Positions 1 to 64,000 of a DNA stretch of 64,000 nt are shown here, in pieces. Source of the DNA: Synechococcus sp. MU1643 (GTDB lineage: Bacteria > Cyanobacteriota > Cyanobacteriia > PCC-6307 > Cyanobiaceae); assembly GCF_020514095.1 (NCBI RefSeq), contig NZ_VTKY01000002.1, positions 248,001 to 312,000 of the forward strand, written 5' to 3'. Positions within the stretch are counted from its first letter, which is position 1, and each line of letters starts with the position of its first letter. Under the pieces are notes generated by a model, which had not been told where the DNA came from, ran no database searches, and worked only from the letters and a program-made list of their open reading frames with translations. The translations under genes and the position numbers were made by a program.

Positions 1-855
1 CAGGAAACCCATCGGGGCCCCCAGTCGGTTGAGCTCCACATAGATCTGCCCCGCCTCTTGGAGAGCGTCTTTAAGCACGGCAATGTCGTTGATTTGGCTG
101 CCGATGTGGAAGTGCAGCAGGCGAAGATCTTGGAGCAGGTTGTTGTCCCTCAGCCGCTCCACCGTTGCCAGCAACTCAGGAATGGAGAGGCCGAATTTGG
201 CCTTGTCGCCAACGGAACTACCCCAACGCCCTGTGCTGCGGCTGGAGAGCTTGGCCCGCACGCCGATGTAGGGCGCTGCTCCCAGGCTCTTGCTGGCTTC
301 AATAATCCGGTCGACTTCGTCCGGCTGTTCGATCACTACCACCGGTTGGCGTCCCAGACGTCGCGCCAGGATTGCGGTCTCGATGTAGAGCCGATCCTTG
401 TAGCCGTTGCAGATCAGCAGGGCCTCGGGGTCGTCCAGCAGCGAGAGCGCGATCAGCAGCTCTGCTTTGCTGCCCGCCTCAAGCCCGAAGTTCCAGCGCT
501 TGCCGCAGCTCACCAATTCCTCCACGACGTGGCGTTGTTGGTTGCACTTCACTGGAAAGACGCCTTGATACCGGCCGGGGTAGCTGTATTGCGAGATAGC
601 GCGTTCAAAGGCGGCGTGGAGCCGCTCGAGACGGTCTTCGAGGATGTCGTCGAAGCGAATCAGCAGCGGCAGAGCCAGGTTGCGGCTTTTCAGCTCCGAC
701 ACCAGATCCACCAGATCGAGGCTGCCGCCGCGATCCCCTTGGGGTTGAACGCTGATGTGTCCGCGCCCATTGATGGAGAAGTATGGATCGCCCCAGCGGT
801 CAAGGCCATACAGCGCAGCACTGTCTTGAATCGACCAGTGTTCGCCGTCTGACAC
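1..855 (-). CDS. speA: Biosynthetic arginine decarboxylase, N-terminal part (cut by window edge)
   Basis: Decarboxylates arginine to agmatine with PLP, the first step of the agmatine route to polyamines. Only the first 285 residues lie in the window; the gene runs off the left edge. The reading begins SDGEHWSIQDSAALYGLDRW, and the family PLP-lysine segment FPVKCNQQRHVVEEL is near residue 103, followed by GSKAELLIALSLL and the HFHIGSQ motif of fold-III decarboxylases. A TAG lies in frame just upstream, so the GTG at 855 is the only reasonable start. It is divergent from ndk across about 120 bases. The product call is secure; the C-terminus cannot be checked here. Confidence 0.93.
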   Translation of the reverse strand, partial: MSDGEHWSIQDSAALYGLDRWGDPYFSINGRGHISVQPQGDRGGSLDLVDLVSELKSRNLALPLLIRFDDILEDRLERLHAAFERAISQYSYPGRYQGVFPVKCNQQRHVVEELVSCGKRWNFGLEAGSKAELLIALSLLDDPEALLICNGYKDRLYIETAILARRLGRQPVVVIEQPDEVDRIIEASKSLGAAPYIGVRAKLSSRSTGRWGSSVGDKAKFGLSIPELLATVERLRDNNLLQDLRLLHFHIGSQINDIAVLKDALQEAGQIYVELNRLGAPMGFL

Positions 856-977
856 CTGCGTCTGGATGAAGGGGATGGCTGGAATCTAGGGACATTCCCT
901 GCGCTGCCCAAGGCCTGTGCTTGCCAAGCGGGGTGGCCAGCACTGACGATGGCGGCGCTTTTATTCACACCAAATCC

Positions 978-1433
978 ATGGCCGAACGCACGTTCATCGC
1001 CATCAAGCCCGACGGCGTCCAGCGCGGCCTGGTGGGCGAGATCCTCGGCCGCTTTGAGCGCAAGGGATTCAAGCTGGTCGGTCTGAAGCAGATCACCCCC
1101 AGCCGCGCCCTGGCTGAGCAGCACTACGGCGTTCACAAGGAGCGTCCCTTCTTTGCTGGCCTGGTCGACTTCATCACCTCTGGCCCCGTGGTTGCCATGG
1201 TGTGGGAAGGCGATGGCGTCATTGCCAGCGCCCGCAAACTGATCGGTGCCACCAAGCCCCTCGAAGCCGAGCCCGGCACCATTCGTGGCGATCTGGCCGT
1301 CAACATCGGCCGCAATGTCATCCACGGTTCCGATGCTGCTGAAACCGCTGCCTTCGAGATTGGCCTCTGGTTTGAAGCCTATGAGCTGAACGACTGGTCC
1401 CCTTCTGATCAGGAGTGGCGCGTCGAAGGCTGA
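978..1433 (+). CDS. ndk: Nucleoside diphosphate kinase
   Basis: Transfers the gamma phosphate between nucleoside di- and triphosphates through a phosphohistidine. The 151-residue product has the usual family length and begins [20 protein letters not shown]. The active-site segment NVIHGSD puts the catalytic His at about residue 116. An upstream in-frame extension to 921 exists but carries no family sequence, so the ATG at 978 is chosen. It converges on thiO, only 4 bases away, and its likely terminator lies inside the thiO coding end (1466-1506). Confidence 0.97.
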
Positions 1434-1437
1434 TCGC

Positions 1438-2550
1438 TCAGTTTTCGAATCGGTTCCACCGGAAAGCCTCCAACAACGCCTTTTCGGCTGCGTTGGGGGC
1501 TTTTTTCATGACTCCGCCCGCCGTCAGCTCAGCCGTGATGGCAGCGAGTAAAACGCCATTGCGGTGATGCCCGCAGGCCAGCCATAGGCCTGGCAGTGGA
1601 CCAGGGCCGAGCAAGGGGCCTTCGTCGGGTGTGCAAGGCCGGAACCCCCACCAACGCTCCATTGGGGGCCAGTTGGCTGCTGTTGGCAGCAGGCAGGCGA
1701 TGCCCGTTTGCAGTTGTTTTTGGCCATCGGGCGTGAGGCCTTCAGCAAATCCTGCGCCCCGTTCGCTGGTGGCTCCCACCACGATCAATCCGTCTTCACG
1801 TGGAACCAGATAGGTGCCGGGGCCGAAGATCACCCGCTTCAGTGCCTCCCGCGGCCCTTGAAGCGACAGCATCTGGCCTTTTACTGGGAACACCGGCAGT
1901 TGCGGCACCAGTTGTTGGCTCCAGGCGCCACTGCAGAGCACCGCCTGCCGGCAGCTCAGTTGCTGCTGTTCCCCTTCGGCGCTGCGCAGACGGATGCCGC
2001 AGAGCTGTCCCGTGGAATCCCGCTCCAGAGCAAGCACCTCGGCCCCTTCCATGAACTGCACGCCCAGGGACACACAGGCGCGCTCCAGGGCCCGCATCAA
2101 TTGCCTGCGGTTGTCGATCTGGCCGTCCTGCTCGAACAGCAACCCCGTGCTCCACTCCAGCCCCAAGCCTGGGATTTCCCGCTCCAGCCCGGTGCGGTCC
2201 AAGGTTTGTCCGAGGCTCGCGGTGGGGTAAGCCTCCCGCTCGGCCGCTGTCCGGAACGGCACCACGATGCCGCTGGTGCGCAGGCCGCAACCCAGGCCGC
2301 TGTCACCCTCGATCTGTGCCACCCAACGAGGGATCAGCTCGAGGCTGGCTTGGCCCAGCTCCAACAACTCGCCGCTCAAGCCTTCGGCATGGGGTGCCAG
2401 CATCCCTGCAGCAACAAAGCCTGCTGCTTCGCTGCGGCGGCGGCTGATCACGGTCATACGCTGTCCGCGACGGGCCAGCTGATGAGCAACGGCCAAGCCC
2501 ATCAGGCCCCCGCCCAAAACACAGACGGCTGAGTCAGAGGCGGCAGTCAT
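1438..2550 (-). CDS. thiO: Glycine oxidase / FAD-dependent amino acid oxidase, ThiO-like
   Basis: A DAO-family flavoprotein. ThiO oxidises glycine to iminoglycine for the thiazole moiety of thiamine, and that is the likeliest role here. The N-terminus has the Rossmann FAD motif VLGGGLMGLAVAHQLARRG (about residues 11-29). The C-terminal segment WWGFRPCTPDEGPLLGPG followed by ACGHHRNGVLLA is typical of ThiO/DadA enzymes. At 370 residues it has the usual ThiO length. It is convergent with ndk and divergent from gatB. Substrate specificity is inferred from family resemblance; another small D-amino acid substrate is possible. Confidence 0.85.
   Translation of the reverse strand: MTAASDSAVCVLGGGLMGLAVAHQLARRGQRMTVISRRRSEAAGFVAAGMLAPHAEGLSGELLELGQASLELIPRWVAQIEGDSGLGCGLRTSGIVVPFRTAAEREAYPTASLGQTLDRTGLEREIPGLGLEWSTGLLFEQDGQIDNRRQLMRALERACVSLGVQFMEGAEVLALERDSTGQLCGIRLRSAEGEQQQLSCRQAVLCSGAWSQQLVPQLPVFPVKGQMLSLQGPREALKRVIFGPGTYLVPREDGLIVVGATSERGAGFAEGLTPDGQKQLQTGIACLLPTAANWPPMERWWGFRPCTPDEGPLLGPGPLPGLWLACGHHRNGVLLAAITAELTAGGVMKKAPNAAEKALLEAFRWNRFEN
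1466..1506 (+). terminator. Rho-independent terminator of ndk, inside thiO coding end
   Basis: The arms GCCTCCAAC (1466-1474) and GTTGGGGGC (1492-1500) pair almost fully and are followed by six T residues (1501-1506). It begins 33 bases after the ndk stop and lies within the last codons of the convergent thiO gene, so the same bases encode the glycine oxidase C-terminus. Confidence 0.75.
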
Positions 2551-2641
2551 GCGCGAGAAAGGCCCTTGCTGGTCATGCTGTCAGGAGAGGGCTTCATCCT
2601 GATTCCATAGGATCCCGGGATCTGCTTCACATCAAGGGCGC

Positions 2642-4123
2642 ATGGCCGACGCAGCAACCCAACCGGCCTGGGAGGCCGTGATCGGTCTCGAGACCCACGT
2701 GCAGCTGGGAACGGACAGCAAAATTTTCACGGCGGCTTCGACCACCTTTGGCGATGACCCCAACACCCACATCGACCCGGTGGTGTGCGGTCTGCCTGGC
2801 ACGTTGCCGGTGCTCAACAAGAAGGTCCTCGAGTACGCGGTGAAGGCGGCGATGGCCCTCAACCTCAACATCGCCGAACACAGCAAGTTCGACCGCAAGC
2901 AGTACTTCTATCCCGATCTCCCGAAGAACTATCAGATCTCCCAGTACGACGAGCCGATCGCGGAGGAAGGTTGGATCGAGGTGGAGGTCGCTGAAAAAGG
3001 AAAGGACACCTACATGAAGACGATCGGCATCGAGCGTCTTCACATGGAGGAGGACGCCGGCAAGTTGGTGCATGCCGGCAGCGACCGTTTGGCGGGATCC
3101 ACCCATTCCTTGGTGGATTACAACCGCGCTGGTGTGGCTTTGGCCGAGATCGTCAGCAAGCCGGATTTGCGCACCGGTCGCGAGGCTGCGGAATACGCCT
3201 CGGAGATCCGCCGGATCATGCGTTACCTGGGCGTGAGCGACGGCAATATGCAGGAGGGTTCCTTGCGTTGCGACGTCAACATCTCCGTGCGTCGGGGGCC
3301 GGATGCGCCTTTCGGGACGAAGGTGGAAATCAAGAACATGAACTCGTTTTCGGCCATCCAAAAGGCCTGTGAGTACGAGATCAAGCGTCAGATCAAGGCC
3401 TACGAAACCGGTGAGCCGATCGTTCAGGAGACCCGCCTCTGGGACGAGGGAAAGCAGCTCACCAAGAGCATGCGCAGCAAGGAAGGGGCCAGCGATTACC
3501 GCTACTTCCCGGATCCCGACCTGGGCCCGATTGAGGTGAGTGTGGATCAGCGGGAGTCCTGGCGTGCTGAGCTGCCCGAGCTGCCGGCAGTCAAACGCCA
3601 TCGCTACGCCGATGATCTGGGCCTCTCCCAGTACGACGCGCGGGTGCTCACCGATGAGCGTCCGATGGCCGACTACTTCGAGGCCGTTGTGGGCGCTGGT
3701 GCTGACGCCAAGCTTGCGGCGAACTGGATCACCGGAGACATTGCTGCCCACGTGAACAGCAACCGGCTCAGCTATGCCGAACTGCCCTTCCGGCCTGAGC
3801 AGTTGGCCGAGATGGTTCAACTGATCGATGGGGGCAAGATCAGCGGAAAGATTGCCAAGGAGATCCTTCCTGAGCTGCTGGAGAAAGGCGGCTCACCCAA
3901 AGCGATCGTCGACGAGCGCGGCCTCGGCATGATCAGCGATCCGGCGGCCATTGAGGCGATCGTCGATGAGCTGTTGGGTGCCCATCCCGATGAGGTGGAG
4001 GCCTTCCGCGGCGGCAAGACCAAGCTGCAGGGCTTCTTCGTCGGACAGTTGATGAAGAAGACCGGTGGTAAAGCTGATCCCAAGCTTGCTAACCAGATTC
4101 TGAGCAAGAAACTCAAGGGTTGA
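2642..4123 (+). CDS. gatB: Aspartyl/glutamyl-tRNA(Asn/Gln) amidotransferase subunit B
   Basis: The tRNA-binding kinase subunit of GatCAB, which converts misacylated Glu-tRNA(Gln) to Gln-tRNA(Gln), the usual route in cyanobacteria. The 493-residue product is full length. It starts with the conserved AVIGLETHVQLGTDSKIFT, contains FYPDLPKNYQISQYD and GSLRCDVNISVRR, and ends in a YqeY-like helical domain with GFFVGQLMKKTGGKADP. It is divergent from thiO and overlaps the next gene by one base (TGATG at 4121-4125), indicating translational coupling. Confidence 0.98.
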   Translation: MADAATQPAWEAVIGLETHVQLGTDSKIFTAASTTFGDDPNTHIDPVVCGLPGTLPVLNKKVLEYAVKAAMALNLNIAEHSKFDRKQYFYPDLPKNYQISQYDEPIAEEGWIEVEVAEKGKDTYMKTIGIERLHMEEDAGKLVHAGSDRLAGSTHSLVDYNRAGVALAEIVSKPDLRTGREAAEYASEIRRIMRYLGVSDGNMQEGSLRCDVNISVRRGPDAPFGTKVEIKNMNSFSAIQKACEYEIKRQIKAYETGEPIVQETRLWDEGKQLTKSMRSKEGASDYRYFPDPDLGPIEVSVDQRESWRAELPELPAVKRHRYADDLGLSQYDARVLTDERPMADYFEAVVGAGADAKLAANWITGDIAAHVNSNRLSYAELPFRPEQLAEMVQLIDGGKISGKIAKEILPELLEKGGSPKAIVDERGLGMISDPAAIEAIVDELLGAHPDEVEAFRGGKTKLQGFFVGQLMKKTGGKADPKLANQILSKKLKG

Positions 4124-4914
4124 TGAGTGGAGCGGCAGCCATTCCCGATGCCTGGAAGGGGTGGTTGCTGCAGAACAGGGACAGAGGCTGTGATCCTGAG
4201 GGGCTGATGCAGCGGGCCCTCGATCAGGGGTTTTCGCGAGAGGCGATTGCGGCTGTTCTCCAGTCGTCCACGCCGGATTGGCTCGCTTGGTTTGAGTCAC
4301 CCCTCACTCGAAAGGAGCACCGGCCCCGCGCCTGGCGGCTCGATACCTCACTCGCCCAGGTGTACGAGCTGCAGGCCCTGCTAAGCCATGAGGAGTGCGG
4401 GCAAGTGATCGACGCCATCAATGCGTCACTGCAGCCGTCGACGGTGACCCGCGGCAGCAGCGACTACCGCACCAGCCGCACCTGCCATCTGCGTCAGAAC
4501 CATCCCCAGCTGGCGGCGACCCTGGATCAGCGCTTTGCGGCCTTATTCGGCGTGGATCCGCGCCTCTCGGAACCGATTCAGGGGCAGCGCTACGACCCCG
4601 GCGAGTACTTCAAGGAACACACGGACTGGTTTTCGCCGGGCACCGAGGAATACGCCACCCACACCGACAGTGGCGGCCAACGCACCTGGACAGTGATGGT
4701 CTATCTCAACGCTGTGGAGCGGGGTGGAGAGACGCTGTTCCGCCGCCTGGGGCGGTCGTTCACGCCGGTGCCCGGCATGGCGTTGGCCTGGAACAACCTT
4801 CAGGCCGATGGCACCCCCAACCCCTTCACGCTGCATGAGGCCTTGCCGGTGGAGGTGGGCCACAAATGGGTGATCACCAAGTGGTTCCGTGCCGACTTTG
4901 GGCGTAACGGCTAG
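4123..4914 (+). CDS. 2-oxoglutarate/Fe(II) oxygenase, prolyl 4-hydroxylase-like
   Basis: A 263-residue protein whose C-terminal half is a P4H-type double-stranded beta helix. The HxD iron motif is EHTDWF (His166, Asp168), the distal histidine is in TLHEALPV (His238), and the 2-oxoglutarate-binding lysine is in GHKWVITKWFR (Lys248). All catalytic residues are present. The first 80 residues are a helical extension I do not recognise. The start overlaps the gatB stop by one base. Its end shares the palindromic CTAG at 4911-4914 with convergent coaE. The substrate is unknown; a protein hydroxylase is the usual inference. Confidence 0.85.
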   Translation: MSGAAAIPDAWKGWLLQNRDRGCDPEGLMQRALDQGFSREAIAAVLQSSTPDWLAWFESPLTRKEHRPRAWRLDTSLAQVYELQALLSHEECGQVIDAINASLQPSTVTRGSSDYRTSRTCHLRQNHPQLAATLDQRFAALFGVDPRLSEPIQGQRYDPGEYFKEHTDWFSPGTEEYATHTDSGGQRTWTVMVYLNAVERGGETLFRRLGRSFTPVPGMALAWNNLQADGTPNPFTLHEALPVEVGHKWVITKWFRADFGRNG

Positions 4915-5537
4915 TCGGGTTTTGCTTTTTCTGTTGCGTTGAGTAGCCCCACGGCCTGGGCTCGCCAAGCGCCGGGTTGGCCTTTATTGGTAATAACGTG
5001 GTCGGCCAAGTCGCGTTTGCGACTCAGAGGCCATTGAGCGGCAATGCGGGCTTGAGCGGCTTCAATGCTCAGCCCGTCTCTGGCGATCAAGCGCTCGAGT
5101 TGCTGGGATGCATGGCAGTCGACCAGCCAGATTTCGCTGCAGAGCGACTCCAAACCCGCCTCGAATAGCAGTGGGATCATCAGCACGACGGCTGGCTTTT
5201 TGGCATGGAGGCTGAGTGCTTGGTCGAAGCGCTCCCGAACGAGCGGGTGAATCAGTTGCTCGAGCCACTGACGCTCAGCGGGGTCTTGGAACACGATCCG
5301 ACCCAGAGCAGCTCGGTCGACGGCCGCGCCTCCCTCGGCCTGGACCGTGGAGCCATACCGCTGCAGCACGGTGTGGGTGGCCTGGCGCTCAGGCGCGAGA
5401 GCCTCTCGGGCGAATTGATCCGCATCCAACACCGGAAGACCTTGTTGGGCTAACCAACGGCCCACGCTGCTCTTGCCGCTTGCAATTCCGCCCGTGAGAC
5501 CGATGCGTCGTTGCGAGAAAAGCTCGCCAGGCGCCAT
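4911..5537 (-). CDS. coaE: Dephospho-CoA kinase
   Basis: Catalyses the last step of coenzyme A synthesis, phosphorylating the 3'-hydroxyl of dephospho-CoA. The P-loop GLTGGIASGKSS lies at residues 13-24, followed by LPVLDADQFAREAL and the lid segment IPLLFEAGLE. The ATG at 5537 gives 208 residues, normal for the family. A longer in-frame reading to 5708 would run into argJ and has no family sequence. It is divergent from argJ with only 14 bases between start codons. Confidence 0.96.
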   Translation of the reverse strand: MAPGELFSQRRIGLTGGIASGKSSVGRWLAQQGLPVLDADQFAREALAPERQATHTVLQRYGSTVQAEGGAAVDRAALGRIVFQDPAERQWLEQLIHPLVRERFDQALSLHAKKPAVVLMIPLLFEAGLESLCSEIWLVDCHASQQLERLIARDGLSIEAAQARIAAQWPLSRKRDLADHVITNKGQPGAWRAQAVGLLNATEKAKPD

Positions 5538-5551
5538 GGTGTCGGAGCAGG

Positions 5552-6790
5552 ATGCATCCAGTGTCTCGCGGCAGATCAGCGGTGGCGATGGCTTCTTCTT
5601 GGCAACCGATCCAGGGTGGTGTGACGGCACCGAATGGGTTCCAGGCTGCAGGCATCGTTGCTGGCCTGAAGCCTTCGGGTAAGCCTGATCTGGCGCTGGT
5701 GTTGGCACCGGAGGCGGCTGTTTGTGCGGGCACCTTCACCACCTCAGTGGTGCGGGCGGCCTGTGTTGATCTCTGCCGCGATCGCCTCGTCAGCCATGGC
5801 GGCCAGGCCCGTGCTGTGTTGATCAACTCCGGTCAGGCCAATGCCTGCACCGGGGATCGCGGTTTGGTTGACAGTCAGCGCGCCACCCAGGTGCTAGCGG
5901 ATCAGCTCGGCATCGATGCGGAGTCGGTGTTGATCTGCTCCACAGGCGTGATTGGTGTGCCGATTCCGATGACGACCCTCTTGGCTGGCTTGGCTCCTTT
6001 GGTTGAAGCCCTGGATGACGCGGGTGGTGATGCCGCTGCCAACGCCATCCTCACTACCGATCTGGTGGACAAGCAGGTGGCACTTGAACTGGAGCTGGAG
6101 GGGCGCAGGGTGCGCATTGGAGGGATGGCCAAGGGTTCGGGAATGATTCATCCCGACATGGCCACGATGCTGGGCTTTTTCAGTTGCGATGCCGGTGTTG
6201 ATGCCGGTGTTTGGCAGGGGATGGTGCAACGCGCGGTGCAGCGTTCCTTCAACGCCATCACTGTTGATGGAGACACCAGCACCAACGACACCGTGCTGGC
6301 CTTTGCGGCAGGCCCACCGCTGGCCCAAGAGCACCATGCCGTTTTGGAACAGGGCCTGACCCAGGCGATGCAGCAGCTCGCCCAGGCCATTGCCCGGGAT
6401 GGTGAAGGGGCCACCTGTTTGATCGAGGTGCAGGTGGAGGGCGCGATTGACGAGGCCGCGGCGTTGCAGGTGGCGCGTACGGTTTGCGGCTCGTCCTTGG
6501 TAAAGACCGCTGTCCATGGCCGGGATCCGAACTGGGGGCGGATCGTGGCGGCAGCAGGTCGCTCCGGCGTGTCTTTCGAGCCGGATGCCGTTGCTCTTTG
6601 GATTGGTCAGTATCAATTGATGGCGGCCGGTCAACCCGTGGCCTTTGATCGCGCTGCAGCCAGCGACATCCTGCGGCAGGAGCATGTTCCTATTCGCCTC
6701 TGCCTCGGGGATGGTTCCGGCTGTGGTCAGGCCTGGGGATGTGACCTTTCGGATCAATACGTGCGCATTAACGCCGACTACACCACTTGA
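5552..6790 (+). CDS. argJ: Bifunctional glutamate N-acetyltransferase / amino-acid acetyltransferase (ornithine acetyltransferase)
   Basis: Transfers the acetyl group from N-acetylornithine back to glutamate in the cyclic arginine pathway. It is an Ntn-type self-cleaving protein: the segment GMIHPDMATMLGFF carries the cleavage Thr at about residue 205, with GGMAKGSG just before it. KTAVHGRDPNWGRI and the C-terminal IRLCLGDGSGCGQAWGCDL are also typical. Family similarity begins at WQPIQGGVTAPNGF, so the ATG at 5588 (400 residues) is an alternative start; the 5552 ATG has GGAG a few bases upstream. Confidence 0.95.
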   Translation: MHPVSRGRSAVAMASSWQPIQGGVTAPNGFQAAGIVAGLKPSGKPDLALVLAPEAAVCAGTFTTSVVRAACVDLCRDRLVSHGGQARAVLINSGQANACTGDRGLVDSQRATQVLADQLGIDAESVLICSTGVIGVPIPMTTLLAGLAPLVEALDDAGGDAAANAILTTDLVDKQVALELELEGRRVRIGGMAKGSGMIHPDMATMLGFFSCDAGVDAGVWQGMVQRAVQRSFNAITVDGDTSTNDTVLAFAAGPPLAQEHHAVLEQGLTQAMQQLAQAIARDGEGATCLIEVQVEGAIDEAAALQVARTVCGSSLVKTAVHGRDPNWGRIVAAAGRSGVSFEPDAVALWIGQYQLMAAGQPVAFDRAAASDILRQEHVPIRLCLGDGSGCGQAWGCDLSDQYVRINADYTT

Positions 6791-6841
6791 AGATTCTGTT
6801 CTGGATCCCTGTCACAATCCGAGTCTTCGTCAGGCCCACCC

Positions 6842-7414
6842 GTGGACAAGACCAGCTCCCCTGACGCTCCCGTTGAAACCCAGTCTCGTTTCTGGGTGGG
6901 CCCTCTGGTGGCTGGTTGTTGTTTTGCCCTTGGTTACGGCATCACCGAGCGGGTGATGACGCTGCAGACCAATGCTGAAGACCCTGTCCCTGAGGCCTTC
7001 ACCCCGCTCGCGTTTCCAGGGGATTCCCTGCAGGAGATCCGGTCCCGGTTCAGCGACGACGATGCAGAGCTGCAAGTGGATGTCACAGCCCTGGAGGCCG
7101 CCGAGGCCGCGAGCCGACTGGCCAAGCCAGTGGTCAAGGAGGCGATCAAACCCGATCTGGCTCTGCAGACGCCCGAACCTCCGGTGTGGACGGCCCCAGC
7201 CTGGTCGGACCCCCAAACCATTGACCCCGAGCTTGACGACAGCAACGCCGATTCCCTGGTGGTTCCGGAGGAGTCCATCGAGGTCATGCCTGCTGTGGTT
7301 GTCCCTGATGGTGATTCACCGGTCTTGGTTGCTGAGCCAGAACCTGCTGTGCTGCCTCCGGGAGCTGAAGCCTTTTTTGAAACCATCGAGCCCGTGATCC
7401 CGCCTCAGCCCTGA
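6842..7414 (+). CDS. Hypothetical single-pass membrane protein with acidic Pro-rich tail
   Basis: A 190-residue product with a GTG start. After about 18 polar residues there is one hydrophobic stretch (FWVGPLVAGCCFALGYGI, residues 18-35), consistent with a membrane anchor. The remainder is acidic, rich in Pro, Val and Glu, and probably disordered. No known domain is recognised. It lies 51 bases after argJ, reads in the same direction, and precedes two further same-strand genes, so it may be transcribed with them. Base composition matches its neighbours. Function unknown. Confidence 0.65.
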   Translation: MDKTSSPDAPVETQSRFWVGPLVAGCCFALGYGITERVMTLQTNAEDPVPEAFTPLAFPGDSLQEIRSRFSDDDAELQVDVTALEAAEAASRLAKPVVKEAIKPDLALQTPEPPVWTAPAWSDPQTIDPELDDSNADSLVVPEESIEVMPAVVVPDGDSPVLVAEPEPAVLPPGAEAFFETIEPVIPPQP

Positions 7415-7459
7415 TCTCCGGGTGGATCTGCCACAGTTGAAGCTGTCTGCAATCGGTCC

Positions 7460-7771
7460 ATGGGCTCGTCGGAGGCCTTGATTCGCGCCACGGTGAACCG
7501 CATCAGTGCGCGCCTTGGCCACGGTTTTGCAGACGCGGCAGCGGAGTTGGCGGTTTTGGCGCAAGACACCCCGCAACGGCTGCGCCAGGAATGGGATCTG
7601 TTTCAGGACGAGGTGCGTGCCGAAGCGGAACGGATTGAACGGGGTGATCAGGTCACGGTCAGAACGGATGGGACTTCGTCGTCGGAATCGTTGGAGAACC
7701 CACAAGCGGTCATTGATCGTCTCCGGGCCACGGTGGCTGATCTGAGTCAAGCAATCGAGGCACGCCCCTGA
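7460..7771 (+). CDS. Hypothetical small helical protein
   Basis: A 103-residue protein that is largely helical, with heptad-like Leu/Ala spacing in ADAAAELAVLAQDTPQRLRQ and a second helix at the C-terminus (DRLRATVADLSQAIEARP). The middle is a Ser/Thr-rich linker. No catalytic motif or membrane segment is visible. The stop overlaps the start of the UbiB-like kinase gene by one base (7769-7773, TGATG), so the two are probably translationally coupled. Function unknown; coupling suggests a partner or accessory role. Confidence 0.7.
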   Translation: MGSSEALIRATVNRISARLGHGFADAAAELAVLAQDTPQRLRQEWDLFQDEVRAEAERIERGDQVTVRTDGTSSSESLENPQAVIDRLRATVADLSQAIEARP

Positions 7772-9423
7772 TGCTTGGACTGCTGCGCGCGCTCAGGATC
7801 TGGCGCGCTGTCCTGTCGCTCCTGCTGCTGCTTTGGTGGGATGGACAGTCCTGGACCTACCGCGGTGGTGTCACCGCCGAGCGGCGAGCTCTCCGTCAGC
7901 AACAGCGAGCTCGCTGGTTGACGGCTGAGCTGCTGTCTTTGGGTTCCGCCTTCATCAAGCTGGGGCAACTGCTCTCGGCTCGCCCAGACATCCTTCCTGC
8001 GGGTTGGGTGGCCGAACTGGCAGCGCTGCAGGACAGCGTTCCGGCTGTCAGTTTTGATCAGGTGCAAACCGTGCTCGAGCGAGAGCTTGGTCAGCGCTGT
8101 GCCGAGGTGATCGACCTCGATCCCGAGCCTCTGGGCGCTGCCTCGCTGGCCCAGGTGCATCGCGCCAGCCTGCGCAGTGGCCGGCAGGTGGTGCTCAAGG
8201 TGCAGCGGCCTGGGCTCGATCGCCTGTTCCGCCTTGATCTTGAGGTGATGCAGCAGGTGGCGGCTGTGCTGCAACGCAATCCCAGTTGGGGGCGTGGTCG
8301 CGATTGGCCGGCGATGGCACGCGAATGCCGACGTGTGTTACTGCGTGAGCTCGATTTCCGCGTCGAGGCCCAGTATGCAGCGCGTTTTCGTCAGCAATTT
8401 CTGGATGACGAACGGATCAGGATCCCCGGTGTGATCTGGGAGTTGAGCACGCGCCGTTTGCTTTGTCTCGACTACCTGCCCGGCATCAAGGTCAACGACC
8501 GTGAGGCATTGATCGAAGCCGGTATTGATCCGGCTGCGGTGGCTGAGGTGGGTGCTGCCAGTTATCTCAAGCAGTTGGTGCGGTTTGGCTTCTTCCATGC
8601 CGACCCCCATCCCGGCAACCTCGCCGTGGCGAGTGATGGAGCGCTCATCTACTACGACTTCGGGATGATGGGCCTGTTGTCAGACGGCTTGCGTCGACGT
8701 CTGGGAGCCATGGTCCGCGCTGCTGCCGCCAGGGATTCAGCTGCATTGGTGGCGGAGATGCAGGCGGCCGGGGTGATCTCCGGCGGCATTGATGTGGGTC
8801 CGGTTCGCCGTCTCGTGCGGCTGATGCTGCAGGAGGCCCTCACTCCACCTTTTACGGCCAACGCGATCGACAAACTGTCCGGCGATCTTTACGACCTGGT
8901 GTATGGCCAGCCCTTTCGCCTGCCGGTTGAACTCATCTTCGTGATGCGGGCCCTGTCCACGTTTGAGGGTGTTGGCCGCAGCCTCGATCCCGCTTTTAGC
9001 TTGGTGGCGATCGCCAAGCCTTACCTCCTTCCACTCATGACCTCCAGCGGCTCCGGCAGCAACGATCTGTTCAACGAACTCGGCCGTCAAGTCGGGGCCC
9101 TCAGCAGCCGGGCTGCGGCCTTTCCACGGCGCCTCGATGAAAGCCTGGAACGCTTGGAGCAGGGTGACCTACAGCTCCAGGTGCGCTTGGGGGAATCGGA
9201 TCGGCAGTTCCGTCGGATGGCCCTGGCTCAGCAATCGATTGGTCAATCGGTGTTGCTCGGATGCCTGGCTTTGGCCACCGCCATCATTGGTGCCAGTGCC
9301 CGCCCGCTGTGGTCAATTCTTCCGGCCGCTGCTGCCTTGCCTGTGGGTTTGGGCTGGTTCCGAATGCAGGTCAAGATCCGTCGTGATCAACGGTTGGAGC
9401 AGTTGCCCGGTTCCAACCGTTGA
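7771..9423 (+). CDS. ABC1/UbiB-family atypical kinase
   Basis: A 550-residue member of the UbiB/ABC1 family, linked to quinone and prenyl-lipid metabolism in bacteria and plastids. The signature KxGQ motif is in SAFIKLGQLLSARPDILP (Lys63-Gln66). The Ala-rich loop is PLGAASLAQVHRA near residue 120, and the catalytic and metal segments are FFHADPHPGNLAV and YYDFGMMG. Two hydrophobic stretches at the C-terminus (about residues 490-530) suggest membrane anchoring. It overlaps the preceding small gene by one base and converges on eno. The exact substrate is unknown. Confidence 0.92.
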   Translation: MLGLLRALRIWRAVLSLLLLLWWDGQSWTYRGGVTAERRALRQQQRARWLTAELLSLGSAFIKLGQLLSARPDILPAGWVAELAALQDSVPAVSFDQVQTVLERELGQRCAEVIDLDPEPLGAASLAQVHRASLRSGRQVVLKVQRPGLDRLFRLDLEVMQQVAAVLQRNPSWGRGRDWPAMARECRRVLLRELDFRVEAQYAARFRQQFLDDERIRIPGVIWELSTRRLLCLDYLPGIKVNDREALIEAGIDPAAVAEVGAASYLKQLVRFGFFHADPHPGNLAVASDGALIYYDFGMMGLLSDGLRRRLGAMVRAAAARDSAALVAEMQAAGVISGGIDVGPVRRLVRLMLQEALTPPFTANAIDKLSGDLYDLVYGQPFRLPVELIFVMRALSTFEGVGRSLDPAFSLVAIAKPYLLPLMTSSGSGSNDLFNELGRQVGALSSRAAAFPRRLDESLERLEQGDLQLQVRLGESDRQFRRMALAQQSIGQSVLLGCLALATAIIGASARPLWSILPAAAALPVGLGWFRMQVKIRRDQRLEQLPGSNR

Positions 9424-9445
9424 ATCTTTCTTATGAGGCCCAAGA

Positions 9446-10801
<1,356 letters not shown>

Positions 10802-10850
10802 TCATACCTGGCCAGAATGACGTCAGGTTCAATCTGCACAACGCTCACCC

Positions 10851-11249
10851 ATGCGGATGCTTCACACCATGCTCCGGGTCGCGGATCTGGAGCGGTCTCT
10901 GGTCTTCTACACCGAGGTCCTGGGCATGCAGCTTCTGCGTCGAAAGGACTACCCCAGCGGCCGCTTCACCTTGGCCTTTGTTGGCTACGGGTCGGAGAAA
11001 GACCATACCGTCCTGGAACTCACCCACAACTGGGACACCGACAGCTACACACTGGGTGATGCCTATGGCCACATCGCGCTGGGTGTGGAGGACATCCACA
11101 ACACCTGCGCCGGCATTACCGACAAGGGTGGTCGTGTGGTGCGGGAACCTGGTCCGATGAAGCACGGCACCACCGTCATCGCCTTCGTTGAGGATCCGGA
11201 TCGCTACAAGGTGGAATTGATCGAGATGTCCTCCAAAGCCCACGCCTGA
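10851..11249 (+). CDS. gloA: Lactoylglutathione lyase (glyoxalase I)
   Basis: Isomerises the methylglyoxal-glutathione hemithioacetal to lactoylglutathione. The 132-residue product matches bacterial Ni-type GloA. It starts [20 protein letters not shown], with the first metal His at residue 5. The segment TVLELTHNW supplies a Glu, AYGHIALGV another His, and RYKVELIEM the last Glu, so all four metal ligands are present. It is divergent from eno and followed after 8 bases by clpB on the same strand. Confidence 0.95.
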
Positions 11250-11257
11250 AGAACCGG

Positions 11258-14023
11258 ATGACTTCATCGCCAGCGTTGAACGGCAGCCTCACCCATGAGC
11301 CGGATCGCTTCAGCGACGCGGCCTGGGATCTGCTGCTGAGTGGTCAGGACGTCGCCCGTCGCTGGCGCCATGAGCAGTTGGACGTGGAGCACCTGATCCA
11401 GGTGCTGTTCACCGATCCCGCCTGCCGCCGCCTGGTGGAGCGCTTGCCCCTCCCCATCGATGCGCTCTTGGATCGCTTGGAGGATGTGCTGGCCGATCAG
11501 CCCTCGGGGCGAGGCGCTGAGCTCTTCATCGGTGATGACCTGGAACAGCTGCTCGATTCGGCTGATGCCATCCGTCGGCGCTGGAATGGAGAAGTCATCG
11601 ATCTGCCGGAAGTGCTGATGGCCATCGGTGCCGACCCTCGGATCGGTGCTGATCTGTTTGCCGGCTTTGGTCTGTCCGCGGATGCCCTGGAGCAGCTGAT
11701 CCAACGCGGCATGGATGATCGAGTTGCTGGGGTTCCAGCTCCAACCCAGCAGCGGTCGATGCCGCGGTCTCAGCCAGAGGTTCCGCAAGCAGCGCCCCGT
11801 CGTGAACGGGTGGCGCGAGTTCCGTCCTCCTCCCGTGCGGTGCGCGAGCCAGAGCCTGTCGCCCCCCAGCCGCCTGCCTTTGAGGCCCCGTTGCAAGAGC
11901 CCCCCACGGCCCTGGAGTCCTATGGGCGGGATCTCACCGAAGAGGCGGAAGCAGGCAGCCTGGATCCGGTGATCGGTCGCGATTCTGAAATTCGCAATCT
12001 GATCAAGGTGCTCTCGCGCCGGAGCAAGAACAATCCGGTGCTCATTGGTGAACCCGGTGTTGGCAAAACAGCGATTGCGGAGCTGCTGGCGCAGCGGATC
12101 GTGGCGGGTGAAGTGCCGGAGTCGCTGCAGGGTCTGCGTCTGGTGGCGCTGGATCTCGGGGCTTTGATCGCCGGTGCCAAGTTCCGCGGTCAGTTCGAGG
12201 AACGCCTGCGCTCGGTGCTCGAGGAGGTGAGTGGTTCTGATTCCGGTGTGGTGTTGTTCATCGATGAGCTGCACACCGTTGTCGGTAGTGATCGCAGCAG
12301 CACCGATGCCGGCAGCCTGTTGAAGCCAGCTCTAGCCCGCGGAGATCTGCGCTGCATCGGTGCCACCACGCCGGAGGATTACAGGCTCACCGTGGAAAAG
12401 GATCCGGCCCTCAACCGCCGCTTCCAGCAGGTGGTGATTCGGGAGCCGGATCTCGAGCTGAGCCTCGAAATTCTGCGCGGCTTGAAGGAGCGCTACGAGC
12501 TGCACCACGGCGTCAGCATCACCGATGAGGCCATTCAGGCCGCCAACCGTCTCGCCGACCGCTACATCAGCGATCGCTGCCTGCCGGACAAAGCCATTGA
12601 TCTGATCGATGAGGCAGCGGCGCAACTGAAGATGGAGGTCACCTCCAAGCCGCAGGTGGTGGAGGAGGCCGAGGCGGATCTGCGCCGCGTTGAACTGGCC
12701 CTGCTCGCCGCTGAGCAGGCCCCTGAAGCGGAGCGGATTCAGCTCCAGCGCAACCGGCTTGAGGTGTCCACGCGACTAGACGATCTGCGGCGGCGCTGGC
12801 AGGAGGAGCGCGGTCAGCTTGAGGAGCTCGGCCAGCTGCTTCAGCAGGACGAAGACCTGCGTCATGCCATCGCTGAAGCCGAGCGGGATGGTGACCTTGA
12901 GGAAGCAGCCCGCCTGCAGTACGACCAGCTGCATCGGGTGCAGCAGCGCCGGGATGAATTGGAGGCGTCCCAGGCGGAGGCACAGTCAGCCGGAACGACC
13001 CTGTTGCGCGAGCAGGTGGAGGCCGGCGATATCGCGGATCTGGTGGCCCGTTGGACCGGGATCCCTGTGCAGCGGCTGTTGGCAGGCGAGCGTCGCAAAC
13101 TCCTGGATCTCGACGCCCATCTCGCTGAACGGGTGATTGGTCAGGGCGAGGCTGTGACGGCTGTTGCTGCTGCCATCCGCCGGGCCAGGGCCGGCATGAA
13201 GGATCCCCGTCGTCCCGTGGGATCGTTCCTGTTCCTGGGGCCGACAGGTGTCGGTAAGACCGAGCTGGCGAAGGCGTTGGCGGGGTCGCTGTTTGATGAA
13301 GAGGACGCGCTGGTTCGCCTCGACATGAGCGAGTTCATGGAGCGGAATGCTGTGGCTCGGCTCATCGGTGCTCCGCCCGGCTACGTCGGCTATGAGGAAG
13401 GGGGGCAACTCACCGAGGCCGTGCGCCGTCGTCCCTATGCGGTGCTTCTCCTTGATGAAGTGGAGAAGGCCCATCCCGATGTGTTCAACCTGCTGCTGCA
13501 GGTGCTGGATGACGGCCGGCTCACCGATTCCCAAGGCCGCACTGTCGATTTCCGCCACACCGTGGTTGTGATGACCAGCAATTTGGCCAGCCCGGCGATC
13601 CTTGAACATGCCCGCTCAGGATCCACGGATGAGTCAGCTCTGCAACAGAAGGTGGATGCAGCGCTCTCCAGCCAGTTCCGGCCTGAATTCCTCAACCGCA
13701 TCGATGAGGTGATTCGTTTCCGTCCCTTGGAGGTCTCCGATCTGGTGCGGATTGTTCAGCTGCAACTGAAGGATCTCGCTGCTCTGTTGGCCGAGCAGGG
13801 TCTTGCCCTTCAGGTTGCCGATGCTGTTGCCGAGGCCATGGCCCGTCAGGGCCACGAACCGGAGTACGGGGCGCGCCCCCTGCGTCGGGTGTTGCGGCGT
13901 CAATTGGAAAATCCGCTCTCCACCCTGTTGCTTGAGGAGCGCTTTGCTGGAGCCAGTGGAGTGACGGTGCGGCTGGGGGAGGCCGGCACGGATGCCCTGG
14001 TGTTCGCTCCGGTGAAGGTTTGA
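11258..14023 (+). CDS. clpB: ClpB-type AAA+ disaggregase, divergent paralogue with long linker
   Basis: A Hsp100 ATPase of 921 residues with two AAA+ modules. The first Walker A is GEPGVGKTA (264-272) with Walker [10 protein letters not shown]. The second is GPTGVGKTE near residue 661 with [14 protein letters not shown]. Between them is a coiled-coil middle domain (about residues 465-590), which marks ClpB rather than ClpA or ClpC. Residues about 155-222 form a Pro/Arg-rich linker after a weakly conserved N domain, longer than in typical ClpB of about 860 residues. It is probably the second ClpB paralogue known from cyanobacteria. It starts 8 bases after gloA and precedes secE. Confidence 0.9.
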
Positions 14024-14093
14024 GGGCATCCGGTAAGGTATCTGTTTGGCGAAGTGCCTACCGGCACCGTTGTCAACTTCCGGTCCCATCCCC

Positions 14094-14336
14094 GTGACCA
14101 GCCCCATCTCTGAGGACACCACCACTTCTGACGGCTCCAAGGCCGCTGCCGATTCCACCAAATCCGGTGGTTTTCTGGCGGACACGGTTGATGAGCTGAA
14201 ACTCGTGGTCTGGCCCAGCCGCCAGCAACTATTCAGCGAATCTATCGCTGTGATTCTGATGGTCAGCCTTTCGGCCGCCACCATCGCGGCTGTGAGTCGC
14301 TTCTTTGGGTGGGCTTCGTCCCAGGTGTTCCGCTGA
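14094..14336 (+). CDS. secE: Preprotein translocase subunit SecE
   Basis: The small essential subunit of the SecYEG translocon. The GTG at 14094 gives 80 residues: a Ser/Thr-rich N-terminus, the amphipathic segment FLADTVDELKLVVWPSRQQL typical of SecE (about residues 27-46), and one membrane helix (IAVILMVSLSAATIAAVSRF). It precedes nusG by 21 bases, the near-universal secE-nusG order. An upstream ATG at 14046 would add 16 residues without family sequence. Confidence 0.95.
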   Translation: MTSPISEDTTTSDGSKAAADSTKSGGFLADTVDELKLVVWPSRQQLFSESIAVILMVSLSAATIAAVSRFFGWASSQVFR

Positions 14337-14357
14337 CTCGATATCACCTTTCTCGCC

Positions 14358-15026
14358 GTGCCCGAAGACCTGACCACACCGGACGCCCCTGAGGTGCTTG
14401 ATCTGCCAGCCCTGAATGAGGGGGAAGACGGCACTCTGCCTGCGGCCGCTGTCGCTAATACGGCGATCGCCCGTTGGTATGCCGTTCAGGTGGCTTCCAG
14501 TTGCGAGAAGAAGGTCAAGGCCACCCTTGAGCAGCGAGCCGTAACCCTGGGGGTGAGCAACCGAATTCTTGAAATCGAGATTCCTCAGACGCCTGCCGTC
14601 AAGCTGAAGAAGGACGGCACCCGTCAGTCCACTGAAGAGAAGGTGTTTCCCGGTTATGTACTGGTCCGGATGGTGCTGGATGAGGACACAATGATGGCGG
14701 TGCGAAGCACCCCGAACGTGATCAATTTCGTCGGTGCTGAAGACCGGCGTGCCACCGGTAAGGCCCGTGGTCATATCAAGCCTCGTCCCCTCAGCCGCTC
14801 TGAGGTGGATCGCATCTTCAAGCGCGCTGCCGAGAAGAAGACTGTCGTCAAGGTGGATCTCACCGAAGGCGATCAGATCCTGGTGACCGCTGGTCCGTTC
14901 AAGGACTTCCAAGGCGAGGTGATCGAGGTGTCCGGGGAGCGCAACAAGCTCAAGGCTCTGCTCTCCATTTTTGGTCGAGAGACCCCGGTGGAACTGGAGT
15001 TCTCTCAGATCAGCAAACAAAACTGA
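14358..15026 (+). CDS. nusG: Transcription termination/antitermination protein NusG
   Basis: Binds RNA polymerase and couples transcription to termination or to the ribosome. The 222-residue product has an acidic 35-residue N-terminal extension, then the NGN domain starting ARWYAVQVASSCEKKVKATL and containing KVFPGYVLVRMVLDE. The C-terminal KOW domain is GDQILVTAGPFKDFQGEVIEV. The start is GTG. It sits between secE and rplK, the usual arrangement. Confidence 0.97.
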   Translation: MPEDLTTPDAPEVLDLPALNEGEDGTLPAAAVANTAIARWYAVQVASSCEKKVKATLEQRAVTLGVSNRILEIEIPQTPAVKLKKDGTRQSTEEKVFPGYVLVRMVLDEDTMMAVRSTPNVINFVGAEDRRATGKARGHIKPRPLSRSEVDRIFKRAAEKKTVVKVDLTEGDQILVTAGPFKDFQGEVIEVSGERNKLKALLSIFGRETPVELEFSQISKQN

Positions 15027-15029
15027 CCT

Positions 15030-15090
15030 GGCGGCGGCCGTCTCCCTGCGGAGGGCGGCCTTGGGAATGGGCAACCATTCCGCCGCACTC
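15030..15090 (+). promoter_or_regulatory. Candidate structured leader upstream of rplK (two hairpins)
   Basis: Between nusG and rplK two inverted repeats are visible. GGCCG... at about 15036 pairs with GGGCGGCC ending at 15060. GGAATGG (15064-15070) pairs perfectly with CCATTCC (15075-15081) across a GCAA tetraloop. Neither is followed by a T tract, so they are not obvious terminators. A role in L1-mediated control of the rplK-rplA unit is an inference only. Confidence 0.4.
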
Positions 15091-15135
15091 GACCCGAGGG
15101 TCTGGTGATCCGCAGCTGTCCAAACACCCCAGCCG

Positions 15136-15561
15136 ATGGCCAAGAAAGTCGTAGCTGTGATCAAGCTGGCCCTAGATGCCGGCAAAGCAAACCCCGCGCC
15201 GCCGGTGGGCCCTGCCCTCGGTCAGCACGGTGTGAACATCATGATGTTCTGCAAGGAGTACAACGCTCGGACGCAGGACAAAGCCGGTTATGTGATTCCG
15301 GTGGAGATTTCGGTCTTCGAAGACCGCAGCTTCACCTTCATCACCAAGACACCCCCGGCTTCGGTGCTGATCACCAAGGCCGCAAAGATCCAAAAGGGAT
15401 CCGGTGAGTCCGCCAAGGGCAATGTTGGATCGATCACTCGTGCTCAGCTCGAGGAAATCGCCAAGACCAAGCTCCCCGACCTCAACTGCACCAGCGTTGA
15501 GTCCGCCATGCGGATCATCGAAGGCACCGCCCGCAACATGGGCGTTTCCGTCAGCGACTGA
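15136..15561 (+). CDS. rplK: 50S ribosomal protein L11
   Basis: Part of the GTPase-associated centre of the 50S subunit, binding 23S rRNA. The 141-residue product begins [20 protein letters not shown], has [21 protein letters not shown], and ends in the C-terminal RNA-binding domain with [14 protein letters not shown]. It is full length. It is followed by rplA after 71 bases, in the standard L11-L1 order. The gap between them contains a GC-rich hairpin (GCTTCTCC with GGGGAGGC near 15571-15599). Confidence 0.98.
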
Positions 15562-15632
15562 CGTCGCTGCATCGCTTCTCCAACCCATTTGGGGGAGGCA
15601 TCACTGATGTCGTCTGAACCCCACCACTGAAC

Positions 15633-16340
15633 ATGCCTAAAATCTCCAAGCGCCTGGCCAGCATGGCCGGCAAGATCGAGGACCGTGCCTACGCACCCCT
15701 CGAGGCGATTGCCCTTGTCAAGGACAACGCCAACGCGAAATTCGACGAGACGATGGAGGCCCATGTGCGCCTCGGCATCGATCCGAAATACACCGACCAG
15801 CAGCTGCGCACCACCGTGGCTCTTCCCAATGGCACCGGTCAGACCGTGCGCATCGCCGTGGTCACCCGCGGTGAAAAGGTGGCTGAAGCCAAAGCCGCCG
15901 GTGCTGAACTCGCCGGTGAAGAAGATCTGGTGGAAAGCATCAGCAAGGGCGAAATGGATTTCGACCTGTTGATCGCCACCCCCGACATGATGCCGAAGGT
16001 GGCCAAGTTGGGTCGGGTCCTCGGTCCCCGTGGCTTGATGCCCAACCCCAAGGCAGGCACCGTCACAACGGACATCGAGGCCGCGATCAAGGAATTCAAG
16101 GCCGGCAAGCTGGAATTCCGCGCCGACCGCACCGGCATTGTCCACGTTCGTTTCGGCAAGGCCAGCTTCAGCGCCGATGCCCTGCTGCAGAACCTCAAGA
16201 CCCTGCAGGAGACCATCGACCGCAACAAGCCCAGCGGGGCTAAAGGCCGTTACTGGAAGTCCCTGTATGTGACCTCCACCATGGGTCCTTCCGTTGAAGT
16301 CGATTTCTCTGCTCTGCAGGACATCGAGCAGGGGAGCTGA
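15633..16340 (+). CDS. rplA: 50S ribosomal protein L1
   Basis: Forms the L1 stalk of the 50S subunit and in many bacteria represses its own operon. The 235-residue product begins [20 protein letters not shown], contains the RNA-binding segment [19 protein letters not shown], and ends [11 protein letters not shown]-like ([15 protein letters not shown]). It lies in the L11-L1-L10-L7/L12 block. The next gene is separated by the 238-base L10 leader region. Confidence 0.98.
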
Positions 16341-16360
16341 TCCGGCTCTCCTCTAGACTT

Positions 16361-16470
16361 AAAGATTGGCGAAAGCCAAATCGGGCACGCGCCCGGCCAG
16401 AGACAGCAGGATTTCCCTGGGCATGACATCAGTTATTCCCGTTGATGTAATCCCTGCCGAGGCAGACGCG
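16361..16470 (+). ncRNA. Ribosomal protein L10 leader (cis-regulatory RNA)
   Basis: The 238-base rplA-rplJ spacer holds a structured segment resembling the known L10 leader. AGAGACAGCAGG (about 16399-16410) precedes a hairpin ACATCA (16426-16431)/TGATGT (16443-16448), and AATCCCTGCCGAGGC closes the outer stem by pairing with CAGGATT. Upstream GCGCCCGG-type pairing forms another stem. In this family L10(L7/L12) binds the leader and represses translation of rplJ-rplL. Boundaries are approximate. Confidence 0.75.
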
Positions 16471-16578
16471 ACACGGTTTTGTCCCATTCAGGATTGGATC
16501 GGCACGCGGCCTCGTCTTCCTATCGAAGACTCGATCGGCTGTGTGCCCAGCTTGTTCCTTTGATCCGATCCAATCCCT

Positions 16579-17106
16579 ATGGGCCGCACGCTGGAGAACA
16601 AGCAGCAGATCGTCGGAGAGCTCAAAGAGCTCCTCGCCGACGCCGAACTGGCACTTGTCCTTGATTTCAAGGGCCTGTCCATCAAGGAAATGTCTGACCT
16701 GCGGGATCGTCTGCGGGCCAGCGACAGCGTTTGCAAGGTGACTAAAAACACCTTGATGCGTCGTGCCATTGATGGTGACAGCAACTGGGCCAGCCTCGAT
16801 TCCCTGCTGACCGGAACCAACGCCTTCGTCCTGGTGAAGGGCGATGTTGGCGCCGGTGTGAAGGCCGTTCAGACCTTCCAGAAGGAACTCAAGAAGTCCG
16901 AGACCAAGGGCGGCCTTTTCGAAGGCAAGCTCCTGTCTCAGGACGAGATCAAAGCCATTGCCGATCTCCCCTCCAAGGAGCAGCTCATGGCTCAGATCGC
17001 CGGTGCTATCAACGCCGTGGCCACGAAGGTCGCTGTGGGCATCAACGAGGTTCCCTCTGGTATGGCCAGGGCACTCAAGCAGCACGCCGAAGGCGGCGAA
17101 GGCTGA
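16579..17106 (+). CDS. rplJ: 50S ribosomal protein L10
   Basis: Anchors the L7/L12 dimers on the ribosomal stalk. The 175-residue product begins [19 protein letters not shown], contains [21 protein letters not shown] and [13 protein letters not shown], and has a C-terminal helix that binds L7/L12. It follows the L10 leader and precedes rplL by 54 bases. It is probably autoregulated through the leader. Confidence 0.98.
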
Positions 17107-17160
17107 TTCGGCCCTGCCGAGACCACTGTTCACTGATCTGTTGCTTCCCCTTTCAAAACC

Positions 17161-17550
17161 ATGTCTGCAAAAACCGACGAAATTCTCGAATCGCTGAAAT
17201 CCCTCTCCCTGCTTGAAGCTTCCGAGCTGGTTAAGCAGATCGAAGAGGCCTTCGGCGTGTCCGCCGCAGCATCTGCTGGTGTTGTGATGGCTGCCCCCGG
17301 CGCTGCTGGTGGCGGTGGCGAGGCCGCTGAAGAGAAGACCGAATTCGATGTGATCCTCGAAGGCTTCGACGCCTCCGCCAAGATCAAGGTCCTCAAGGCC
17401 GTCCGTGAGGTCACGGGCCTGGGTCTGGGCGACGCCAAGGCTCTTGTTGAGGCTGCTCCCAAGGCTGTCAAGGAAGGTGTCTCCAAGGAAGACGCCGAGG
17501 CTGCTAAGAAGGCCATCGAAGAAGCAGGCGGCAAGGTCACCCTCAAGTGA
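17161..17550 (+). CDS. rplL: 50S ribosomal protein L7/L12
   Basis: The multicopy stalk protein that recruits translation GTPases. The 129-residue product has an N-terminal dimerisation helix ([20 protein letters not shown]), an Ala/Gly-rich hinge (about residues 38-55), and the C-terminal domain [20 protein letters not shown] followed by [20 protein letters not shown]. It is the last gene of the block and is followed by a strong terminator. Confidence 0.99.
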
Positions 17551-17599
17551 TCGCCTTGGGAGAGGGTTTATCCCTCTCCTCCCTGTTCTCAGTCATCCG

Positions 17600-17626
17600 C
17601 CGGTTCTTTCAAGGACCGGTTTTTTT
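17600..17626 (+). terminator. Rho-independent terminator of the rplJ-rplL unit
   Basis: CCGGTTCTT and AAGGACCGG (17600-17619) form a hairpin with a short loop and are followed at once by seven T residues. It begins 50 bases after the rplL stop on the same strand. Confidence 0.85.
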
Positions 17627-17643
17627 GTGTTTATCTCCGGCAA

Positions 17644-17673
17644 CAAAAAAGCCCCGCCAAAGGCGGAGCTTTT
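17644..17673 (-). terminator. Terminator downstream of the DUF3747 gene (minus strand, partly bidirectional)
   Basis: GCCCCGCC-AAA-GGCGGAGC (17651-17669) is a tight hairpin. On the minus strand it is followed by six T residues (complement of the A run 17645-17650); on the plus strand only by four T. It would end minus-strand transcription from the DUF3747 gene about 150 bases after its stop. Confidence 0.75.
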
Positions 17674-17684
17674 GTCGAGAGGAA

Positions 17685-17785
17685 CACGTTCAGGAGTCTG
17701 TCCTTGTTTCGACCCTGAAGAGGCGTTCGGCACTCCTCACACAAACTCAACATAAGGGCTTGGATTTAGTTGTAAGCCCCTGTCT
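17685..17785 (+). ncRNA. Candidate small RNA with Yfr1-like core motif
   Basis: The 11-base string ACTCCTCACAC (17732-17742) equals the conserved unpaired core reported for the cyanobacterial small RNA Yfr1. It is flanked upstream by a possible stem TTCAGG (17689-17694)/CCTGAA (17714-17719) and downstream by GGGCTT (17756-17761)/AAGCCC (17774-17779), the same stem, single-strand, stem order. Against the call: no T tract follows the 3' stem, the span is longer than typical Yfr1, and Yfr1 is usually reported near guaB-trxA. No gene of 60 or more codons fills this 270-base spacer. Confidence 0.3.
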
Positions 17786-17821
17786 GGTCGCCCTCTTAAC
17801 TGGCACTGTGATGGTTGGTGC

Positions 17822-18547
17822 TCAGCGGCGGTAAGGAATCACTTGTAGCCGGATAGGAGCATTGCTAGCGAGGCGTGTCGTTCGTCGGCGTGTTGTTCGT
17901 GCGGCGGGCAAAGGCGGTGGTGCGATCGGCGGCATCGGGGTTCCCAGTCGGCTAAAAACTGAGCGATGGCCGTGGCTGTTGGCCAGCGCGAGCAGCCGGT
18001 TCACCGGTTCCTGGTGAGCGAAATACAGGTGGTTGAGCTGGCGTGCTTGGTAGACACGTCGTTCCAAGGCCCAGCCCGACTCCAGCTGCAGCTGTACGAA
18101 GCCATTGAGATCGCGTCTGGGAATTCTGGCCTGACCCACCAAAAGTGGTGCCCTTTGCTGGGGGTCGAGGGCCTCGAGCCTCAGCGATGTGCCGGATTGC
18201 TTGAGCCGGAAGCGAAAGCGGGTTCCAAGGTCCTGGCCACCGCTGCGTAGCGAGTAGCCATTGCTGTCCAGGTAGCGCTTGCAGATGGCGCTGAAGTTGA
18301 AGCGATTCAGGCTGGGCTCCACCAGTCCGTCCTGGCGTTCCCTCCAACAGCGCGGTTGGGTCTTGATTTGTTCCAGCACCAGCAGTTTCCACTGGACCCT
18401 GCCAATCGGTTGAGCGAGTACAGCAAATCGCTCCTGTGGGATGGCAGTGCTGTCAAACAAAGTCCGTGCTGCGCTCGCCTGCGTCAGGCCAGCGTTCAGG
18501 AGCCCCACGGCAGTCAGACCGACAGCCCGCAGGTAGGTTCGGCTCAT
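17822..18547 (-). CDS. DUF3747 secreted protein
   Basis: A 241-residue protein of the cyanobacterial DUF3747 family. It begins with a signal peptide (LRAVGLTAVGLLNAGLTQASA, residues about 6-26). The family region holds FAVLAQPIGRVQWKLLVLEQ, then CW, LVEPSLNRFNFSAICKRYLD and SNGYSLRSGGQDLG. The C-terminal 60 residues are Pro/Arg-rich and probably disordered. Location outside the cytoplasm is inferred from the signal peptide. It is divergent from rnhA with about 50 bases between starts and convergent with rplL. Function unknown. Confidence 0.82.
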   Translation of the reverse strand: MSRTYLRAVGLTAVGLLNAGLTQASAARTLFDSTAIPQERFAVLAQPIGRVQWKLLVLEQIKTQPRCWRERQDGLVEPSLNRFNFSAICKRYLDSNGYSLRSGGQDLGTRFRFRLKQSGTSLRLEALDPQQRAPLLVGQARIPRRDLNGFVQLQLESGWALERRVYQARQLNHLYFAHQEPVNRLLALANSHGHRSVFSRLGTPMPPIAPPPLPAARTTRRRTTRLASNAPIRLQVIPYRR

Positions 18548-18598
18548 GCACGGTGACGCCAGAAACCGTGTTGTACCGAACAGTGTTGGGACCGATCA

Positions 18599-19342
18599 AT
18601 GGCGGAAGGACGGGGACGGGTCGTGGCTGCAGCGACGGATGGTGCCTGTAGCGGCAACCCAGGTCCGGGAGGTTGGGGCGCGTTGCTGCGTTTCGAAGAC
18701 GGCAGTGTTGAGGAATTCGGTGGTCATGACCCCGACACCACCAACAACCGCATGGAACTGCAGGCCGCGTTGGAGGTGTTGCAACGGCTTGAGCAGCTGC
18801 CCCGTCATCCGGATCTCACCCTGCGCACCGACAGCAAATACCTGATTGATGGTCTGGGCTCCTGGATCAACGGTTGGAAGCGCAAAGGCTGGAAAACGGC
18901 TGCCGGTAAGCCTGTGCTCAATCAGGACCTCTGGAAGGCCCTGGATGCAGCCCGACTGGACGACGTCCCCCTGAGCTATGTCAAAGGCCACAGCGGTGAT
19001 CCAGACAACGAACGGGTGGATCGCATCGCTGTGGCGTTCTCCCATAACGCCCAGCCGAACTTGGCTCGGAAGCAGGGAGCAACCGAGGACGCACCAGAGG
19101 CCCCATCCGAGGTTGCCCCCAAGCCCCTGCTGCAGGTGTTGTCACGTTTGGAGTTGGCTGATCGCCTGGCGCAAGGTGGTTACAGCCTCTCGCTGCTGGA
19201 GTTGGCGCAATTGGTGGAAAAGCCGCTTAAACAGCTGGAAACCAAAGCTGAGAGCTGGATCTGGAGGGATTGGATCGTCCAGCCCCAGGCGGAGGGGCGC
19301 TGGACCCTGCAACGTCGCGAGGCAGGATCAGAACAGTCCTGA
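18599..19342 (+). CDS. rnhA: Ribonuclease HI with C-terminal extension
   Basis: Degrades RNA in RNA/DNA hybrids. The first 150 residues are a complete RNase [16 protein letters not shown] with the first catalytic Asp (about residue 14), NNRMELQA with Glu, LRTDSKYL with Asp, and NERVDRIA with the last Asp. After an acidic linker, residues about 175-240 form an added helical region ([20 protein letters not shown]...[11 protein letters not shown]) not present in E. coli RNase HI. Total length is 247 against about 155 for the single-domain enzyme. pyrD follows 8 bases downstream. Confidence 0.93.
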
Positions 19343-19350
19343 GCCCGAGC

Positions 19351-20532
19351 ATGTCGCCGTCCCCTTCGGCCGGACCGCTCAGCAGCGGTGCCTTCTATCA
19401 GCGTTGGCTTGGCCCGGTGCTGGCGCGGGACGACGGCCTCGATGCTGAACAGCTGTCGCGCACTGCGCTTACGGCGCTTGGTCAGGCCAGCCTGCGGCGC
19501 CGCTGGCCAGGGTTGTCCACTGTGCTGGATGGCGTGGCGGCTGATCTGCAACGGCGTGATCTGCGCCTGGAGCAGGTGCTGTTTGGCTGCCGCTTCCCCA
19601 ACCCGGTGGGTTTGGCGGCTGGCTTCGACAAGAACGGTGTGGCGGCCGGAATCTGGGATCGCTTCGGCTTTGGCTTTGCCGAAGTGGGCACGGTCACCTG
19701 GCATGGCCAGCCTGGCAACCCCAAACCACGCCTGTTCCGATTAGCGGAAGAACAGGCCGCGTTGAACAGGATGGGATTCAACAACGACGGCGCTAAGGCG
19801 TTGTTGCAAACCCTGGAGCGTCAACGGCTGGATCCGCCGGGCCGGCGGCCGGCGGTGCTTGGGATCAACGTCGGCAAATCCAAGATCACCGCTTTGGAGC
19901 AGGCCCCGGACGACTACGCGGCTTCCCTGGAGTTGTTGTCCTCCTTGGCGGACTATGCGGTGATCAACGTCAGCTCTCCCAACACCCCCGGCCTGCGTGA
20001 TCTGCAGGACACGGCCCAGTTGCGGAGGCTTGTGGAGCGGCTGCGAAGGCTGCCGGCCTGCCCGCCTTTACTCGTGAAAATCGCACCGGATCTTGATGAT
20101 GAGTCGATTGATGCCGTGGCCCGTTTGGCCTTTGAAGAGGGCCTGGCCGGTGTGATTGCGGTCAACACCAGTCTCAATCGGTTGGGCCTTGAGCAACGGC
20201 GTCTGCCGCAGACCGGGCGCACCCTGGCGGAGGAGGCCGGTGGTCTCAGCGGTGCCCCCCTGCGCCATCGGGCCCAGGAGGTGATCCGTCGCTTGCGGGC
20301 CAGTGCTGGTCCGGCGTTGCCGTTAATCGGTGTGGGTGGGATTGATTCTCCGCAAGTTGCCTGGGAGCGCATCACCGCAGGTGCCTCCCTGGTGCAGCTT
20401 TATACGGGCTGGATTTTTCAGGGGCCGGATCTGGTGCCGCGGATTCTGGAAGGCCTGCTGCTGCAGTTGGATCGCCATGGCTTGCGCACGATTGCGGAGG
20501 CGTCAGGCAGTGGCTTGCCCTGGCAGGACTGA
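19351..20532 (+). CDS. pyrD: Dihydroorotate dehydrogenase (quinone), class 2
   Basis: Oxidises dihydroorotate to orotate in pyrimidine synthesis, passing electrons to quinone at the membrane. The 393-residue product has [19 protein letters not shown] and [48 protein letters not shown], and [12 protein letters not shown], with the FMN-binding tail LIGVGGI and [13 protein letters not shown]. The ATG at 19351 is chosen because the earlier in-frame start lies inside rnhA. The N-terminal helices fit class 2 membrane association. Confidence 0.96.
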
Positions 20533-20754
20533 ACGTGTTGCTTCAAAGGAACCTCATCTGAGCGATGTTGCGCCCTTAAATGTCTCTTTTGCGGAGTGAT
20601 TCAAGGGGTGATCGTCGACAGCGTTGGCTTAGTGGATAAATCCGCTTGCCACTGCTCGCTTTTGGTGAGCTACCTCAACTCAAAGTGGTCAGCTTGGCTT
20701 GAACTCAGCTGTGAGCCACGCTGGTGATGTCTATGCGTTTTGACGGGAGTCGGG
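20533..20754. other. Non-coding spacer, nothing recognised
   Basis: A 222-base gap between pyrD and the aminotransferase gene, noticeably less GC-rich than the flanks. No tRNA, convincing terminator, small ORF with family features or known RNA motif was seen. It may hold the aminotransferase promoter. Confidence 0.5.
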
Positions 20755-21831
20755 ATGGGCGTTGACATGCGCCATGGCGGCAACCTCGAAGCAGCCGCTG
20801 CAAGGTTGAACTGCAAGCCATCGCAGCTGCTGGATGCCAGTGCTTCTCTGGCCCCATGGAGTCCTCGCTGTTCTGGTATCTCTCCGGCCGCCATTCGTGA
20901 CTATCCCGATCGGGGTCAGACGTCGCTGAGCCATGCGATTGCCGGCCTGCATGGCCTGGACCCTGATGATGTGCTGCCAGGGAATGGTGCTGCCGAATTG
21001 TTCACTTGGGCTGCGCGCGACGCCTCGGTGTCGGGTGAAAGTGTGATGCTTTCACCGGGTTTTGCGGATTACGGACGTGCCCTGAATTGTTGGTCAGCGT
21101 TATCCCGCCAGCAGCAGCTACCCCTGGTCTGGAGTGAGGCATTCCCGCAATTGTTCCCCGAGCCAGGTCCTGGGGTTGTGTTGTGGATCTGCAATCCCCA
21201 CAACCCCACCGGCCAGCTCTGGAGCCGTGCTTCGTTGCAGCCGTTGCTCGAGCGCTATGCGCTGGTGATTTGCGATGAAGCCTTTCTTCCCTTGGTGCCC
21301 AATGGCGAGCAGCAGTCGTTGCTTCCCTTGGTTGCAGAGCATTCGAACCTGGTAGTGATTCGCAGCCTCACCAAGCTCTACGGCATCGCAGGGTTGCGTT
21401 TGGGCTATGCCGTGGCCCAGCCCCAACGTCTTCAGCGTTGGACGCAGTGGCGAGATCCCTGGCCGGTGAACGGCATTGCCTTAGCCATTGGCGAACGTTT
21501 GTTGGCATCGCCGCGGCGTTACCACCGTTGGTGCGCACGGGTGCAGCGTTGGGTGGCCACAGAAGGAGCCTGGATGCAGCAGCAGCTGGCGCAGCTGCCG
21601 GGCATTACCCCCATGCCGTCTTCTGTGAATTACCTGCTGATTCGCGCGCATAGCTCTTTGGTGCCATTGCGGGAAGCACTGGAGCAGAGGCATCGCATCC
21701 TTCTGCGCGATTGCCGCTCCTTCGAGGGATTGGGTGAAACCTGGCTACGGATTGGGTTGCATGCTCGCCGCAACAACCGCCGCATCTTGAGGGCGTTGCG
21801 TGAGGAGTTGAAGCGCGGCCCTCTGACTTGA
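20755..21831 (+). CDS. PLP aminotransferase family protein, CobC/CobD (threonine-phosphate decarboxylase)-like
   Basis: A class I/II fold PLP enzyme of 358 residues from the ATG at 20755. The opening MRHGGNLEAAAARLNC followed by LLDASASLAPWSP is the pattern of CobD/CobC-type L-threonine-O-3-phosphate decarboxylases, which make aminopropanol phosphate for cobamides. PNPHNPTG-like CNPHNPTGQLW, CDEAFLPLVP and the PLP-lysine segment VIRSLTKLYGIAGLRLGYA are intact. Histidinol-phosphate aminotransferases are close relatives, but a separate hisC lies at 36763. No cobalamin genes are adjacent, so the role is inferred. A TTG at 20740 would add five residues. Confidence 0.8.
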   Translation: MGVDMRHGGNLEAAAARLNCKPSQLLDASASLAPWSPRCSGISPAAIRDYPDRGQTSLSHAIAGLHGLDPDDVLPGNGAAELFTWAARDASVSGESVMLSPGFADYGRALNCWSALSRQQQLPLVWSEAFPQLFPEPGPGVVLWICNPHNPTGQLWSRASLQPLLERYALVICDEAFLPLVPNGEQQSLLPLVAEHSNLVVIRSLTKLYGIAGLRLGYAVAQPQRLQRWTQWRDPWPVNGIALAIGERLLASPRRYHRWCARVQRWVATEGAWMQQQLAQLPGITPMPSSVNYLLIRAHSSLVPLREALEQRHRILLRDCRSFEGLGETWLRIGLHARRNNRRILRALREELKRGPLT

Positions 21832-21832
21832 C

Positions 21833-22921
21833 TCAGGCCACCAGCGTCTGAAGCAAGGCCGCCAGTTGCCGTTCGGCATCCCGTTCAGCCAGGGCCTGCA
21901 TGCCTTCACGCATCTGGGCAAGGAGATCGGGTGCAGCTTTGTCTTGCCCCAGCCGTGTTGCCAGGAGCCGTTCAACGGTGTTCAGCAACACAGGTTGATT
22001 GGGCTCGTGTTGATGCACGATCACCGCAGCACCAAAGGATGCGGCACAGGCTGCATTGGCTTCCTGATGCTGATCTGCCGCCTGCGGAAACGGCACCAAT
22101 ACGGCTGGGGTCCTGCAGACCGCCAGTTCACTCAGGCTGCCTGCCCCGGCACGGCTGATGACCAGGTCGGCATGTTGCAGCAGCCCGGGAATCTCATTGC
22201 TGAAGCGGCGTTCCACCAACTGTGGATGTCGCAGCTGCTCGATGTCGGGATCGTTGTCGCCGGTGAGGTGCACCACGCGGCAGCCCTGCTTCAACAGGGC
22301 CGGCACCGCAGCACGCACCATCCGGTTGAGGCCAACGGCGCCTTGACTGCCTCCCATCACGACAAGCAGCGGTCCCTCGCCGGCGGGCACCCAGCTCGGT
22401 AGGGGTTGTGGGGCCAGAAAACTGGAACGCACCGGCGTGCCCGTCAGCACAGGCTGGCTGCTCGGGATGCGCTTGGCGGCAGCGGGGATGCCGATGGCCA
22501 CGGCGCTGCAGAAGCGACCCAGCAAGCGGGTGACCCGCCCCGGGATGGCATTGGATTCATGCAGCACCACGGGAATGCCGCACCAGCGCGCCGCCAGGAT
22601 CGCCGGGGCGGCGATGTAGCCGCCGGTGGTGAACACCACATCGATCTCGTTCCGGCGGATCACCCGCCGCACGCTGACGCTGGCCAGCAACAGCCGCAGC
22701 AACTGCAGCAGCTTGGTGAGTCCGCGCCCCTGGAGGCCACCGGCGTTCACGCACACCAAACCAAAATGCTCTGGCACCAGCTGTGTTTCGAGCCGATCGG
22801 GCACCCCCACCCAGCGCACAAGCCACTGCTCTTCAACTGCTTCTGCAACAGCCAGAGCGGGGAAGAGATGGCCGCCGGTGCCGCTGGCGGCGATCAGAAG
22901 CCGGGTCATCGCGTCGGCCAT
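21833..22921 (-). CDS. murG: UDP-N-acetylglucosamine--lipid pyrophosphoryl-undecaprenol GlcNAc transferase
   Basis: Adds GlcNAc to lipid I to give lipid II at the inner face of the membrane. The 362-residue product starts with [20 protein letters not shown] (the GGT/SGGH glycine loop), contains [18 protein letters not shown] and [37 protein letters not shown], and the C-terminal [20 protein letters not shown], all typical of MurG. It converges on the aminotransferase gene, one base from its stop, and is divergent from the following secreted protein. Confidence 0.97.
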
Positions 22922-22955
22922 CTCCGCACACCAGGCCTAACTTAATTGGGTTGTT

Positions 22956-23705
22956 GTGGTCCGGCCCGTGCGTCGTTTCCTGGGTGTCACGCTCGTGTCG
23001 GCCATGGCGTTGGTGCTATCGCCGGTCCATGCTCTTGAGCCGCCCGGTCGCGAGGGCAGTGCTGTGGATCGTTTCAGCGATCACCTGCAAACCGCGTTGA
23101 ACAGCGGCAGCTCTTCGGCATTCGACACGCTGGCCAGCGTTGAGCTGCAGCCTGTGTTGGCCCAGCGCCTGGAGCGGTTCCGGCAGGATTTTCCTGAGGT
23201 CACCTGGCAGGTGCAGCCCGCAGCGCCCATGCTGGATGGCCGCCCGACCCTCAGCCTGCGGGTGCGGGGTACCGCTGAATCCGAGGGGCTCAGTTATTCC
23301 CTTGAGGCCAGTGAACAGATCGCGATTCGTCTGGAAGGCGGCGAGTTGGTGGAACAGGAACTGTTGGCCCAGCAGTCGTTACTGCGCAGCGGCGAGCGTC
23401 CTTTGGCGGTCAACGTCGTCATCCCCGACATGGTGCTCACCGGCAGTCGCTACGACGTCGACTTGATCGTTCAAGAGCCGCTGGGCCAGGCCCTTGTGGC
23501 AGGCGGTTTGATCGACCTCACCGATGAGCAGCTGTCTGCTCAGATGCGCCCCACCCTGCCGTTGGCGCCCCAGGCTGGTGGTGGATTGTTCAAGAGCGTT
23601 CAGGCACCGCAGACACCTGGTTCGCAGACCTGGGCCGTGATGCTGGTGCACCCCGATGGCGTGGTAACGGCCACCAAGCGGGTGAGGGTGGTCAGCAGTA
23701 ACTAG
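22956..23705 (+). CDS. Hypothetical secreted protein
   Basis: A 249-residue product with a GTG start (a second GTG at 22968 is possible). The N-terminus RRFLGVTLVSAMALVLSPVHA is a clear signal peptide. The mature part has beta-rich character: a central segment on charge-alternating strands and a C-terminal TWAVMLVHPDGVVTATKRVRVV. No named domain is recognised; the pattern resembles conserved cyanobacterial periplasmic hypotheticals. It shares the CTAG at 23702-23705 as its stop with the convergent dehydrogenase gene. Confidence 0.75.
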   Translation: MVRPVRRFLGVTLVSAMALVLSPVHALEPPGREGSAVDRFSDHLQTALNSGSSSAFDTLASVELQPVLAQRLERFRQDFPEVTWQVQPAAPMLDGRPTLSLRVRGTAESEGLSYSLEASEQIAIRLEGGELVEQELLAQQSLLRSGERPLAVNVVIPDMVLTGSRYDVDLIVQEPLGQALVAGGLIDLTDEQLSAQMRPTLPLAPQAGGGLFKSVQAPQTPGSQTWAVMLVHPDGVVTATKRVRVVSSN

Positions 23706-24589
23706 CTTTCCTGTCTCGTTTGGTTCCAGCGGTGCAGGGCTGACACATCCTCATCGCCATGGCCGTTCTGGATCAGATCCAGTTCCAGCTGTTCCACCAG
23801 CGTCGTTACCGGTAGATCCAGCTGAACGGCCTTGGCCGCCTCCAGGGCAATGCCGAGATCCTTGCGATGCAGGTTCAGCCGGAAGCCGAGGGGATAGGTA
23901 CCTTCAATCATGGCGGTGCTGCGATGTTGGAGGGCCCAGGAGCCGGCGGCACCGTTTTTGAGGGCGTTGATCACCTGGGGCATTGGTAGTTCCAGGCGCT
24001 GACCCAGGGCTACCGCCTCCGCTACGGCGGCATAGCTTCCTGCCACCAGCACCTGGTTCACCGCCTTCACCTGTTGCCCCCGCCCCACTCCTCCGAAGTG
24101 ATGGATGGATCCTCCAATCACCTCGAGGATGGGCCGAACCCTTTCCAGCGGCTCGCTGGCTCCTCCCACCAGCACCGTGAGACTGCCGCGTTTGGAGCCT
24201 TCCGTGCCGCCGGTGACCGGGGCATCCAGGTAGTGGACGTTCTGGCCTGCCAGGCGCTCCGCACAGAGTTGGGCTGTGGCGGGAGCAATGGTGGAGCAAT
24301 CCAGCACCACGCTGCCGGTGCTCAGTTGTGATGCGGCGCCATCTGGTCCGAACAGCACGTTCTCAACGGCTGCATCGTCACTGACGCACAGCAGAAGAAC
24401 ATCAACGCCGGTGCTGGCATCGGCTGGGCTGGAACATCGCGCTGCACCCTCGAGCTCCGGGTTTGTTTCGGCTGTGCGGCTGCGGGTGTGCACCCGTAGT
24501 GGAAAGCCGGCGCGGTGCAGGTTGATTGCCATGGGCACGCCCAGCGCCCCCAGCCCCACGAAGCCCAGGCTCAGGTCACATCTGGTCAT
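23702..24589 (-). CDS. NAD(P)-dependent dehydrogenase, 3-hydroxyisobutyrate dehydrogenase family
   Basis: A beta-hydroxyacid dehydrogenase of 295 residues. The Rossmann motif is LGFVGLGALGVPMAINLHRAG (residues 8-28). The family substrate segment is DAPVTGGTEGSKRGSLTVLVGG, and the catalytic lysine lies in QQVKAVNQVLVAG. The C-terminal helical domain has LGFRLNLHRKDLGIALEAA. These fit the HIBADH/tartronate semialdehyde reductase/glyoxylate reductase group. The exact substrate cannot be told from sequence alone. A glyoxylate or succinate-semialdehyde reductase role is possible. Confidence 0.88.
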   Translation of the reverse strand: MTRCDLSLGFVGLGALGVPMAINLHRAGFPLRVHTRSRTAETNPELEGAARCSSPADASTGVDVLLLCVSDDAAVENVLFGPDGAASQLSTGSVVLDCSTIAPATAQLCAERLAGQNVHYLDAPVTGGTEGSKRGSLTVLVGGASEPLERVRPILEVIGGSIHHFGGVGRGQQVKAVNQVLVAGSYAAVAEAVALGQRLELPMPQVINALKNGAAGSWALQHRSTAMIEGTYPLGFRLNLHRKDLGIALEAAKAVQLDLPVTTLVEQLELDLIQNGHGDEDVSALHRWNQTRQES

Positions 24590-24661
24590 GACTTACGGCG
24601 AAGCATTCAGATCCTGCTCCACGGATGTCGCCAGATTGAGAGCAATGTGAAGGCCTGATCC

Positions 24662-25000
24662 ATGCGCATCTCCACCGCTTCCCTCGCCTTGGCTGCCGTC
24701 TTGGCGGCACCGGTGATCTCGACGGCTTCATCGGCAGCAGCGGGGAGTGATCTGTCTCCGGAGCAGAGCCAGGTGTTGTTTCAGGCCCGCAAGACCTGGG
24801 CCAAGGACAACTACCAGCGTCGTCTGGAGTTGCTGCAGAGCCAGCAGCGCTGCATCGATGCATCAGCATCCGCCGATGCCCTGAAGACGTGCCGTCGGCA
24901 GATAAAAAGCCCGGTAGTCCCTCAAGCAGGACTACCGGGCGTAAATGAACAAGGTTCGGAATCAACTGGGGCTTCCGGCGCGTACAGGCAACAAGCGTGA
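24662..25000 (+). CDS. Hypothetical small secreted protein
   Basis: A 112-residue product with a signal peptide (ISTASLALAAVLAAPVISTASSAAA). The mature region is short and helical, with two Cys (QRCIDAS and LKTCRRQI) that could form a disulfide. From residue about 82 the coding sequence runs through the terminator of pgk (24904-24940), so the last 30 residues are encoded by the hairpin and what follows and may be non-conserved. No domain recognised. Confidence 0.65.
   Translation: MRISTASLALAAVLAAPVISTASSAAAGSDLSPEQSQVLFQARKTWAKDNYQRRLELLQSQQRCIDASASADALKTCRRQIKSPVVPQAGLPGVNEQGSESTGASGAYRQQA
24904..24940 (-). terminator. Rho-independent terminator of pgk, inside the convergent small gene
   Basis: GCCCGGTAGTCC (24909-24920) and GGACTACCGGGC (24929-24940) are a perfect 12-bp inverted repeat with an 8-base loop. 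On the minus strand the stem is followed by five T (complement of 24904-24908). It lies about 97 bases beyond the pgk stop. Confidence 0.88.
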
Positions 25001-25036
25001 TGCCAGAGGCCGGAAACTCCAGCCCTGAGCCGCTGA

Positions 25037-26242
25037 TCAGGCGGCGTCGAGGGCTGCTACACCTGGCAGCACCTTGCCTTCCAGCAGTTCGAGGCTGGCG
25101 CCACCGCCGGTGGAGATGTGAGACATCTTCTCGGCCAGGCCAGCCTTTTCGACGGCTGCCACGGAGTCACCGCCGCCGATGATCGTGCAGCAGCCCTTAG
25201 CGCTCAGGTCGGCCAGTGTGGTGGCGATGGCGTTGGTGCCAGCAGCGAACTTGTCGAATTCGAACACGCCCATGGGGCCGTTCCAGATCACGGTCTGACA
25301 GTCGGCCAGGGCGTCCTGGAACACCTCGATCGAGTCGGGGCCGATGTCGAGGCCCATCCAGCCGTCGGGGATGGCGTTGATGTCAGCGGCCTGGCTGTTG
25401 GCATCGGGGGCGAAGTTGTCGGCCAGCACCACATCGGTGGGTAGCAGCAGCTCCACGCCTTTGGCCTTGGCCTTGGCTTCGAGCTCCTTGGCCAGTTCCA
25501 GCTTGTCCTCTTCCACAAGGCTCTTGCCCACCGAGAGGCCGCGCGCCTTGTAGAAGGTGAAGATCATGCCGCCGCCGATCAGCACCTTGTCGCACTTGTC
25601 GATCAGGGTGTCGAGAACGCCGATCTTGGAGCTCACCTTGGAGCCGCCGACGATGGCAGCCAGGGGACGCTTGGGCTCATCCACAGCACCCTGCAGGTAC
25701 TGAAGCTCCTTCTCCATCAGGAAGCCAGCCACTGAGGGCTTGAGGAACTTGGTCACGCCTTCGGTGGAGGCGTGGGCGCGGTGGGCGGCGCCGAAGGCGT
25801 CGTTCACGTACACCTCAGCCAGGCCCGCGAGTTTCTCAGCAAAACCGGCTTCATTCTTCTCTTCTTCAGCGAAGAAGCGCACGTTCTCCAGCAGCACCAC
25901 ATCGCCGTTGGCCATAGCGCCCACCTTGGCTTCGGCGTCGGGCCCGATGCAGCTGTCGGTCTTGGCCACGGGCTTGCCAAGCAGTTCGCGCAGGCGAGCG
26001 GCCACGGGGGTGAGGCGCATCGCGTCATTCACTTGGCCCTTGGGACGGCCGAAGTGAGCGGAAAGGATCACCTTGGCACCCTTGCCGATCAAATCGTTGA
26101 TCGTGGGCAGGGCGGCACGGATGCGGGTGTCGTCGGTGATGGCACCGGCGTCGTTCAGGGGCACATTGAAGTCAACCCGCACGAGAACGCGTTTGCCGCT
26201 CAGGTCGCCGGCGTTGAGGCTGGCCAGGGAACGCTTCGCCAT
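25037..26242 (-). CDS. pgk: Phosphoglycerate kinase
   Basis: Catalyses 1,3-bisphosphoglycerate plus ADP to 3-phosphoglycerate plus ATP; in photosynthetic cells it also runs in the Calvin cycle direction. The 401-residue product begins [20 protein letters not shown] with FNVPLND, has [54 protein letters not shown], and ends [17 protein letters not shown] and [17 protein letters not shown]. It is full length and monocistronic, with a strong terminator downstream. It is divergent from the GTPase gene. Confidence 0.99.
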
Positions 26243-26360
26243 AGGGTTGTGTCGTGCGGTAAGAAAACGGGGAGAGACTAACCCGTGTGAATGGCGAAAG
26301 CGCCAGCGAGGTCAAGGTGAATTTGTTCCGGCTGGCTCTCTGTTCTGTGCCTTTGCGTTC

Positions 26361-27227
26361 GTGAGCACTCCAACGATTCAGTGGTACCCCGGCCACATCG
26401 CCAAGGCGGAGCAGCAGCTCAAACGCCATCTCGACAAGGTGGATCTGGTGATCGAGGTGCGTGATGCCCGCATTCCCCTCGCCACAGGTCATCCCCATCT
26501 CAACCGCTGGTTGAAGGGCAAGCAGCATCTGTTGGTGATCAACCGGCGCGACATGGTCACCGCGGCCGCTAGGGAGGCCTGGGAGGCCTGGTTCAAGGCC
26601 CAAGGGCAGCGGACGGTTTGGTGTGATGCCAAGGCCGGGACTGGCGTAAAGCAGGTGCAGCAAGCCGCGATTCGCGCTGGGGATCAGCTCAACGAACGCC
26701 GCCGCAACCGGGGCATGCGGCCCCGGCCGGTGCGGGCTCTCACCCTGGGCTTCCCCAACGTCGGCAAGTCGGCCCTGATCAACCGCTTGGTGCGGCAGAA
26801 GGTGGTGGCAAGTGCTCGGCGGGCTGGGGTGACGCGCACCCTTCGCTGGGTGCGTCTGGGGCAAGACCTCGATCTTCTTGATGCGCCTGGGGTGCTGCCC
26901 CCTCGGCTCGATGACCAGCAGGCGGCCCTGCGGCTGGCTCTTTGCGACGACATCGGCCAGGCCGCCTATGACGGTGAGCTCGTGGCTCAGGCTTTCTTGC
27001 AGCTACTGCTTGGTGCGGCAGCGCAGGCTGCGGCTGGGGTGACGATTCCGCTGCTGCAGGAGCGTTATGGCATTCCCCTGAGCGGTGAAACGGCGGACCC
27101 CGCCCTTTGGCTGGAGGCTGCAGCGGCCCGCCACACCTCTGGAGAGACAGCGCGCATGGCCCAGCGGCTGCTGGATGATTTCCGTAAATCGGCCCTCGGC
27201 AGCATTGCTCTGGAGCTGCCGGCATGA
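26361..27227 (+). CDS. rbgA: Ribosome biogenesis GTPase, YlqF/RbgA type
   Basis: A circularly permuted GTPase acting in late 50S assembly. The 288-residue product starts at GTG with STPTIQWYPGHIAKAEQQLK, the family N-terminus. The motif order is permuted: G4 INRRD comes before G1 GFPNVGKSALINRL, then G3 DAPGVLPP. The C-terminal helical domain is typical. A longer in-frame reading back to 26073 lies antisense within pgk and is rejected. It overlaps the next gene by 4 bases (ATGA at 27224). Confidence 0.93.
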   Translation: MSTPTIQWYPGHIAKAEQQLKRHLDKVDLVIEVRDARIPLATGHPHLNRWLKGKQHLLVINRRDMVTAAAREAWEAWFKAQGQRTVWCDAKAGTGVKQVQQAAIRAGDQLNERRRNRGMRPRPVRALTLGFPNVGKSALINRLVRQKVVASARRAGVTRTLRWVRLGQDLDLLDAPGVLPPRLDDQQAALRLALCDDIGQAAYDGELVAQAFLQLLLGAAAQAAAGVTIPLLQERYGIPLSGETADPALWLEAAAARHTSGETARMAQRLLDDFRKSALGSIALELPA

Positions 27228-28219
27228 GTCCGCAGTGGAAGCGTCCTCCGCTGCCGGAAGAGACCTTCACCGATTGCTTTGGGGAGGGTGAGGGAGAGCT
27301 GCTGACGCTGACCTATCCCAAGACGTTGCCAATGCGGCTGGATCGTTGGCTAGTGAGCCAGCGCACGGAGCAGAGTCGGGCCCGGATCCAAAAGTTTATC
27401 GACGCGGGCTATGTGCGCGTCAACGGCAAGACCGGCAAGGCCAAAACACCTCTGCGCCAGGGCGATGAGGTGCAGCTTTGGATGCCGCCGCCGGAACCGC
27501 TGCCATATCTCAAGCCGGAGCCGATGGATCTGGATGTGTTGTTTGAGGACGACCATCTGATCGTGCTCAACAAGCCGGCAGGGCTGACGGTGCATCCGGC
27601 GCCGGGCAACAAGGACGGCACCCTGGTGAACGGCCTGCTGCATCATTGCCCGGATTTGCCCGGCATCAGCGGCAAGTTGCGGCCGGGGATCGTGCACCGT
27701 CTCGATAAAGACACCACCGGCTGCATTGTGATCGCCAAGAGCCAGGAGGCCCTGGTGCGGCTGCAGGTTCAGATCCAGAAACGGATCGCCTCCCGCGAGT
27801 ACTTCGCCGTCGTTCATGGCGTGCCCGACGGCGACTCCGGCACGATCGTTGGCGCCATTGGCCGTCATCCGGCGGATCGCAAGAAATACGCCGTGGTGAG
27901 CAGCGAAAACGGTCGTTATGCCTGCACCCACTGGACTCTGGTAGAGCGTCTCGGCGACTACTCCCTGTTGCGCTTCAAGCTCGACACTGGACGGACCCAT
28001 CAGATCCGCGTCCACTGCGCCCACATGAACCACCCCGTGGTGGGGGATCCCACCTACAGCCGCTGCCGCAAATTGCCGATCGAGTTGCCCGGTCAGGCCC
28101 TGCATGCCGTGCAGTTGGGGCTGGACCATCCGATCACCCGCGAGCGGATGGTGTTCGAAGCTCCCCTGCCTCCGGTAATGGAGAAGTTGCTGGGGGTGTT
28201 GCGACGGCGCGCTGCTTAA
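27224..28219 (+). CDS. rluD: Pseudouridine synthase, RluA/RluD family with S4 domain
   Basis: Converts uridine to pseudouridine in structured RNA, probably 23S rRNA. The N-terminal S4-like RNA-binding segment (about residues 25-85) includes RLDRWLVSQRTEQSRARIQK. The catalytic motif is GIVHRLDKDTTGCIV with the essential Asp. The segment KLDTGRTHQIRVHCAHMNHP is typical for RluA-type enzymes. Length is 331 residues. It is coupled to rbgA (both 50S-related) by a 4-base overlap and shares its stop bases TTAA (28216-28219) with the convergent ABC gene. The exact target uridine is inferred. Confidence 0.93.
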   Translation: MSPQWKRPPLPEETFTDCFGEGEGELLTLTYPKTLPMRLDRWLVSQRTEQSRARIQKFIDAGYVRVNGKTGKAKTPLRQGDEVQLWMPPPEPLPYLKPEPMDLDVLFEDDHLIVLNKPAGLTVHPAPGNKDGTLVNGLLHHCPDLPGISGKLRPGIVHRLDKDTTGCIVIAKSQEALVRLQVQIQKRIASREYFAVVHGVPDGDSGTIVGAIGRHPADRKKYAVVSSENGRYACTHWTLVERLGDYSLLRFKLDTGRTHQIRVHCAHMNHPVVGDPTYSRCRKLPIELPGQALHAVQLGLDHPITRERMVFEAPLPPVMEKLLGVLRRRAA

Positions 28220-29811
28220 TGCGGCAGCCTCGGACAAGCCTCCACGAGGGTCTGGCTGATCGGTGCCTGAGGCGCGCTGAAGATCCGGTCGCCTGGACCC
28301 TCTTCCACCACTTTCCCTTGGTCCAGCACCAATACCCGGTGGCAGAAACCACTGGCCACTGAGAGGTCGTGGGTGATGAACACGATCGCCAGGCCCAGTT
28401 CTTGCTGCAGCTCTCGCAGCAGTGCGAGCACATCTGCTTGCACTTCCGCATCAAGCATGCTGACGCTCTCATCACAGATCAGCACCTTGGGCTTCAAGGC
28501 CAGGGCGCGGGCGATCGCCACCCGCTGCTGCTGGCCGCCGGAGAGCTGCTTCGGCAGGCGGTTTTGAAACTGCTCGGCCGGGCTGAGGCCGACCCGCTCC
28601 AGCAGGTGCCTGGCTTCCTCCCGGGCTGCCGCTTTGGAGCAGAGGCCATGGATCAGCAAGGGATCGGCGATGGCATCGGCTACTTGCAGGGCCGGATTGA
28701 GGCAGGCCAGCGGATCCTGAAACACCATTTGGAGGGCCCGGCGAGCTCTTCGCAGCGCATCTCCACGCAGGCTCAGCAGGTCCTGACCGAGCAGGTCGAC
28801 CCGACCGCCGCGGATGAAATTGAGCCCCATCAGCGCACGGCAGAGGGTGCTCTTGCCGCAGCCTGAGGCTCCCACCACCCCAAGGCTTTCCCCAGCTCTG
28901 AGTTCGAAACTCACCCCGTCCACCGCCTTCAGCCAGAGGGGTGACCAAGGTGCGCCGCCCACGGCGTGCCAGCAGCGCATCTCCTCCACCCGCAGCACGC
29001 TGCCGCTGTAGGGACGTGCCGGTGAGTGTCCCCCTTCCCGGGCCTGGGCGGAGGCCACCAGCCGTTGCCCTACGGAAGACTGCGGCCGCGTGAGCAGTTG
29101 GTGGCTGGGGCCGTCCTCCACCTTGCGTCCGCCGTCGAGCATCGCCATGCGGTCGCACCAGCGGGCGGCCATGGCCAGGTCGTGGCTGATCAGCAGCAGG
29201 GCACTACCCAGTTCTTTGCAGAGACCGCTCAGCTCGGCCATCACCTGCCCGGCCACCGCCACATCCAGGCTGGTGGTGGGTTCGTCGGCGATCAGCAGCG
29301 GTGGTTCCAGGGCAATCGCCAAGGCAATGGCCAGGCGCTGCCTCATCCCACCGCTGAGCTCATGGGGGTAGGCGCGGAAGCGGTTGGCGCCAATGCCCAC
29401 CCGTTCCAGCAGTTCGTGGGCCCGTTCCTGGTGAGCTACAGCGCTGGCATGAGGCTGGTGGCCCCTGAGGGTGTCGATCAGATGGCCGCCCACGCTCATC
29501 AGCGGATTCATCCGCGTCATCGGGTCCTGAAACACCAGTCCCACGGCCTCGCCCCGCAGCTGCCGCAACTGCGGTCGCCTGAGCTGGCGTGGATCCTGGC
29601 CGGTCAAGGCCAGCCGTCCTTCACAGACCGTTCCCTGCGGCAGCAGCTGCATCACGGCCCGCGCCACCGTGCTTTTGCCGCAGCCTGAAGACCCCACTAA
29701 GGCCAGTGTTTCTCCCGGCTCGAGGCTCAAATTCAGCCCATCCAGCGTCCAGTGCTCACTGCCGGGGTAGCGCAACCGCAGCTGTTCGAGTTCCAGAACA
29801 GGCCGGCCCAT
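28216..29811 (-). CDS. ABC transporter ATP-binding protein with two fused ATPase domains (peptide/nickel type)
   Basis: A fused DppD-DppF-like ATPase of 531 residues from the ATG at 29811. Domain 1 has Walker A GSSGCGKST, signature LSGGMRQRLAIALAIAL and His-loop ISHDLAMAARW. Domain 2 has Walker A GASGCGKST, signature LSGGQQQRVAIARALAL and His-loop ITHDLSVASGF. Both sites look functional. The segments VGLVFQDPMTRMNPLM and QMVFQDPLACLNPA are typical of oligopeptide/nickel importers. No permease or binding protein is adjacent, so the substrate is unknown. An in-frame start 15 codons earlier exists (29856). Confidence 0.92.
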   Translation of the reverse strand: MGRPVLELEQLRLRYPGSEHWTLDGLNLSLEPGETLALVGSSGCGKSTVARAVMQLLPQGTVCEGRLALTGQDPRQLRRPQLRQLRGEAVGLVFQDPMTRMNPLMSVGGHLIDTLRGHQPHASAVAHQERAHELLERVGIGANRFRAYPHELSGGMRQRLAIALAIALEPPLLIADEPTTSLDVAVAGQVMAELSGLCKELGSALLLISHDLAMAARWCDRMAMLDGGRKVEDGPSHQLLTRPQSSVGQRLVASAQAREGGHSPARPYSGSVLRVEEMRCWHAVGGAPWSPLWLKAVDGVSFELRAGESLGVVGASGCGKSTLCRALMGLNFIRGGRVDLLGQDLLSLRGDALRRARRALQMVFQDPLACLNPALQVADAIADPLLIHGLCSKAAAREEARHLLERVGLSPAEQFQNRLPKQLSGGQQQRVAIARALALKPKVLICDESVSMLDAEVQADVLALLRELQQELGLAIVFITHDLSVASGFCHRVLVLDQGKVVEEGPGDRIFSAPQAPISQTLVEACPRLPH

Positions 29812-29867
29812 GAACAGTGCGGCTGGAGAGACAGGAGGTCCTGCACTGAATACCATGGATTGACCCG

Positions 29868-32210
29868 ATGGGTCGGATGCTCAACGCTGCCTCCACACCC
29901 AAAGAGCCTCGAACCAGCACGGGTTCGGCCAAGGTGGCCTGCGCGTTGCCCGAAGTAAGGCGCCATCCCGTCCGTCATCCGGACGATTACGGCATCGCTC
30001 TGCCTGAGTGGTTGAGGGAGTGCATCGCCAATGTTCCGCCTGGCATTGGCCAGAGCTGCCCCACTGATGCCGAGGCGCTGCTTGTGTCGGCCTTCGATTT
30101 CGGTTTTCAGCTCCATGAAGGCCAGTTCCGCGTCAGTGGAGACCCCTACATCGTTCATCCGGTGGCAGTGGCTGATCTGTTGCGGGACATCGGCGCTAGC
30201 GCCCCGGTGATCGCCGCGGGGTTCCTTCACGACGTGGTCGAAGACACCGACGTCACCCCCGATCAGATCGAGCTGCACTTCGGTTCCGAGGTGCGTGAAC
30301 TGGTGGAGGGGGTCACCAAGCTCGGCGGCATCCACTTCAACGACCGCACGGAAGCTCAGGCGGAGAATCTGCGGCGAATGTTCCTGGCGATGGCCAGCGA
30401 CATCCGTGTGGTTTTGGTGAAGCTGGCTGACCGCTTGCACAACATGCGCACCCTGGGTGCGTTGAAGGAAGAGAAGCGCCAGCGGATCGCCCGCGAAACC
30501 CGCGAGATCTATGCCCCCCTCGCCAACCGCCTCGGCATCGGCCGCTTCAAGTGGGAGCTGGAGGATCTGGCCTTCAAATTGCTGGAACCAGAGGCCTTCC
30601 GCGAGATTCAGGAGGAGGTGGCCACCAAGCGCAGTGAACGGGAGGAGCGGCTTGGCGTCACCGTGGGGCTGCTGAACGAGCGGCTGGAACGGGCTGGCTT
30701 AGACCACTGCGAGGTGAGTGGTCGCCCCAAACATCTGTTTGGCATCTGGAGCAAGATGCAGCGCCAGCAGAAGGAGTTCCACGAGATCTACGACGTGGCG
30801 GCGTTGCGGATCCTCACTCCCAATGTTGAGAGCTGCTATCGCGCGCTTGCGGTGGTTCACGACACCTTCCGCCCGATTCCCGGCAGGTTTAAGGACTACA
30901 TCGGCTTGCCGAAACCCAACGGTTATCAATCCCTGCACACCGCTGTGATCGGTCGGCATCGCCCGATCGAAGTGCAGATCCGCACGCTTGAGATGCACCA
31001 TGTGGCCGAATTCGGGATTGCGGCCCACTGGAAATACAAGGAAGGCGGCTCGCCGGCCAGCAGCAGCAGCGATGCGGAGCGGTTCAACTGGCTGCGTCAG
31101 CTGGTGGATTGGCAACAGGAAGGCGGCAACGACGATCACAACGACTACCTCTCCTCGATCAAAGAAGACCTGTTTGACGAGGAGGTGTTCGTCTTCACCC
31201 CGAAGGGCGATTTGCTCGGTTTGCGCAAGGGGGCAACCGCCGTTGATTTCGCTTATCGCATTCACTCCGAGGTGGGTAATCACTGCCATGGCGCTCGCAT
31301 CAACGATCGGCTGTGTCCGTTGGCGACGCCGCTTCAGAACGGTGATTTCGTTCAGGTGCTCACCAGTAAGACGGCCCACCCCAGCCTGGATTGGCTGAAC
31401 TTCGTCGCCACGCCGACGGCGCGCAACCGCATCCGCCAGTGGTACAAGCGCAGCCACCGGGACGAAACGATTGAACGGGGCAAGGATCTACTGGAACGGG
31501 AGCTGGGCCGTGATGGCTTTGATGCCCTGCTGAACAGTGAGGCGATGCAGCGGGTGGCGCAGCGCTGCAATGTGCCCACCACCGAAGACCTGCTGGCGTC
31601 ACTGGGGTTTGGAGACATCACGCTCCAGCAGGCGCTCAACCGTCTGCGGGAGGAGATGCGTCTGCTGGCGGAACAGCAGCAGGCCCCACCCAGCAATGAA
31701 GACGTGGCCGCGGCGCTGGTGCCATCGCGGGATGTTGCGACGGATCGTTCCGGAGGTGAAGGGGCGATCCTTGGGTTGGAGGGCTTGGACTACCGCCTTG
31801 GTGGCTGCTGCAGTCCACTGCCGGGCGAGTTGATCGTTGGCACGGTGGCCCTCGGCAACCACGGCATCACCATTCACCGGCAAGACTGCTCCAACGTGGA
31901 GACGATCCCGCGAGAACGGCGCCTTCCCGTGCGCTGGAACACCACCCACGCCGAACAGGAGAAACAGCGCTTCCCGGTGCAGCTGCGGATCGAAGTGATC
32001 GATCGTGTTGGCATCCTCAAAGATATCCTTCTGCGTCTCTCTGATGGTGCCATCAACGTCAGTGATGCTCGGGTAACCACTGCCGCTGGCAAGCCTGCTC
32101 GCATTGATCTTCGGGTTGAACTGGAGGGAGCAGATCAGCTCAGCCTCACCATGGACCAGATCCGCTCGATGGCGGATGTGATCGGAATTGCCCGGGCGGG
32201 CACGAGCTAG
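29868..32210 (+). CDS. spoT: Bifunctional (p)ppGpp synthetase/hydrolase (RSH)
   Basis: Makes and degrades the alarmone (p)ppGpp. The 780-residue protein has the usual RSH order. The HD hydrolase contains YIVHPVAVADLL and FLHDVVEDTD, so the metal-binding residues are intact. The synthetase has RPKHLFGIWSKM, EIYDVAALRILT and IPGRFKDYIGLPKPNGYQSL. The RFKD string is the RxKD form found in bifunctional enzymes rather than the ExDD form of RelA. A TGS domain (VFVFTPKGDLLGLRKGATAV) and a C-terminal ACT domain follow. The start could also be the ATG at 29877. It shares CTAG (32207-32210) with the DUF2062 gene. Confidence 0.96.
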   Translation: MGRMLNAASTPKEPRTSTGSAKVACALPEVRRHPVRHPDDYGIALPEWLRECIANVPPGIGQSCPTDAEALLVSAFDFGFQLHEGQFRVSGDPYIVHPVAVADLLRDIGASAPVIAAGFLHDVVEDTDVTPDQIELHFGSEVRELVEGVTKLGGIHFNDRTEAQAENLRRMFLAMASDIRVVLVKLADRLHNMRTLGALKEEKRQRIARETREIYAPLANRLGIGRFKWELEDLAFKLLEPEAFREIQEEVATKRSEREERLGVTVGLLNERLERAGLDHCEVSGRPKHLFGIWSKMQRQQKEFHEIYDVAALRILTPNVESCYRALAVVHDTFRPIPGRFKDYIGLPKPNGYQSLHTAVIGRHRPIEVQIRTLEMHHVAEFGIAAHWKYKEGGSPASSSSDAERFNWLRQLVDWQQEGGNDDHNDYLSSIKEDLFDEEVFVFTPKGDLLGLRKGATAVDFAYRIHSEVGNHCHGARINDRLCPLATPLQNGDFVQVLTSKTAHPSLDWLNFVATPTARNRIRQWYKRSHRDETIERGKDLLERELGRDGFDALLNSEAMQRVAQRCNVPTTEDLLASLGFGDITLQQALNRLREEMRLLAEQQQAPPSNEDVAAALVPSRDVATDRSGGEGAILGLEGLDYRLGGCCSPLPGELIVGTVALGNHGITIHRQDCSNVETIPRERRLPVRWNTTHAEQEKQRFPVQLRIEVIDRVGILKDILLRLSDGAINVSDARVTTAAGKPARIDLRVELEGADQLSLTMDQIRSMADVIGIARAGTS

Positions 32211-32680
32211 CTGCCTCTGCTCACGACTTCATGGGCTTCACGTCGCAAAAACAGGCGGTAGGCCATCCAGCCGCTGACGATCGCCAGCACCATCCCCACA
32301 ACAGTGGAGCCCAGCAGGATGCGTTGGCTGAAGTCCCATCCCTGGGCCCACAGGCTGCTGCGAGTGAGCTCCGCCAGGTTGATCCCGCCTTGGCCGGGGC
32401 CAAGTAGCTGACAGCCCACCAGGTAGTTGAACCAGTAAAGGGGCAGATAGGTGATGGGATTGCTCACCAAGGTGCCTGCGGCGGCGAGCAGGTGATTGCC
32501 ACGCACCACGCTGGCAACACCCACGCTGAGGAAGATCTGCAGCCCGAAGAAGGGGTAGCAGCCGCAGAACACGCCAGCGGCGAGGCCGCGGGCCCGTTGG
32601 CCTGGTGTTCCTTCCTGTCTCCACAACCAGAGGCCCCCGCGGCGCATCCGGATGCGACTGAGGCGCAGCAACCGGCGCAT
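32207..32680 (-). CDS. DUF2062 membrane protein
   Basis: A 157-residue integral membrane protein from the ATG at 32680. After a basic N-terminus (MRRLLRLSRIRMRRGG), the DUF2062 core ARGLAAGVFCGCYPFFGLQI and AAAGTLVSNPITYLPLYWFN gives two or three helices, and a final helix lies in LLGSTVVGMVLAIVSGWMAY. The longer reading to 33004 overlaps mnmE in antisense and has no family sequence. It is divergent from mnmE and convergent with the RSH gene. Function unknown. Confidence 0.87.
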   Translation of the reverse strand: MRRLLRLSRIRMRRGGLWLWRQEGTPGQRARGLAAGVFCGCYPFFGLQIFLSVGVASVVRGNHLLAAAGTLVSNPITYLPLYWFNYLVGCQLLGPGQGGINLAELTRSSLWAQGWDFSQRILLGSTVVGMVLAIVSGWMAYRLFLRREAHEVVSRGS

Positions 32681-32734
32681 GAACCCAGCAGAAATCGGCC
32701 GGATCCTAGGTATGGATGACCAGCGGCGACTGCT

Positions 32735-34087
32735 GTGACCAGTACCGACACGATTGCGGCAGTGGCCACCGCCGTGGCCCCGGGTCAGGGCGGGATCGCC
32801 GTGATTCGCCTCTCCGGGCCGGCTGCGGAAGTGACGGGGCGCAGCGTTGTGCACTGCCCGGGCCGTCAGGAATGGGGAACGCACCGGCTGGTGTACGGCC
32901 ACGTAATCGATGGCGAGGGCCGGCGTCTCGATGAGGTTCTGCTGCTGCTGATGCGCGGGCCCCGCAGCTTCACCGGTGAGGACGTGGTGGAGATCCACTG
33001 CCATGGCGGGGTGATCGCTGTGCAGCGTGTGCTCGAACAGGTGCTGCGGCAGCCGGGAGTGCGCCGGGCCCAGCCCGGAGAGTTCAGCCAGCGGGCCGTG
33101 CTCAACGGGCGGCTCGATCTCACCCGTGCGGAGGCGGTGAGTGAGCTGGTGGCGGCCCGCAGCCGCCGGGCGGCCGAGTTGGCGATGGCGGGCCTCGACG
33201 GCGGCATTCAGGCCCAGATCACGGCGCTGCGGGAACGACTGCTGGACCAGCTGACTGAGCTGGAGGCTCGGGTGGATTTCGAGGAGGACCTGCCCCCCCT
33301 CGATGGCGAGGCCCTACTGCAGCAGCTGCAAGCCGTGCGCCTGGAGCTTCAGCAGCTGGTGCGGGACGGCGAGCGCGGAGATGCCCTGCGCCAGGGCCTG
33401 CGTGTGGCGCTGGTGGGTCGCCCCAACGTTGGGAAAAGTTCCCTGCTCAATAGGCTCAGCCGCCGCGAGCGGGCGATCGTGACTGATCTGCCGGGCACCA
33501 CCAGAGATCTTCTGGAGAGCGAGATCGTTCTGGAGGGGGTGCCGATCACCCTGCTCGACACTGCCGGCATCCGCAACACCGATGACGCTGTGGAGCAGCT
33601 GGGGATTGCCCGCAGCGAGGAAGCACTGGCCACGGCTGATGTGGTGCTGTTGGTGCTAGACGGCCATGCGGGCTGGACCGCTGAGGACGCGGCCTTGTTG
33701 GCGCGCATCCCCGAGGAGATCCCCCGCATTCTTGTGGCCAACAAGGCGGATCTCTCGGCTGGGGCCTTCCCCCAGCCGGTGGATGTGCAGTTGTCGGCGT
33801 TGGAGGGAACGGGGGAGGCAGCTTTGGTGCAGGCCCTGCTGGAGCGTTGCGGGGCTGCTGGAACCGACGGCATGTTGGTGGCCCTGAACCAACGCCAACG
33901 AGATCTGGCCGCCCGAGCGGCCGAGGCCCTCGCCCGCAGCCAGGAGGTGGCGGCTCAGCAGTTGCCTTGGGATTTTTGGACGATCGATCTGCGGGAGGCG
34001 ATCCGCGCGTTGGGGGAGATCACAGGAGAAGAGCTCACCGAAGCGGTGCTAGATCGTGTATTTTCGCGCTTCTGCATCGGAAAATAG
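32735..34087 (+). CDS. mnmE: tRNA modification GTPase MnmE (TrmE)
   Basis: With MnmG it modifies wobble uridine 34 of certain tRNAs. The 450-residue product has a folate-binding N-terminal domain (TIAAVATAVAPGQGGIAVIR; VEIHCHGGVIAVQRVLE), a helical middle, and an inserted G domain with GRPNVGKSSLLNRL, LPGTTRD, LLDTAGIR and ANKADL. It ends in the invariant FCIGK that provides the catalytic Cys. The start is GTG. nadC begins 14 bases downstream. Confidence 0.97.
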   Translation: MTSTDTIAAVATAVAPGQGGIAVIRLSGPAAEVTGRSVVHCPGRQEWGTHRLVYGHVIDGEGRRLDEVLLLLMRGPRSFTGEDVVEIHCHGGVIAVQRVLEQVLRQPGVRRAQPGEFSQRAVLNGRLDLTRAEAVSELVAARSRRAAELAMAGLDGGIQAQITALRERLLDQLTELEARVDFEEDLPPLDGEALLQQLQAVRLELQQLVRDGERGDALRQGLRVALVGRPNVGKSSLLNRLSRRERAIVTDLPGTTRDLLESEIVLEGVPITLLDTAGIRNTDDAVEQLGIARSEEALATADVVLLVLDGHAGWTAEDAALLARIPEEIPRILVANKADLSAGAFPQPVDVQLSALEGTGEAALVQALLERCGAAGTDGMLVALNQRQRDLAARAAEALARSQEVAAQQLPWDFWTIDLREAIRALGEITGEELTEAVLDRVFSRFCIGK

Positions 34088-34101
34088 GTTTAGCGGATGT
34101 T

Positions 34102-34950
34102 TTGAACGGTTTGGACTGGCAATCCCCTGCACTCACCGCTGCGTTAGAGGCCTGGCTGGCAGAAGACATCGGTCGTGGCGATCTGACGGCGGCTGCCTTG
34201 CAGGGCCAGCAGGGTCAGGCCCATTGGGTTGCCAAACAGCCTGGCCGCTTCTGCGGTGGCCCATTGGTGAAGCACTTGTTTCAGCTGCTGGATCCTGGGG
34301 TGAGCATTCGTTTGCTGCGGCATGACGGCGACGCCGTCGAGGCCGGGGACTGCCTGCTTGAACTGGAGGGTCCGACCACGGCCCTGGTAGCGGGAGAACG
34401 CACCGCCTTGAACCTGGCCATGCGCCTCTCGGGCATTGCCACCGCCACCGCTGAGTTGGTGGCTCAGCTGCAGGGCACGGGTGTGCGTCTGGCCGATACC
34501 CGCAAGACCACGCCTGGGCTGCGTCTTGTTGAGAAATACGCAGTCCGCTGCGGCGGCGGCTTTAACCACCGCATGGGGCTGGATGACGCGGCCATGCTTA
34601 AGGAGAACCACATCGCCTGGGCTGGGGGCATCACGGCGGCCATCGCGGCTGTGCGCGATCAGGCTCCCTGGCCAACGGCCGTGATTGTGGAAGCGGAGAC
34701 GGAGGCCCAGGCCACCGAAGCGGTGCAGGCGGGCGCCAACGGAGTACTCCTTGATGAGTTCAGCCCCGAGCAGCTCACGCAGCTGGTGCCGCGTCTACGG
34801 AATTGCAGCGATCGTGGGGTGGTGTTGGAGGCCTCCGGCATTCAGCCCGAGCAGTTGCAGGCCTACGCCGCCACGGGCATCGATCTGATCTCCACCAGTG
34901 CGCCGGTCACCCGCAGCCGCTGGTTGGACCTGAGCATGCGTTTCACCTGA
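34102..34950 (+). CDS. nadC: Nicotinate-nucleotide pyrophosphorylase (carboxylating)
   Basis: Quinolinate phosphoribosyltransferase, forming nicotinate mononucleotide for NAD. The reading from 34102 gives 282 residues, normal length, with LAEDIGRGDLTAAAL, ALVAGERTALNLAMRLSGIA, ADTRKTTPGLRLVEKYAVRC, GGGFNHRMGLDDAAMLKENH and VEAETEAQATEAV, which carry the catalytic Lys/Arg/His residues. No ATG or GTG is available between the mnmE stop and the family N-terminus. The TTG at 34102 is the best start, with GCGGA a few bases before it; TTG at 34111 is an alternative. Confidence 0.93.
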   Translation: MNGLDWQSPALTAALEAWLAEDIGRGDLTAAALQGQQGQAHWVAKQPGRFCGGPLVKHLFQLLDPGVSIRLLRHDGDAVEAGDCLLELEGPTTALVAGERTALNLAMRLSGIATATAELVAQLQGTGVRLADTRKTTPGLRLVEKYAVRCGGGFNHRMGLDDAAMLKENHIAWAGGITAAIAAVRDQAPWPTAVIVEAETEAQATEAVQAGANGVLLDEFSPEQLTQLVPRLRNCSDRGVVLEASGIQPEQLQAYAATGIDLISTSAPVTRSRWLDLSMRFT

Positions 34951-34993
34951 AGAGGGATGATCAGAGCCGGATTCCCCCGGCCACGCACTGCCC

Positions 34994-36766
34994 ATGCTCA
35001 GCCTGTCCCAGTCCCTGGATGCCCAGCTGCGGGCGGCGATGCAACGGGCCTTCCCTGAGGCTGATGCGGGGCTGGACCCCCAGCTGGCTCCTGCCAGCAA
35101 GCCTGAATTCGGCGACTTCCAGGCCAACGGTGCGCTGCCCCTGGCCAAGCCCTTGAAGCAGGCCCCCCGCCAGATCGCCACTGCGATCGTGGAGCAGCTG
35201 CAGGCCGATCCCGCCTTCACAGATCTGTGCCTGGAGCCCCAGATCGCTGGGCCTGGTTTCATCAACCTCACGATCCGCCCTGAGCGGCTGGCGGCTGAGG
35301 TGTCGGCCCGGCTGGGGGACGAGCGGCTCGGCGTCCCGGCGGTCAGCAACGCGGCGCCGGTGGTGGTGGATTTTTCCAGCCCCAACATCGCCAAGGAGAT
35401 GCATGTGGGGCATCTGCGCTCCACGATCATTGGCGACTCGCTGGCGCGGGTGCTGGAGTTCCGCGGCCATCCGGTGCTGCGGCTCAATCACGTGGGCGAC
35501 TGGGGCACCCAGTTCGGCATGCTCATTACCCATCTCAAGCAGGTGGCGCCGGAAGCCCTGAAGACCGCCGATGCGGTGGATCTGGGAGACCTCGTGGCTT
35601 TCTACCGCGAGGCCAAGAAGCGCTTCGATGACGATGAAGCCTTTCAATTCACCTCCCGCGATGAGGTGGTGAAGCTGCAGGGGGGCGATCCGGTGTCGCT
35701 CAAGGCCTGGGGCCTGCTCTGCGATCAGTCGCGGCGAGAGTTTCAGAAGATCTACGACCGGCTCGACATCCGCCTGAGCGAACGAGGTGAATCCTTCTAC
35801 AACCCCTTTCTGCCAGCGGTGATTGATGGCTTGAAGGTCGCCGAACTGCTGGTCACCGACGACGGTGCCCAGTGCGTGTTCCTCGAGGGTGTGCAGGGCA
35901 AGGACGGCAAGCCCCTGCCTGTGATTGTGCAGAAGAGCGACGGCGGCTTCAACTACGCCACCACCGATCTGGCGGCCATCCGCTACCGCTTTGGGGCGGC
36001 TCCAGAGGGAGATGGTGCCCGGCGCGTGGTTTATGTCACCGATGCCGGCCAGGCGAACCATTTCGCCGGGGTGTTCCAGGTGGCGGAACGGGCCGGTTGG
36101 ATCCCGGACGGTGCGCGCCTCGAGCACGTGCCCTTTGGCCTGGTGCAGGGGGAGGACGGCAAGAAACTCAAGACCCGCGCGGGTGACACCGTGCGTCTGC
36201 GGGATTTGCTCGATGAAGCCGTCGAGCGCGCCGAGACCGATCTGCGATCACGCCTGAACGAGGAGGAGCGCAGCGAGTCGGAGCAGTTCATCCAGCATGT
36301 GGCAGGCACCGTGGGTTTGGCAGCGGTGAAATACGCCGACCTCAGCCAGAACCGGATCACCAATTACCAGTTCTCCTTCGACCGGATGCTGGCGCTGCAG
36401 GGCAACACCGCGCCCTATCTGCTCTATGCCGTGGTGCGCATCGCCGGCATCGCCCGCAAGGGGGGCGACCTTGCGGCCACCAGTGCACGACTGCAGTTCA
36501 GCGAGCTCCAGGAGTGGGCCCTGGTGCGGGAACTGCTCAAGTTCGACGCCGTGATCGCTGAGGTGGAGGCAGAGCTGCTGCCCAACCGGTTGTGCAGCTA
36601 CCTGTTCGAGCTCAGCCAGGTGTTCAACCGCTTCTACGACCAGGTGCCGGTGCTTAAGGCCGATCCTGAAGCGCTGGCATCCCGCCTCGCTCTTTGTCGT
36701 TTAACGGCCGACACCCTCAGACTGGGGCTCGGACTGCTGGGCATTCCCACCCTGGACCGAATGTGA
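34994..36766 (+). CDS. argS: Arginyl-tRNA synthetase
   Basis: Charges tRNA(Arg). The 590-residue class I enzyme has an N-terminal Add-1 domain ([20 protein letters not shown]), the HIGH-like site [31 protein letters not shown], and the C-terminal DALR anticodon-binding domain with [16 protein letters not shown]. As in many ArgRS, no canonical KMSKS is seen; [13 protein letters not shown] occupies that place. It overlaps hisC at the end (ATGTGA at 36761-36766). Confidence 0.98.
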
Positions 36767-37881
36767 GCGACAACATCCAACCGTTCACACCTGATGGTGC
36801 TCCAGTGGCCCGCGCCGCTGTTGAGCAGCTCAAGGCCTACAGCGCTCCGCTGGAGGGCCGCCGCCAGATGCTGCGGCTGGATTTCAACGAAAACACCATT
36901 GGCCCCAGCCCCCTGGTGGCCCAGGCGCTGCGCAACTTCAGCACCGAAGAAATTGCCGTTTATCCGGAGTACGACGGCCTGCGGGAAGCGTTGCTTCAGA
37001 ACCTGGTGGAAACCGGCTGCCAGCCGGGATTGACTCCTGATCAGGTGGGCCTGTTCAACGGTGTGGATGCCGCCATCCATGCGGTGTTTCAGGCCTATGG
37101 CGATGCTGGTAAGACGTTGCTGACCACAGCGCCCACCTTCGGGTACTACACCCCTTGCGCCGGGATGCAGGGCATGGCGATCGAGGCGATCCCCTACCAA
37201 GGCGAGACGTTTGACTTTCCCCTCGCGGCCATTCAGGAGGCATTGGCCGCTCGTACGCCGCGGTTGCTGTTGATCTGCAATCCGAACAATCCCACCGGCA
37301 CACGCTTGGCGGCAGAAGAGGTGATAGCCCTGGCGGCTTCGGCCTCGGGAACCTTGGTGGTGGTGGATGAGCTGTATGAGGCCTTCACCGGAGACAGCGT
37401 GCTGCCGAGCGTTGATTTCACGGCCACCCCGAACCTGCTGGTGTTCCGCTCCCTGGCCAAAACAGCTGGTTTGGCGGGTTTGCGCATCGGCTTTGCCATC
37501 GGCCATGCCGATGTGGTCGATCGGGTGAGCCGCGTCACGGGGCCCTACGACGTCAACAGCGTGGCCGTGGCCGCGGCGTTCGCCGCTTTGGCGGATCAGT
37601 CGTATGTAGATGCCTATGTGGCCGAGGTGCTGCGGGCTCGCGATTGGACGTTGCAGGCGCTGCAGGACGCGGGGGTTCGGCATCACTGTGATGGCGGCAA
37701 CTATCTGCTGATCTGGCCCCAGCGCCCTGTGGCGGAGGTGGATGCGGCGTTACGTGAAGGGGGAATCCTGGTGCGTTCGATGACAGGCAAGCCCCTGATT
37801 GACGGCTGTTTTCGGGTGAGCATTGGCACCACCAGCCAGATGCAGCGCTTCATGGAGGCCTTCCTCCCCTTGGAGCAATGA
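36763..37881 (+). CDS. hisC: Histidinol-phosphate aminotransferase-like PLP enzyme
   Basis: Transaminates imidazole acetol phosphate in histidine synthesis. From the GTG at 36763 it is 372 residues. It contains [55 protein letters not shown] and the PLP-lysine segment [19 protein letters not shown]. HisC and related aromatic aminotransferases are hard to separate, but this is the better HisC candidate of the two such enzymes here. The GTG overlaps the argS stop, and the stop overlaps the asparaginase start (ATGA at 37878), so three genes are coupled. Confidence 0.88.
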
Positions 37882-38861
37882 ACCGCCTGCTGCTGCTGGC
37901 CACCGGCGGCACCATCGCCGGCTGTGCGGCCGACAGTGCAACGTCGAACTACTACACCGCGGGTGTGCTGGGGGGTGATGCCCTGCTGGCGGCGGTGCCG
38001 CAGCTGCAGGACTTGGCGACGATCAGTGTTGAGCAGATCGCCAATGTCGACAGCGCCGACCTGTTGTTTGCGCATTGGCGAGCGCTGGTGGGGCGCATCC
38101 GTGATGCCTTCGCGGCGGACCCTGAGCTGGCTGGGGTGGTGATCACCCATGGCACCAACACGCTGGAGGAAACCGCCTGGTTGTTGCAGCTGTTGATCGA
38201 CGACCCCAGGCCGGTGGTGCTGGTGGGGGCGATGCGGCCGGCCACGGCCCTCAGTGCCGATGGCCCCCTCAATTTGTTGCATGCGGTGCAGGTGGCCTTG
38301 AGCCACGAAGCGCGCGGCCACGGCGTGCTGGTGGTGATGGATGGCCAGGTCCATGCCGCCCAGCGGGTCACCAAGCTGGCCACCCAGGGGGTGGGGGCCT
38401 TTGCCAGTCCCGATAGCGGGCCGTTGGGTTGGGTGGACGACGTTGGCATTCATCTGACAAGTGTGAGTGGACCTCGGCAGGTGCCCTTCGCTTATTTCGA
38501 TTTACCGGAGCAATGGCCCGAGGTGCCGATCGTTTACGGGTGTGTGGACCCCGAGCCGCTCCTGCTCAGCACCTGTCTCACTTCCCGTGTTGCAGGCCTG
38601 GTGTTCACGGGTACCGGTGCGGGTCAGCTGTCGGTTGGCGAATGCCGAGTGTTGGAGGCGTGGGCTGGCCCACGACCGTTGATGCTGCGGGCCAATCGTT
38701 GCGGGTCTGGACCCGTGCATCGCCATGCCGAGGACGAACGGCTTGGGTTGCTGCCCGCAGGCAGCCTGAATCCCCAGAAAGCAAGGGTGTTGTTGCTGTT
38801 GGCTGTGCTGGCGGGTTGGGACAGAAATCAGCTGGATGCGCTGATCACTGCATCACCGTGA
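37878..38861 (+). CDS. L-asparaginase family protein
   Basis: Hydrolyses asparagine to aspartate and ammonia. The 327-residue product begins LLLLATGGTIAGCAADS, giving the first catalytic Thr (TGGTIAG), and has VVITHGTNTLEETAWLL with the second Thr-Asp-type site, followed by VLVGAMRPATALSADGPLNL. No signal peptide is seen, so it is probably cytoplasmic. It overlaps hisC by four bases and runs 17 bases into the convergent MBL-like gene. Confidence 0.92.
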   Translation: MNRLLLLATGGTIAGCAADSATSNYYTAGVLGGDALLAAVPQLQDLATISVEQIANVDSADLLFAHWRALVGRIRDAFAADPELAGVVITHGTNTLEETAWLLQLLIDDPRPVVLVGAMRPATALSADGPLNLLHAVQVALSHEARGHGVLVVMDGQVHAAQRVTKLATQGVGAFASPDSGPLGWVDDVGIHLTSVSGPRQVPFAYFDLPEQWPEVPIVYGCVDPEPLLLSTCLTSRVAGLVFTGTGAGQLSVGECRVLEAWAGPRPLMLRANRCGSGPVHRHAEDERLGLLPAGSLNPQKARVLLLLAVLAGWDRNQLDALITASP

Positions 38862-39567
38862 TCACGGTGGTGTCGTCGAGGCGGCCGGGCAGGGTTTGCG
38901 ACCGGCCCACTTGGCGTACGGCGGTGCCACCCATGGCGTCGAGAAAGGGCTGCACGCCCTCTTGGTCACATCCATCAGGCGCATCGCCGGTGACGTACTG
39001 CACCGGGATGACGCGTTTGGGGTTCAACTGCTTTACCACCGCCGCAGCTTCTTCGGCGTCGTAGATCTTGCTGCCGCCACCCACGCCGATGATCAGCATA
39101 TCGGGGTTGCCCAGTAGCACCCGGTCGGCGGCCGTGAGCTCACCTGCGGTTGCACCGAGATGGGCAAAGCTGAGGCCCCCCTGCTGCCATCGCCAGAGGG
39201 TGGCATTGCCAAAGCGGCGTCCGCCCATTCGGTCGTGGGGATTGGCAAAGCCCTCCAGGCTCAGTCCGCCGATGCGATACGACCCGGGTTGGGCGAGAAA
39301 GCGGCCGCCGGCCACATCCCGGGCTCCTTCATCGGCGAGTTCGGAGTTGGCCAGAACAACGCCGGCCGTTAGCCGGGGTTCAGGAAGCCCCGCAGCGCAA
39401 CCCACTGCCTTGTAGGGGTTGAGCAGCACCGACTGGCCGCCCCCCTGGATCAGCAGGGCCCGTTGCCCATAGCTGCTGATCGATACTCCACCGCCCGCCA
39501 TGGCAGGAGACGTGAGGCTGAGTGCCAGGCCTGCAGCGGCGGTCACGGCGGAACGCAGGACGGACAT
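38845..39567 (-). CDS. Secreted metallo-beta-lactamase-fold-like protein, metal site degenerate
   Basis: A 240-residue product from the ATG at 39567 with a signal peptide (VTAAAGLALSLTSPAMA). The strand pattern GQRALLIQGGGQSVLLNPY, then ADRVLLGNPDMLIIGVGGGSKIY and NPKRVIPVQY resembles UlaG-type MBL-fold proteins. Where such proteins carry HxHxDH, this one reads VLANSELADEGARD, so the usual zinc ligands are missing; one His remains in FAHLGA. It may be a non-catalytic member. It is last in the minus-strand run that begins at prfB. Function unknown. Confidence 0.72.
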   Translation of the reverse strand: MSVLRSAVTAAAGLALSLTSPAMAGGGVSISSYGQRALLIQGGGQSVLLNPYKAVGCAAGLPEPRLTAGVVLANSELADEGARDVAGGRFLAQPGSYRIGGLSLEGFANPHDRMGGRRFGNATLWRWQQGGLSFAHLGATAGELTAADRVLLGNPDMLIIGVGGGSKIYDAEEAAAVVKQLNPKRVIPVQYVTGDAPDGCDQEGVQPFLDAMGGTAVRQVGRSQTLPGRLDDTTVITVMQ

Positions 39568-39602
39568 GGGCGGGGTCGAACGTGTTTCGGACGCTAACAG
39601 CG

Positions 39603-40196
39603 TTATACCTCGGCTTCCCGCAGGAAATTGGCCAGCAGTTGGTGGCCTTGATCGGTGAGCACGCTTTCGGGGTGGAACTGCACCCCCTGCAGGTGGTGAT
39701 GCTCCCGATGCCGCAGGCCCATGATCGTGCCGTCCTCGAGCCAGGCGGTCACCTCGAGACAGTCCGGCAGGGTGTCGCGTTCGGCGATTAGGGAGTGGTA
39801 ACGGGTGGCCGTCAGCGGTTGGGGCAGTCCCGCGAACACGCCGTCGCCCTTGTGCAGCACCGGTGAGGTCTTGCCGTGCATCTGCTGCTGGGCGCGCACC
39901 ACCCGGCCGCCGTACACCTGGGCGATGGCCTGATGGCCCAGGCACACCCCCAGGGTGGGCACGGTGGCTGAAAGCTCCTTGAGGATCTCGAGGCAGACGC
40001 CGGATTGATCCGGGTCGCCGGGCCCTGGAGAGAGCAGGATCGCGTCGGGCTTCAGGGCGCGGATCTGCTTGAGGCTGATGGCGTCGTTGCGATGCACCTG
40101 CAGATCGGCTGCCACGGGATGCTGGGCAGCGAGTTCACCGAAATACTGCACCAGGTTGAAGGTGAAGCTGTCGTAGTTGTCGATGACCAGCAGCAT
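39603..40196 (-). CDS. trpG: Anthranilate/aminodeoxychorismate synthase glutamine amidotransferase subunit
   Basis: A class I glutamine amidotransferase that supplies ammonia for anthranilate, and in organisms with one copy also for p-aminobenzoate. The 197-residue product begins [20 protein letters not shown], has [13 protein letters not shown], the nucleophile elbow [19 protein letters not shown] with the catalytic Cys, and [10 protein letters not shown] with His and Glu. It follows dgkA by 14 bases on the same strand. Whether it serves TrpE, PabB or both cannot be told. Confidence 0.94.
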
Positions 40197-40210
40197 CTGC
40201 GAATCGGGAG

Positions 40211-40675
40211 TTAGAGCCCCAGGCGGAGCAAAAGCGGCGGAAGCAGGAGGAACAGAGCGATCAGCAAGGAGCTGATGGCGGCCGTGAGCACGGCGGCAGC
40301 AGCACAGTCTTTGGCGATGCGGGCCAAGGGGTGATAACGCCGGCCAATGGCCAGATCCACTACCGCTTCCATCGCAGTGTTCAGCAGCTCCAATACCAGA
40401 ACGGCAGCCACCGTAAGCACCAGCACGGCCAGGCGGATTAGATCCAGTTGCAGCCAGGTGGCCATGCCAAACACCACCAGGCCCGTCACCACATGGATGC
40501 GGAAGTTGCGCTGGGTGAGGAAGGCGTAGCCAAGGCCTTGGGCGGCGTAGCGAAAACTCGACGGCAGATCACCGGCGATGCGCCAGCTGCCCCGTCGTCG
40601 CATGGCGTTGGGCACCATGGCCACTTCTTCAGAAGCTGCGTCTGCGGGTGGTCTCCGGGGCGATTCGGTGGTCAT
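40211..40675 (-). CDS. dgkA: Diacylglycerol kinase / undecaprenol kinase family
   Basis: A small integral membrane kinase of 154 residues from the ATG at 40675. The N-terminal 45 residues are polar. The core is [20 protein letters not shown], followed by three membrane helices. The family signature [20 protein letters not shown] and the KDCAAAAVL segment carry the catalytic Glu/Asn/Asp residues. Substrate (diacylglycerol or undecaprenol) is not decidable from sequence. It follows ybeY, its common neighbour in bacteria. Confidence 0.93.
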
Positions 40676-40722
40676 CGGAACGGAACTCGGACTCCGCAGG
40701 GCACATGCCCGCTTTTGGAAGA

Positions 40723-41274
40723 TTACCTGGGTTCTCCAGACCACCCATCCCCAAGAAGCCTTTCTTGCAGGGCCAGCATCGCGGCACGGCTGTCGTCATC
40801 GGGATGGTCCCAGCCCAGCAGGTGCAGCAGGCCATGGCTCACCAGCCAGCGCAATTCCCGCTGCAGGCTGTGCCCCTGTTCCTGGGCCTGACGTCGGGCC
40901 GTTTCCAGGGAAACGACAATGTCTCCCAGTTCGATGCTGGGCCCTTTCATCCAGTCACCGGCATCGTCGAGGGCGGCAAACGACAACACATCCGTGGGGC
41001 CAGTTTTCTGGCGCCAGGTGCTGTTCAAATCCGCGATGTTGGCGTCATCGGTGAAGCGCAGCCCCAGGCTTAGCTCTTCCGCCGCGCGCACCAGGGTTGG
41101 GCAGTCGAGGCTCTCATCCCCGAAAAGTCTGTTCAGCCAATGCTCCAGCTGCTGGAGCCATACCGTCTCATCGAGCAGGTCGGCACTGTCGGAGGGTTCC
41201 AGCGCCACCCCCTCCTGCTCCAGCGCAAGGTCGAGCTCCATGCCTACCCCGGCAGTGTCGGACGCCCTAGCCAT
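40723..41274 (-). CDS. ybeY: Endoribonuclease YbeY, rRNA maturation factor
   Basis: A zinc-dependent RNase in 16S rRNA maturation and ribosome quality control. The 183-residue product has the signature LVSHGLLHLLGWDHPDDD with the three zinc histidines, preceded by TDVLSFAALDD. The N-terminal 45 residues are acidic and less conserved. Its start overlaps the end of the DUF3285 gene by 31 bases. It is part of the prfB-to-MBL minus-strand run. Confidence 0.95.
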   Translation of the reverse strand: MARASDTAGVGMELDLALEQEGVALEPSDSADLLDETVWLQQLEHWLNRLFGDESLDCPTLVRAAEELSLGLRFTDDANIADLNSTWRQKTGPTDVLSFAALDDAGDWMKGPSIELGDIVVSLETARRQAQEQGHSLQRELRWLVSHGLLHLLGWDHPDDDSRAAMLALQERLLGDGWSGEPR

Positions 41275-41408
41275 GCCACGAGGGTGATGAAGCCGAGTAA
41301 TCCCATGGCGGTGAGACCGAAGTGAAACAGGCTCTTGCTGCCCTTGCGCACCATGTTGCGCATGGCCTGTTTAACGAAGCTCGGCGGTGGTGTGCTCTCG
41401 GTGGCCAT
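41244..41408 (-). CDS. Small DUF3285 membrane protein
   Basis: A 54-residue protein from the ATG at 41408, below the size usually listed. It reads SFVKQAMRNMVRKGSKSLFH, then a single hydrophobic segment FGLTAMGLLGFITLVAWLGR. This matches the pattern of the short cyanobacterial DUF3285 family. It starts 4 bases after the prfB stop and overlaps ybeY by 31 bases, so translation is probably coupled. Function unknown. Confidence 0.8.
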   Translation of the reverse strand: MATESTPPPSFVKQAMRNMVRKGSKSLFHFGLTAMGLLGFITLVAWLGRPTLPG

Positions 41409-41412
41409 GGGA

Positions 41413-42541
41413 TCAGGAATCGGCGTCGGCGCCGGGGCTATCGACACCCTGGCGCAAAGAGGCGTCGATAAATGGGTCGAGGGCCCCATCCATCACGGCT
41501 TGCACATCGTTAGTTTCTTCATTGGTGCGGAGGTCTTTCACCATTTGGTATGGCTGAAAGACGTAGTTGCGGATCTGGTTGCCCCAGGCCGCTTCAACGA
41601 TGTCGCCGCGGATGTCGGCGATTTCGGCCGCCCGTTGCTCCTGGGCGATTACCAGCAATTTGGCCATCAGCAACGCCATCGCCTTCTCCTTGTTCTGGAG
41701 CTGGGAGCGCTCCTGGGTGCAGCGCACAAACAGCCCGGTGGGAATGTGCAGGATGCGCACAGCTGTTTCCACCTTGTTCACGTTCTGGCCACCGGCGCCG
41801 CCCGAGCGGCTGGTGGTGATTTCCAGGTCCTTTTCTGGAATGTCTAGCTTGAGGTCCTCCTCGAGCTTGGGCATAACCTCCACACCGGCAAAGCTGGTCT
41901 GGCGCTTGTCGTTGGCGTTGAACGGTGAGATGCGCACCAGGCGATGGGTCCCTTTCTCGTTGCGCAGGTAGCCGTAGGCGTAGCGCCCTTCGATCTCGAT
42001 CGTGCAGCTCTTGATTCCGGCTTCTTCCCCTTCGGAGAGTTCGTCCACGGTCACCTTCATGCCGCGGTCTTCCGCCCAGCGGGTGTACATGCGCAGCAGC
42101 ATCTGAGCCCAGTCCTGGGCGTCTGTGCCGCCGGCCCCTGCATTGATGCTGAGGACGGCACCCTCTTTGTCGTATTCGCCGCTGAGCAGGCGTTCCAGCT
42201 CCCAGCGGTCCAGCCCTTGGCGTAACTGGTTCAGGCCGTTCTGGGCTTCCTGCAGCAGGTCCTCATCGGGCTCCAGCTCATAGAGCTCAAGGGTGGCCTG
42301 GGCGTCATCGACTGCACCGCGCCATCCGGCCAGCTGAGACAGCTGGGCTTTCACCTCATCCAGACGCCGCATCTGCTTCTGGGCGTTCTGCTGGTCATCC
42401 CAGAAATCGGGCTGGGCCGCGAGTTGTTCGAGATCCTGTTGCCTTGCGTTCAGTGCAGGGACGTCAAAGACAGTCCTGGGCATTGCCCAGGCGGTCAGTG
42501 AGCTCGGAAAGGTCGCGTTTGAAGTCGGTGAGATCCAGCAA
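41413..42541 (-). CDS. prfB: Peptide chain release factor 2, expressed by programmed +1 frameshift
   Basis: Releases peptides at UGA and UAA. The main frame carries the RF2 codon-recognition tripeptide in [10 protein letters not shown] and the catalytic GGQ in [18 protein letters not shown]. The first 25 codons (42541-42467) encode [20 protein letters not shown]-type family sequence in another frame and end at CTT TGA C; skipping the T at 42466 joins it to [14 protein letters not shown]. Total is about 375 residues, normal for RF2. The TTG at 42541 is the likeliest start. The ATG at 42483 in the downstream frame is not needed. The UGA lets RF2 regulate its own synthesis. Confidence 0.93.
42464..42470 (-). 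promoter_or_regulatory. prfB +1 programmed frameshift site (CTT TGA C)
   Basis: On the minus strand the string CTTTGAC (42469-42463) matches the RF2 recoding site, with the UGA at 42466-42464. An AGGA lies five to six bases upstream and may serve as a weak internal Shine-Dalgarno. When RF2 is scarce, slow decoding of UGA allows slippage from CUU into the +1 frame. Confidence 0.92.
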
Positions 42542-42618
42542 AGACTCGATCCTGATCAGCCTCTGACGCTATCAGCGCAGTTGCTGCATAGGATCCGACC
42601 ACCGGCATCATCAACGCA

Positions 42619-42876
42619 ATGGCCAAGGTTGAGATCTACACCTGGCAAACTTGCCCGTTCTGCGTCCGCGCCAAGGGGCTCTTGGATCGCAAGGGGGTGA
42701 GCTACACCGAATACAGCGTGGATGGCGATGAGCCTGGCCGCGATGCCATGGCGGCCAGGGGCGATGGTCGCCGCAGCGTTCCTCAGATTTACATCGACGA
42801 TCGCCACATCGGTGGCTGTGACGACCTCCATGCTTTGGAGCGCGCCGCTGAGCTTGATGCGCTGCTGAAGGCCTGA
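42619..42876 (+). CDS. grxC: Glutaredoxin 3 (GrxC-like)
   Basis: A dithiol glutaredoxin of 85 residues. The active site CPFC is in YTWQTCPFCVRAKGLLDRKG (Cys12 and Cys15). RSVPQIYIDDRHIGGCDDLH gives the cis-proline and glutathione-binding GG motif. It uses glutathione, and is followed after only 3 bases by gshB, the enzyme making it, so the two form a functional pair. Confidence 0.96.
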   Translation: MAKVEIYTWQTCPFCVRAKGLLDRKGVSYTEYSVDGDEPGRDAMAARGDGRRSVPQIYIDDRHIGGCDDLHALERAAELDALLKA

Positions 42877-42879
42877 TCG

Positions 42880-43803
42880 ATGCGCCAGCTGTTTGTTCTG
42901 GATCCGCTGGGGCAGATCAATCCAGCCAAGGATTCCTCTGTTGCGCTCATGCAGGCCGCCTGTCGGGCCGGCGATGAGGTGTGGGCCTGCACGCCCTCTG
43001 ATCTGATTGCTCGGGGTGATGAACCCCTAGTGATTGCCCTGCCGGTGACCCCGGAGCCCTGGATCACGGTTGGGATGGCCGAACGTCAGGCCCTGGCTGG
43101 GTTTGACGTGATTTGGATGCGCAAGGATCCGCCGGTGGATGAGGCGTATCTATACGCCACCCATCTGCTGGAGGTGGCGGAGCGGGCCGGGGTGCGGGTG
43201 CTCAATCGCCCCAGTGCGTTGCGCAGCTGGAATGAAAAGTTGGGGGCGTTGCGCTTCAGCCGTTGGATGGCCCCCACGCTGGTTGCGGGGCGGGTGTCTG
43301 AGCTGCTGTTGTTTGCCCAGGAGCAGCAGGAGATCGTGCTTAAACCCTTGGGGGGCCGTGCCGGCCTGGGGGTGATTCGGGTCAACGGTCAGTCGCCGGG
43401 CTTGAAGGCCCTGCTGGAGTTGGTGACGGAGCAGGAACGCTTGCCGGTGATGGCCCAGGCTTTTCTGCCGTCCGTGAGCGAGGGCGACAAGCGCATCCTG
43501 CTGGTGGACGGCGATCCCCTGGGGGCGATCAACCGGCGCCCATCAGCTGGTGAGTTCCGCAGCAACTTGGCTGTGGGTGGCCAGGCGGAGGCCACGGAAC
43601 TCACGGAGCGGGAACGTCAGATCTGTGCTGCTCTGGCCCCAGCGCTGCGGGCCGAGGGATTGTTCTTCGTCGGTATCGATGTGATCGGCGGCATGCTCAG
43701 CGAAATAAACGTCACCAGCCCCACCGGTGTGCGGGAAGTGGAGCGGCTGATGAACCAGCCCCTGGCGGATCAGACGATTGAGCGGTTGCGCGCGCTGGTC
43801 TGA
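42880..43803 (+). CDS. gshB: Glutathione synthetase
   Basis: Joins glycine to gamma-glutamylcysteine using ATP. The 307-residue ATP-grasp protein starts [20 protein letters not shown] and has [36 protein letters not shown] and [20 protein letters not shown], typical of bacterial GshB. It is coupled with grxC. Its last 34 bases overlap the end of the convergent menF. Confidence 0.96.
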
Positions 43804-45176
43804 AGTTCCAGCTGGTCCGCCAGAACGGCCAGCTTCAGTCCCACTTCCTGCAGCTCGCGCTCGGCAACGGATCCCCGCACCAGGCCTGCTCCGGCGGTGA
43901 GGTCCAGCTCGCAGCCCCGGGCATGACCGCAGCGGATTGCCACCCGCAGTTCCCCATCACCGGCGCTGTCGATCCAGCCGATCGGCGCTGCGTAACTTCC
44001 CCGTTCGAAGGGTTCGAGGGTGCGCAACCAGGCCATCGCGTCGCGTCGTGGTAAGCCGGCAACGGCGGGGGTGGGGTGCAGCTGTTCAGCCAGGGCCAGC
44101 ACCGGCTGACCGTGGGTTTCCGCCGTGATCGGGGTGTGCAGGTGGGTGAGATTGCCGTGCCGGGCTAGTTGGGGTTGCCGGCGGTGGCGAGGGGTCAAGC
44201 CGTTGCGGCGCAGTTGGTCGGTGATGGTTTCCACCACCAATTGGTGTTCGCGGCGGTCCTTGTCGGAGCGCAGCAGCTGAGCCCCGGAATCCCCTTGCCC
44301 CGCCGTGCCGGCCAGGGCATCGCTGCGCAGCCAACCGGCCCGCAGGCTGAGCAGCCGTTCCGGAGATGCACCAAAAAAGGCATCTCCGGCATGGCGCTGC
44401 CAGAGGAAGCGGCAGCTGCCGGCCTGCTGCCGCCGCAGTCGTTTCAACAGCGGCAGGGGGTTGAAGGTTTCGGCCAGAATAATGCGATGTCGCACTGCCA
44501 GCACCAGTTTGTGCAGCTCGTCGTCGTTGACCAGATCAATGCCGCGGGTGAGGGCTGCGGCGTAGCGCTGCCGCCAGGTTTCCGGTTCCGTTGCCGCCAC
44601 CATCGCCTGGGGCTTGAGCGGGGTTGGCGTGGCTGGCTTCTTGACCAGCTGTTCGTGCTTGAGCCAAAGCTGTTCCGCCAGCTCGCGGCAGTCCGCTGCA
44701 CTGCTCACGACCCCATTCAGCCGCAGCCAGCCGCGGCGTCCCTGACGGCTCAGCTGCCATCGAGGCAGCACCGCCTGCACCGATGGCACCACCGCTTCAC
44801 TGCGGCGGCGTTCACTCACCTGATCGAAGAAGCGGAAACGCAGCAGCACCCGAGGCCGCGCATGGGCTGGGCTGTCCGCTGCCGTGTCGTGCAAGCGGCT
44901 CAGGCAGAGGTCGGCGAAGCGCTGGGCCTGCTCAAAGCGACGACTGCCCGCCAGCTCCAATTCCTGGCAGGGCCCTGCAGCGGCCAGGCAGAGGCCCGGG
45001 GCGCTGTCCCACAGCACCTGCAAACTTTCCTGTTCCGCCAGCTGCGGCAGGGCAAGAAGCGGGTCGATCCCTTCGATCGGCAGGGCCAGGCTCAGCAGCG
45101 CTTCATCGCCGTCACAGGCCAACCATCCCCGCTGGGCAGCGGAGAGGAGGGTGCTGAAACAACAATCAGCCGACAT
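43770..45176 (-). CDS. menF: Isochorismate synthase
   Basis: Converts chorismate to isochorismate, the entry step to phylloquinone in cyanobacteria. The 468-residue product has a divergent N-terminal half and a C-terminal chorismate-binding domain: [60 protein letters not shown], and the final [20 protein letters not shown]. It is divergent from menA, 70 bases away, and lies next to three other genes of the pathway, which supports menF over a salicylate or anthranilate role. Confidence 0.93.
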
Positions 45177-45246
45177 CCGCGGCGTTTCCGGCCAGGGTTA
45201 CTGCTCAAATGTATGGGTCTTCGCCCTGCGGGAACGGGTCCTGTCC

Positions 45247-46191
45247 ATGTCTGAGCCGCAGGCTGTCGCATCCCGTTACGCCGATCGGCGCCGTTTGTGG
45301 AAGGCAGCGATCAAGTGGCCGATGTATTCCGTCGCCGTGATGCCAGTGCTGGTCGCCGCTGGATGGCAGTTCGGGGTGGTGGGCTCTCTGCGATGGCTGC
45401 AGTTGGGGGGCTTTTTGCTGGCGGCGATTTTGTTGTTGCTCTGGGAAAACCTCAGCAACGATGTTTTTGATGCGGCCACGGGGGTGGATGCCACCGGCAA
45501 GCCCCATTCCGTGGTGAACCTCATCGGCCGCCGGGACCGTGTCGCCCAGGGGGCGACCGCCGCGCTGATGCTGGGGTTGCTGTTGATGGGGGGGGTGGCT
45601 TGGAACAGCAGCTGGGCGGTGTTGGCACTGGTGCTGGTGTGCTGCGGCCTGGGTTACGTGTACCAGGGCCCTCCATTCCGTCTGGGTTACCGCGGCCTGG
45701 GCGAGCCCCTGTGCTGGCTGGCCTTTGGGCCCTTCGCCACCGCAGCGGCTCTGTTGGTCCTGCAGCCCAGGGGGGCAGCATCGATTGCTTGGGGCACCGC
45801 GTGGATGTTGGGGGCAGGCCCCGCTCTGGCGACCACCCTGGTGTTGTTCTGCTCCCACTTCCATCAGGTGGAGGAGGACGCCGCCCACGGCAAACGTTCG
45901 CCGGTGGTGCGTCTGGGCACGGCTCGGGCGGCGGGGCTGGTGCCCTGGTTTGTGGCCATGACGCTGGCGCTGGAGTGGGTGCCCGTGCTGCATGGGGACT
46001 GGCCTCCGACGGTGTTGTTGAGCGCTCTTGGTCTTCCTGCCGGGGTGCAGCTGATGCGTCTGCTCCAGCGCCACCACGATCGGCCGGAGCTGATCAGCGG
46101 CAGCAAGTTTCTGGCCTTGCGCTTCCAGGGCTGGAATGGTCTGGGGCTGAGTGCAGGTCTGGCGCTGGCTCGCTTCTGGACGGGCGGATGA
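45247..46191 (+). CDS. menA: 2-carboxy-1,4-naphthoquinone phytyltransferase
   Basis: Attaches the phytyl chain to the naphthoate ring in phylloquinone synthesis. The 314-residue UbiA-superfamily membrane protein has about eight hydrophobic helices. The first Asp-rich motif is in LLLWENLSNDVFDAATGVDA followed by TGKPHSVVN, and the second in FCSHFHQVEEDAAHGKRSPV. The ATG at 45247 is chosen; a longer frame overlaps menF. The stop overlaps the menC start (ATGA at 46188). Confidence 0.94.
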   Translation: MSEPQAVASRYADRRRLWKAAIKWPMYSVAVMPVLVAAGWQFGVVGSLRWLQLGGFLLAAILLLLWENLSNDVFDAATGVDATGKPHSVVNLIGRRDRVAQGATAALMLGLLLMGGVAWNSSWAVLALVLVCCGLGYVYQGPPFRLGYRGLGEPLCWLAFGPFATAAALLVLQPRGAASIAWGTAWMLGAGPALATTLVLFCSHFHQVEEDAAHGKRSPVVRLGTARAAGLVPWFVAMTLALEWVPVLHGDWPPTVLLSALGLPAGVQLMRLLQRHHDRPELISGSKFLALRFQGWNGLGLSAGLALARFWTGG

Positions 46192-47156
46192 CGCTCCGGC
46201 TGCAGCGTCGCCGCTTCCGCTTTGCCCTGCTGCAGCCGCTGCGCACGGCAGCCGGCGTGCTGCAGGAGCGCTCTGGTTGGTTGCTGCGGCTGCAGGGTGA
46301 TCAGGGGGCCGTGGGCTGGGGCGAAGCGGCTCCGCTTCAGCGGCATCAGTTCACGGCCTGTGAGCACGCTCTCGCCTCGCTGCGAGACGAGTTTCCTCAG
46401 GCTCAGTTGGAGGCCCTGCTGCAGGAGGTGCCGGGGGCACTGGGTTTTGGTCTGGGGGCGGCGCTGGCGGAGCTGCAAGGTGTGGTGGGTGCTGCTTCGC
46501 CCCAGGGATGGCTGAGGGCGCCTGCCCCTGCGCTTTTGTTGCCTGCTGGCGAGGCCATGCTTGCGGCTCTGGAGGCTGCGGCAGCATCGGCGGGTGGCCT
46601 TGAGGAGCGCACCTTTAAGTGGAAGGTAGCGACGGAGCCCGATCCCCTCGAACGTCAGCTGCTCGAGCAGCTGCTTCAGCGGCTGCCCACCACGGCCCGG
46701 TTGCGGCTGGATGCCAACGGCGGCTGGGACCGCAGCACGGCCCAGGCCTGGATGCAGCGGTTGTGCGATGACCCGCGCCTGGATTGGTTGGAGCAGCCGC
46801 TGGCGGTGAAAGATCAAGCTGGCCTGGAGCAGTTGGCGGTGCTGGGGCCGGTGGCCCTCGATGAATCGCTCGACCAGCACCCGGAGCTGTGCCGCAGCTG
46901 GAGCGGCTGGCAGGTGCGGCGGCCTGCGCTGGAGGGGGATCCCCGCCTGCTGTTGCGGGAGCTGCAAGCGGGGATCCCCCAACGGATGCTGAGCACGGCG
47001 TTTGAAACCGGCATCGGTCGGCGTTGGTTGGAGCATCTAGCCGGGCTTCAGGCCCAGGGGCCTACGCCGACGGCACCGGGCCTGGCCCCCGGCTGGACGC
47101 CATCGGGGCCCTTGTTCTCCACGGATTCAGAACAGGTCTGGGCCGCAGCAGCATGA
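46188..47156 (+). CDS. menC: o-Succinylbenzoate synthase
   Basis: Dehydrates SHCHC to o-succinylbenzoate. The 322-residue enolase-superfamily protein has the KxK motif in RTFKWKVATEP, the metal Asp in LRLDANGGWD, Glu in WLEQPLAVKD and Asp in VALDESLDQH. The C-terminal LSTAFETGIGRRWLEHLAG is typical. It is joined to menA by a 4-base overlap and to menE by another (47153-47156), so menA-menC-menE are probably one operon. Confidence 0.94.
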   Translation: MTLRLQRRRFRFALLQPLRTAAGVLQERSGWLLRLQGDQGAVGWGEAAPLQRHQFTACEHALASLRDEFPQAQLEALLQEVPGALGFGLGAALAELQGVVGAASPQGWLRAPAPALLLPAGEAMLAALEAAAASAGGLEERTFKWKVATEPDPLERQLLEQLLQRLPTTARLRLDANGGWDRSTAQAWMQRLCDDPRLDWLEQPLAVKDQAGLEQLAVLGPVALDESLDQHPELCRSWSGWQVRRPALEGDPRLLLRELQAGIPQRMLSTAFETGIGRRWLEHLAGLQAQGPTPTAPGLAPGWTPSGPLFSTDSEQVWAAAA

Positions 47157-48319
47157 GCGAGTTCGAGCGGCTGGAGCAGAGGCTGGCGGCGGGGCAGTGG
47201 GTGCCCCTGGCGCCGGAGGCGGATGCTGCCCCCATCGATCAACTGCCGCCAGGCCCGGGTGTGCTGGTGCGTAGTGGTGGCAGCAGTGGCGGCAGCCGTT
47301 GCTGCGCCCAGCCGTCGCTGCATCTCGACCGTTCGGCCGCAGCCACCGCCCATTGGTTGACGGGGATCGGCCTTGACCCCGCCGCCACTCTGCTGCTCAA
47401 TGCACTGCCTCACACCCATGTGAGTGGTCTGATGCCTTGGTGGCGCGCCGGCTGTTGGGGCGCGGGGCATCAGCCACTGGCGCCGGGGTTGATGAAAACC
47501 CCCACCGAATTGCTTGCGTTCTGCCAGGGCCTGCCTGCCTGGCGGACGACCTCTGCATTGCTGTCGTTGGTGCCCACGCAGCTGGCGCGTCTGCTGGCCC
47601 ATCCCGACGGGGTGGCCTTCCTGCAGCAGCTGCAGCTGATTTGGATCGGTGGCGCTGCCCTTCCGCCTCCGTTGGCGGATCAGGCTCGGGCGTTGCAGCT
47701 GCCGCTGGCGCCTTGTTATGGGTCAACGGAGACGGCGGCGATGGTGACGGCATTGCCACCAGACCGCTTCTTGGCCGGCGAGCCGGGGTGTGGCGACCCG
47801 CTCATGGATGTGGAGCTGCGGCTGGCCGCTGATGGGGCGCTTCAGGTGCGCACTGATCGGTTGGCCCTGGGCCGTTGGTGGGCGGATCAGCCCGATCGGT
47901 GGGAACCGCTCAGGGATGCTGATGGCTGGTGGCGCTCCGGGGATCGGGCCATGTTGACCCCAGGCCTCCAGATTGCGGGCCGGATCGATGGTGCCATTCA
48001 CTCCGGCGGAGAAACCGTGTTTCCCGAGCAGCTGGAGGAGCGTTTGATGACCCCGATTCAGGCGGAATCACTCCCGGTGAGCGCCGTGCTGTTGCTCGGT
48101 GTGGATGATCCTGAGTGGGGACAGCGGTTGGTGGCCCTCGTCGGCAGCATGGACGCTGCGGTGTTGCCGCGGCTTGAAGCCCTCACACTGTCCTGGTCAC
48201 CGGCGGAGACGCCTCGGCGTTGGGTCGTATGCCCCGACTTGGCGCCCTCGGCGCTGGGGAAATGGCAGCGCCAGCGCTGGCGGGAGTGGTTAGAGCGGTT
48301 GGATGTGGCCGAGGCTTGA
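47153..48319 (+). CDS. menE: o-Succinylbenzoate--CoA ligase
   Basis: Adenylates o-succinylbenzoate and forms its CoA thioester. The 388-residue ANL-superfamily protein has a P-loop-like LVRSGGSSGGSRC, LLNALPHTHVSGLMPWWRAG, and APCYGSTETAAMVTALPPDR. The C-terminal lid has DGWWRSGDRAML and IAGRIDGAIHSGGETVFPEQ, followed by APSALGKWQR with the late catalytic Lys. It is short for an ANL ligase, which fits MenE. The last 30 bases overlap the convergent thioesterase gene. Confidence 0.93.
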   Translation: MSEFERLEQRLAAGQWVPLAPEADAAPIDQLPPGPGVLVRSGGSSGGSRCCAQPSLHLDRSAAATAHWLTGIGLDPAATLLLNALPHTHVSGLMPWWRAGCWGAGHQPLAPGLMKTPTELLAFCQGLPAWRTTSALLSLVPTQLARLLAHPDGVAFLQQLQLIWIGGAALPPPLADQARALQLPLAPCYGSTETAAMVTALPPDRFLAGEPGCGDPLMDVELRLAADGALQVRTDRLALGRWWADQPDRWEPLRDADGWWRSGDRAMLTPGLQIAGRIDGAIHSGGETVFPEQLEERLMTPIQAESLPVSAVLLLGVDDPEWGQRLVALVGSMDAAVLPRLEALTLSWSPAETPRRWVVCPDLAPSALGKWQRQRWREWLERLDVAEA

Positions 48320-48739
48320 CGCCTCTAGCCAACGGTCCACGCCATCGGGCAGAGCACAGCGGCGCCGGGTGTTGACGTCGATGGCCACATGGCGCAGGCA
48401 GCCTGTGGCGACAAGCTTGTCCTCCAGCAGCACCTGGCTGTTCACCGCAAGGCTGCTGGGATCAAGCCGTTTTGGTTCCAGGCGGATCAGCAGCTTGTCG
48501 CCCACCTGCACCGGGACGCGGAAATCGGCATGGCAGTGCACGATCGGCAAGGCCACGCTCGGTTGCTCTCCGCGGCCGCCAGGGAAGACTGAACCCGCTG
48601 GTAACCCAAACTGCTCCAGGCTTTCCTCCCAGGCCTGGTGGCACCAGCCCAGCAGCTGCTGAAAGTGCATCACGCCAGCGGCATCCGTGTCGCTAAAGCG
48701 CACGGTTCGGCTCAGCTCCAGCCAGGGGGCAGAGGTCAT
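48290..48739 (-). CDS. 1,4-dihydroxy-2-naphthoyl-CoA hydrolase (hotdog thioesterase)
   Basis: Releases DHNA from its CoA ester before prenylation. The 149-residue 4HBT-type hotdog protein has TVRFSDTDAAGVMHFQQLLG with the catalytic Asp (about residue 19), and VHCHADFRVPVQVGDKLLIR. In cyanobacteria this activity is named DHNA-CoA hydrolase. The placement beside menF, menA, menC and menE supports the assignment, though hotdog thioesterases are hard to assign by sequence alone. Confidence 0.9.
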   Translation of the reverse strand: MTSAPWLELSRTVRFSDTDAAGVMHFQQLLGWCHQAWEESLEQFGLPAGSVFPGGRGEQPSVALPIVHCHADFRVPVQVGDKLLIRLEPKRLDPSSLAVNSQVLLEDKLVATGCLRHVAIDVNTRRRCALPDGVDRWLEASSLGHIQPL

Positions 48740-48859
48740 GGCGATGTGTTGTTAGAGCCGGTGCCGATTGTCACCCTGACAGAAATTTCGCCCCAAGCAT
48801 GGCCGCGCCATCGCCTTCGAGCCCCCGTCCGTCCAGAAGGCCTGGCAGGCCTTCCTGCA

Positions 48860-49234
48860 TCACATCCCGGTGGTGTCGGCGATCATCGGCAGTAGTGATT
48901 CGGCACTGGGCCATCTGTTGGCGCTCAGGCGCAGCAGCCAGTAGCTGATTAACGCTCCAGCCACCATCGGCAGGGGCCAGAAGGGAAGGCCCTTCGGGAT
49001 GAGACGCCGTTGCTGGAGCGCCAGCACACTCCAGAGCACAAGCCCCAGGGCGGCAATGGGGCCAAACAGATGCCATTGCAGCGATCCGCTCAGATCACCG
49101 GTGAGTGCTGCCCCCGTCGCGCGGGTCAGAAAGCAGGTGGGTCAAGGAACGCAGGTGAGGGCACGCAACGGATAGCCCAGGCCGGGAAGGCCTGGATGCA
49201 GTCCCTTGAGCCACAACCCACCAGTGAAAGTCAC
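48860..49234 (-). pseudogene. DUF2752 membrane protein gene interrupted by an in-frame TGA
   Basis: From a GTG at 49234 the minus strand reads MTFTGGLWLKGLHPGLPGLG, then YPLRALTCVP, a TGA at 49144-49142, then PTCFLTRATGAALTGDL, two hydrophobic helices (FGPIAALGLVLWSVLAL and FWPLPMVAGALISYWLLRL) and a TGA stop at 48862-48860. The whole resembles the DUF2752 family, in which the stop position is the first Cys of a CPxC motif. No frameshift is needed. Total is 124 codons with the stop at codon 31. No start codon favours the downstream part, so it is probably a recently inactivated gene. A sequencing error is possible; selenocysteine is unlikely. Confidence 0.78.
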
Positions 49235-49285
49235 GGGCAGCAGGTAGCCCGTGCGTTACAACCGCCGCAGAAAACGGTTCAGAGA

Positions 49286-50470
49286 TCAGCGATCCACCGA
49301 TCCCATGATCACGTCGATGGAACCGAGGATGGCCATGATGTCGGCCACCTTGTGTCCCTTGAGGATGTGGGGAAGGATCTGCAGGTTGTTGCTGTCGGCA
49401 GCGCGGATCTTGAAGCGCCAGGGGGTGACGTCGTTGTTGCCCTGGATGAACACGCCGATCTCACCCTTGCCAGACTCCAACCTGGTGTAGAGCTCGCCAT
49501 TGGGGATCTTAAAGGTGGGAGCCACTTTTTTGGCCACGTACTGGAAATCGAAACCAGCAGCGTCGCTGCCCTTGCCTTCGTTGAGGCGCTTGGCTTCGAG
49601 GTTTTCGGTAGGGCCGCCGGGAATCATGTCGCAGGCTTGGCGCAGGATCTTGAGTGACTGGCGCATTTCTTCGATGCGCACGCGATAGCGGGCATAGCAG
49701 TCGCCTTCCTTCTCACAGGCGACCTGCCAGTCGAAGTCGTCGTAGCACTCGTAGTGATCCACCTTGCGTAGATCCCAGGGCACACCAGAGGCGCGCAGCA
49801 TCGGGCCGGAGAGGCTCCAGTTGATGGCGTCTTCCTTCTCGATCGTTCCCAAACCTTCAATTCGGCGCCGGAAAATCGGGTTGTTGGTGATCAGCTTTTC
49901 GTATTCATCGATCTTGGGGCCGAACCAGTCGCAGAAATCACGGCACTTCTCAAGCCATCCCCAGGGCAGATCAGCGGCGACGCCGCCGATGCGGAAATAG
50001 TTGTTGTTGATCAGCCTTTGACCAGTGGCGGCTTCCCAGAGGTCGTAGATCATCTCCCGCTCGCGGAAGATGTAGAAGAACGGCGTCTGGGCTCCAACGT
50101 CCGCCAGGAAGGGTCCAAGCCAGAGCAGGTGATTGGCGATGCGGTTGAGCTCCAGCATCAGCACCCGGATGTAGCTCGCCCGCTTGGGGACAGGGATATT
50201 CGCCAGTTTTTCCGGGGCGTTCACCACGATCGCCTCATAGAACATCCCCGCCGCGTAGTCCATGCGGCTCACGTAGGGCACGAACATCACGTTCGTGCGG
50301 TTCTCAGCGATCTTCTCCATGCCGCGATGGAGGTAACCGATCACCGGTTCACAGTCGACCACGTCCTCACCATCGAGGGTGACGACAAGCCGCAGCACCC
50401 CGTGCATGGAGGGGTGGTGGGGCCCGAAGTTCACCACCATGGGCTCCGTGCGCGTTTCCAGCTGCGTCAT
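49286..50470 (-). CDS. ndhH: NAD(P)H-quinone oxidoreductase subunit H
   Basis: A core subunit of the thylakoid NDH-1 complex, which takes electrons from ferredoxin in respiration and cyclic electron flow. The 394-residue product begins [20 protein letters not shown], has [39 protein letters not shown], and ends [18 protein letters not shown], the conserved C-terminus. It is full length. It is divergent from rsmH by 54 bases and lies just after the DUF2752 pseudogene on the opposite side. Confidence 0.98.
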
Positions 50471-50524
50471 GGGAGCGGTGGTCCGATCGATGTGTAGATC
50501 TTAAGGAGTCTTCGCCTGTGGCTT

Positions 50525-51409
50525 GTGCCCCCCTTCAGCCATGTACCCGTGCTGGCCGATGCGGTGCTGGACGCGGCCCGGCAGACCCCCCGTCCGGATG
50601 GCTTGTTGATCGATGCCACCCTCGGTGGTGGCGGCCACAGCGCCCTGTTGCTGGAACAGCATTCCGGCCTTCGCTTGATTGGTTTGGATCAGGACGCCAC
50701 GGCCCGGGCAGCGGCGGCGGAGCGTCTGGCCCCCTTCGGCGATCGGGTCTCGATTGTGGCCACCAACTTTGCCGACTATGTGCCGCCAGAGCCCGCCGTG
50801 ATGGTGCTGGCGGATCTGGGGGTGAGCAGCCCGCAGTTGGATGTGGCGGAGCGGGGCTTCAGTTTTCGCCTGGATGGTCCCCTGGACATGCGGATGAATG
50901 CCAGCGGTGAGGGGGAGACTGCGGCTGAGTTGATTGATCGCCTTGAGGAGAACGCGCTGGCGGATCTGATCTATGGCTACGGGGAAGAGCGGCTCTCCCG
51001 CCGCATCGCCCGGCGGATCAAAGCCGATCTCAAAGACAAGGGCTCCTATGACGGCACCGCGGCCTTGGCCTACGCCGTGGCCGGTTGCTATCCCCCCAAG
51101 GCGCGGCGGGGGCGGATTCACCCCGCCACCCGCACCTTTCAGGCCCTTCGGATTGCCGTGAACGATGAGCTGGGGGTGCTGGATCGCCTGCTGCTGCAGG
51201 CCCCTGACTGGCTTGAGCCCGAGGGCCTGCTGGGGATCATCAGTTTTCACTCCCTGGAAGACCGCCGCGTCAAAACCGCCTTCCTGCGCGATGAGCGCTT
51301 GCAACGGATCACCCGCAAGCCGGTGGTGGCGACTGAGCAGGAGGAAGAGGCCAACCCCCGCAGCCGTAGTGCCAAATGGCGGGTGGCCCAGCGTTTGGCC
51401 CTTGCTTAG
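50525..51409 (+). CDS. rsmH: 16S rRNA (cytosine1402-N4)-methyltransferase
   Basis: Methylates C1402 in the ribosomal P site. The 294-residue product from a GTG start has [16 protein letters not shown], the SAM motif [50 protein letters not shown] and the C-terminal [19 protein letters not shown]. All family features are present. It shares TTAG (51406-51409) as its stop with the convergent desulfurase gene. Confidence 0.97.
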
Positions 51410-52494
51410 CGACCGCTGAGGAGCCCGGCGGCAGCAGCGGCGTCGGTGATCGCGGCAATGGCTTGATCAACTTCCGCGGCTGTGGTCTCGCGCCCCAGGC
51501 TCAGCCGCAGGGAGGCTTCGGCTTCAGCGCGCGAGCGACCGATCGCAAGTAGTACATGGGATGGCGCTCCGTTGCTGCAGGCGGAGCCACTGCTGCAGGC
51601 CAGTTGCGGGCGCAGGGCCCGGTGCAGGCGGCTGCCGTTCACTCCAGGCAGGCTGATGTTGAGGTTGTGGGGCAGGCGCGGCTGTAGGGCTCCATTGAGC
51701 AGCACGCCGGGGAGGTCTTGCTGCAGGCCTTCCCAAAGCTGATTGCGTAAATGCTCAAGCCGGCCGTTGCGCTGCTCCTGCTCCTGCATTGCCAGGCGGG
51801 CTGCTGCGGCAAAGCCCACGATCAAGGCAGTGGGCAGGGTGCCGGCCCGGAGCCCCGCTTCCTGGCCGCCCCCCCACTGCAGCGGTTCGATGGCGATGCC
51901 CTCCCGCAGCACCAGGGCGCCGATGCCCTTAGGGCCGTAGAGCTTGTGAGCACTGAGGCTGAGCAGGTCAACCCCCAGGGCATCAGGGTTCAGCTGCAGC
52001 GTTCCGAAGGCCTGGGCCCCGTCGCTATGCAGAGTGATGCCGTGGGCCTGGCAGAGAGCCCCCAGCTGCTCGAGCGGCTGAAGCACGCCGATTTCGTTGT
52101 TGGCCGCCATCACGCTCACCAGCCGCGTCTCGGGGGTGATCGCCGCCTCCAGCTGCTCTGGGCTGATCAGTCCATCGGGGCCCGGGTCCAGCAGGGTGAC
52201 GTTGAACCCTTCTCGTTGCAGTTGCTTTAGCGGATCGAGCACGGCGTGGTGTTCGGTGGCCACGCTGATCAGATGAGCCCTGCCTAGGGCGCGGGCATGG
52301 CCCAACAGGGCCAGGTTGTTGGCTTCGGTGGCGCCGCTGGTGAACACCAGCCGCTCCGGGTTCACCCCCACCGCCTCCGCCAGCTGGCGCCGCGCCAGCT
52401 TCACTGCTGCTGAGGCGCTCAGGCCGAGCCGATGCTGCCGGCTGGAGGGATTGCCCCAATCCGTACTCCAAAAAGGCGCCATCGCCTGCACCAC
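51406..52494 (-). CDS. Cysteine desulfurase, NifS/IscS type; true N-terminus probably upstream
   Basis: Removes sulfur from cysteine for Fe-S clusters or thiolation. The 362-residue reading has [20 protein letters not shown], the PLP-lysine segment [20 protein letters not shown], and the active-site Cys in [17 protein letters not shown]. The family N-terminus is encoded further upstream in the same frame ([15 protein letters not shown], to about 52536), but no ATG or GTG precedes it before a TGA at 52560-52558. CTG (52551) and ATC (52557) are the only candidates there. Start therefore uncertain. Confidence 0.88.
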
Positions 52495-52604
52495 CTCGGC
52501 CGCACAGGGGGTGGTGGCCTGGAAATCAAAGGCGAGAGCCGAGCCGCTCAGGACGATTCAGGCAGATGTTGCGATCATGGTGCTGTATTGCGAACAGCAC
52601 TGGC

Positions 52605-53117
52605 ATGGGTCTGCGAATGCCGATGGCTCTGCTGGGCTTGGGGGGGCTGATCTGGGCACAGCCCGTGAGTAGTTTCGATCGTGAGCAGGTGCTGGAGCAG
52701 ATGCGGCAATCGCGGCCAGCTGATCTCAAGGTGCTGATCGAACGCCCGGCCCCTGTTGGCATCCTTTCGATCGGGATTTATGGGGTCAAGCCAGTTTCGT
52801 CGAATCCCGATACCCGCAGCTACAGCTTGTGGGAGGAGTCGGCGTCGGATCTAAACGTCTATGTCGAGAGCGTCAACTGCTCCACCACCAAGCCTGTGCG
52901 GGTGAAACGCACCCCGATGGCGGTTTACGTGCGCACCCTCAATCCCGGTGGTCCCATCACTGATGTCAACCGGGAAGATCACCTGGTGTGGTGGGCGGCC
53001 TGCGTGCCGGAGGTGGCGGGAACCGACCCTGCCATGTTGCGGCAAAAGGCCCTGGATCTGGGCTTTTCCACCCTGATTCCCGAACAGCAGGAGCAGTTAC
53101 CCGCACTGGCCCGTTGA
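52605..53117 (+). CDS. Hypothetical secreted protein
   Basis: A 170-residue product from the ATG at 52605 (a start at 52566 is possible). The N-terminus GLRMPMALLGLGGLIWAQPV is a signal-like hydrophobic segment. The mature part has two Cys (VNCSTTK and AACVPEV) and a strand-rich core, APVGILSIGIYGVKPVSS and MAVYVRTLNPGGPITDVN. No domain is recognised. It is divergent from the cysteine desulfurase and lies 39 bases before the response regulator. Function unknown. Confidence 0.72.
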   Translation: MGLRMPMALLGLGGLIWAQPVSSFDREQVLEQMRQSRPADLKVLIERPAPVGILSIGIYGVKPVSSNPDTRSYSLWEESASDLNVYVESVNCSTTKPVRVKRTPMAVYVRTLNPGGPITDVNREDHLVWWAACVPEVAGTDPAMLRQKALDLGFSTLIPEQQEQLPALAR

Positions 53118-53156
53118 GCGCGTGCTCCATACATTGCGACAAGAGCGATTCCGGCC

Positions 53157-53894
53157 ATGAGCGACGCGCCTACTCCCACCGCTGAATCCGCAGAGGCCGC
53201 GGCGCCCGCCCCGCGCCTGTTGCTCGTGGACGACGAGCCCGGTCTGCGCACGGCGGTGCAGGCCTACCTGGAAGACGAAGGCTTTGACGTGACCACTGCG
53301 GTGGACGGGGAAGAGGGGTTCAGCAAGGCCCAGCAGATGTTGCCGGATGTGGTGATCAGCGACGTGATGATGCCGCGGCTGGATGGCTATGGCTTGCTGC
53401 AGAAGTTGCGCGCCGATGAACGGCTCGGCGGCACTCCGGTGATCTTCCTCACCGCCAAGGGCATGACGGCGGACCGCACCCAGGGTTATCTGGCCGGGGT
53501 GGATGACTACATCCCCAAGCCCTTCGACCCCGATGAGCTGGTGGCGCGGGTGCGCAACGTGGCCCAGCGCCAGCAACGGCTGTTGCAGGAAGCAGCGCGC
53601 TTCGCCGATACCGATATGGGCCAGATGGCCAAGCAGATCACCGAGATTCGTTCGTTGCTCGCCCAGGCGGAAGCGCTGCCCTCCACAGAGCCTGTGGTGC
53701 ACAGCTTCACGCCGCGGGAGGCGAGTGTGCTCCAGCTGGTGGCTGAGGGCCTGATGAACAAGGAGATTGCCCGTCAGCTGGAGACCTCGATCCGCAATGT
53801 CGAGAAGTACGTGAGCCGTCTGTTCAACAAGACGGGTACCTCCAGCCGCACGGAACTGGTGCGCTACGCCCTGGAGCACCGTCTGGTGACTTGA
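53157..53894 (+). CDS. Two-component response regulator, receiver plus LuxR-type HTH
   Basis: A 245-residue NarL/FixJ-type regulator. The receiver (about residues 20-135) has the acidic pair in LLVDDEPGLR (Asp25, Asp26), the phosphoacceptor Asp69 in VVISDVMMPRLDGYGLL, and Lys in DDYIPKPFDPDEL. The LuxR HTH (about 180-240) is FTPREASVLQLVAEGLMNKE followed by IARQLETSIRNVEKYVSRLF. It resembles the Ycf29 group of cyanobacteria and red plastids. No histidine kinase is adjacent, so its partner is unknown. It overlaps the next gene. Confidence 0.92.
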   Translation: MSDAPTPTAESAEAAAPAPRLLLVDDEPGLRTAVQAYLEDEGFDVTTAVDGEEGFSKAQQMLPDVVISDVMMPRLDGYGLLQKLRADERLGGTPVIFLTAKGMTADRTQGYLAGVDDYIPKPFDPDELVARVRNVAQRQQRLLQEAARFADTDMGQMAKQITEIRSLLAQAEALPSTEPVVHSFTPREASVLQLVAEGLMNKEIARQLETSIRNVEKYVSRLFNKTGTSSRTELVRYALEHRLVT

Positions 53895-54838
53895 AGCCGG
53901 CCGCGCTCAATGATGGCTGGACCTATCGCGACAAGGTGCCGCGGGCCGATGCCGGCACCTCGGTGAGCGATTGGCTTGCAGACCGCTACCGCCACTCCGA
54001 TGGGTTGGTGTGGCAGCAGCGAATTGCGGCTGGTGAGCTGGATTGGAACGGCGCATTGCTCACCGGTGATAGAGCACTGCAGGGGGGGGACACCCTCTGT
54101 TGGCGGCGTCCGCCCTGGCTAGAGGAGGCGATCCCGGATCAATGGGAGATGCTCCACGACGACGGCGACCTGTTGGTGATCAACAAGCCCTCCGGCTTGC
54201 CGGTGATGCCTGGTGGTGGCTTCCTGTGCCACACGCTCACGGCCTTGCTTGAGCCCACCGGTGCCCGGCCGGTGCACCGCCTGGGGCGCTTCACCTCCGG
54301 CCTGCAGGTGTGTGCCCGCACGCCGCAAACGCGAGCCCTCTGGTCCAAGCAATTCCGGCCCGAAGGCGGTTGCCGCAAGGTGTATCAGGCCTGGAGCTAT
54401 CGGGTGCCAGGGTTGGAGCTGGGCCAGTGCTTGACGGTGAGCAGTGATGTGGTGCAACGGCCGCATCCGCTCTTGGGTTGGATCTGGGGGCCGGAACCGC
54501 TCGACGATGAGCCGATCCGCAAACGGCTCTCAGCCCGCTCCGAGCTGGAGCTGTTGGAGCGCACGGCTGAGGGCGATCGCTTGCAAGTGACAATCACCAC
54601 CGGCCGGCCGCATCAGATCCGGATTCATCTGGCGCAGCTGGGTAGTCCGCTGCTGGGGGATCCGCTGTATCTCCGCAATCGCGAGATCACAGCAACAGCA
54701 ACCCCCGGGGATGGCGGCTACCGGCTGCATGCCTGGCGGCTTTCGGGTCTCCCTCACTTGGGGGAGACAACACTCCAGGTGGATCCCCCAAGTGAGGGAG
54801 ATCAGGCTTTGCGGAACTCGATCAAGCGCGAGAAGTAG
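53891..54838 (+). CDS. RluA-family pseudouridine synthase
   Basis: A second RluA-type synthase, 315 residues, from a TTG at 53891 overlapping the regulator stop. It contains LLVINKPSGLPVMPGGGF, the catalytic region RPVHRLGRFTSGLQVCART and ITTGRPHQIRIHLAQLGSPL. At the catalytic site the family HRLDxxTSG reads HRLGRFTSG, so the essential Asp position is Gly, which is unusual and could mean loss of activity or a shifted residue. Its C-terminal codons include an 18-bp inverted repeat (54748-54801) and overlap chlM by 37 bases. Confidence 0.87.
   Translation: MKPAALNDGWTYRDKVPRADAGTSVSDWLADRYRHSDGLVWQQRIAAGELDWNGALLTGDRALQGGDTLCWRRPPWLEEAIPDQWEMLHDDGDLLVINKPSGLPVMPGGGFLCHTLTALLEPTGARPVHRLGRFTSGLQVCARTPQTRALWSKQFRPEGGCRKVYQAWSYRVPGLELGQCLTVSSDVVQRPHPLLGWIWGPEPLDDEPIRKRLSARSELELLERTAEGDRLQVTITTGRPHQIRIHLAQLGSPLLGDPLYLRNREITATATPGDGGYRLHAWRLSGLPHLGETTLQVDPPSEGDQALRNSIKREK
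54748..54801. repeat. Perfect 18-bp inverted repeat at the chlM 3' end
   Basis: TCTCCCTCACTTGGGGGA (54748-54765) is the exact reverse complement of TCCCCCAAGTGAGGGAGA (54784-54801), with an 18-base spacer. It begins one base beyond the chlM stop (minus strand) and lies inside the C-terminal codons of the pseudouridine synthase gene. No T tract follows on either strand. Confidence 0.95.
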
Positions 54839-55515
54839 AAGGGGGCCTTGTTCAGGCTGCGGCGCACCAGCTTGAAGCCGCAGGCTTCTGCCGCTTTGAC
54901 GATGCCGTCTTCTTTGAGCGTGTAGGCCCGGGTGGTTTTGCTCGGGCCGGGGAACAGTTGGCCAATGCCCTTCAGCAGCGCCAGCAGCGGGGTGTAGGGC
55001 GCAAAGCTCACAATCAGGCGCTCTTCGGTGAGGCTGCAGAGGTGTTTCACCATCTCCTCAGCCGGTTGCTGGGGGTAGTGGATGAACACATCCAGGCAGC
55101 ACACCGTGTGGAAGGAGCCGCTCAGACTTTCCAGGTCACTGGCGAAGAAGTTCAGCTTGGCCATGTCGAGGCCGGCCTCGCGGGCCCGGCGCTCCGCTTC
55201 CCGGGCCATGGCCTCGGAAATGTCACTGGCGTTGATGGATCCAGCGCCCATGGCCGCCAGCGGAAGGCTCAGGCTGCCCACACCGCAGCCGGCATCGCAG
55301 AAGCTCGCCTGGCTGAGTTCACCGCTTTCCGTAATCCAGGCCAGCACCTCATCAACGGTTTTTTGGTGACCGATGCGGATGTTGCGCTGCACCTTGTTCA
55401 CGTCGTCGCTGTCGCTGTAGATGCGGTTCCAGCGGTCGAAGCCTGTGGTTTCGAAATAGCCCTTCACCTCCTTCTTCTCGGCCTGTTTCTGCTCCAGCAG
55501 CTGATCGGGGGCCAT
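54802..55515 (-). CDS. chlM: Magnesium protoporphyrin IX methyltransferase
   Basis: Methylates Mg-protoporphyrin IX with SAM in chlorophyll synthesis. The 237-residue product has VKGYFETTGFDRWNRIYSD, the SAM motif SFCDAGCGVGSLSLPLAAMG, FHTVCCLDVFIHYPQQPAEE and LFPGPSKTTRAYTLKEDGI, all characteristic of ChlM. It converges on the pseudouridine synthase gene with a 37-base overlap. An 18-bp inverted repeat follows immediately. nagA lies 27 bases upstream on the same strand. Confidence 0.97.
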   Translation of the reverse strand: MAPDQLLEQKQAEKKEVKGYFETTGFDRWNRIYSDSDDVNKVQRNIRIGHQKTVDEVLAWITESGELSQASFCDAGCGVGSLSLPLAAMGAGSINASDISEAMAREAERRAREAGLDMAKLNFFASDLESLSGSFHTVCCLDVFIHYPQQPAEEMVKHLCSLTEERLIVSFAPYTPLLALLKGIGQLFPGPSKTTRAYTLKEDGIVKAAEACGFKLVRRSLNKAPFYFSRLIEFRKA

Positions 55516-55542
55516 GGCGGAAGGGTTTGCGTCGGCGGGATC

Positions 55543-56718
55543 CTAAGCAGCGCAGGCCCAGTGCAGCTCACCCTCCTGCTGGTGCCAGCGCAGCAGCTGC
55601 GTCAGTGGCCTTCCGATCAGGGCGTCCAGGCACCCCGTTGCATCGCCAATCACCCGCCTCGGTGCCACCGTGGCGCTCCAGATTGCAGCGCTGGGGCTGT
55701 TACTCCAGCGGGCCAGCCGCTTCACCCCCTCCAGTTGCGGCAGGGTGACTCCCGCCAGGGTGCCGTCATCGAGCCGGCAGGTGCCGTTCTTCACCAGCAG
55801 CACCCGCTCGTCCCAGCGGTGTTCGCCGTCGGCCAGGCCGTAGGGGGCCAATGCATCACTCACCAGCACCGTCTGCTTCGGTGCCAGCCGTTGCAACAGC
55901 ACCGCCATCGTGGGGTGGACGTGCACGCCATCGGCGATCAGCCCCAGGGCAATCCCCCCGCGCCTGCAGGCTTCCCCCAGTGGTCCCGGTGCCCGGTGGT
56001 GCAAGCCCGGCATGGCATTGAAGGCGTGGGTGAGCATGGCCACCCCCTGATCGAAACCGGTGCTGGCCTGTTCGGCAGTGGCGGCGCTGTGCCCCAGGGC
56101 CACGTTGATGCCCAGCTCCCGCAGCCGCCCGATCACCGCAGCGGCCCCCTCCAGTTCGGGGGCCAGGGTGACCAGGGCAATCTCTTCTTCGAACCCGCCG
56201 ATTCGTTCCTCGAGAGCCTCCAGGCTGGGGCTGGTCAGGTGTTCACGGGGATGGGCACCGCGGCGGGCCTCCGCCAGGAAAGGACCCTCCAGATGGGCAC
56301 CCAGCAGCCGGCAACGGCCTGGCCGGTGTTGCTGCCGCGTCTGCCGCAGCATGGCCAGGGCTTGGCGCAGCGGTGCGATGCCGCAGGTAACCAGGGTTGG
56401 TGCGATCGCTTCGACCCCATCGCGCCACAACAGCTCGAGCAGTTCCTCAAGCCGGGGCAGATCCGCCGCACTCAGTTCCGGGAAGGCCAGCCCCAGTCCG
56501 CCATTGATCTGCAGGTCAACACCCCGGGGGCTGAGCCAGTCGCCGTTCCAGTCTTCATCAGTCTGTTGAGCCTCTGCGCCCATCGCGTCGATGCGGCAGA
56601 TCAGCCCCTGGTCGTCGAGGTCGATGCCGTAGCGCTGGTCTCCGTCCCCAGGCAGGGGAACCGGCAAACGAACGTTGGATATCCGGTGCATCAACGCAAC
56701 ACTGGCCGGGGCAGCCAT
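55543..56718 (-). CDS. nagA: N-acetylglucosamine-6-phosphate deacetylase
   Basis: Deacetylates GlcNAc-6-phosphate in amino-sugar recycling. The 391-residue amidohydrolase has [58 protein letters not shown], and [20 protein letters not shown], giving the metal Glu and His ligands, then [10 protein letters not shown] with Asp. No nagB or transporter is adjacent. It is divergent from purE and is followed by chlM on the same strand. Confidence 0.92.
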
Positions 56719-56753
56719 GGGGGGACACGATGGCAGTCTTGCCCCTCTGCGTT

Positions 56754-57284
56754 GTGCCGCCAGTGCTCCCCCGAGTTGCCGTTGTGATGGGAAGTGACTC
56801 TGACTTGCCCACCATGGAACCCGCTGCCGCCATCCTGCGCGAGCTGGGAGTGGAGGTGGAGGTTCGGGTGCTCTCGGCCCACCGCACCCCTTTGGAGATG
56901 GTGAACTTCGCTCAAGCAGCCCGGGACCAGGGATTTGGGGTGATCGTCGCCGGTGCCGGTGGGGCGGCCCATCTCCCCGGCATGGTGGCCGCCCTCACCA
57001 CACTGCCCGTGATCGGCGTGCCGGTGAAAAGTCGGGCGCTGTCCGGCGTCGATTCCCTTCACTCGATCGTGCAGATGCCGGGGGGGATTCCCGTGGCCAC
57101 CGTCGCCATCGGTGGGGGCCTCAACGCTGGCTTGCTGGCGGCCCAGATCCTTTCGGTGGCCGATGCTGGCTTGGCCCAGAAACTTGAGGCCTACCGCAGC
57201 AGCCTCCACGATGCTGTGGTGGCCAAGGATGCGCGCTTGGTTGTTCTCGGCAGCACGGATTACCTCTCCCAGATGGATTCATGA
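56754..57284 (+). CDS. purE: N5-carboxyaminoimidazole ribonucleotide mutase
   Basis: Rearranges N5-CAIR to CAIR in purine synthesis. From a GTG at 56754 it is 176 residues; an ATG at 56730 adds eight. The core is [40 protein letters not shown] with the catalytic His, [20 protein letters not shown], and [20 protein letters not shown]. It is full length and overlaps the next reading frame by 4 bases (ATGA at 57281). Confidence 0.96.
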
Positions 57285-57898
57285 ATGTTCCTGTTCGTTC
57301 CACGCTGCTTGGGGCGGTGGTGCCTGCGGCGATCGTCTATGCGGTCGCCCTGGTCTGGAGCGCCTCAGAGGGCATCAGCGCCAAGATGGTGTTGAGGGAT
57401 TTGGCCCAGTCCTGCAAGGCCCCTCTCGGAGAAGGTTTCCTCTCCAGCGTGGGCTATCTGCTTTGGATGGCGGCGGCTGCCATTGCCTTATTTGCAGCGT
57501 CCACCCGGCAGATCCAAGGCTCCGTTCTGAACCGCCAATTCGCCTTCTGTGGTGGCGGCTTCTCGCTTTGGCTGTGCCTCGACGACATGTTTTTGGTGCA
57601 TGACCGCTAACTCGGCGAGGCCTTCCTCTACATCACCTACGCCTTTTTCACCGGGCTGTTGTTGTTTCGGTTCTGTGGGCCACTGCGGCGCTTCGGTGGT
57701 GACACCTTTTTGGTTTCCGTTGTGTTGTTGGGTCTGTCGGTTCTGACCGATGCCCTCCAGTGGCTGTGGCCGAATTCCTACGAGACGGTGCAGATCTTTG
57801 AGGAGGGTTTCAAATTCCTCGGGATTGCCGTATGGCTCAGTTTTTGGTGCCATTACGTCAGTTCCGCTTCCAAGCCGGCCTCCCTTGAGCAGCACTGA
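57281..57898 (+). pseudogene. Multi-pass membrane protein gene interrupted by an in-frame TAA
   Basis: An ATG coupled to the purE stop opens a frame of 205 codons broken once, by TAA at 57608-57610 (codon 110). Before the stop it reads two hydrophobic helices and LWLCLDDMFLVHDR. After it, with no frame change, it reads LGEAFLYITYAFFTGLLLFR, further helices (FLVSVVLLGLSVLTDALQWL), and EGFKFLGIAVWLSFWCHYVS to a TGA at 57898. The continuity of frame, hydrophobicity and codon use indicates one five- or six-helix protein with a nonsense change. The family is not recognised. The 109-residue N-terminal part might still be made. Confidence 0.78.
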
Positions 57899-57919
57899 TC
57901 GATTCGCGTCATCGTTTCG

Positions 57920-59005
57920 ATGACGCCCTGGCCGGCCTGGTTGCGACTTGGTCTTCTGTTACCGCTGCTGGGCTTGAACGCCTTTGTGTTGAAGCGCTTG
58001 CTGGTGCAGTTCGCCCCATTCCCCGGGCTGTTCCTCACCGCGGCTTTGATCGCCTTTTTGTTGGACTTGCCCTGCCGCTGGCTCGCGCAACGGGGCCTTC
58101 CGCGCGCCTGGGCCATCGTCAGTGTCGTCCTGATGACCCTGGGGCTCCTGGTCTGGGCGGCTGTGGCCTTAGTGCCTCTACTGATTGAACAGCTGAGCCA
58201 ATTGATCAGTGCCTCGCCATCTCTGCTCACGGCGGCAGAGCAGTGGATCGATCGAGGTCAGCTCTGGGTGCTCGACCATGGCCTGCCTGCAGATTTCGCT
58301 GATCTCAGTAGTGATCTGGTGGCCCAGTTCAGTCGGCTGGCCACGCAACTGAGCCAGCGCCTATTGGGCCTGTTAGGGGCAACGGTGGGCACCACGATCA
58401 ATGTGGTGATCGTGCTGGTGCTGGCGGTTTTTCTGCTGTTGGGGGCGGATCCGATCGTCGATGGCCTGGCCCGTTGGCTGCCTGATCGTTGGCGAGATCT
58501 GGTGCAGACGACCCTCGAGCGCACCTTTCGCGGCTATTTCGCCGGCCAGGTGGTGTTGGCACTGATTCTCAGTGGTGGTCAGCTTCTGGTCTTCACCGCC
58601 CTCAAAATTCCCTACGGCGTCTTGTTCGCCGTGCTGATCGGCTTCACCACATTGGTGCCCTATGCCAGTGCCGTGTCGATCGTTTCGGTGAGTGCGGTGC
58701 TGGCGGTTCAAGACCCCCGCACAGGCCTTGAGCTGCTCGCCGCGGCGATCGTGGTGGGTCAGATCGTGGATCAGGTGATCCAACCGCGGCTGATGGGCAG
58801 CATCGTGGGTTTGCAACCGGCCTGGTTGCTGATCTCTCTGCCGATCGGTGCTCGGGTGGGCGCCATCTTCGGCTTCGGTGAGTTGCTGGGACTGCTGTTG
58901 GCAGTGCCTATGGCCAGTTGCATCAAGACCCTGGCGGATGCCGCCCGGGCCGGCGACGGCGAACTCAGGCCGCCGGAATCACCCCACGCTCCTGGAGCGC
59001 TTTGA
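57920..59005 (+). CDS. AI-2E family transporter (YdiK/PerM-like permease)
   Basis: A 361-residue integral membrane protein with about eight helices, typical of the AI-2E exporter/permease family (DUF20). The hydrophilic central region (about residues 85-150) is followed by GYFAGQVVLALILSGGQLLV and ALKIPYGVLFAVLIGFTTLV, and the family segment IVGQIVDQVIQPRLMGSIVG-like IVVGQIVDQVIQPRLMGSIV. The C-terminal tail is polar. The substrate is unknown. It starts 21 bases after the interrupted gene and overlaps convergent cysC by 41 bases. Confidence 0.9.
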   Translation: MTPWPAWLRLGLLLPLLGLNAFVLKRLLVQFAPFPGLFLTAALIAFLLDLPCRWLAQRGLPRAWAIVSVVLMTLGLLVWAAVALVPLLIEQLSQLISASPSLLTAAEQWIDRGQLWVLDHGLPADFADLSSDLVAQFSRLATQLSQRLLGLLGATVGTTINVVIVLVLAVFLLLGADPIVDGLARWLPDRWRDLVQTTLERTFRGYFAGQVVLALILSGGQLLVFTALKIPYGVLFAVLIGFTTLVPYASAVSIVSVSAVLAVQDPRTGLELLAAAIVVGQIVDQVIQPRLMGSIVGLQPAWLLISLPIGARVGAIFGFGELLGLLLAVPMASCIKTLADAARAGDGELRPPESPHAPGAL

Positions 59006-59609
59006 TCACCAGCTCCACGGAGTCGGCCAGATCCTGCTTGCCGGTGTCGATCTTGAGCTCGGGCGTCTCCGGTGCTTCGTAGGGGCTCGAGATGCCGGTG
59101 AATTCCTTGATCTGCCCCGCCCGTGCCTTGGCGTACAGACCTTTGGGATCGCGGGATTCGCAGACCTCGAGATCAGCTGCGCAGAACACCTCGAGGAAGT
59201 CACCGTCCTTCACCAGGCCCCGGGCCTTGTCCCGGTCAGCACGGAAGGGAGAAACAAAGGCGGTCAGCACGATCACGCCCGCATCCAGGAACAGCTTGGC
59301 CACTTCACCGATGCGGCGGATGTTCTCCTCACGGTCGGCATCGGAAAAGCCCAGGTCTTTGCAGAGGCCGTGGCGAATGTTGTCCCCATCCAGCACGTAG
59401 GTGGCGAGTCCCCTCTCAAACAGAGCCGCGTTAACGGCATTGGCCAGGGTGCTCTTGCCGGAGCCGGACAGTCCGGTGAACCAAAGAATGGTGCTGCGGT
59501 GACCGCGCTGCTTCGAGCGCTCGTCGCGGCCCACCGAGGCCTCATGCCAGGCGATGTTGGTGGATGCACCCTTGTTGGTGAGTTCTCCGTAGGTAGGGCT
59601 GGCAGTCAT
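58965..59609 (-). CDS. cysC: Adenylylsulfate kinase
   Basis: Phosphorylates APS to PAPS for sulfate reduction and sulfation. From the ATG at 59609 it has 214 residues. The P-loop is LWFTGLSGSGKSTLANAVN (residues 43-61), then LDGDNIRHGLCKDLGFSDAD and LTAFVSPFRADRDKARGL. The N-terminal 30 residues (GASTNIAWHEASVGRDER) are also usual for CysC. No sulfurylase gene is adjacent. The longer frame to 59702 has no family sequence. Confidence 0.96.
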   Translation of the reverse strand: MTASPTYGELTNKGASTNIAWHEASVGRDERSKQRGHRSTILWFTGLSGSGKSTLANAVNAALFERGLATYVLDGDNIRHGLCKDLGFSDADREENIRRIGEVAKLFLDAGVIVLTAFVSPFRADRDKARGLVKDGDFLEVFCAADLEVCESRDPKGLYAKARAGQIKEFTGISSPYEAPETPELKIDTGKQDLADSVELVIKALQERGVIPAA

Positions 59610-59640
59610 GGCCACGGCATGAAGTGGCGGCCATTCTCCC

Positions 59641-59967
59641 TTAACCCCCAGCCCGTTTCGGCCGGTATCCCTCCTTGCTGAGTAGCTCGAGCGCCAGATC
59701 AACCTGATCTCCTTGCAGTTCGATCACGCCGTCCCTGGTGGTACCGCCACTGCCGATGCGTGATTTGAGCTTCTTAAGCAGCGCTTTGAAGCCCGCTGCA
59801 TCCAGCTCCAGCCCTCGAATCACCGTCACGGTTTTGCCCCCTTTGCCCCCGCGGGTGGGCTGCACCCGCACCATTTGTTGCGCCTTCGCCGTGGGATCCG
59901 CCGCAGGTCCGCTCGGTCGTTGCAGGCTCTCGGCACTGCTGAATTCCTGCCAGCCTCCCTTCGGCAT
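59641..59967 (-). CDS. SUI1/YciH-like translation factor
   Basis: A small protein of the eIF1/SUI1 fold, 108 residues from the ATG at 59967 (ATG at 59991 adds eight). The core is VRVQPTRGGKGGKTVTVIRG, then LLKKLKSRIGSGGTTRDGVI and LQGDQVDLALELLSKEGYRP, the typical YciH motifs. Bacterial members are thought to affect initiation fidelity. It is divergent from trpB and followed on the same strand by cysC. Confidence 0.92.
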   Translation of the reverse strand: MPKGGWQEFSSAESLQRPSGPAADPTAKAQQMVRVQPTRGGKGGKTVTVIRGLELDAAGFKALLKKLKSRIGSGGTTRDGVIELQGDQVDLALELLSKEGYRPKRAGG

Positions 59968-60066
59968 CCACCCATCGCAACCGGGTTGCATTGTCGATGA
60001 CTGCCCATGCGGCGCCCCATGGCGTGACCGCCTGCTTACGCTGACCCGACGCTCCGCCGTGGATCC

Positions 60067-61323
60067 GTGACCAGCACCCTGCCCAACACCAGCACTCCGG
60101 ATCCCTCCAGCCTGCAGCCAGCGGTGCGCCCCGGAGCCCACGGTCGCTTTGGACGATTCGGCGGCCAGTACGTGCCCGAGACCCTGATGCCGGCGTTGGC
60201 AGAACTAGAGCAAGCGGCGGTCCATGCTTGGAATGACCCAGCTTTCACCGCTGAGCTCAATCACCTGCTCAAGAACTACGTCGGCCGGGCGACACCGTTG
60301 TACGAGGCCGAGCGTCTCACCGCTCATTACCGCCGCCTCGATGGTGGCCCCCGCATCTGGCTGAAGCGAGAAGACCTCAACCACACCGGTGCCCACAAGA
60401 TCAACAACGCCCTTGGGCAGGCCCTGCTGGCGCTACGCATGGGCAAGAAGCGGATCATTGCCGAGACCGGTGCGGGTCAGCATGGCGTCGCCACGGCCAC
60501 GGTCTGTGCCCGCTTCGGTCTGGAGTGTGTGATCTACATGGGGGCGGAAGACATGCGCCGTCAAGCCCTCAACGTGTTCCGCATGCGCCTTCTGGGCGCC
60601 ACGGTGCAACCGGTGACGGCCGGCACCGCCACCCTCAAGGACGCCACCAGTGAAGCCATCCGCGACTGGGTGACCAATGTTGAGTCCACCCACTACATCC
60701 TGGGATCCGTTGCTGGTCCGCACCCCTACCCGATGTTGGTGCGGGATTTCCATGCCGTGATCGGCGAAGAGTCCAAGCAGCAGTGCCATGAGGCCTTCGG
60801 TCGGCTGCCCGATGTGCTGATGGCCTGCGTTGGCGGTGGCTCCAATGCCATGGGCCTTTTCCATCCTTTTGTTCAGGACACGTCTGTGCGTCTGATCGGT
60901 GTCGAGGCCGCTGGTGATGGCGTGGCCACCGGTCGCCATGCCGCGACGATCACCGAGGGCCGTGCCGGCGTGCTGCATGGCGCCATGAGCCTGCTGCTGC
61001 AGGACGGCGACGGCCAGGTGATGGAGGCCCACTCCATCAGTGCCGGTCTTGATTACCCCGGGGTTGGTCCGGAGCACAGCTACCTGCGTGAGATCGGGCG
61101 TGCTGAGTACGCCGCTGTCACCGATCAACAGGCCCTCGATGCCCTGCGCCTGGTGAGTGAGCTTGAGGGCATCATTCCCGCCCTGGAAACCGCCCACGCT
61201 TTCGCCTGGCTTGAGCAGCTTTGCCCCACCTTGGCTGATGGCACGGAAGTGGTGATCAACTGCTCCGGTCGCGGCGATAAGGACGTCAACACCGTGGCGG
61301 AGAAGCTGGGGGCTCAGCTCTGA
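60067..61323 (+). CDS. trpB: Tryptophan synthase beta chain
   Basis: Condenses indole with serine to form tryptophan. The 418-residue PLP enzyme from a GTG has [20 protein letters not shown], the PLP-lysine segment [55 protein letters not shown] and [20 protein letters not shown]. It is full length. trpA is not adjacent, as in other cyanobacteria with scattered trp genes. It converges on hrcA, 10 bases away. Confidence 0.98.
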
Positions 61324-61333
61324 CGGTCTGGCT

Positions 61334-62308
61334 TCAGGCCAGCAGCAATTCCAGGTGCCGGGCCACCCGCTTCACCGCCGCCCGTGCCGTGGCATACGCC
61401 ATGCGCATCGGGCCCACCAGGGCCACATGGCCCAGCCCCTCGTTGCAGTGGTAGGGGGCCTGAACTACGGCACAGGCCTCCAGCGCTGGCTGCGGATGTT
61501 CGTCCCCGATCCACACCCGTGCGGATTCACCGCGGCTGATCAAGGTCCCAGGTTGCTCGTCGATCAGTTCAAGTAGCGGTCGAAGGCTGGACGTGCTTTC
61601 AAATTCCGGTTCGCTCACCAGCCTGGAGAGGCCATGCACCACCACTTGCGTGGAGTTGGTGGGTGTCGGCTGTTCAAGGGCGTTGCGCAGCACAGCGCCG
61701 CTGCTTAGCAGCTGCCTGGGCAGAGCCTCCCAGTTCAGGTCTCCCTGCTCGAGCTGTGCCGACGCCCAACGTTCCATCGCGGTGAGTTCGGTTTCAGCCC
61801 CGTGGGGAAGGCGCAGGTTGAGGTGGCTGGCCCGGCCACTGGCTTCCACCAGCATCACCAGCAGTCGATCACCGCTGGGCACCAGACGGATCGTCTCCAA
61901 TTGGCGGTTCTCCTGCTGCGGTTGGGTGATCAGGCTCATCAGGCCGGTGAAATCCGTCAGCCGCCGTGCCACATGCATCAGCAGGTCGTCCAAACCGGCC
62001 CAACGAAGACTGAGTCCGGTGAGCTCCCGTTCCAGGTGTTGAACGGCGATGCCGGGTTCTGGTAGCAGCGCATCCACGTAGTGCCGGTATCCCATCGGAC
62101 TGGGAACGCGTCCTGCGGACGTGTGCGGTTGCTGCAGCAGTCCGCGGCGCTCAAGTGCCCCCATGGCGGAGCGAATGGTGGCGGAGCTGGCAGGGATGCC
62201 GAAGCGTTGCACCAGGGTGCGGCTGCCCACCGGCTCCATCGTGTCGACGTAGTGGTGCACCGTCGCCTGAAGCACCTGTTCTTGCCGAAGGGACAGGGGC
62301 TTGCTCAT
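61334..62308 (-). CDS. hrcA: Heat-inducible transcription repressor HrcA
   Basis: Represses chaperonin genes by binding CIRCE. The 324-residue product has the N-terminal winged helix with LRQEQVLQATVHHYVDTMEP and VGSRTLVQRFGIPASSATIR, then MGALERRGLLQQPHTSAGRV, typical of HrcA. The C-terminal GAF-like segment ends in VVQAPYHCNEGLGHVALVGP and RMAYATARAAVKRVA. Its start overlaps the rhodanese stop (62308). No CIRCE element was seen in the window, so its targets lie elsewhere. Confidence 0.95.
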   Translation of the reverse strand: MSKPLSLRQEQVLQATVHHYVDTMEPVGSRTLVQRFGIPASSATIRSAMGALERRGLLQQPHTSAGRVPSPMGYRHYVDALLPEPGIAVQHLERELTGLSLRWAGLDDLLMHVARRLTDFTGLMSLITQPQQENRQLETIRLVPSGDRLLVMLVEASGRASHLNLRLPHGAETELTAMERWASAQLEQGDLNWEALPRQLLSSGAVLRNALEQPTPTNSTQVVVHGLSRLVSEPEFESTSSLRPLLELIDEQPGTLISRGESARVWIGDEHPQPALEACAVVQAPYHCNEGLGHVALVGPMRMAYATARAAVKRVARHLELLLA

Positions 62309-62664
62309 CAGTAGCGGGGAACGCTGGGATCAACCTGAAGGCTCCAGGCATCAATGCCTCCCTCAAGGTTCCACACCTCAAGGCCCCAAGGTTGGTCCAG
62401 CAGCCACAGGCCGAAGTGGTAGCTGCGCATGCCGGCATGGCAGACCACCACGACGGGTTGATCGGGTTTGAGGTCGGCCTGCAGTGTTCCAAGCCATGCA
62501 TTGGATTGGCTCAGGGGGCGGTGCAGCACCGCACCTGGGAAGGCAGCGATCGCGAGCTCAGCCTCCTCGCGCACATCCACCAATTGCGGGGAAGGTCGCT
62601 CGCTTTGCAGCCATTGCTGCAGTTCAGAGGCTTGGATTGGTTGTGGTTGTTGGGATTGGCCCAT
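62308..62664 (-). CDS. Rhodanese-domain sulfurtransferase
   Basis: A single rhodanese domain of 118 residues. It contains QLVDVREEAELAIAAFPGAV and the active-site loop VVVVCHAGMRSYHFGLWLLD with the catalytic Cys75, so it should be able to carry persulfide. Its stop overlaps the hrcA start by one base, so they are probably cotranscribed. It is divergent from the DUF3352 gene by 17 bases. Donor and acceptor are unknown. Confidence 0.93.
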   Translation of the reverse strand: MGQSQQPQPIQASELQQWLQSERPSPQLVDVREEAELAIAAFPGAVLHRPLSQSNAWLGTLQADLKPDQPVVVVCHAGMRSYHFGLWLLDQPWGLEVWNLEGGIDAWSLQVDPSVPRY

Positions 62665-62681
62665 GGCGCCATTCTGCGGTG

Positions 62682-64000
62682 ATGGACAAAAATGAGGCGA
62701 CCCGAGACCGCCGGCCCATGAAGGCTCGCCCCTTCCTCAGCGCTGCCGGCGCTGTGCTGTTGTCGCTGCTTTTGCTGGCCGTTGGCCTGCTCTGGACCAT
62801 GAACCGCCAGAGCCCCCTGCAGCTGGCAGAGCAGCCGTTGCATCTGCCTCGGGCGGCCCGGTTTGTGCCCCGGGATGCTGATTTGTCCCTCCATTGGCTG
62901 GCCGATCCCGGACGGTTGCCGGCCTATGCCCAGGCCGTTGCCCCTGCCTCCCAACGCCGCGATGCCCGTGATGGCGCCCGGCAGTGGCGCGAAGGCGTCT
63001 TTGCCTTGGCGGGCCTCCAGTTCGGTCTTGAGCTGGAGCCCTGGCTTGGTGAGGAGGTCAGCCTCACCCTCATCGATGGGGACACCAACGCCGGTTGGGT
63101 GTTGGCTTTAACCAGTCGGGATAACGATGGCGCCCGGCGATTTCTGCAACGGTTCTGGCAGACCCGCAGCTTGGCGGGCACCGACCTGCAGATCAGCAGT
63201 TATCGCGGCATCGGTGTGATTAGCGGCCAGGGAGCGTTGGTGGGGCATGACCCCCAACCCCTGGCCACGGCCTTGATTGACGACGACTTGCTCCTCGTGG
63301 CCTCAGGCCGGGGCGTGCTGGAGCAGGCCCTCGATGTCTCGCAGCTCCCGGATCAGCATCAGCTGGGGGATCAACGCCTGCAGCGTCAGGTGGCTGAGCT
63401 CGGCGAGGGCGTGGCTCTGTTGACGGCATCGCCCCACGCCCTTGAGCATTGGTTGCAGCTGCCGGAGCTGGTGGCCCAACGGGACGACCTGAGCGGACTC
63501 GTGGCATCACTGCGGCCGGAGGGTTCAACCCTGGCGGTGGATGGGAGGCTGGGGTTCCAGCAAGCCCTTGGCACTGCCCCCTGGCCTGGGCTCACGGATC
63601 TGACCGCTTCGGCCGGCGGCCATGCCCGCTGGCTGGCTCATCTGCAGAGTCCAGCCCGTTTGTTGGATCCCAGCGAAAACCATCCGTTGGCCCAGTGGTT
63701 CGCTCCTGTGTTGGAGCAGCACTTGGCGGACCGGCCGGCGGCAGATGCTGTTGTTGAAGCCGATGACGGCCCTCTCCTCTGGCAGGACCAACCCGAGGGC
63801 TGGCTGCTGGCCACCCGCCCGCAAAACCCTGCCCGGGATGCGGTGGACGCCCGTTTGCAGGAGCAGGGTCTGACCCGTTCTGAGCTGGAGGGCGATGGAG
63901 AGGTGTTGAGCGTTTGGACGCGTCTGGTGCGCCAGCGGGGACGCCAGCCGGGGGTGGACGCTCAATTGGCCGTGGCTCAGGTTCGCTCGTCAGCGTTGAA
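62682..64000 (+). CDS. DUF3352 family membrane-anchored protein (cut by window edge)
   Basis: Reads from the ATG at 62682 (a second ATG at 62718 is also plausible) to the window edge, at least 439 residues. A single membrane anchor lies near the N-terminus (FLSAAGAVLLSLLLLAVGLLW). The next region, PRAARFVPRDADLSLHWLAD and FGLELEPWLGEEVSLTLIDG with later GGHARWLAHL, fits the cyanobacterial DUF3352 pattern. The bulk would face the periplasm or lumen. It is divergent from the rhodanese gene. Function unknown; the C-terminus is not visible. Confidence 0.85.
   Translation, partial: MDKNEATRDRRPMKARPFLSAAGAVLLSLLLLAVGLLWTMNRQSPLQLAEQPLHLPRAARFVPRDADLSLHWLADPGRLPAYAQAVAPASQRRDARDGARQWREGVFALAGLQFGLELEPWLGEEVSLTLIDGDTNAGWVLALTSRDNDGARRFLQRFWQTRSLAGTDLQISSYRGIGVISGQGALVGHDPQPLATALIDDDLLLVASGRGVLEQALDVSQLPDQHQLGDQRLQRQVAELGEGVALLTASPHALEHWLQLPELVAQRDDLSGLVASLRPEGSTLAVDGRLGFQQALGTAPWPGLTDLTASAGGHARWLAHLQSPARLLDPSENHPLAQWFAPVLEQHLADRPAADAVVEADDGPLLWQDQPEGWLLATRPQNPARDAVDARLQEQGLTRSELEGDGEVLSVWTRLVRQRGRQPGVDAQLAVAQVRSSAL

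Follow-up and report, generated by a model that had tools for sequence, protein, structure and literature searches.

Decay of a DUF2752 gene and its convergent neighbour next to ndhH in Synechococcus sp. MU1643

The locus

The window analyzed here is a stretch of 64,000 nucleotides from the genome of Synechococcus sp. MU1643. The locus of interest lies between two intact genes on the minus strand, ndhH (positions 49286-50470) upstream and a gene at 48290-48739 downstream. The latter we take to be DHNA-CoA-thioesterase-like. The initial annotation stated that the space between the two genes would otherwise count as a 545-base empty spacer before ndhH. The gap exists, but it sits 3' of ndhH, between ndhH and the thioesterase-like gene, and its coordinates give 546 bases. 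Within it lies the remnant of a DUF2752 (PF10825) gene, which runs on the minus strand from a CTG codon to a deletion junction (48906-49282) and was identified by its PF10825 match and its DNA identity to Synechococcus sp. MU1642. On the plus strand lies the 5'-end remnant (48799-48910) of a convergent 225-codon membrane-protein gene, labeled MP225 in this report.

MU1642 is the closest intact relative found; its DNA is 93% identical along 413 bases without gaps, a span that takes in the end of ndhH. Its gene order is ndhH, DUF2752, MP225 and the thioesterase gene. Comparison with MU1642 gave 0 nonsynonymous and 30 synonymous differences in ndhH (pN/pS 0; protein unchanged), and 8 nonsynonymous and 10 synonymous differences in the thioesterase-like gene (pN/pS 0.26). 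Judged by these substitution counts, both neighbors are constrained.

Lesions in the DUF2752 gene

When its in-frame TGA is read as Cys, the sequence from 49234 to 48860 scores 42.3 bits against PF10825 (Pfam curated cut-off 27), which places it in the DUF2752 family. The part after the TGA scores 29.6 bits by itself against the same cut-off, and the 30 residues before the TGA, searched alone, gave no match to PF10825. The frame stays open for 93 codons past the stop. The initial annotation had proposed that the TGA (49142-49144, minus strand) lies in the reading frame, flanked on either side by DUF2752-like sequence, and that it falls on a conserved Cys position; both proposals were confirmed. 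Frames were read in 29 relatives with the locus (L003-L031). At the position of the TGA, codon 47, all 29 aligned relatives have Cys (TGC in 20 of 22, TGT in 2 of 22), and none of them ends naturally there, an outcome for which the initial annotation had allowed. Its observation that a Tyr replaces a family Cys also held, with Tyr at codon 37 (49172-49174, minus strand) where 29 of 29 relatives have Cys. Across these relatives Cys is invariant at codons 37, 47 and 50; the window has Tyr, a stop and Cys, so the invariant set is not preserved. Codon 44 (49151-49153, minus strand) encodes Cys in the window and Gly in all 29 relatives.

The damage was shown to be greater than initially described. 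Only one in-frame TGA had been reported, but a second in-frame stop exists, a TAA at codon 9 (49256-49258, minus strand); out of 22 relatives, this codon specifies Gln in 17, Arg in four and Ser in one. The suggestion that one base change explains the stop falls short of a total of two stops, two altered invariant residues and three deletions. The gene extent first given, 49234-48860, does contain the DUF2752 core, but the frame conserved in relatives begins upstream at a CTG codon (49280-49282, minus strand). This codon is the probable ancestral start: of the 22 relatives with a match extending to codon 1, 21 have CTG there and one has TTG. At its other end, the frame first assigned to DUF2752 includes about 48906-48860, which is the antisense of a scrap of the convergent gene joined by a 508-base deletion.

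Two other readings were tried and rejected. A stop conserved across relatives was ruled out, as the TGA and TAA codons flagged in the relatives' matches are natural C-terminal stops. A relocated intact copy was ruled out as well, since the broken copy is the sole PF10825 match in the 2.07-Mb genome.

Deletions and the convergent gene

The deletions were defined by blastn comparison with the MU1642 locus (L032), the two larger ones from the offsets of the matching pieces. The junction of the 508-base deletion lies at 48906-48910. This deletion took out the natural stop codon of DUF2752 together with most of MP225, and fused the 3' end of DUF2752 to the MP225 scrap. A 75-base deletion lies within the MP225 remnant, with its junction falling on a CACCAC repeat (48870-48875), and a 1-base deletion shifts the reading frame of the remnant at 48809-48810 (plus strand). 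The remnant is the only MP225 match in the genome (E 8.5e-7, residues 4-33 of 225) and is also matched at the DNA level; in MU1642 the gene is intact at L032 3340-4017 (minus strand). The lesions are absent from intact relatives (the TGA from 29, the TAA from 22 and the three deletions from MU1642), as is expected of a pseudogene.

MP225 is a conserved helical protein of 225 residues, convergent to DUF2752 in many relatives including other genera of the family (L019, L021, L025, L030). Besides that of the window, 15 genomes of the genus match MP225, and DUF2752 was matched in 15 of these 15. A DUF2752 match without MP225 was found in seven genus genomes, a count that includes incomplete genomes and one with a broken DUF2752 copy (G001). 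Searches with MP225 returned no match in Pfam and, in NCBIfam, only an insignificant match to YciC (9.4 bits, cut-off 227). As a separate observation, one of the 15 genus genomes with MP225, G027, carries an in-frame TGA at codon 30 of that gene (L016 822-1496), a position occupied almost invariably by Trp in relatives.

Selection on the remnant

Selection was assessed over codons 1-124 by comparing the window with MU1642 and nine other intact copies, and changes were polarized by the majority of those nine. Between the window and MU1642, 16 nonsynonymous differences over 268 sites and 13 synonymous differences over 104 sites were counted (pN/pS 0.48). The corresponding ratio was 0.15-0.25 for MU1642 vs the nine other copies and 0.10-0.38 across all 45 pairs of the ten intact copies. 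The window branch received 15 changes (12 nonsynonymous, counting both stops, and 3 synonymous), while the sister branch leading to MU1642 received 8 (3 nonsynonymous and 5 synonymous). This difference between the branches gave a Fisher p of 0.07 on a small sample. The 12 of 15 on the window branch fit the neutral nonsynonymous share of 0.72 calculated from site counts (p = 0.77) and do not fit an assumed constrained share of 0.40 (p = 0.002). Six sites could not be polarized and 4 of them are synonymous, so the window count is tilted toward nonsynonymous changes. With the small sample and p = 0.07 in mind, selection on the window branch appears to have been relaxed.

Pseudogene and alternative explanations

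A pseudogene is strongly supported because of the extra TAA, the three deletions, the two changes at invariant residues and the relaxed pattern of substitution. We are nearly certain that the locus is a decaying pseudogene pair, DUF2752 and the convergent MP225, formed after the split from MU1642. The same lesions and substitutions bear out the recent pseudogene that the initial annotation had listed among its options. The 93% DNA identity and the frame that stays open for 93 codons past the TGA indicate that the decay is recent, and the lesions are known from one strain of the species.

An intact gene hidden by assembly or sequencing error is very improbable. The genome is a 13-contig assembly, and errors could be suspected on that ground. 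For the gene to be intact, both stops, both missense changes at invariant residues and all three deletions (508, 75 and 1 bases) would have to be artifacts, clustered in a single gene pair whose neighbors on either side are intact. Completeness of the assembly is 99.99% and contamination 0.09%. A broken DUF2752 copy of its own also occurs in G001, a relative assembled as a single contig.

Even less credible is programmed decoding of the TGA, by selenocysteine (Sec) insertion or natural suppression, to give a full-length DUF2752 protein. The TGA does stand in for Cys and the frame does continue for 93 codons, and the initial annotation had mentioned Sec as conceivable. The machinery for Sec speaks against it. 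SelA gave no match in the genome, although the E. coli control was found. The best SelB match reached 194.7 bits against a cut-off of 242.25; matches to this family below the cut-off occur in many genomes, as 14 of 14 controls matched and 2 of 14 exceeded the cut-off. In the search for tRNA-Sec, for which 150 of 387 first-look candidates were scored, the best match reached 46.5 bits, just below the gathering score of 47, and was identified by ARAGORN as tRNA-Ser(tga). The best 8 of the 11 sub-threshold hits were assigned by ARAGORN to Ser (4), Leu (2), Gly (1) and Tyr (1). In passages of a 2005 survey, SelB and SelC are treated as signatures of Sec decoding, and Prochlorococcus and Synechococcus selD homologues are named where it deals with bacteria lacking the Sec-decoding trait (PMC1273633). 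The locus itself also argues against such decoding. The upstream TAA would also have to be passed and cannot encode Sec, relatives use ordinary Cys codons at the TGA position, and the C-terminus has been swapped for the antisense of another gene.

Scarcely worth considering is a shortened functional gene started internally after the TGA, for although a frame of 59 codons is open from GTG 49039, it has no Cys-rich family core, an unrelated gene supplies its final residues, and nonsynonymous changes of the window branch go on within the post-TGA part (codons 101, 108, 110, 121 and 123). With the locus thus read as a pseudogene pair, DUF2752 drops out as a candidate for stop-codon recoding and is an ordinary dead gene.

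Start codon in intact relatives

In intact relatives, the DUF2752 gene appears on balance to begin at the conserved CTG, which would then be a non-canonical start kept through evolution. Codon 1 is CTG in 21 of the 29 relatives and TTG in one (L013), this set of 22 comprising L003-L014, L016-L023, L028 and L029. The invariant Leu at codon 5, unlike codon 1, is encoded by four different synonymous codons. In the 22 relatives, constraint on codons 2-18 is similar to that on codons 29-95 (pN/pS 0.32 vs 0.35). In L003-L012, no ATG, GTG or TTG lies between the upstream in-frame stop and the CTG, and in L007, L009, L010, L012 and L014 the first such codon in frame after the upstream stop comes at codon 14-23, inside the conserved region. 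Counting against a CTG start, the match begins later and without a CTG at codon 1 in the seven other, mostly more distant, relatives.

The position of the CTG relative to ndhH varies. Among the 19 genus loci with a DUF2752 match, 13 (those of the window and G001 among them) have it at or just past the ndhH stop. In 2 loci the distance is greater by about 65 bases, and in 4 by about 565 bases. In the cases of about 565 bases, an opposite-strand open frame of about 175-190 codons stands between ndhH and DUF2752. Such a frame was seen at about 1822-2385 (in the ndhH direction) of L076, L079, L081 and L082; the window is without it. Coupling to the ndhH stop was considered as a general reason for the CTG and was dropped given this variable placement. 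The CTG is kept in L009, L010, L012 and L014 despite the intervening frame, and coupling therefore cannot be the general reason. A consequence for annotation may be expected, in that gene-calling programs that accept only ATG, GTG and TTG as starts would truncate DUF2752 in intact relatives or overlook it.

Fold and putative function

The model of an intact DUF2752 protein (pLDDT 85.4) consists entirely of helices: a long one at the N-terminus, short ones surrounding the Cys-rich core, and two more long ones. The MP225 model has a pLDDT of 83.7. Neither model matched a PDB fold at E up to 0.001. The likeliest fold for MP225 was that of choline transporter-like protein 1, with a probability of 0.90 but an E value of 0.57 and a TM-score of 0.49. 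Sequence searches of the PDB returned one weak hit each for DUF2752 and MP225 (E 0.054 and 0.86). A search of a library of papers for DUF2752 or PF10825 returned no mention. As a guess, DUF2752 is a putative small membrane protein whose Cys-rich loop might bind a metal or form a disulfide.

Proposed course of decay

The ancestor would have carried ndhH, the small DUF2752 gene, the convergent MP225 and the thioesterase gene in this order, as MU1642 does now. Selection on the DUF2752/MP225 pair very probably lapsed in the window lineage after its split from MU1642. Point mutations created the TAA at codon 9 and the TGA at codon 47 and changed the two invariant residues. Deletions of 508, 75 and 1 bases took away the stop codon of DUF2752 and most of MP225. 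We infer the order of these events, and likewise the absence of a functional product; a ribosome starting at the CTG would make a peptide of 8 residues. The large deletions could have arisen by slippage between short repeats. For the 75-base deletion the repeat would be CACCAC, and for the 508-base deletion only about four shared bases, CCCA, are present.

Recurrent loss in the genus and comparison with relatives

DUF2752 has been lost repeatedly. A total of 148 genomes were searched, that of the window (G000) included, and 61 have a PF10825 match. The genus is represented by 34 genomes, 19 of them with at least 90% completeness and at most 5% contamination. In these 19, DUF2752 is open in 13, broken in 2 (G000 and G001) and without a match in 4 (G008, G020, G023 and G026), and ndhH is present in all 19. 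In a tree built from ndhH, G000 falls together with G031 (support 0.999), whereas G001 clusters with G033 and G028 (0.83); G031, G033 and G028 all have open copies. Since the lesions of G000 and G001 differ and the two genomes group apart with such relatives, two separate inactivations are indicated. Elsewhere, the thioesterase match starts 10 bases past the ndhH stop codon in G002 (87% complete) and 17 bases past it in G026. In genome G013, a short stretch after ndhH (L083 from about 1819) resembles, by eye, the first residues of a decayed DUF2752. Taken together, a single Synechococcus-type genus has repeatedly lost a dispensable gene for a small membrane protein, and in the window the convergent neighbor was lost along with it.

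The second broken copy, in G001 (L067 1825-2019), resembles that of the window in being a DUF2752 remnant right after ndhH with an early TGA. It differs in that its TGA occupies a different codon (following LWIK), the Cys core has been lost by deletion and the frame is shifted. A tblastn search of this locus with MP225 (E up to 1e-3) gave no match. The intact gene of MU1642 offers the closest comparison. It lies in the same place after ndhH, in the same frame and with a recognizable family core, and its DNA identity to the window copy is 93%. Unlike that of MU1642, the window copy is interrupted by two in-frame stops and altered at two invariant residues, and it has lost its 3' end and the convergent neighbor to deletion.
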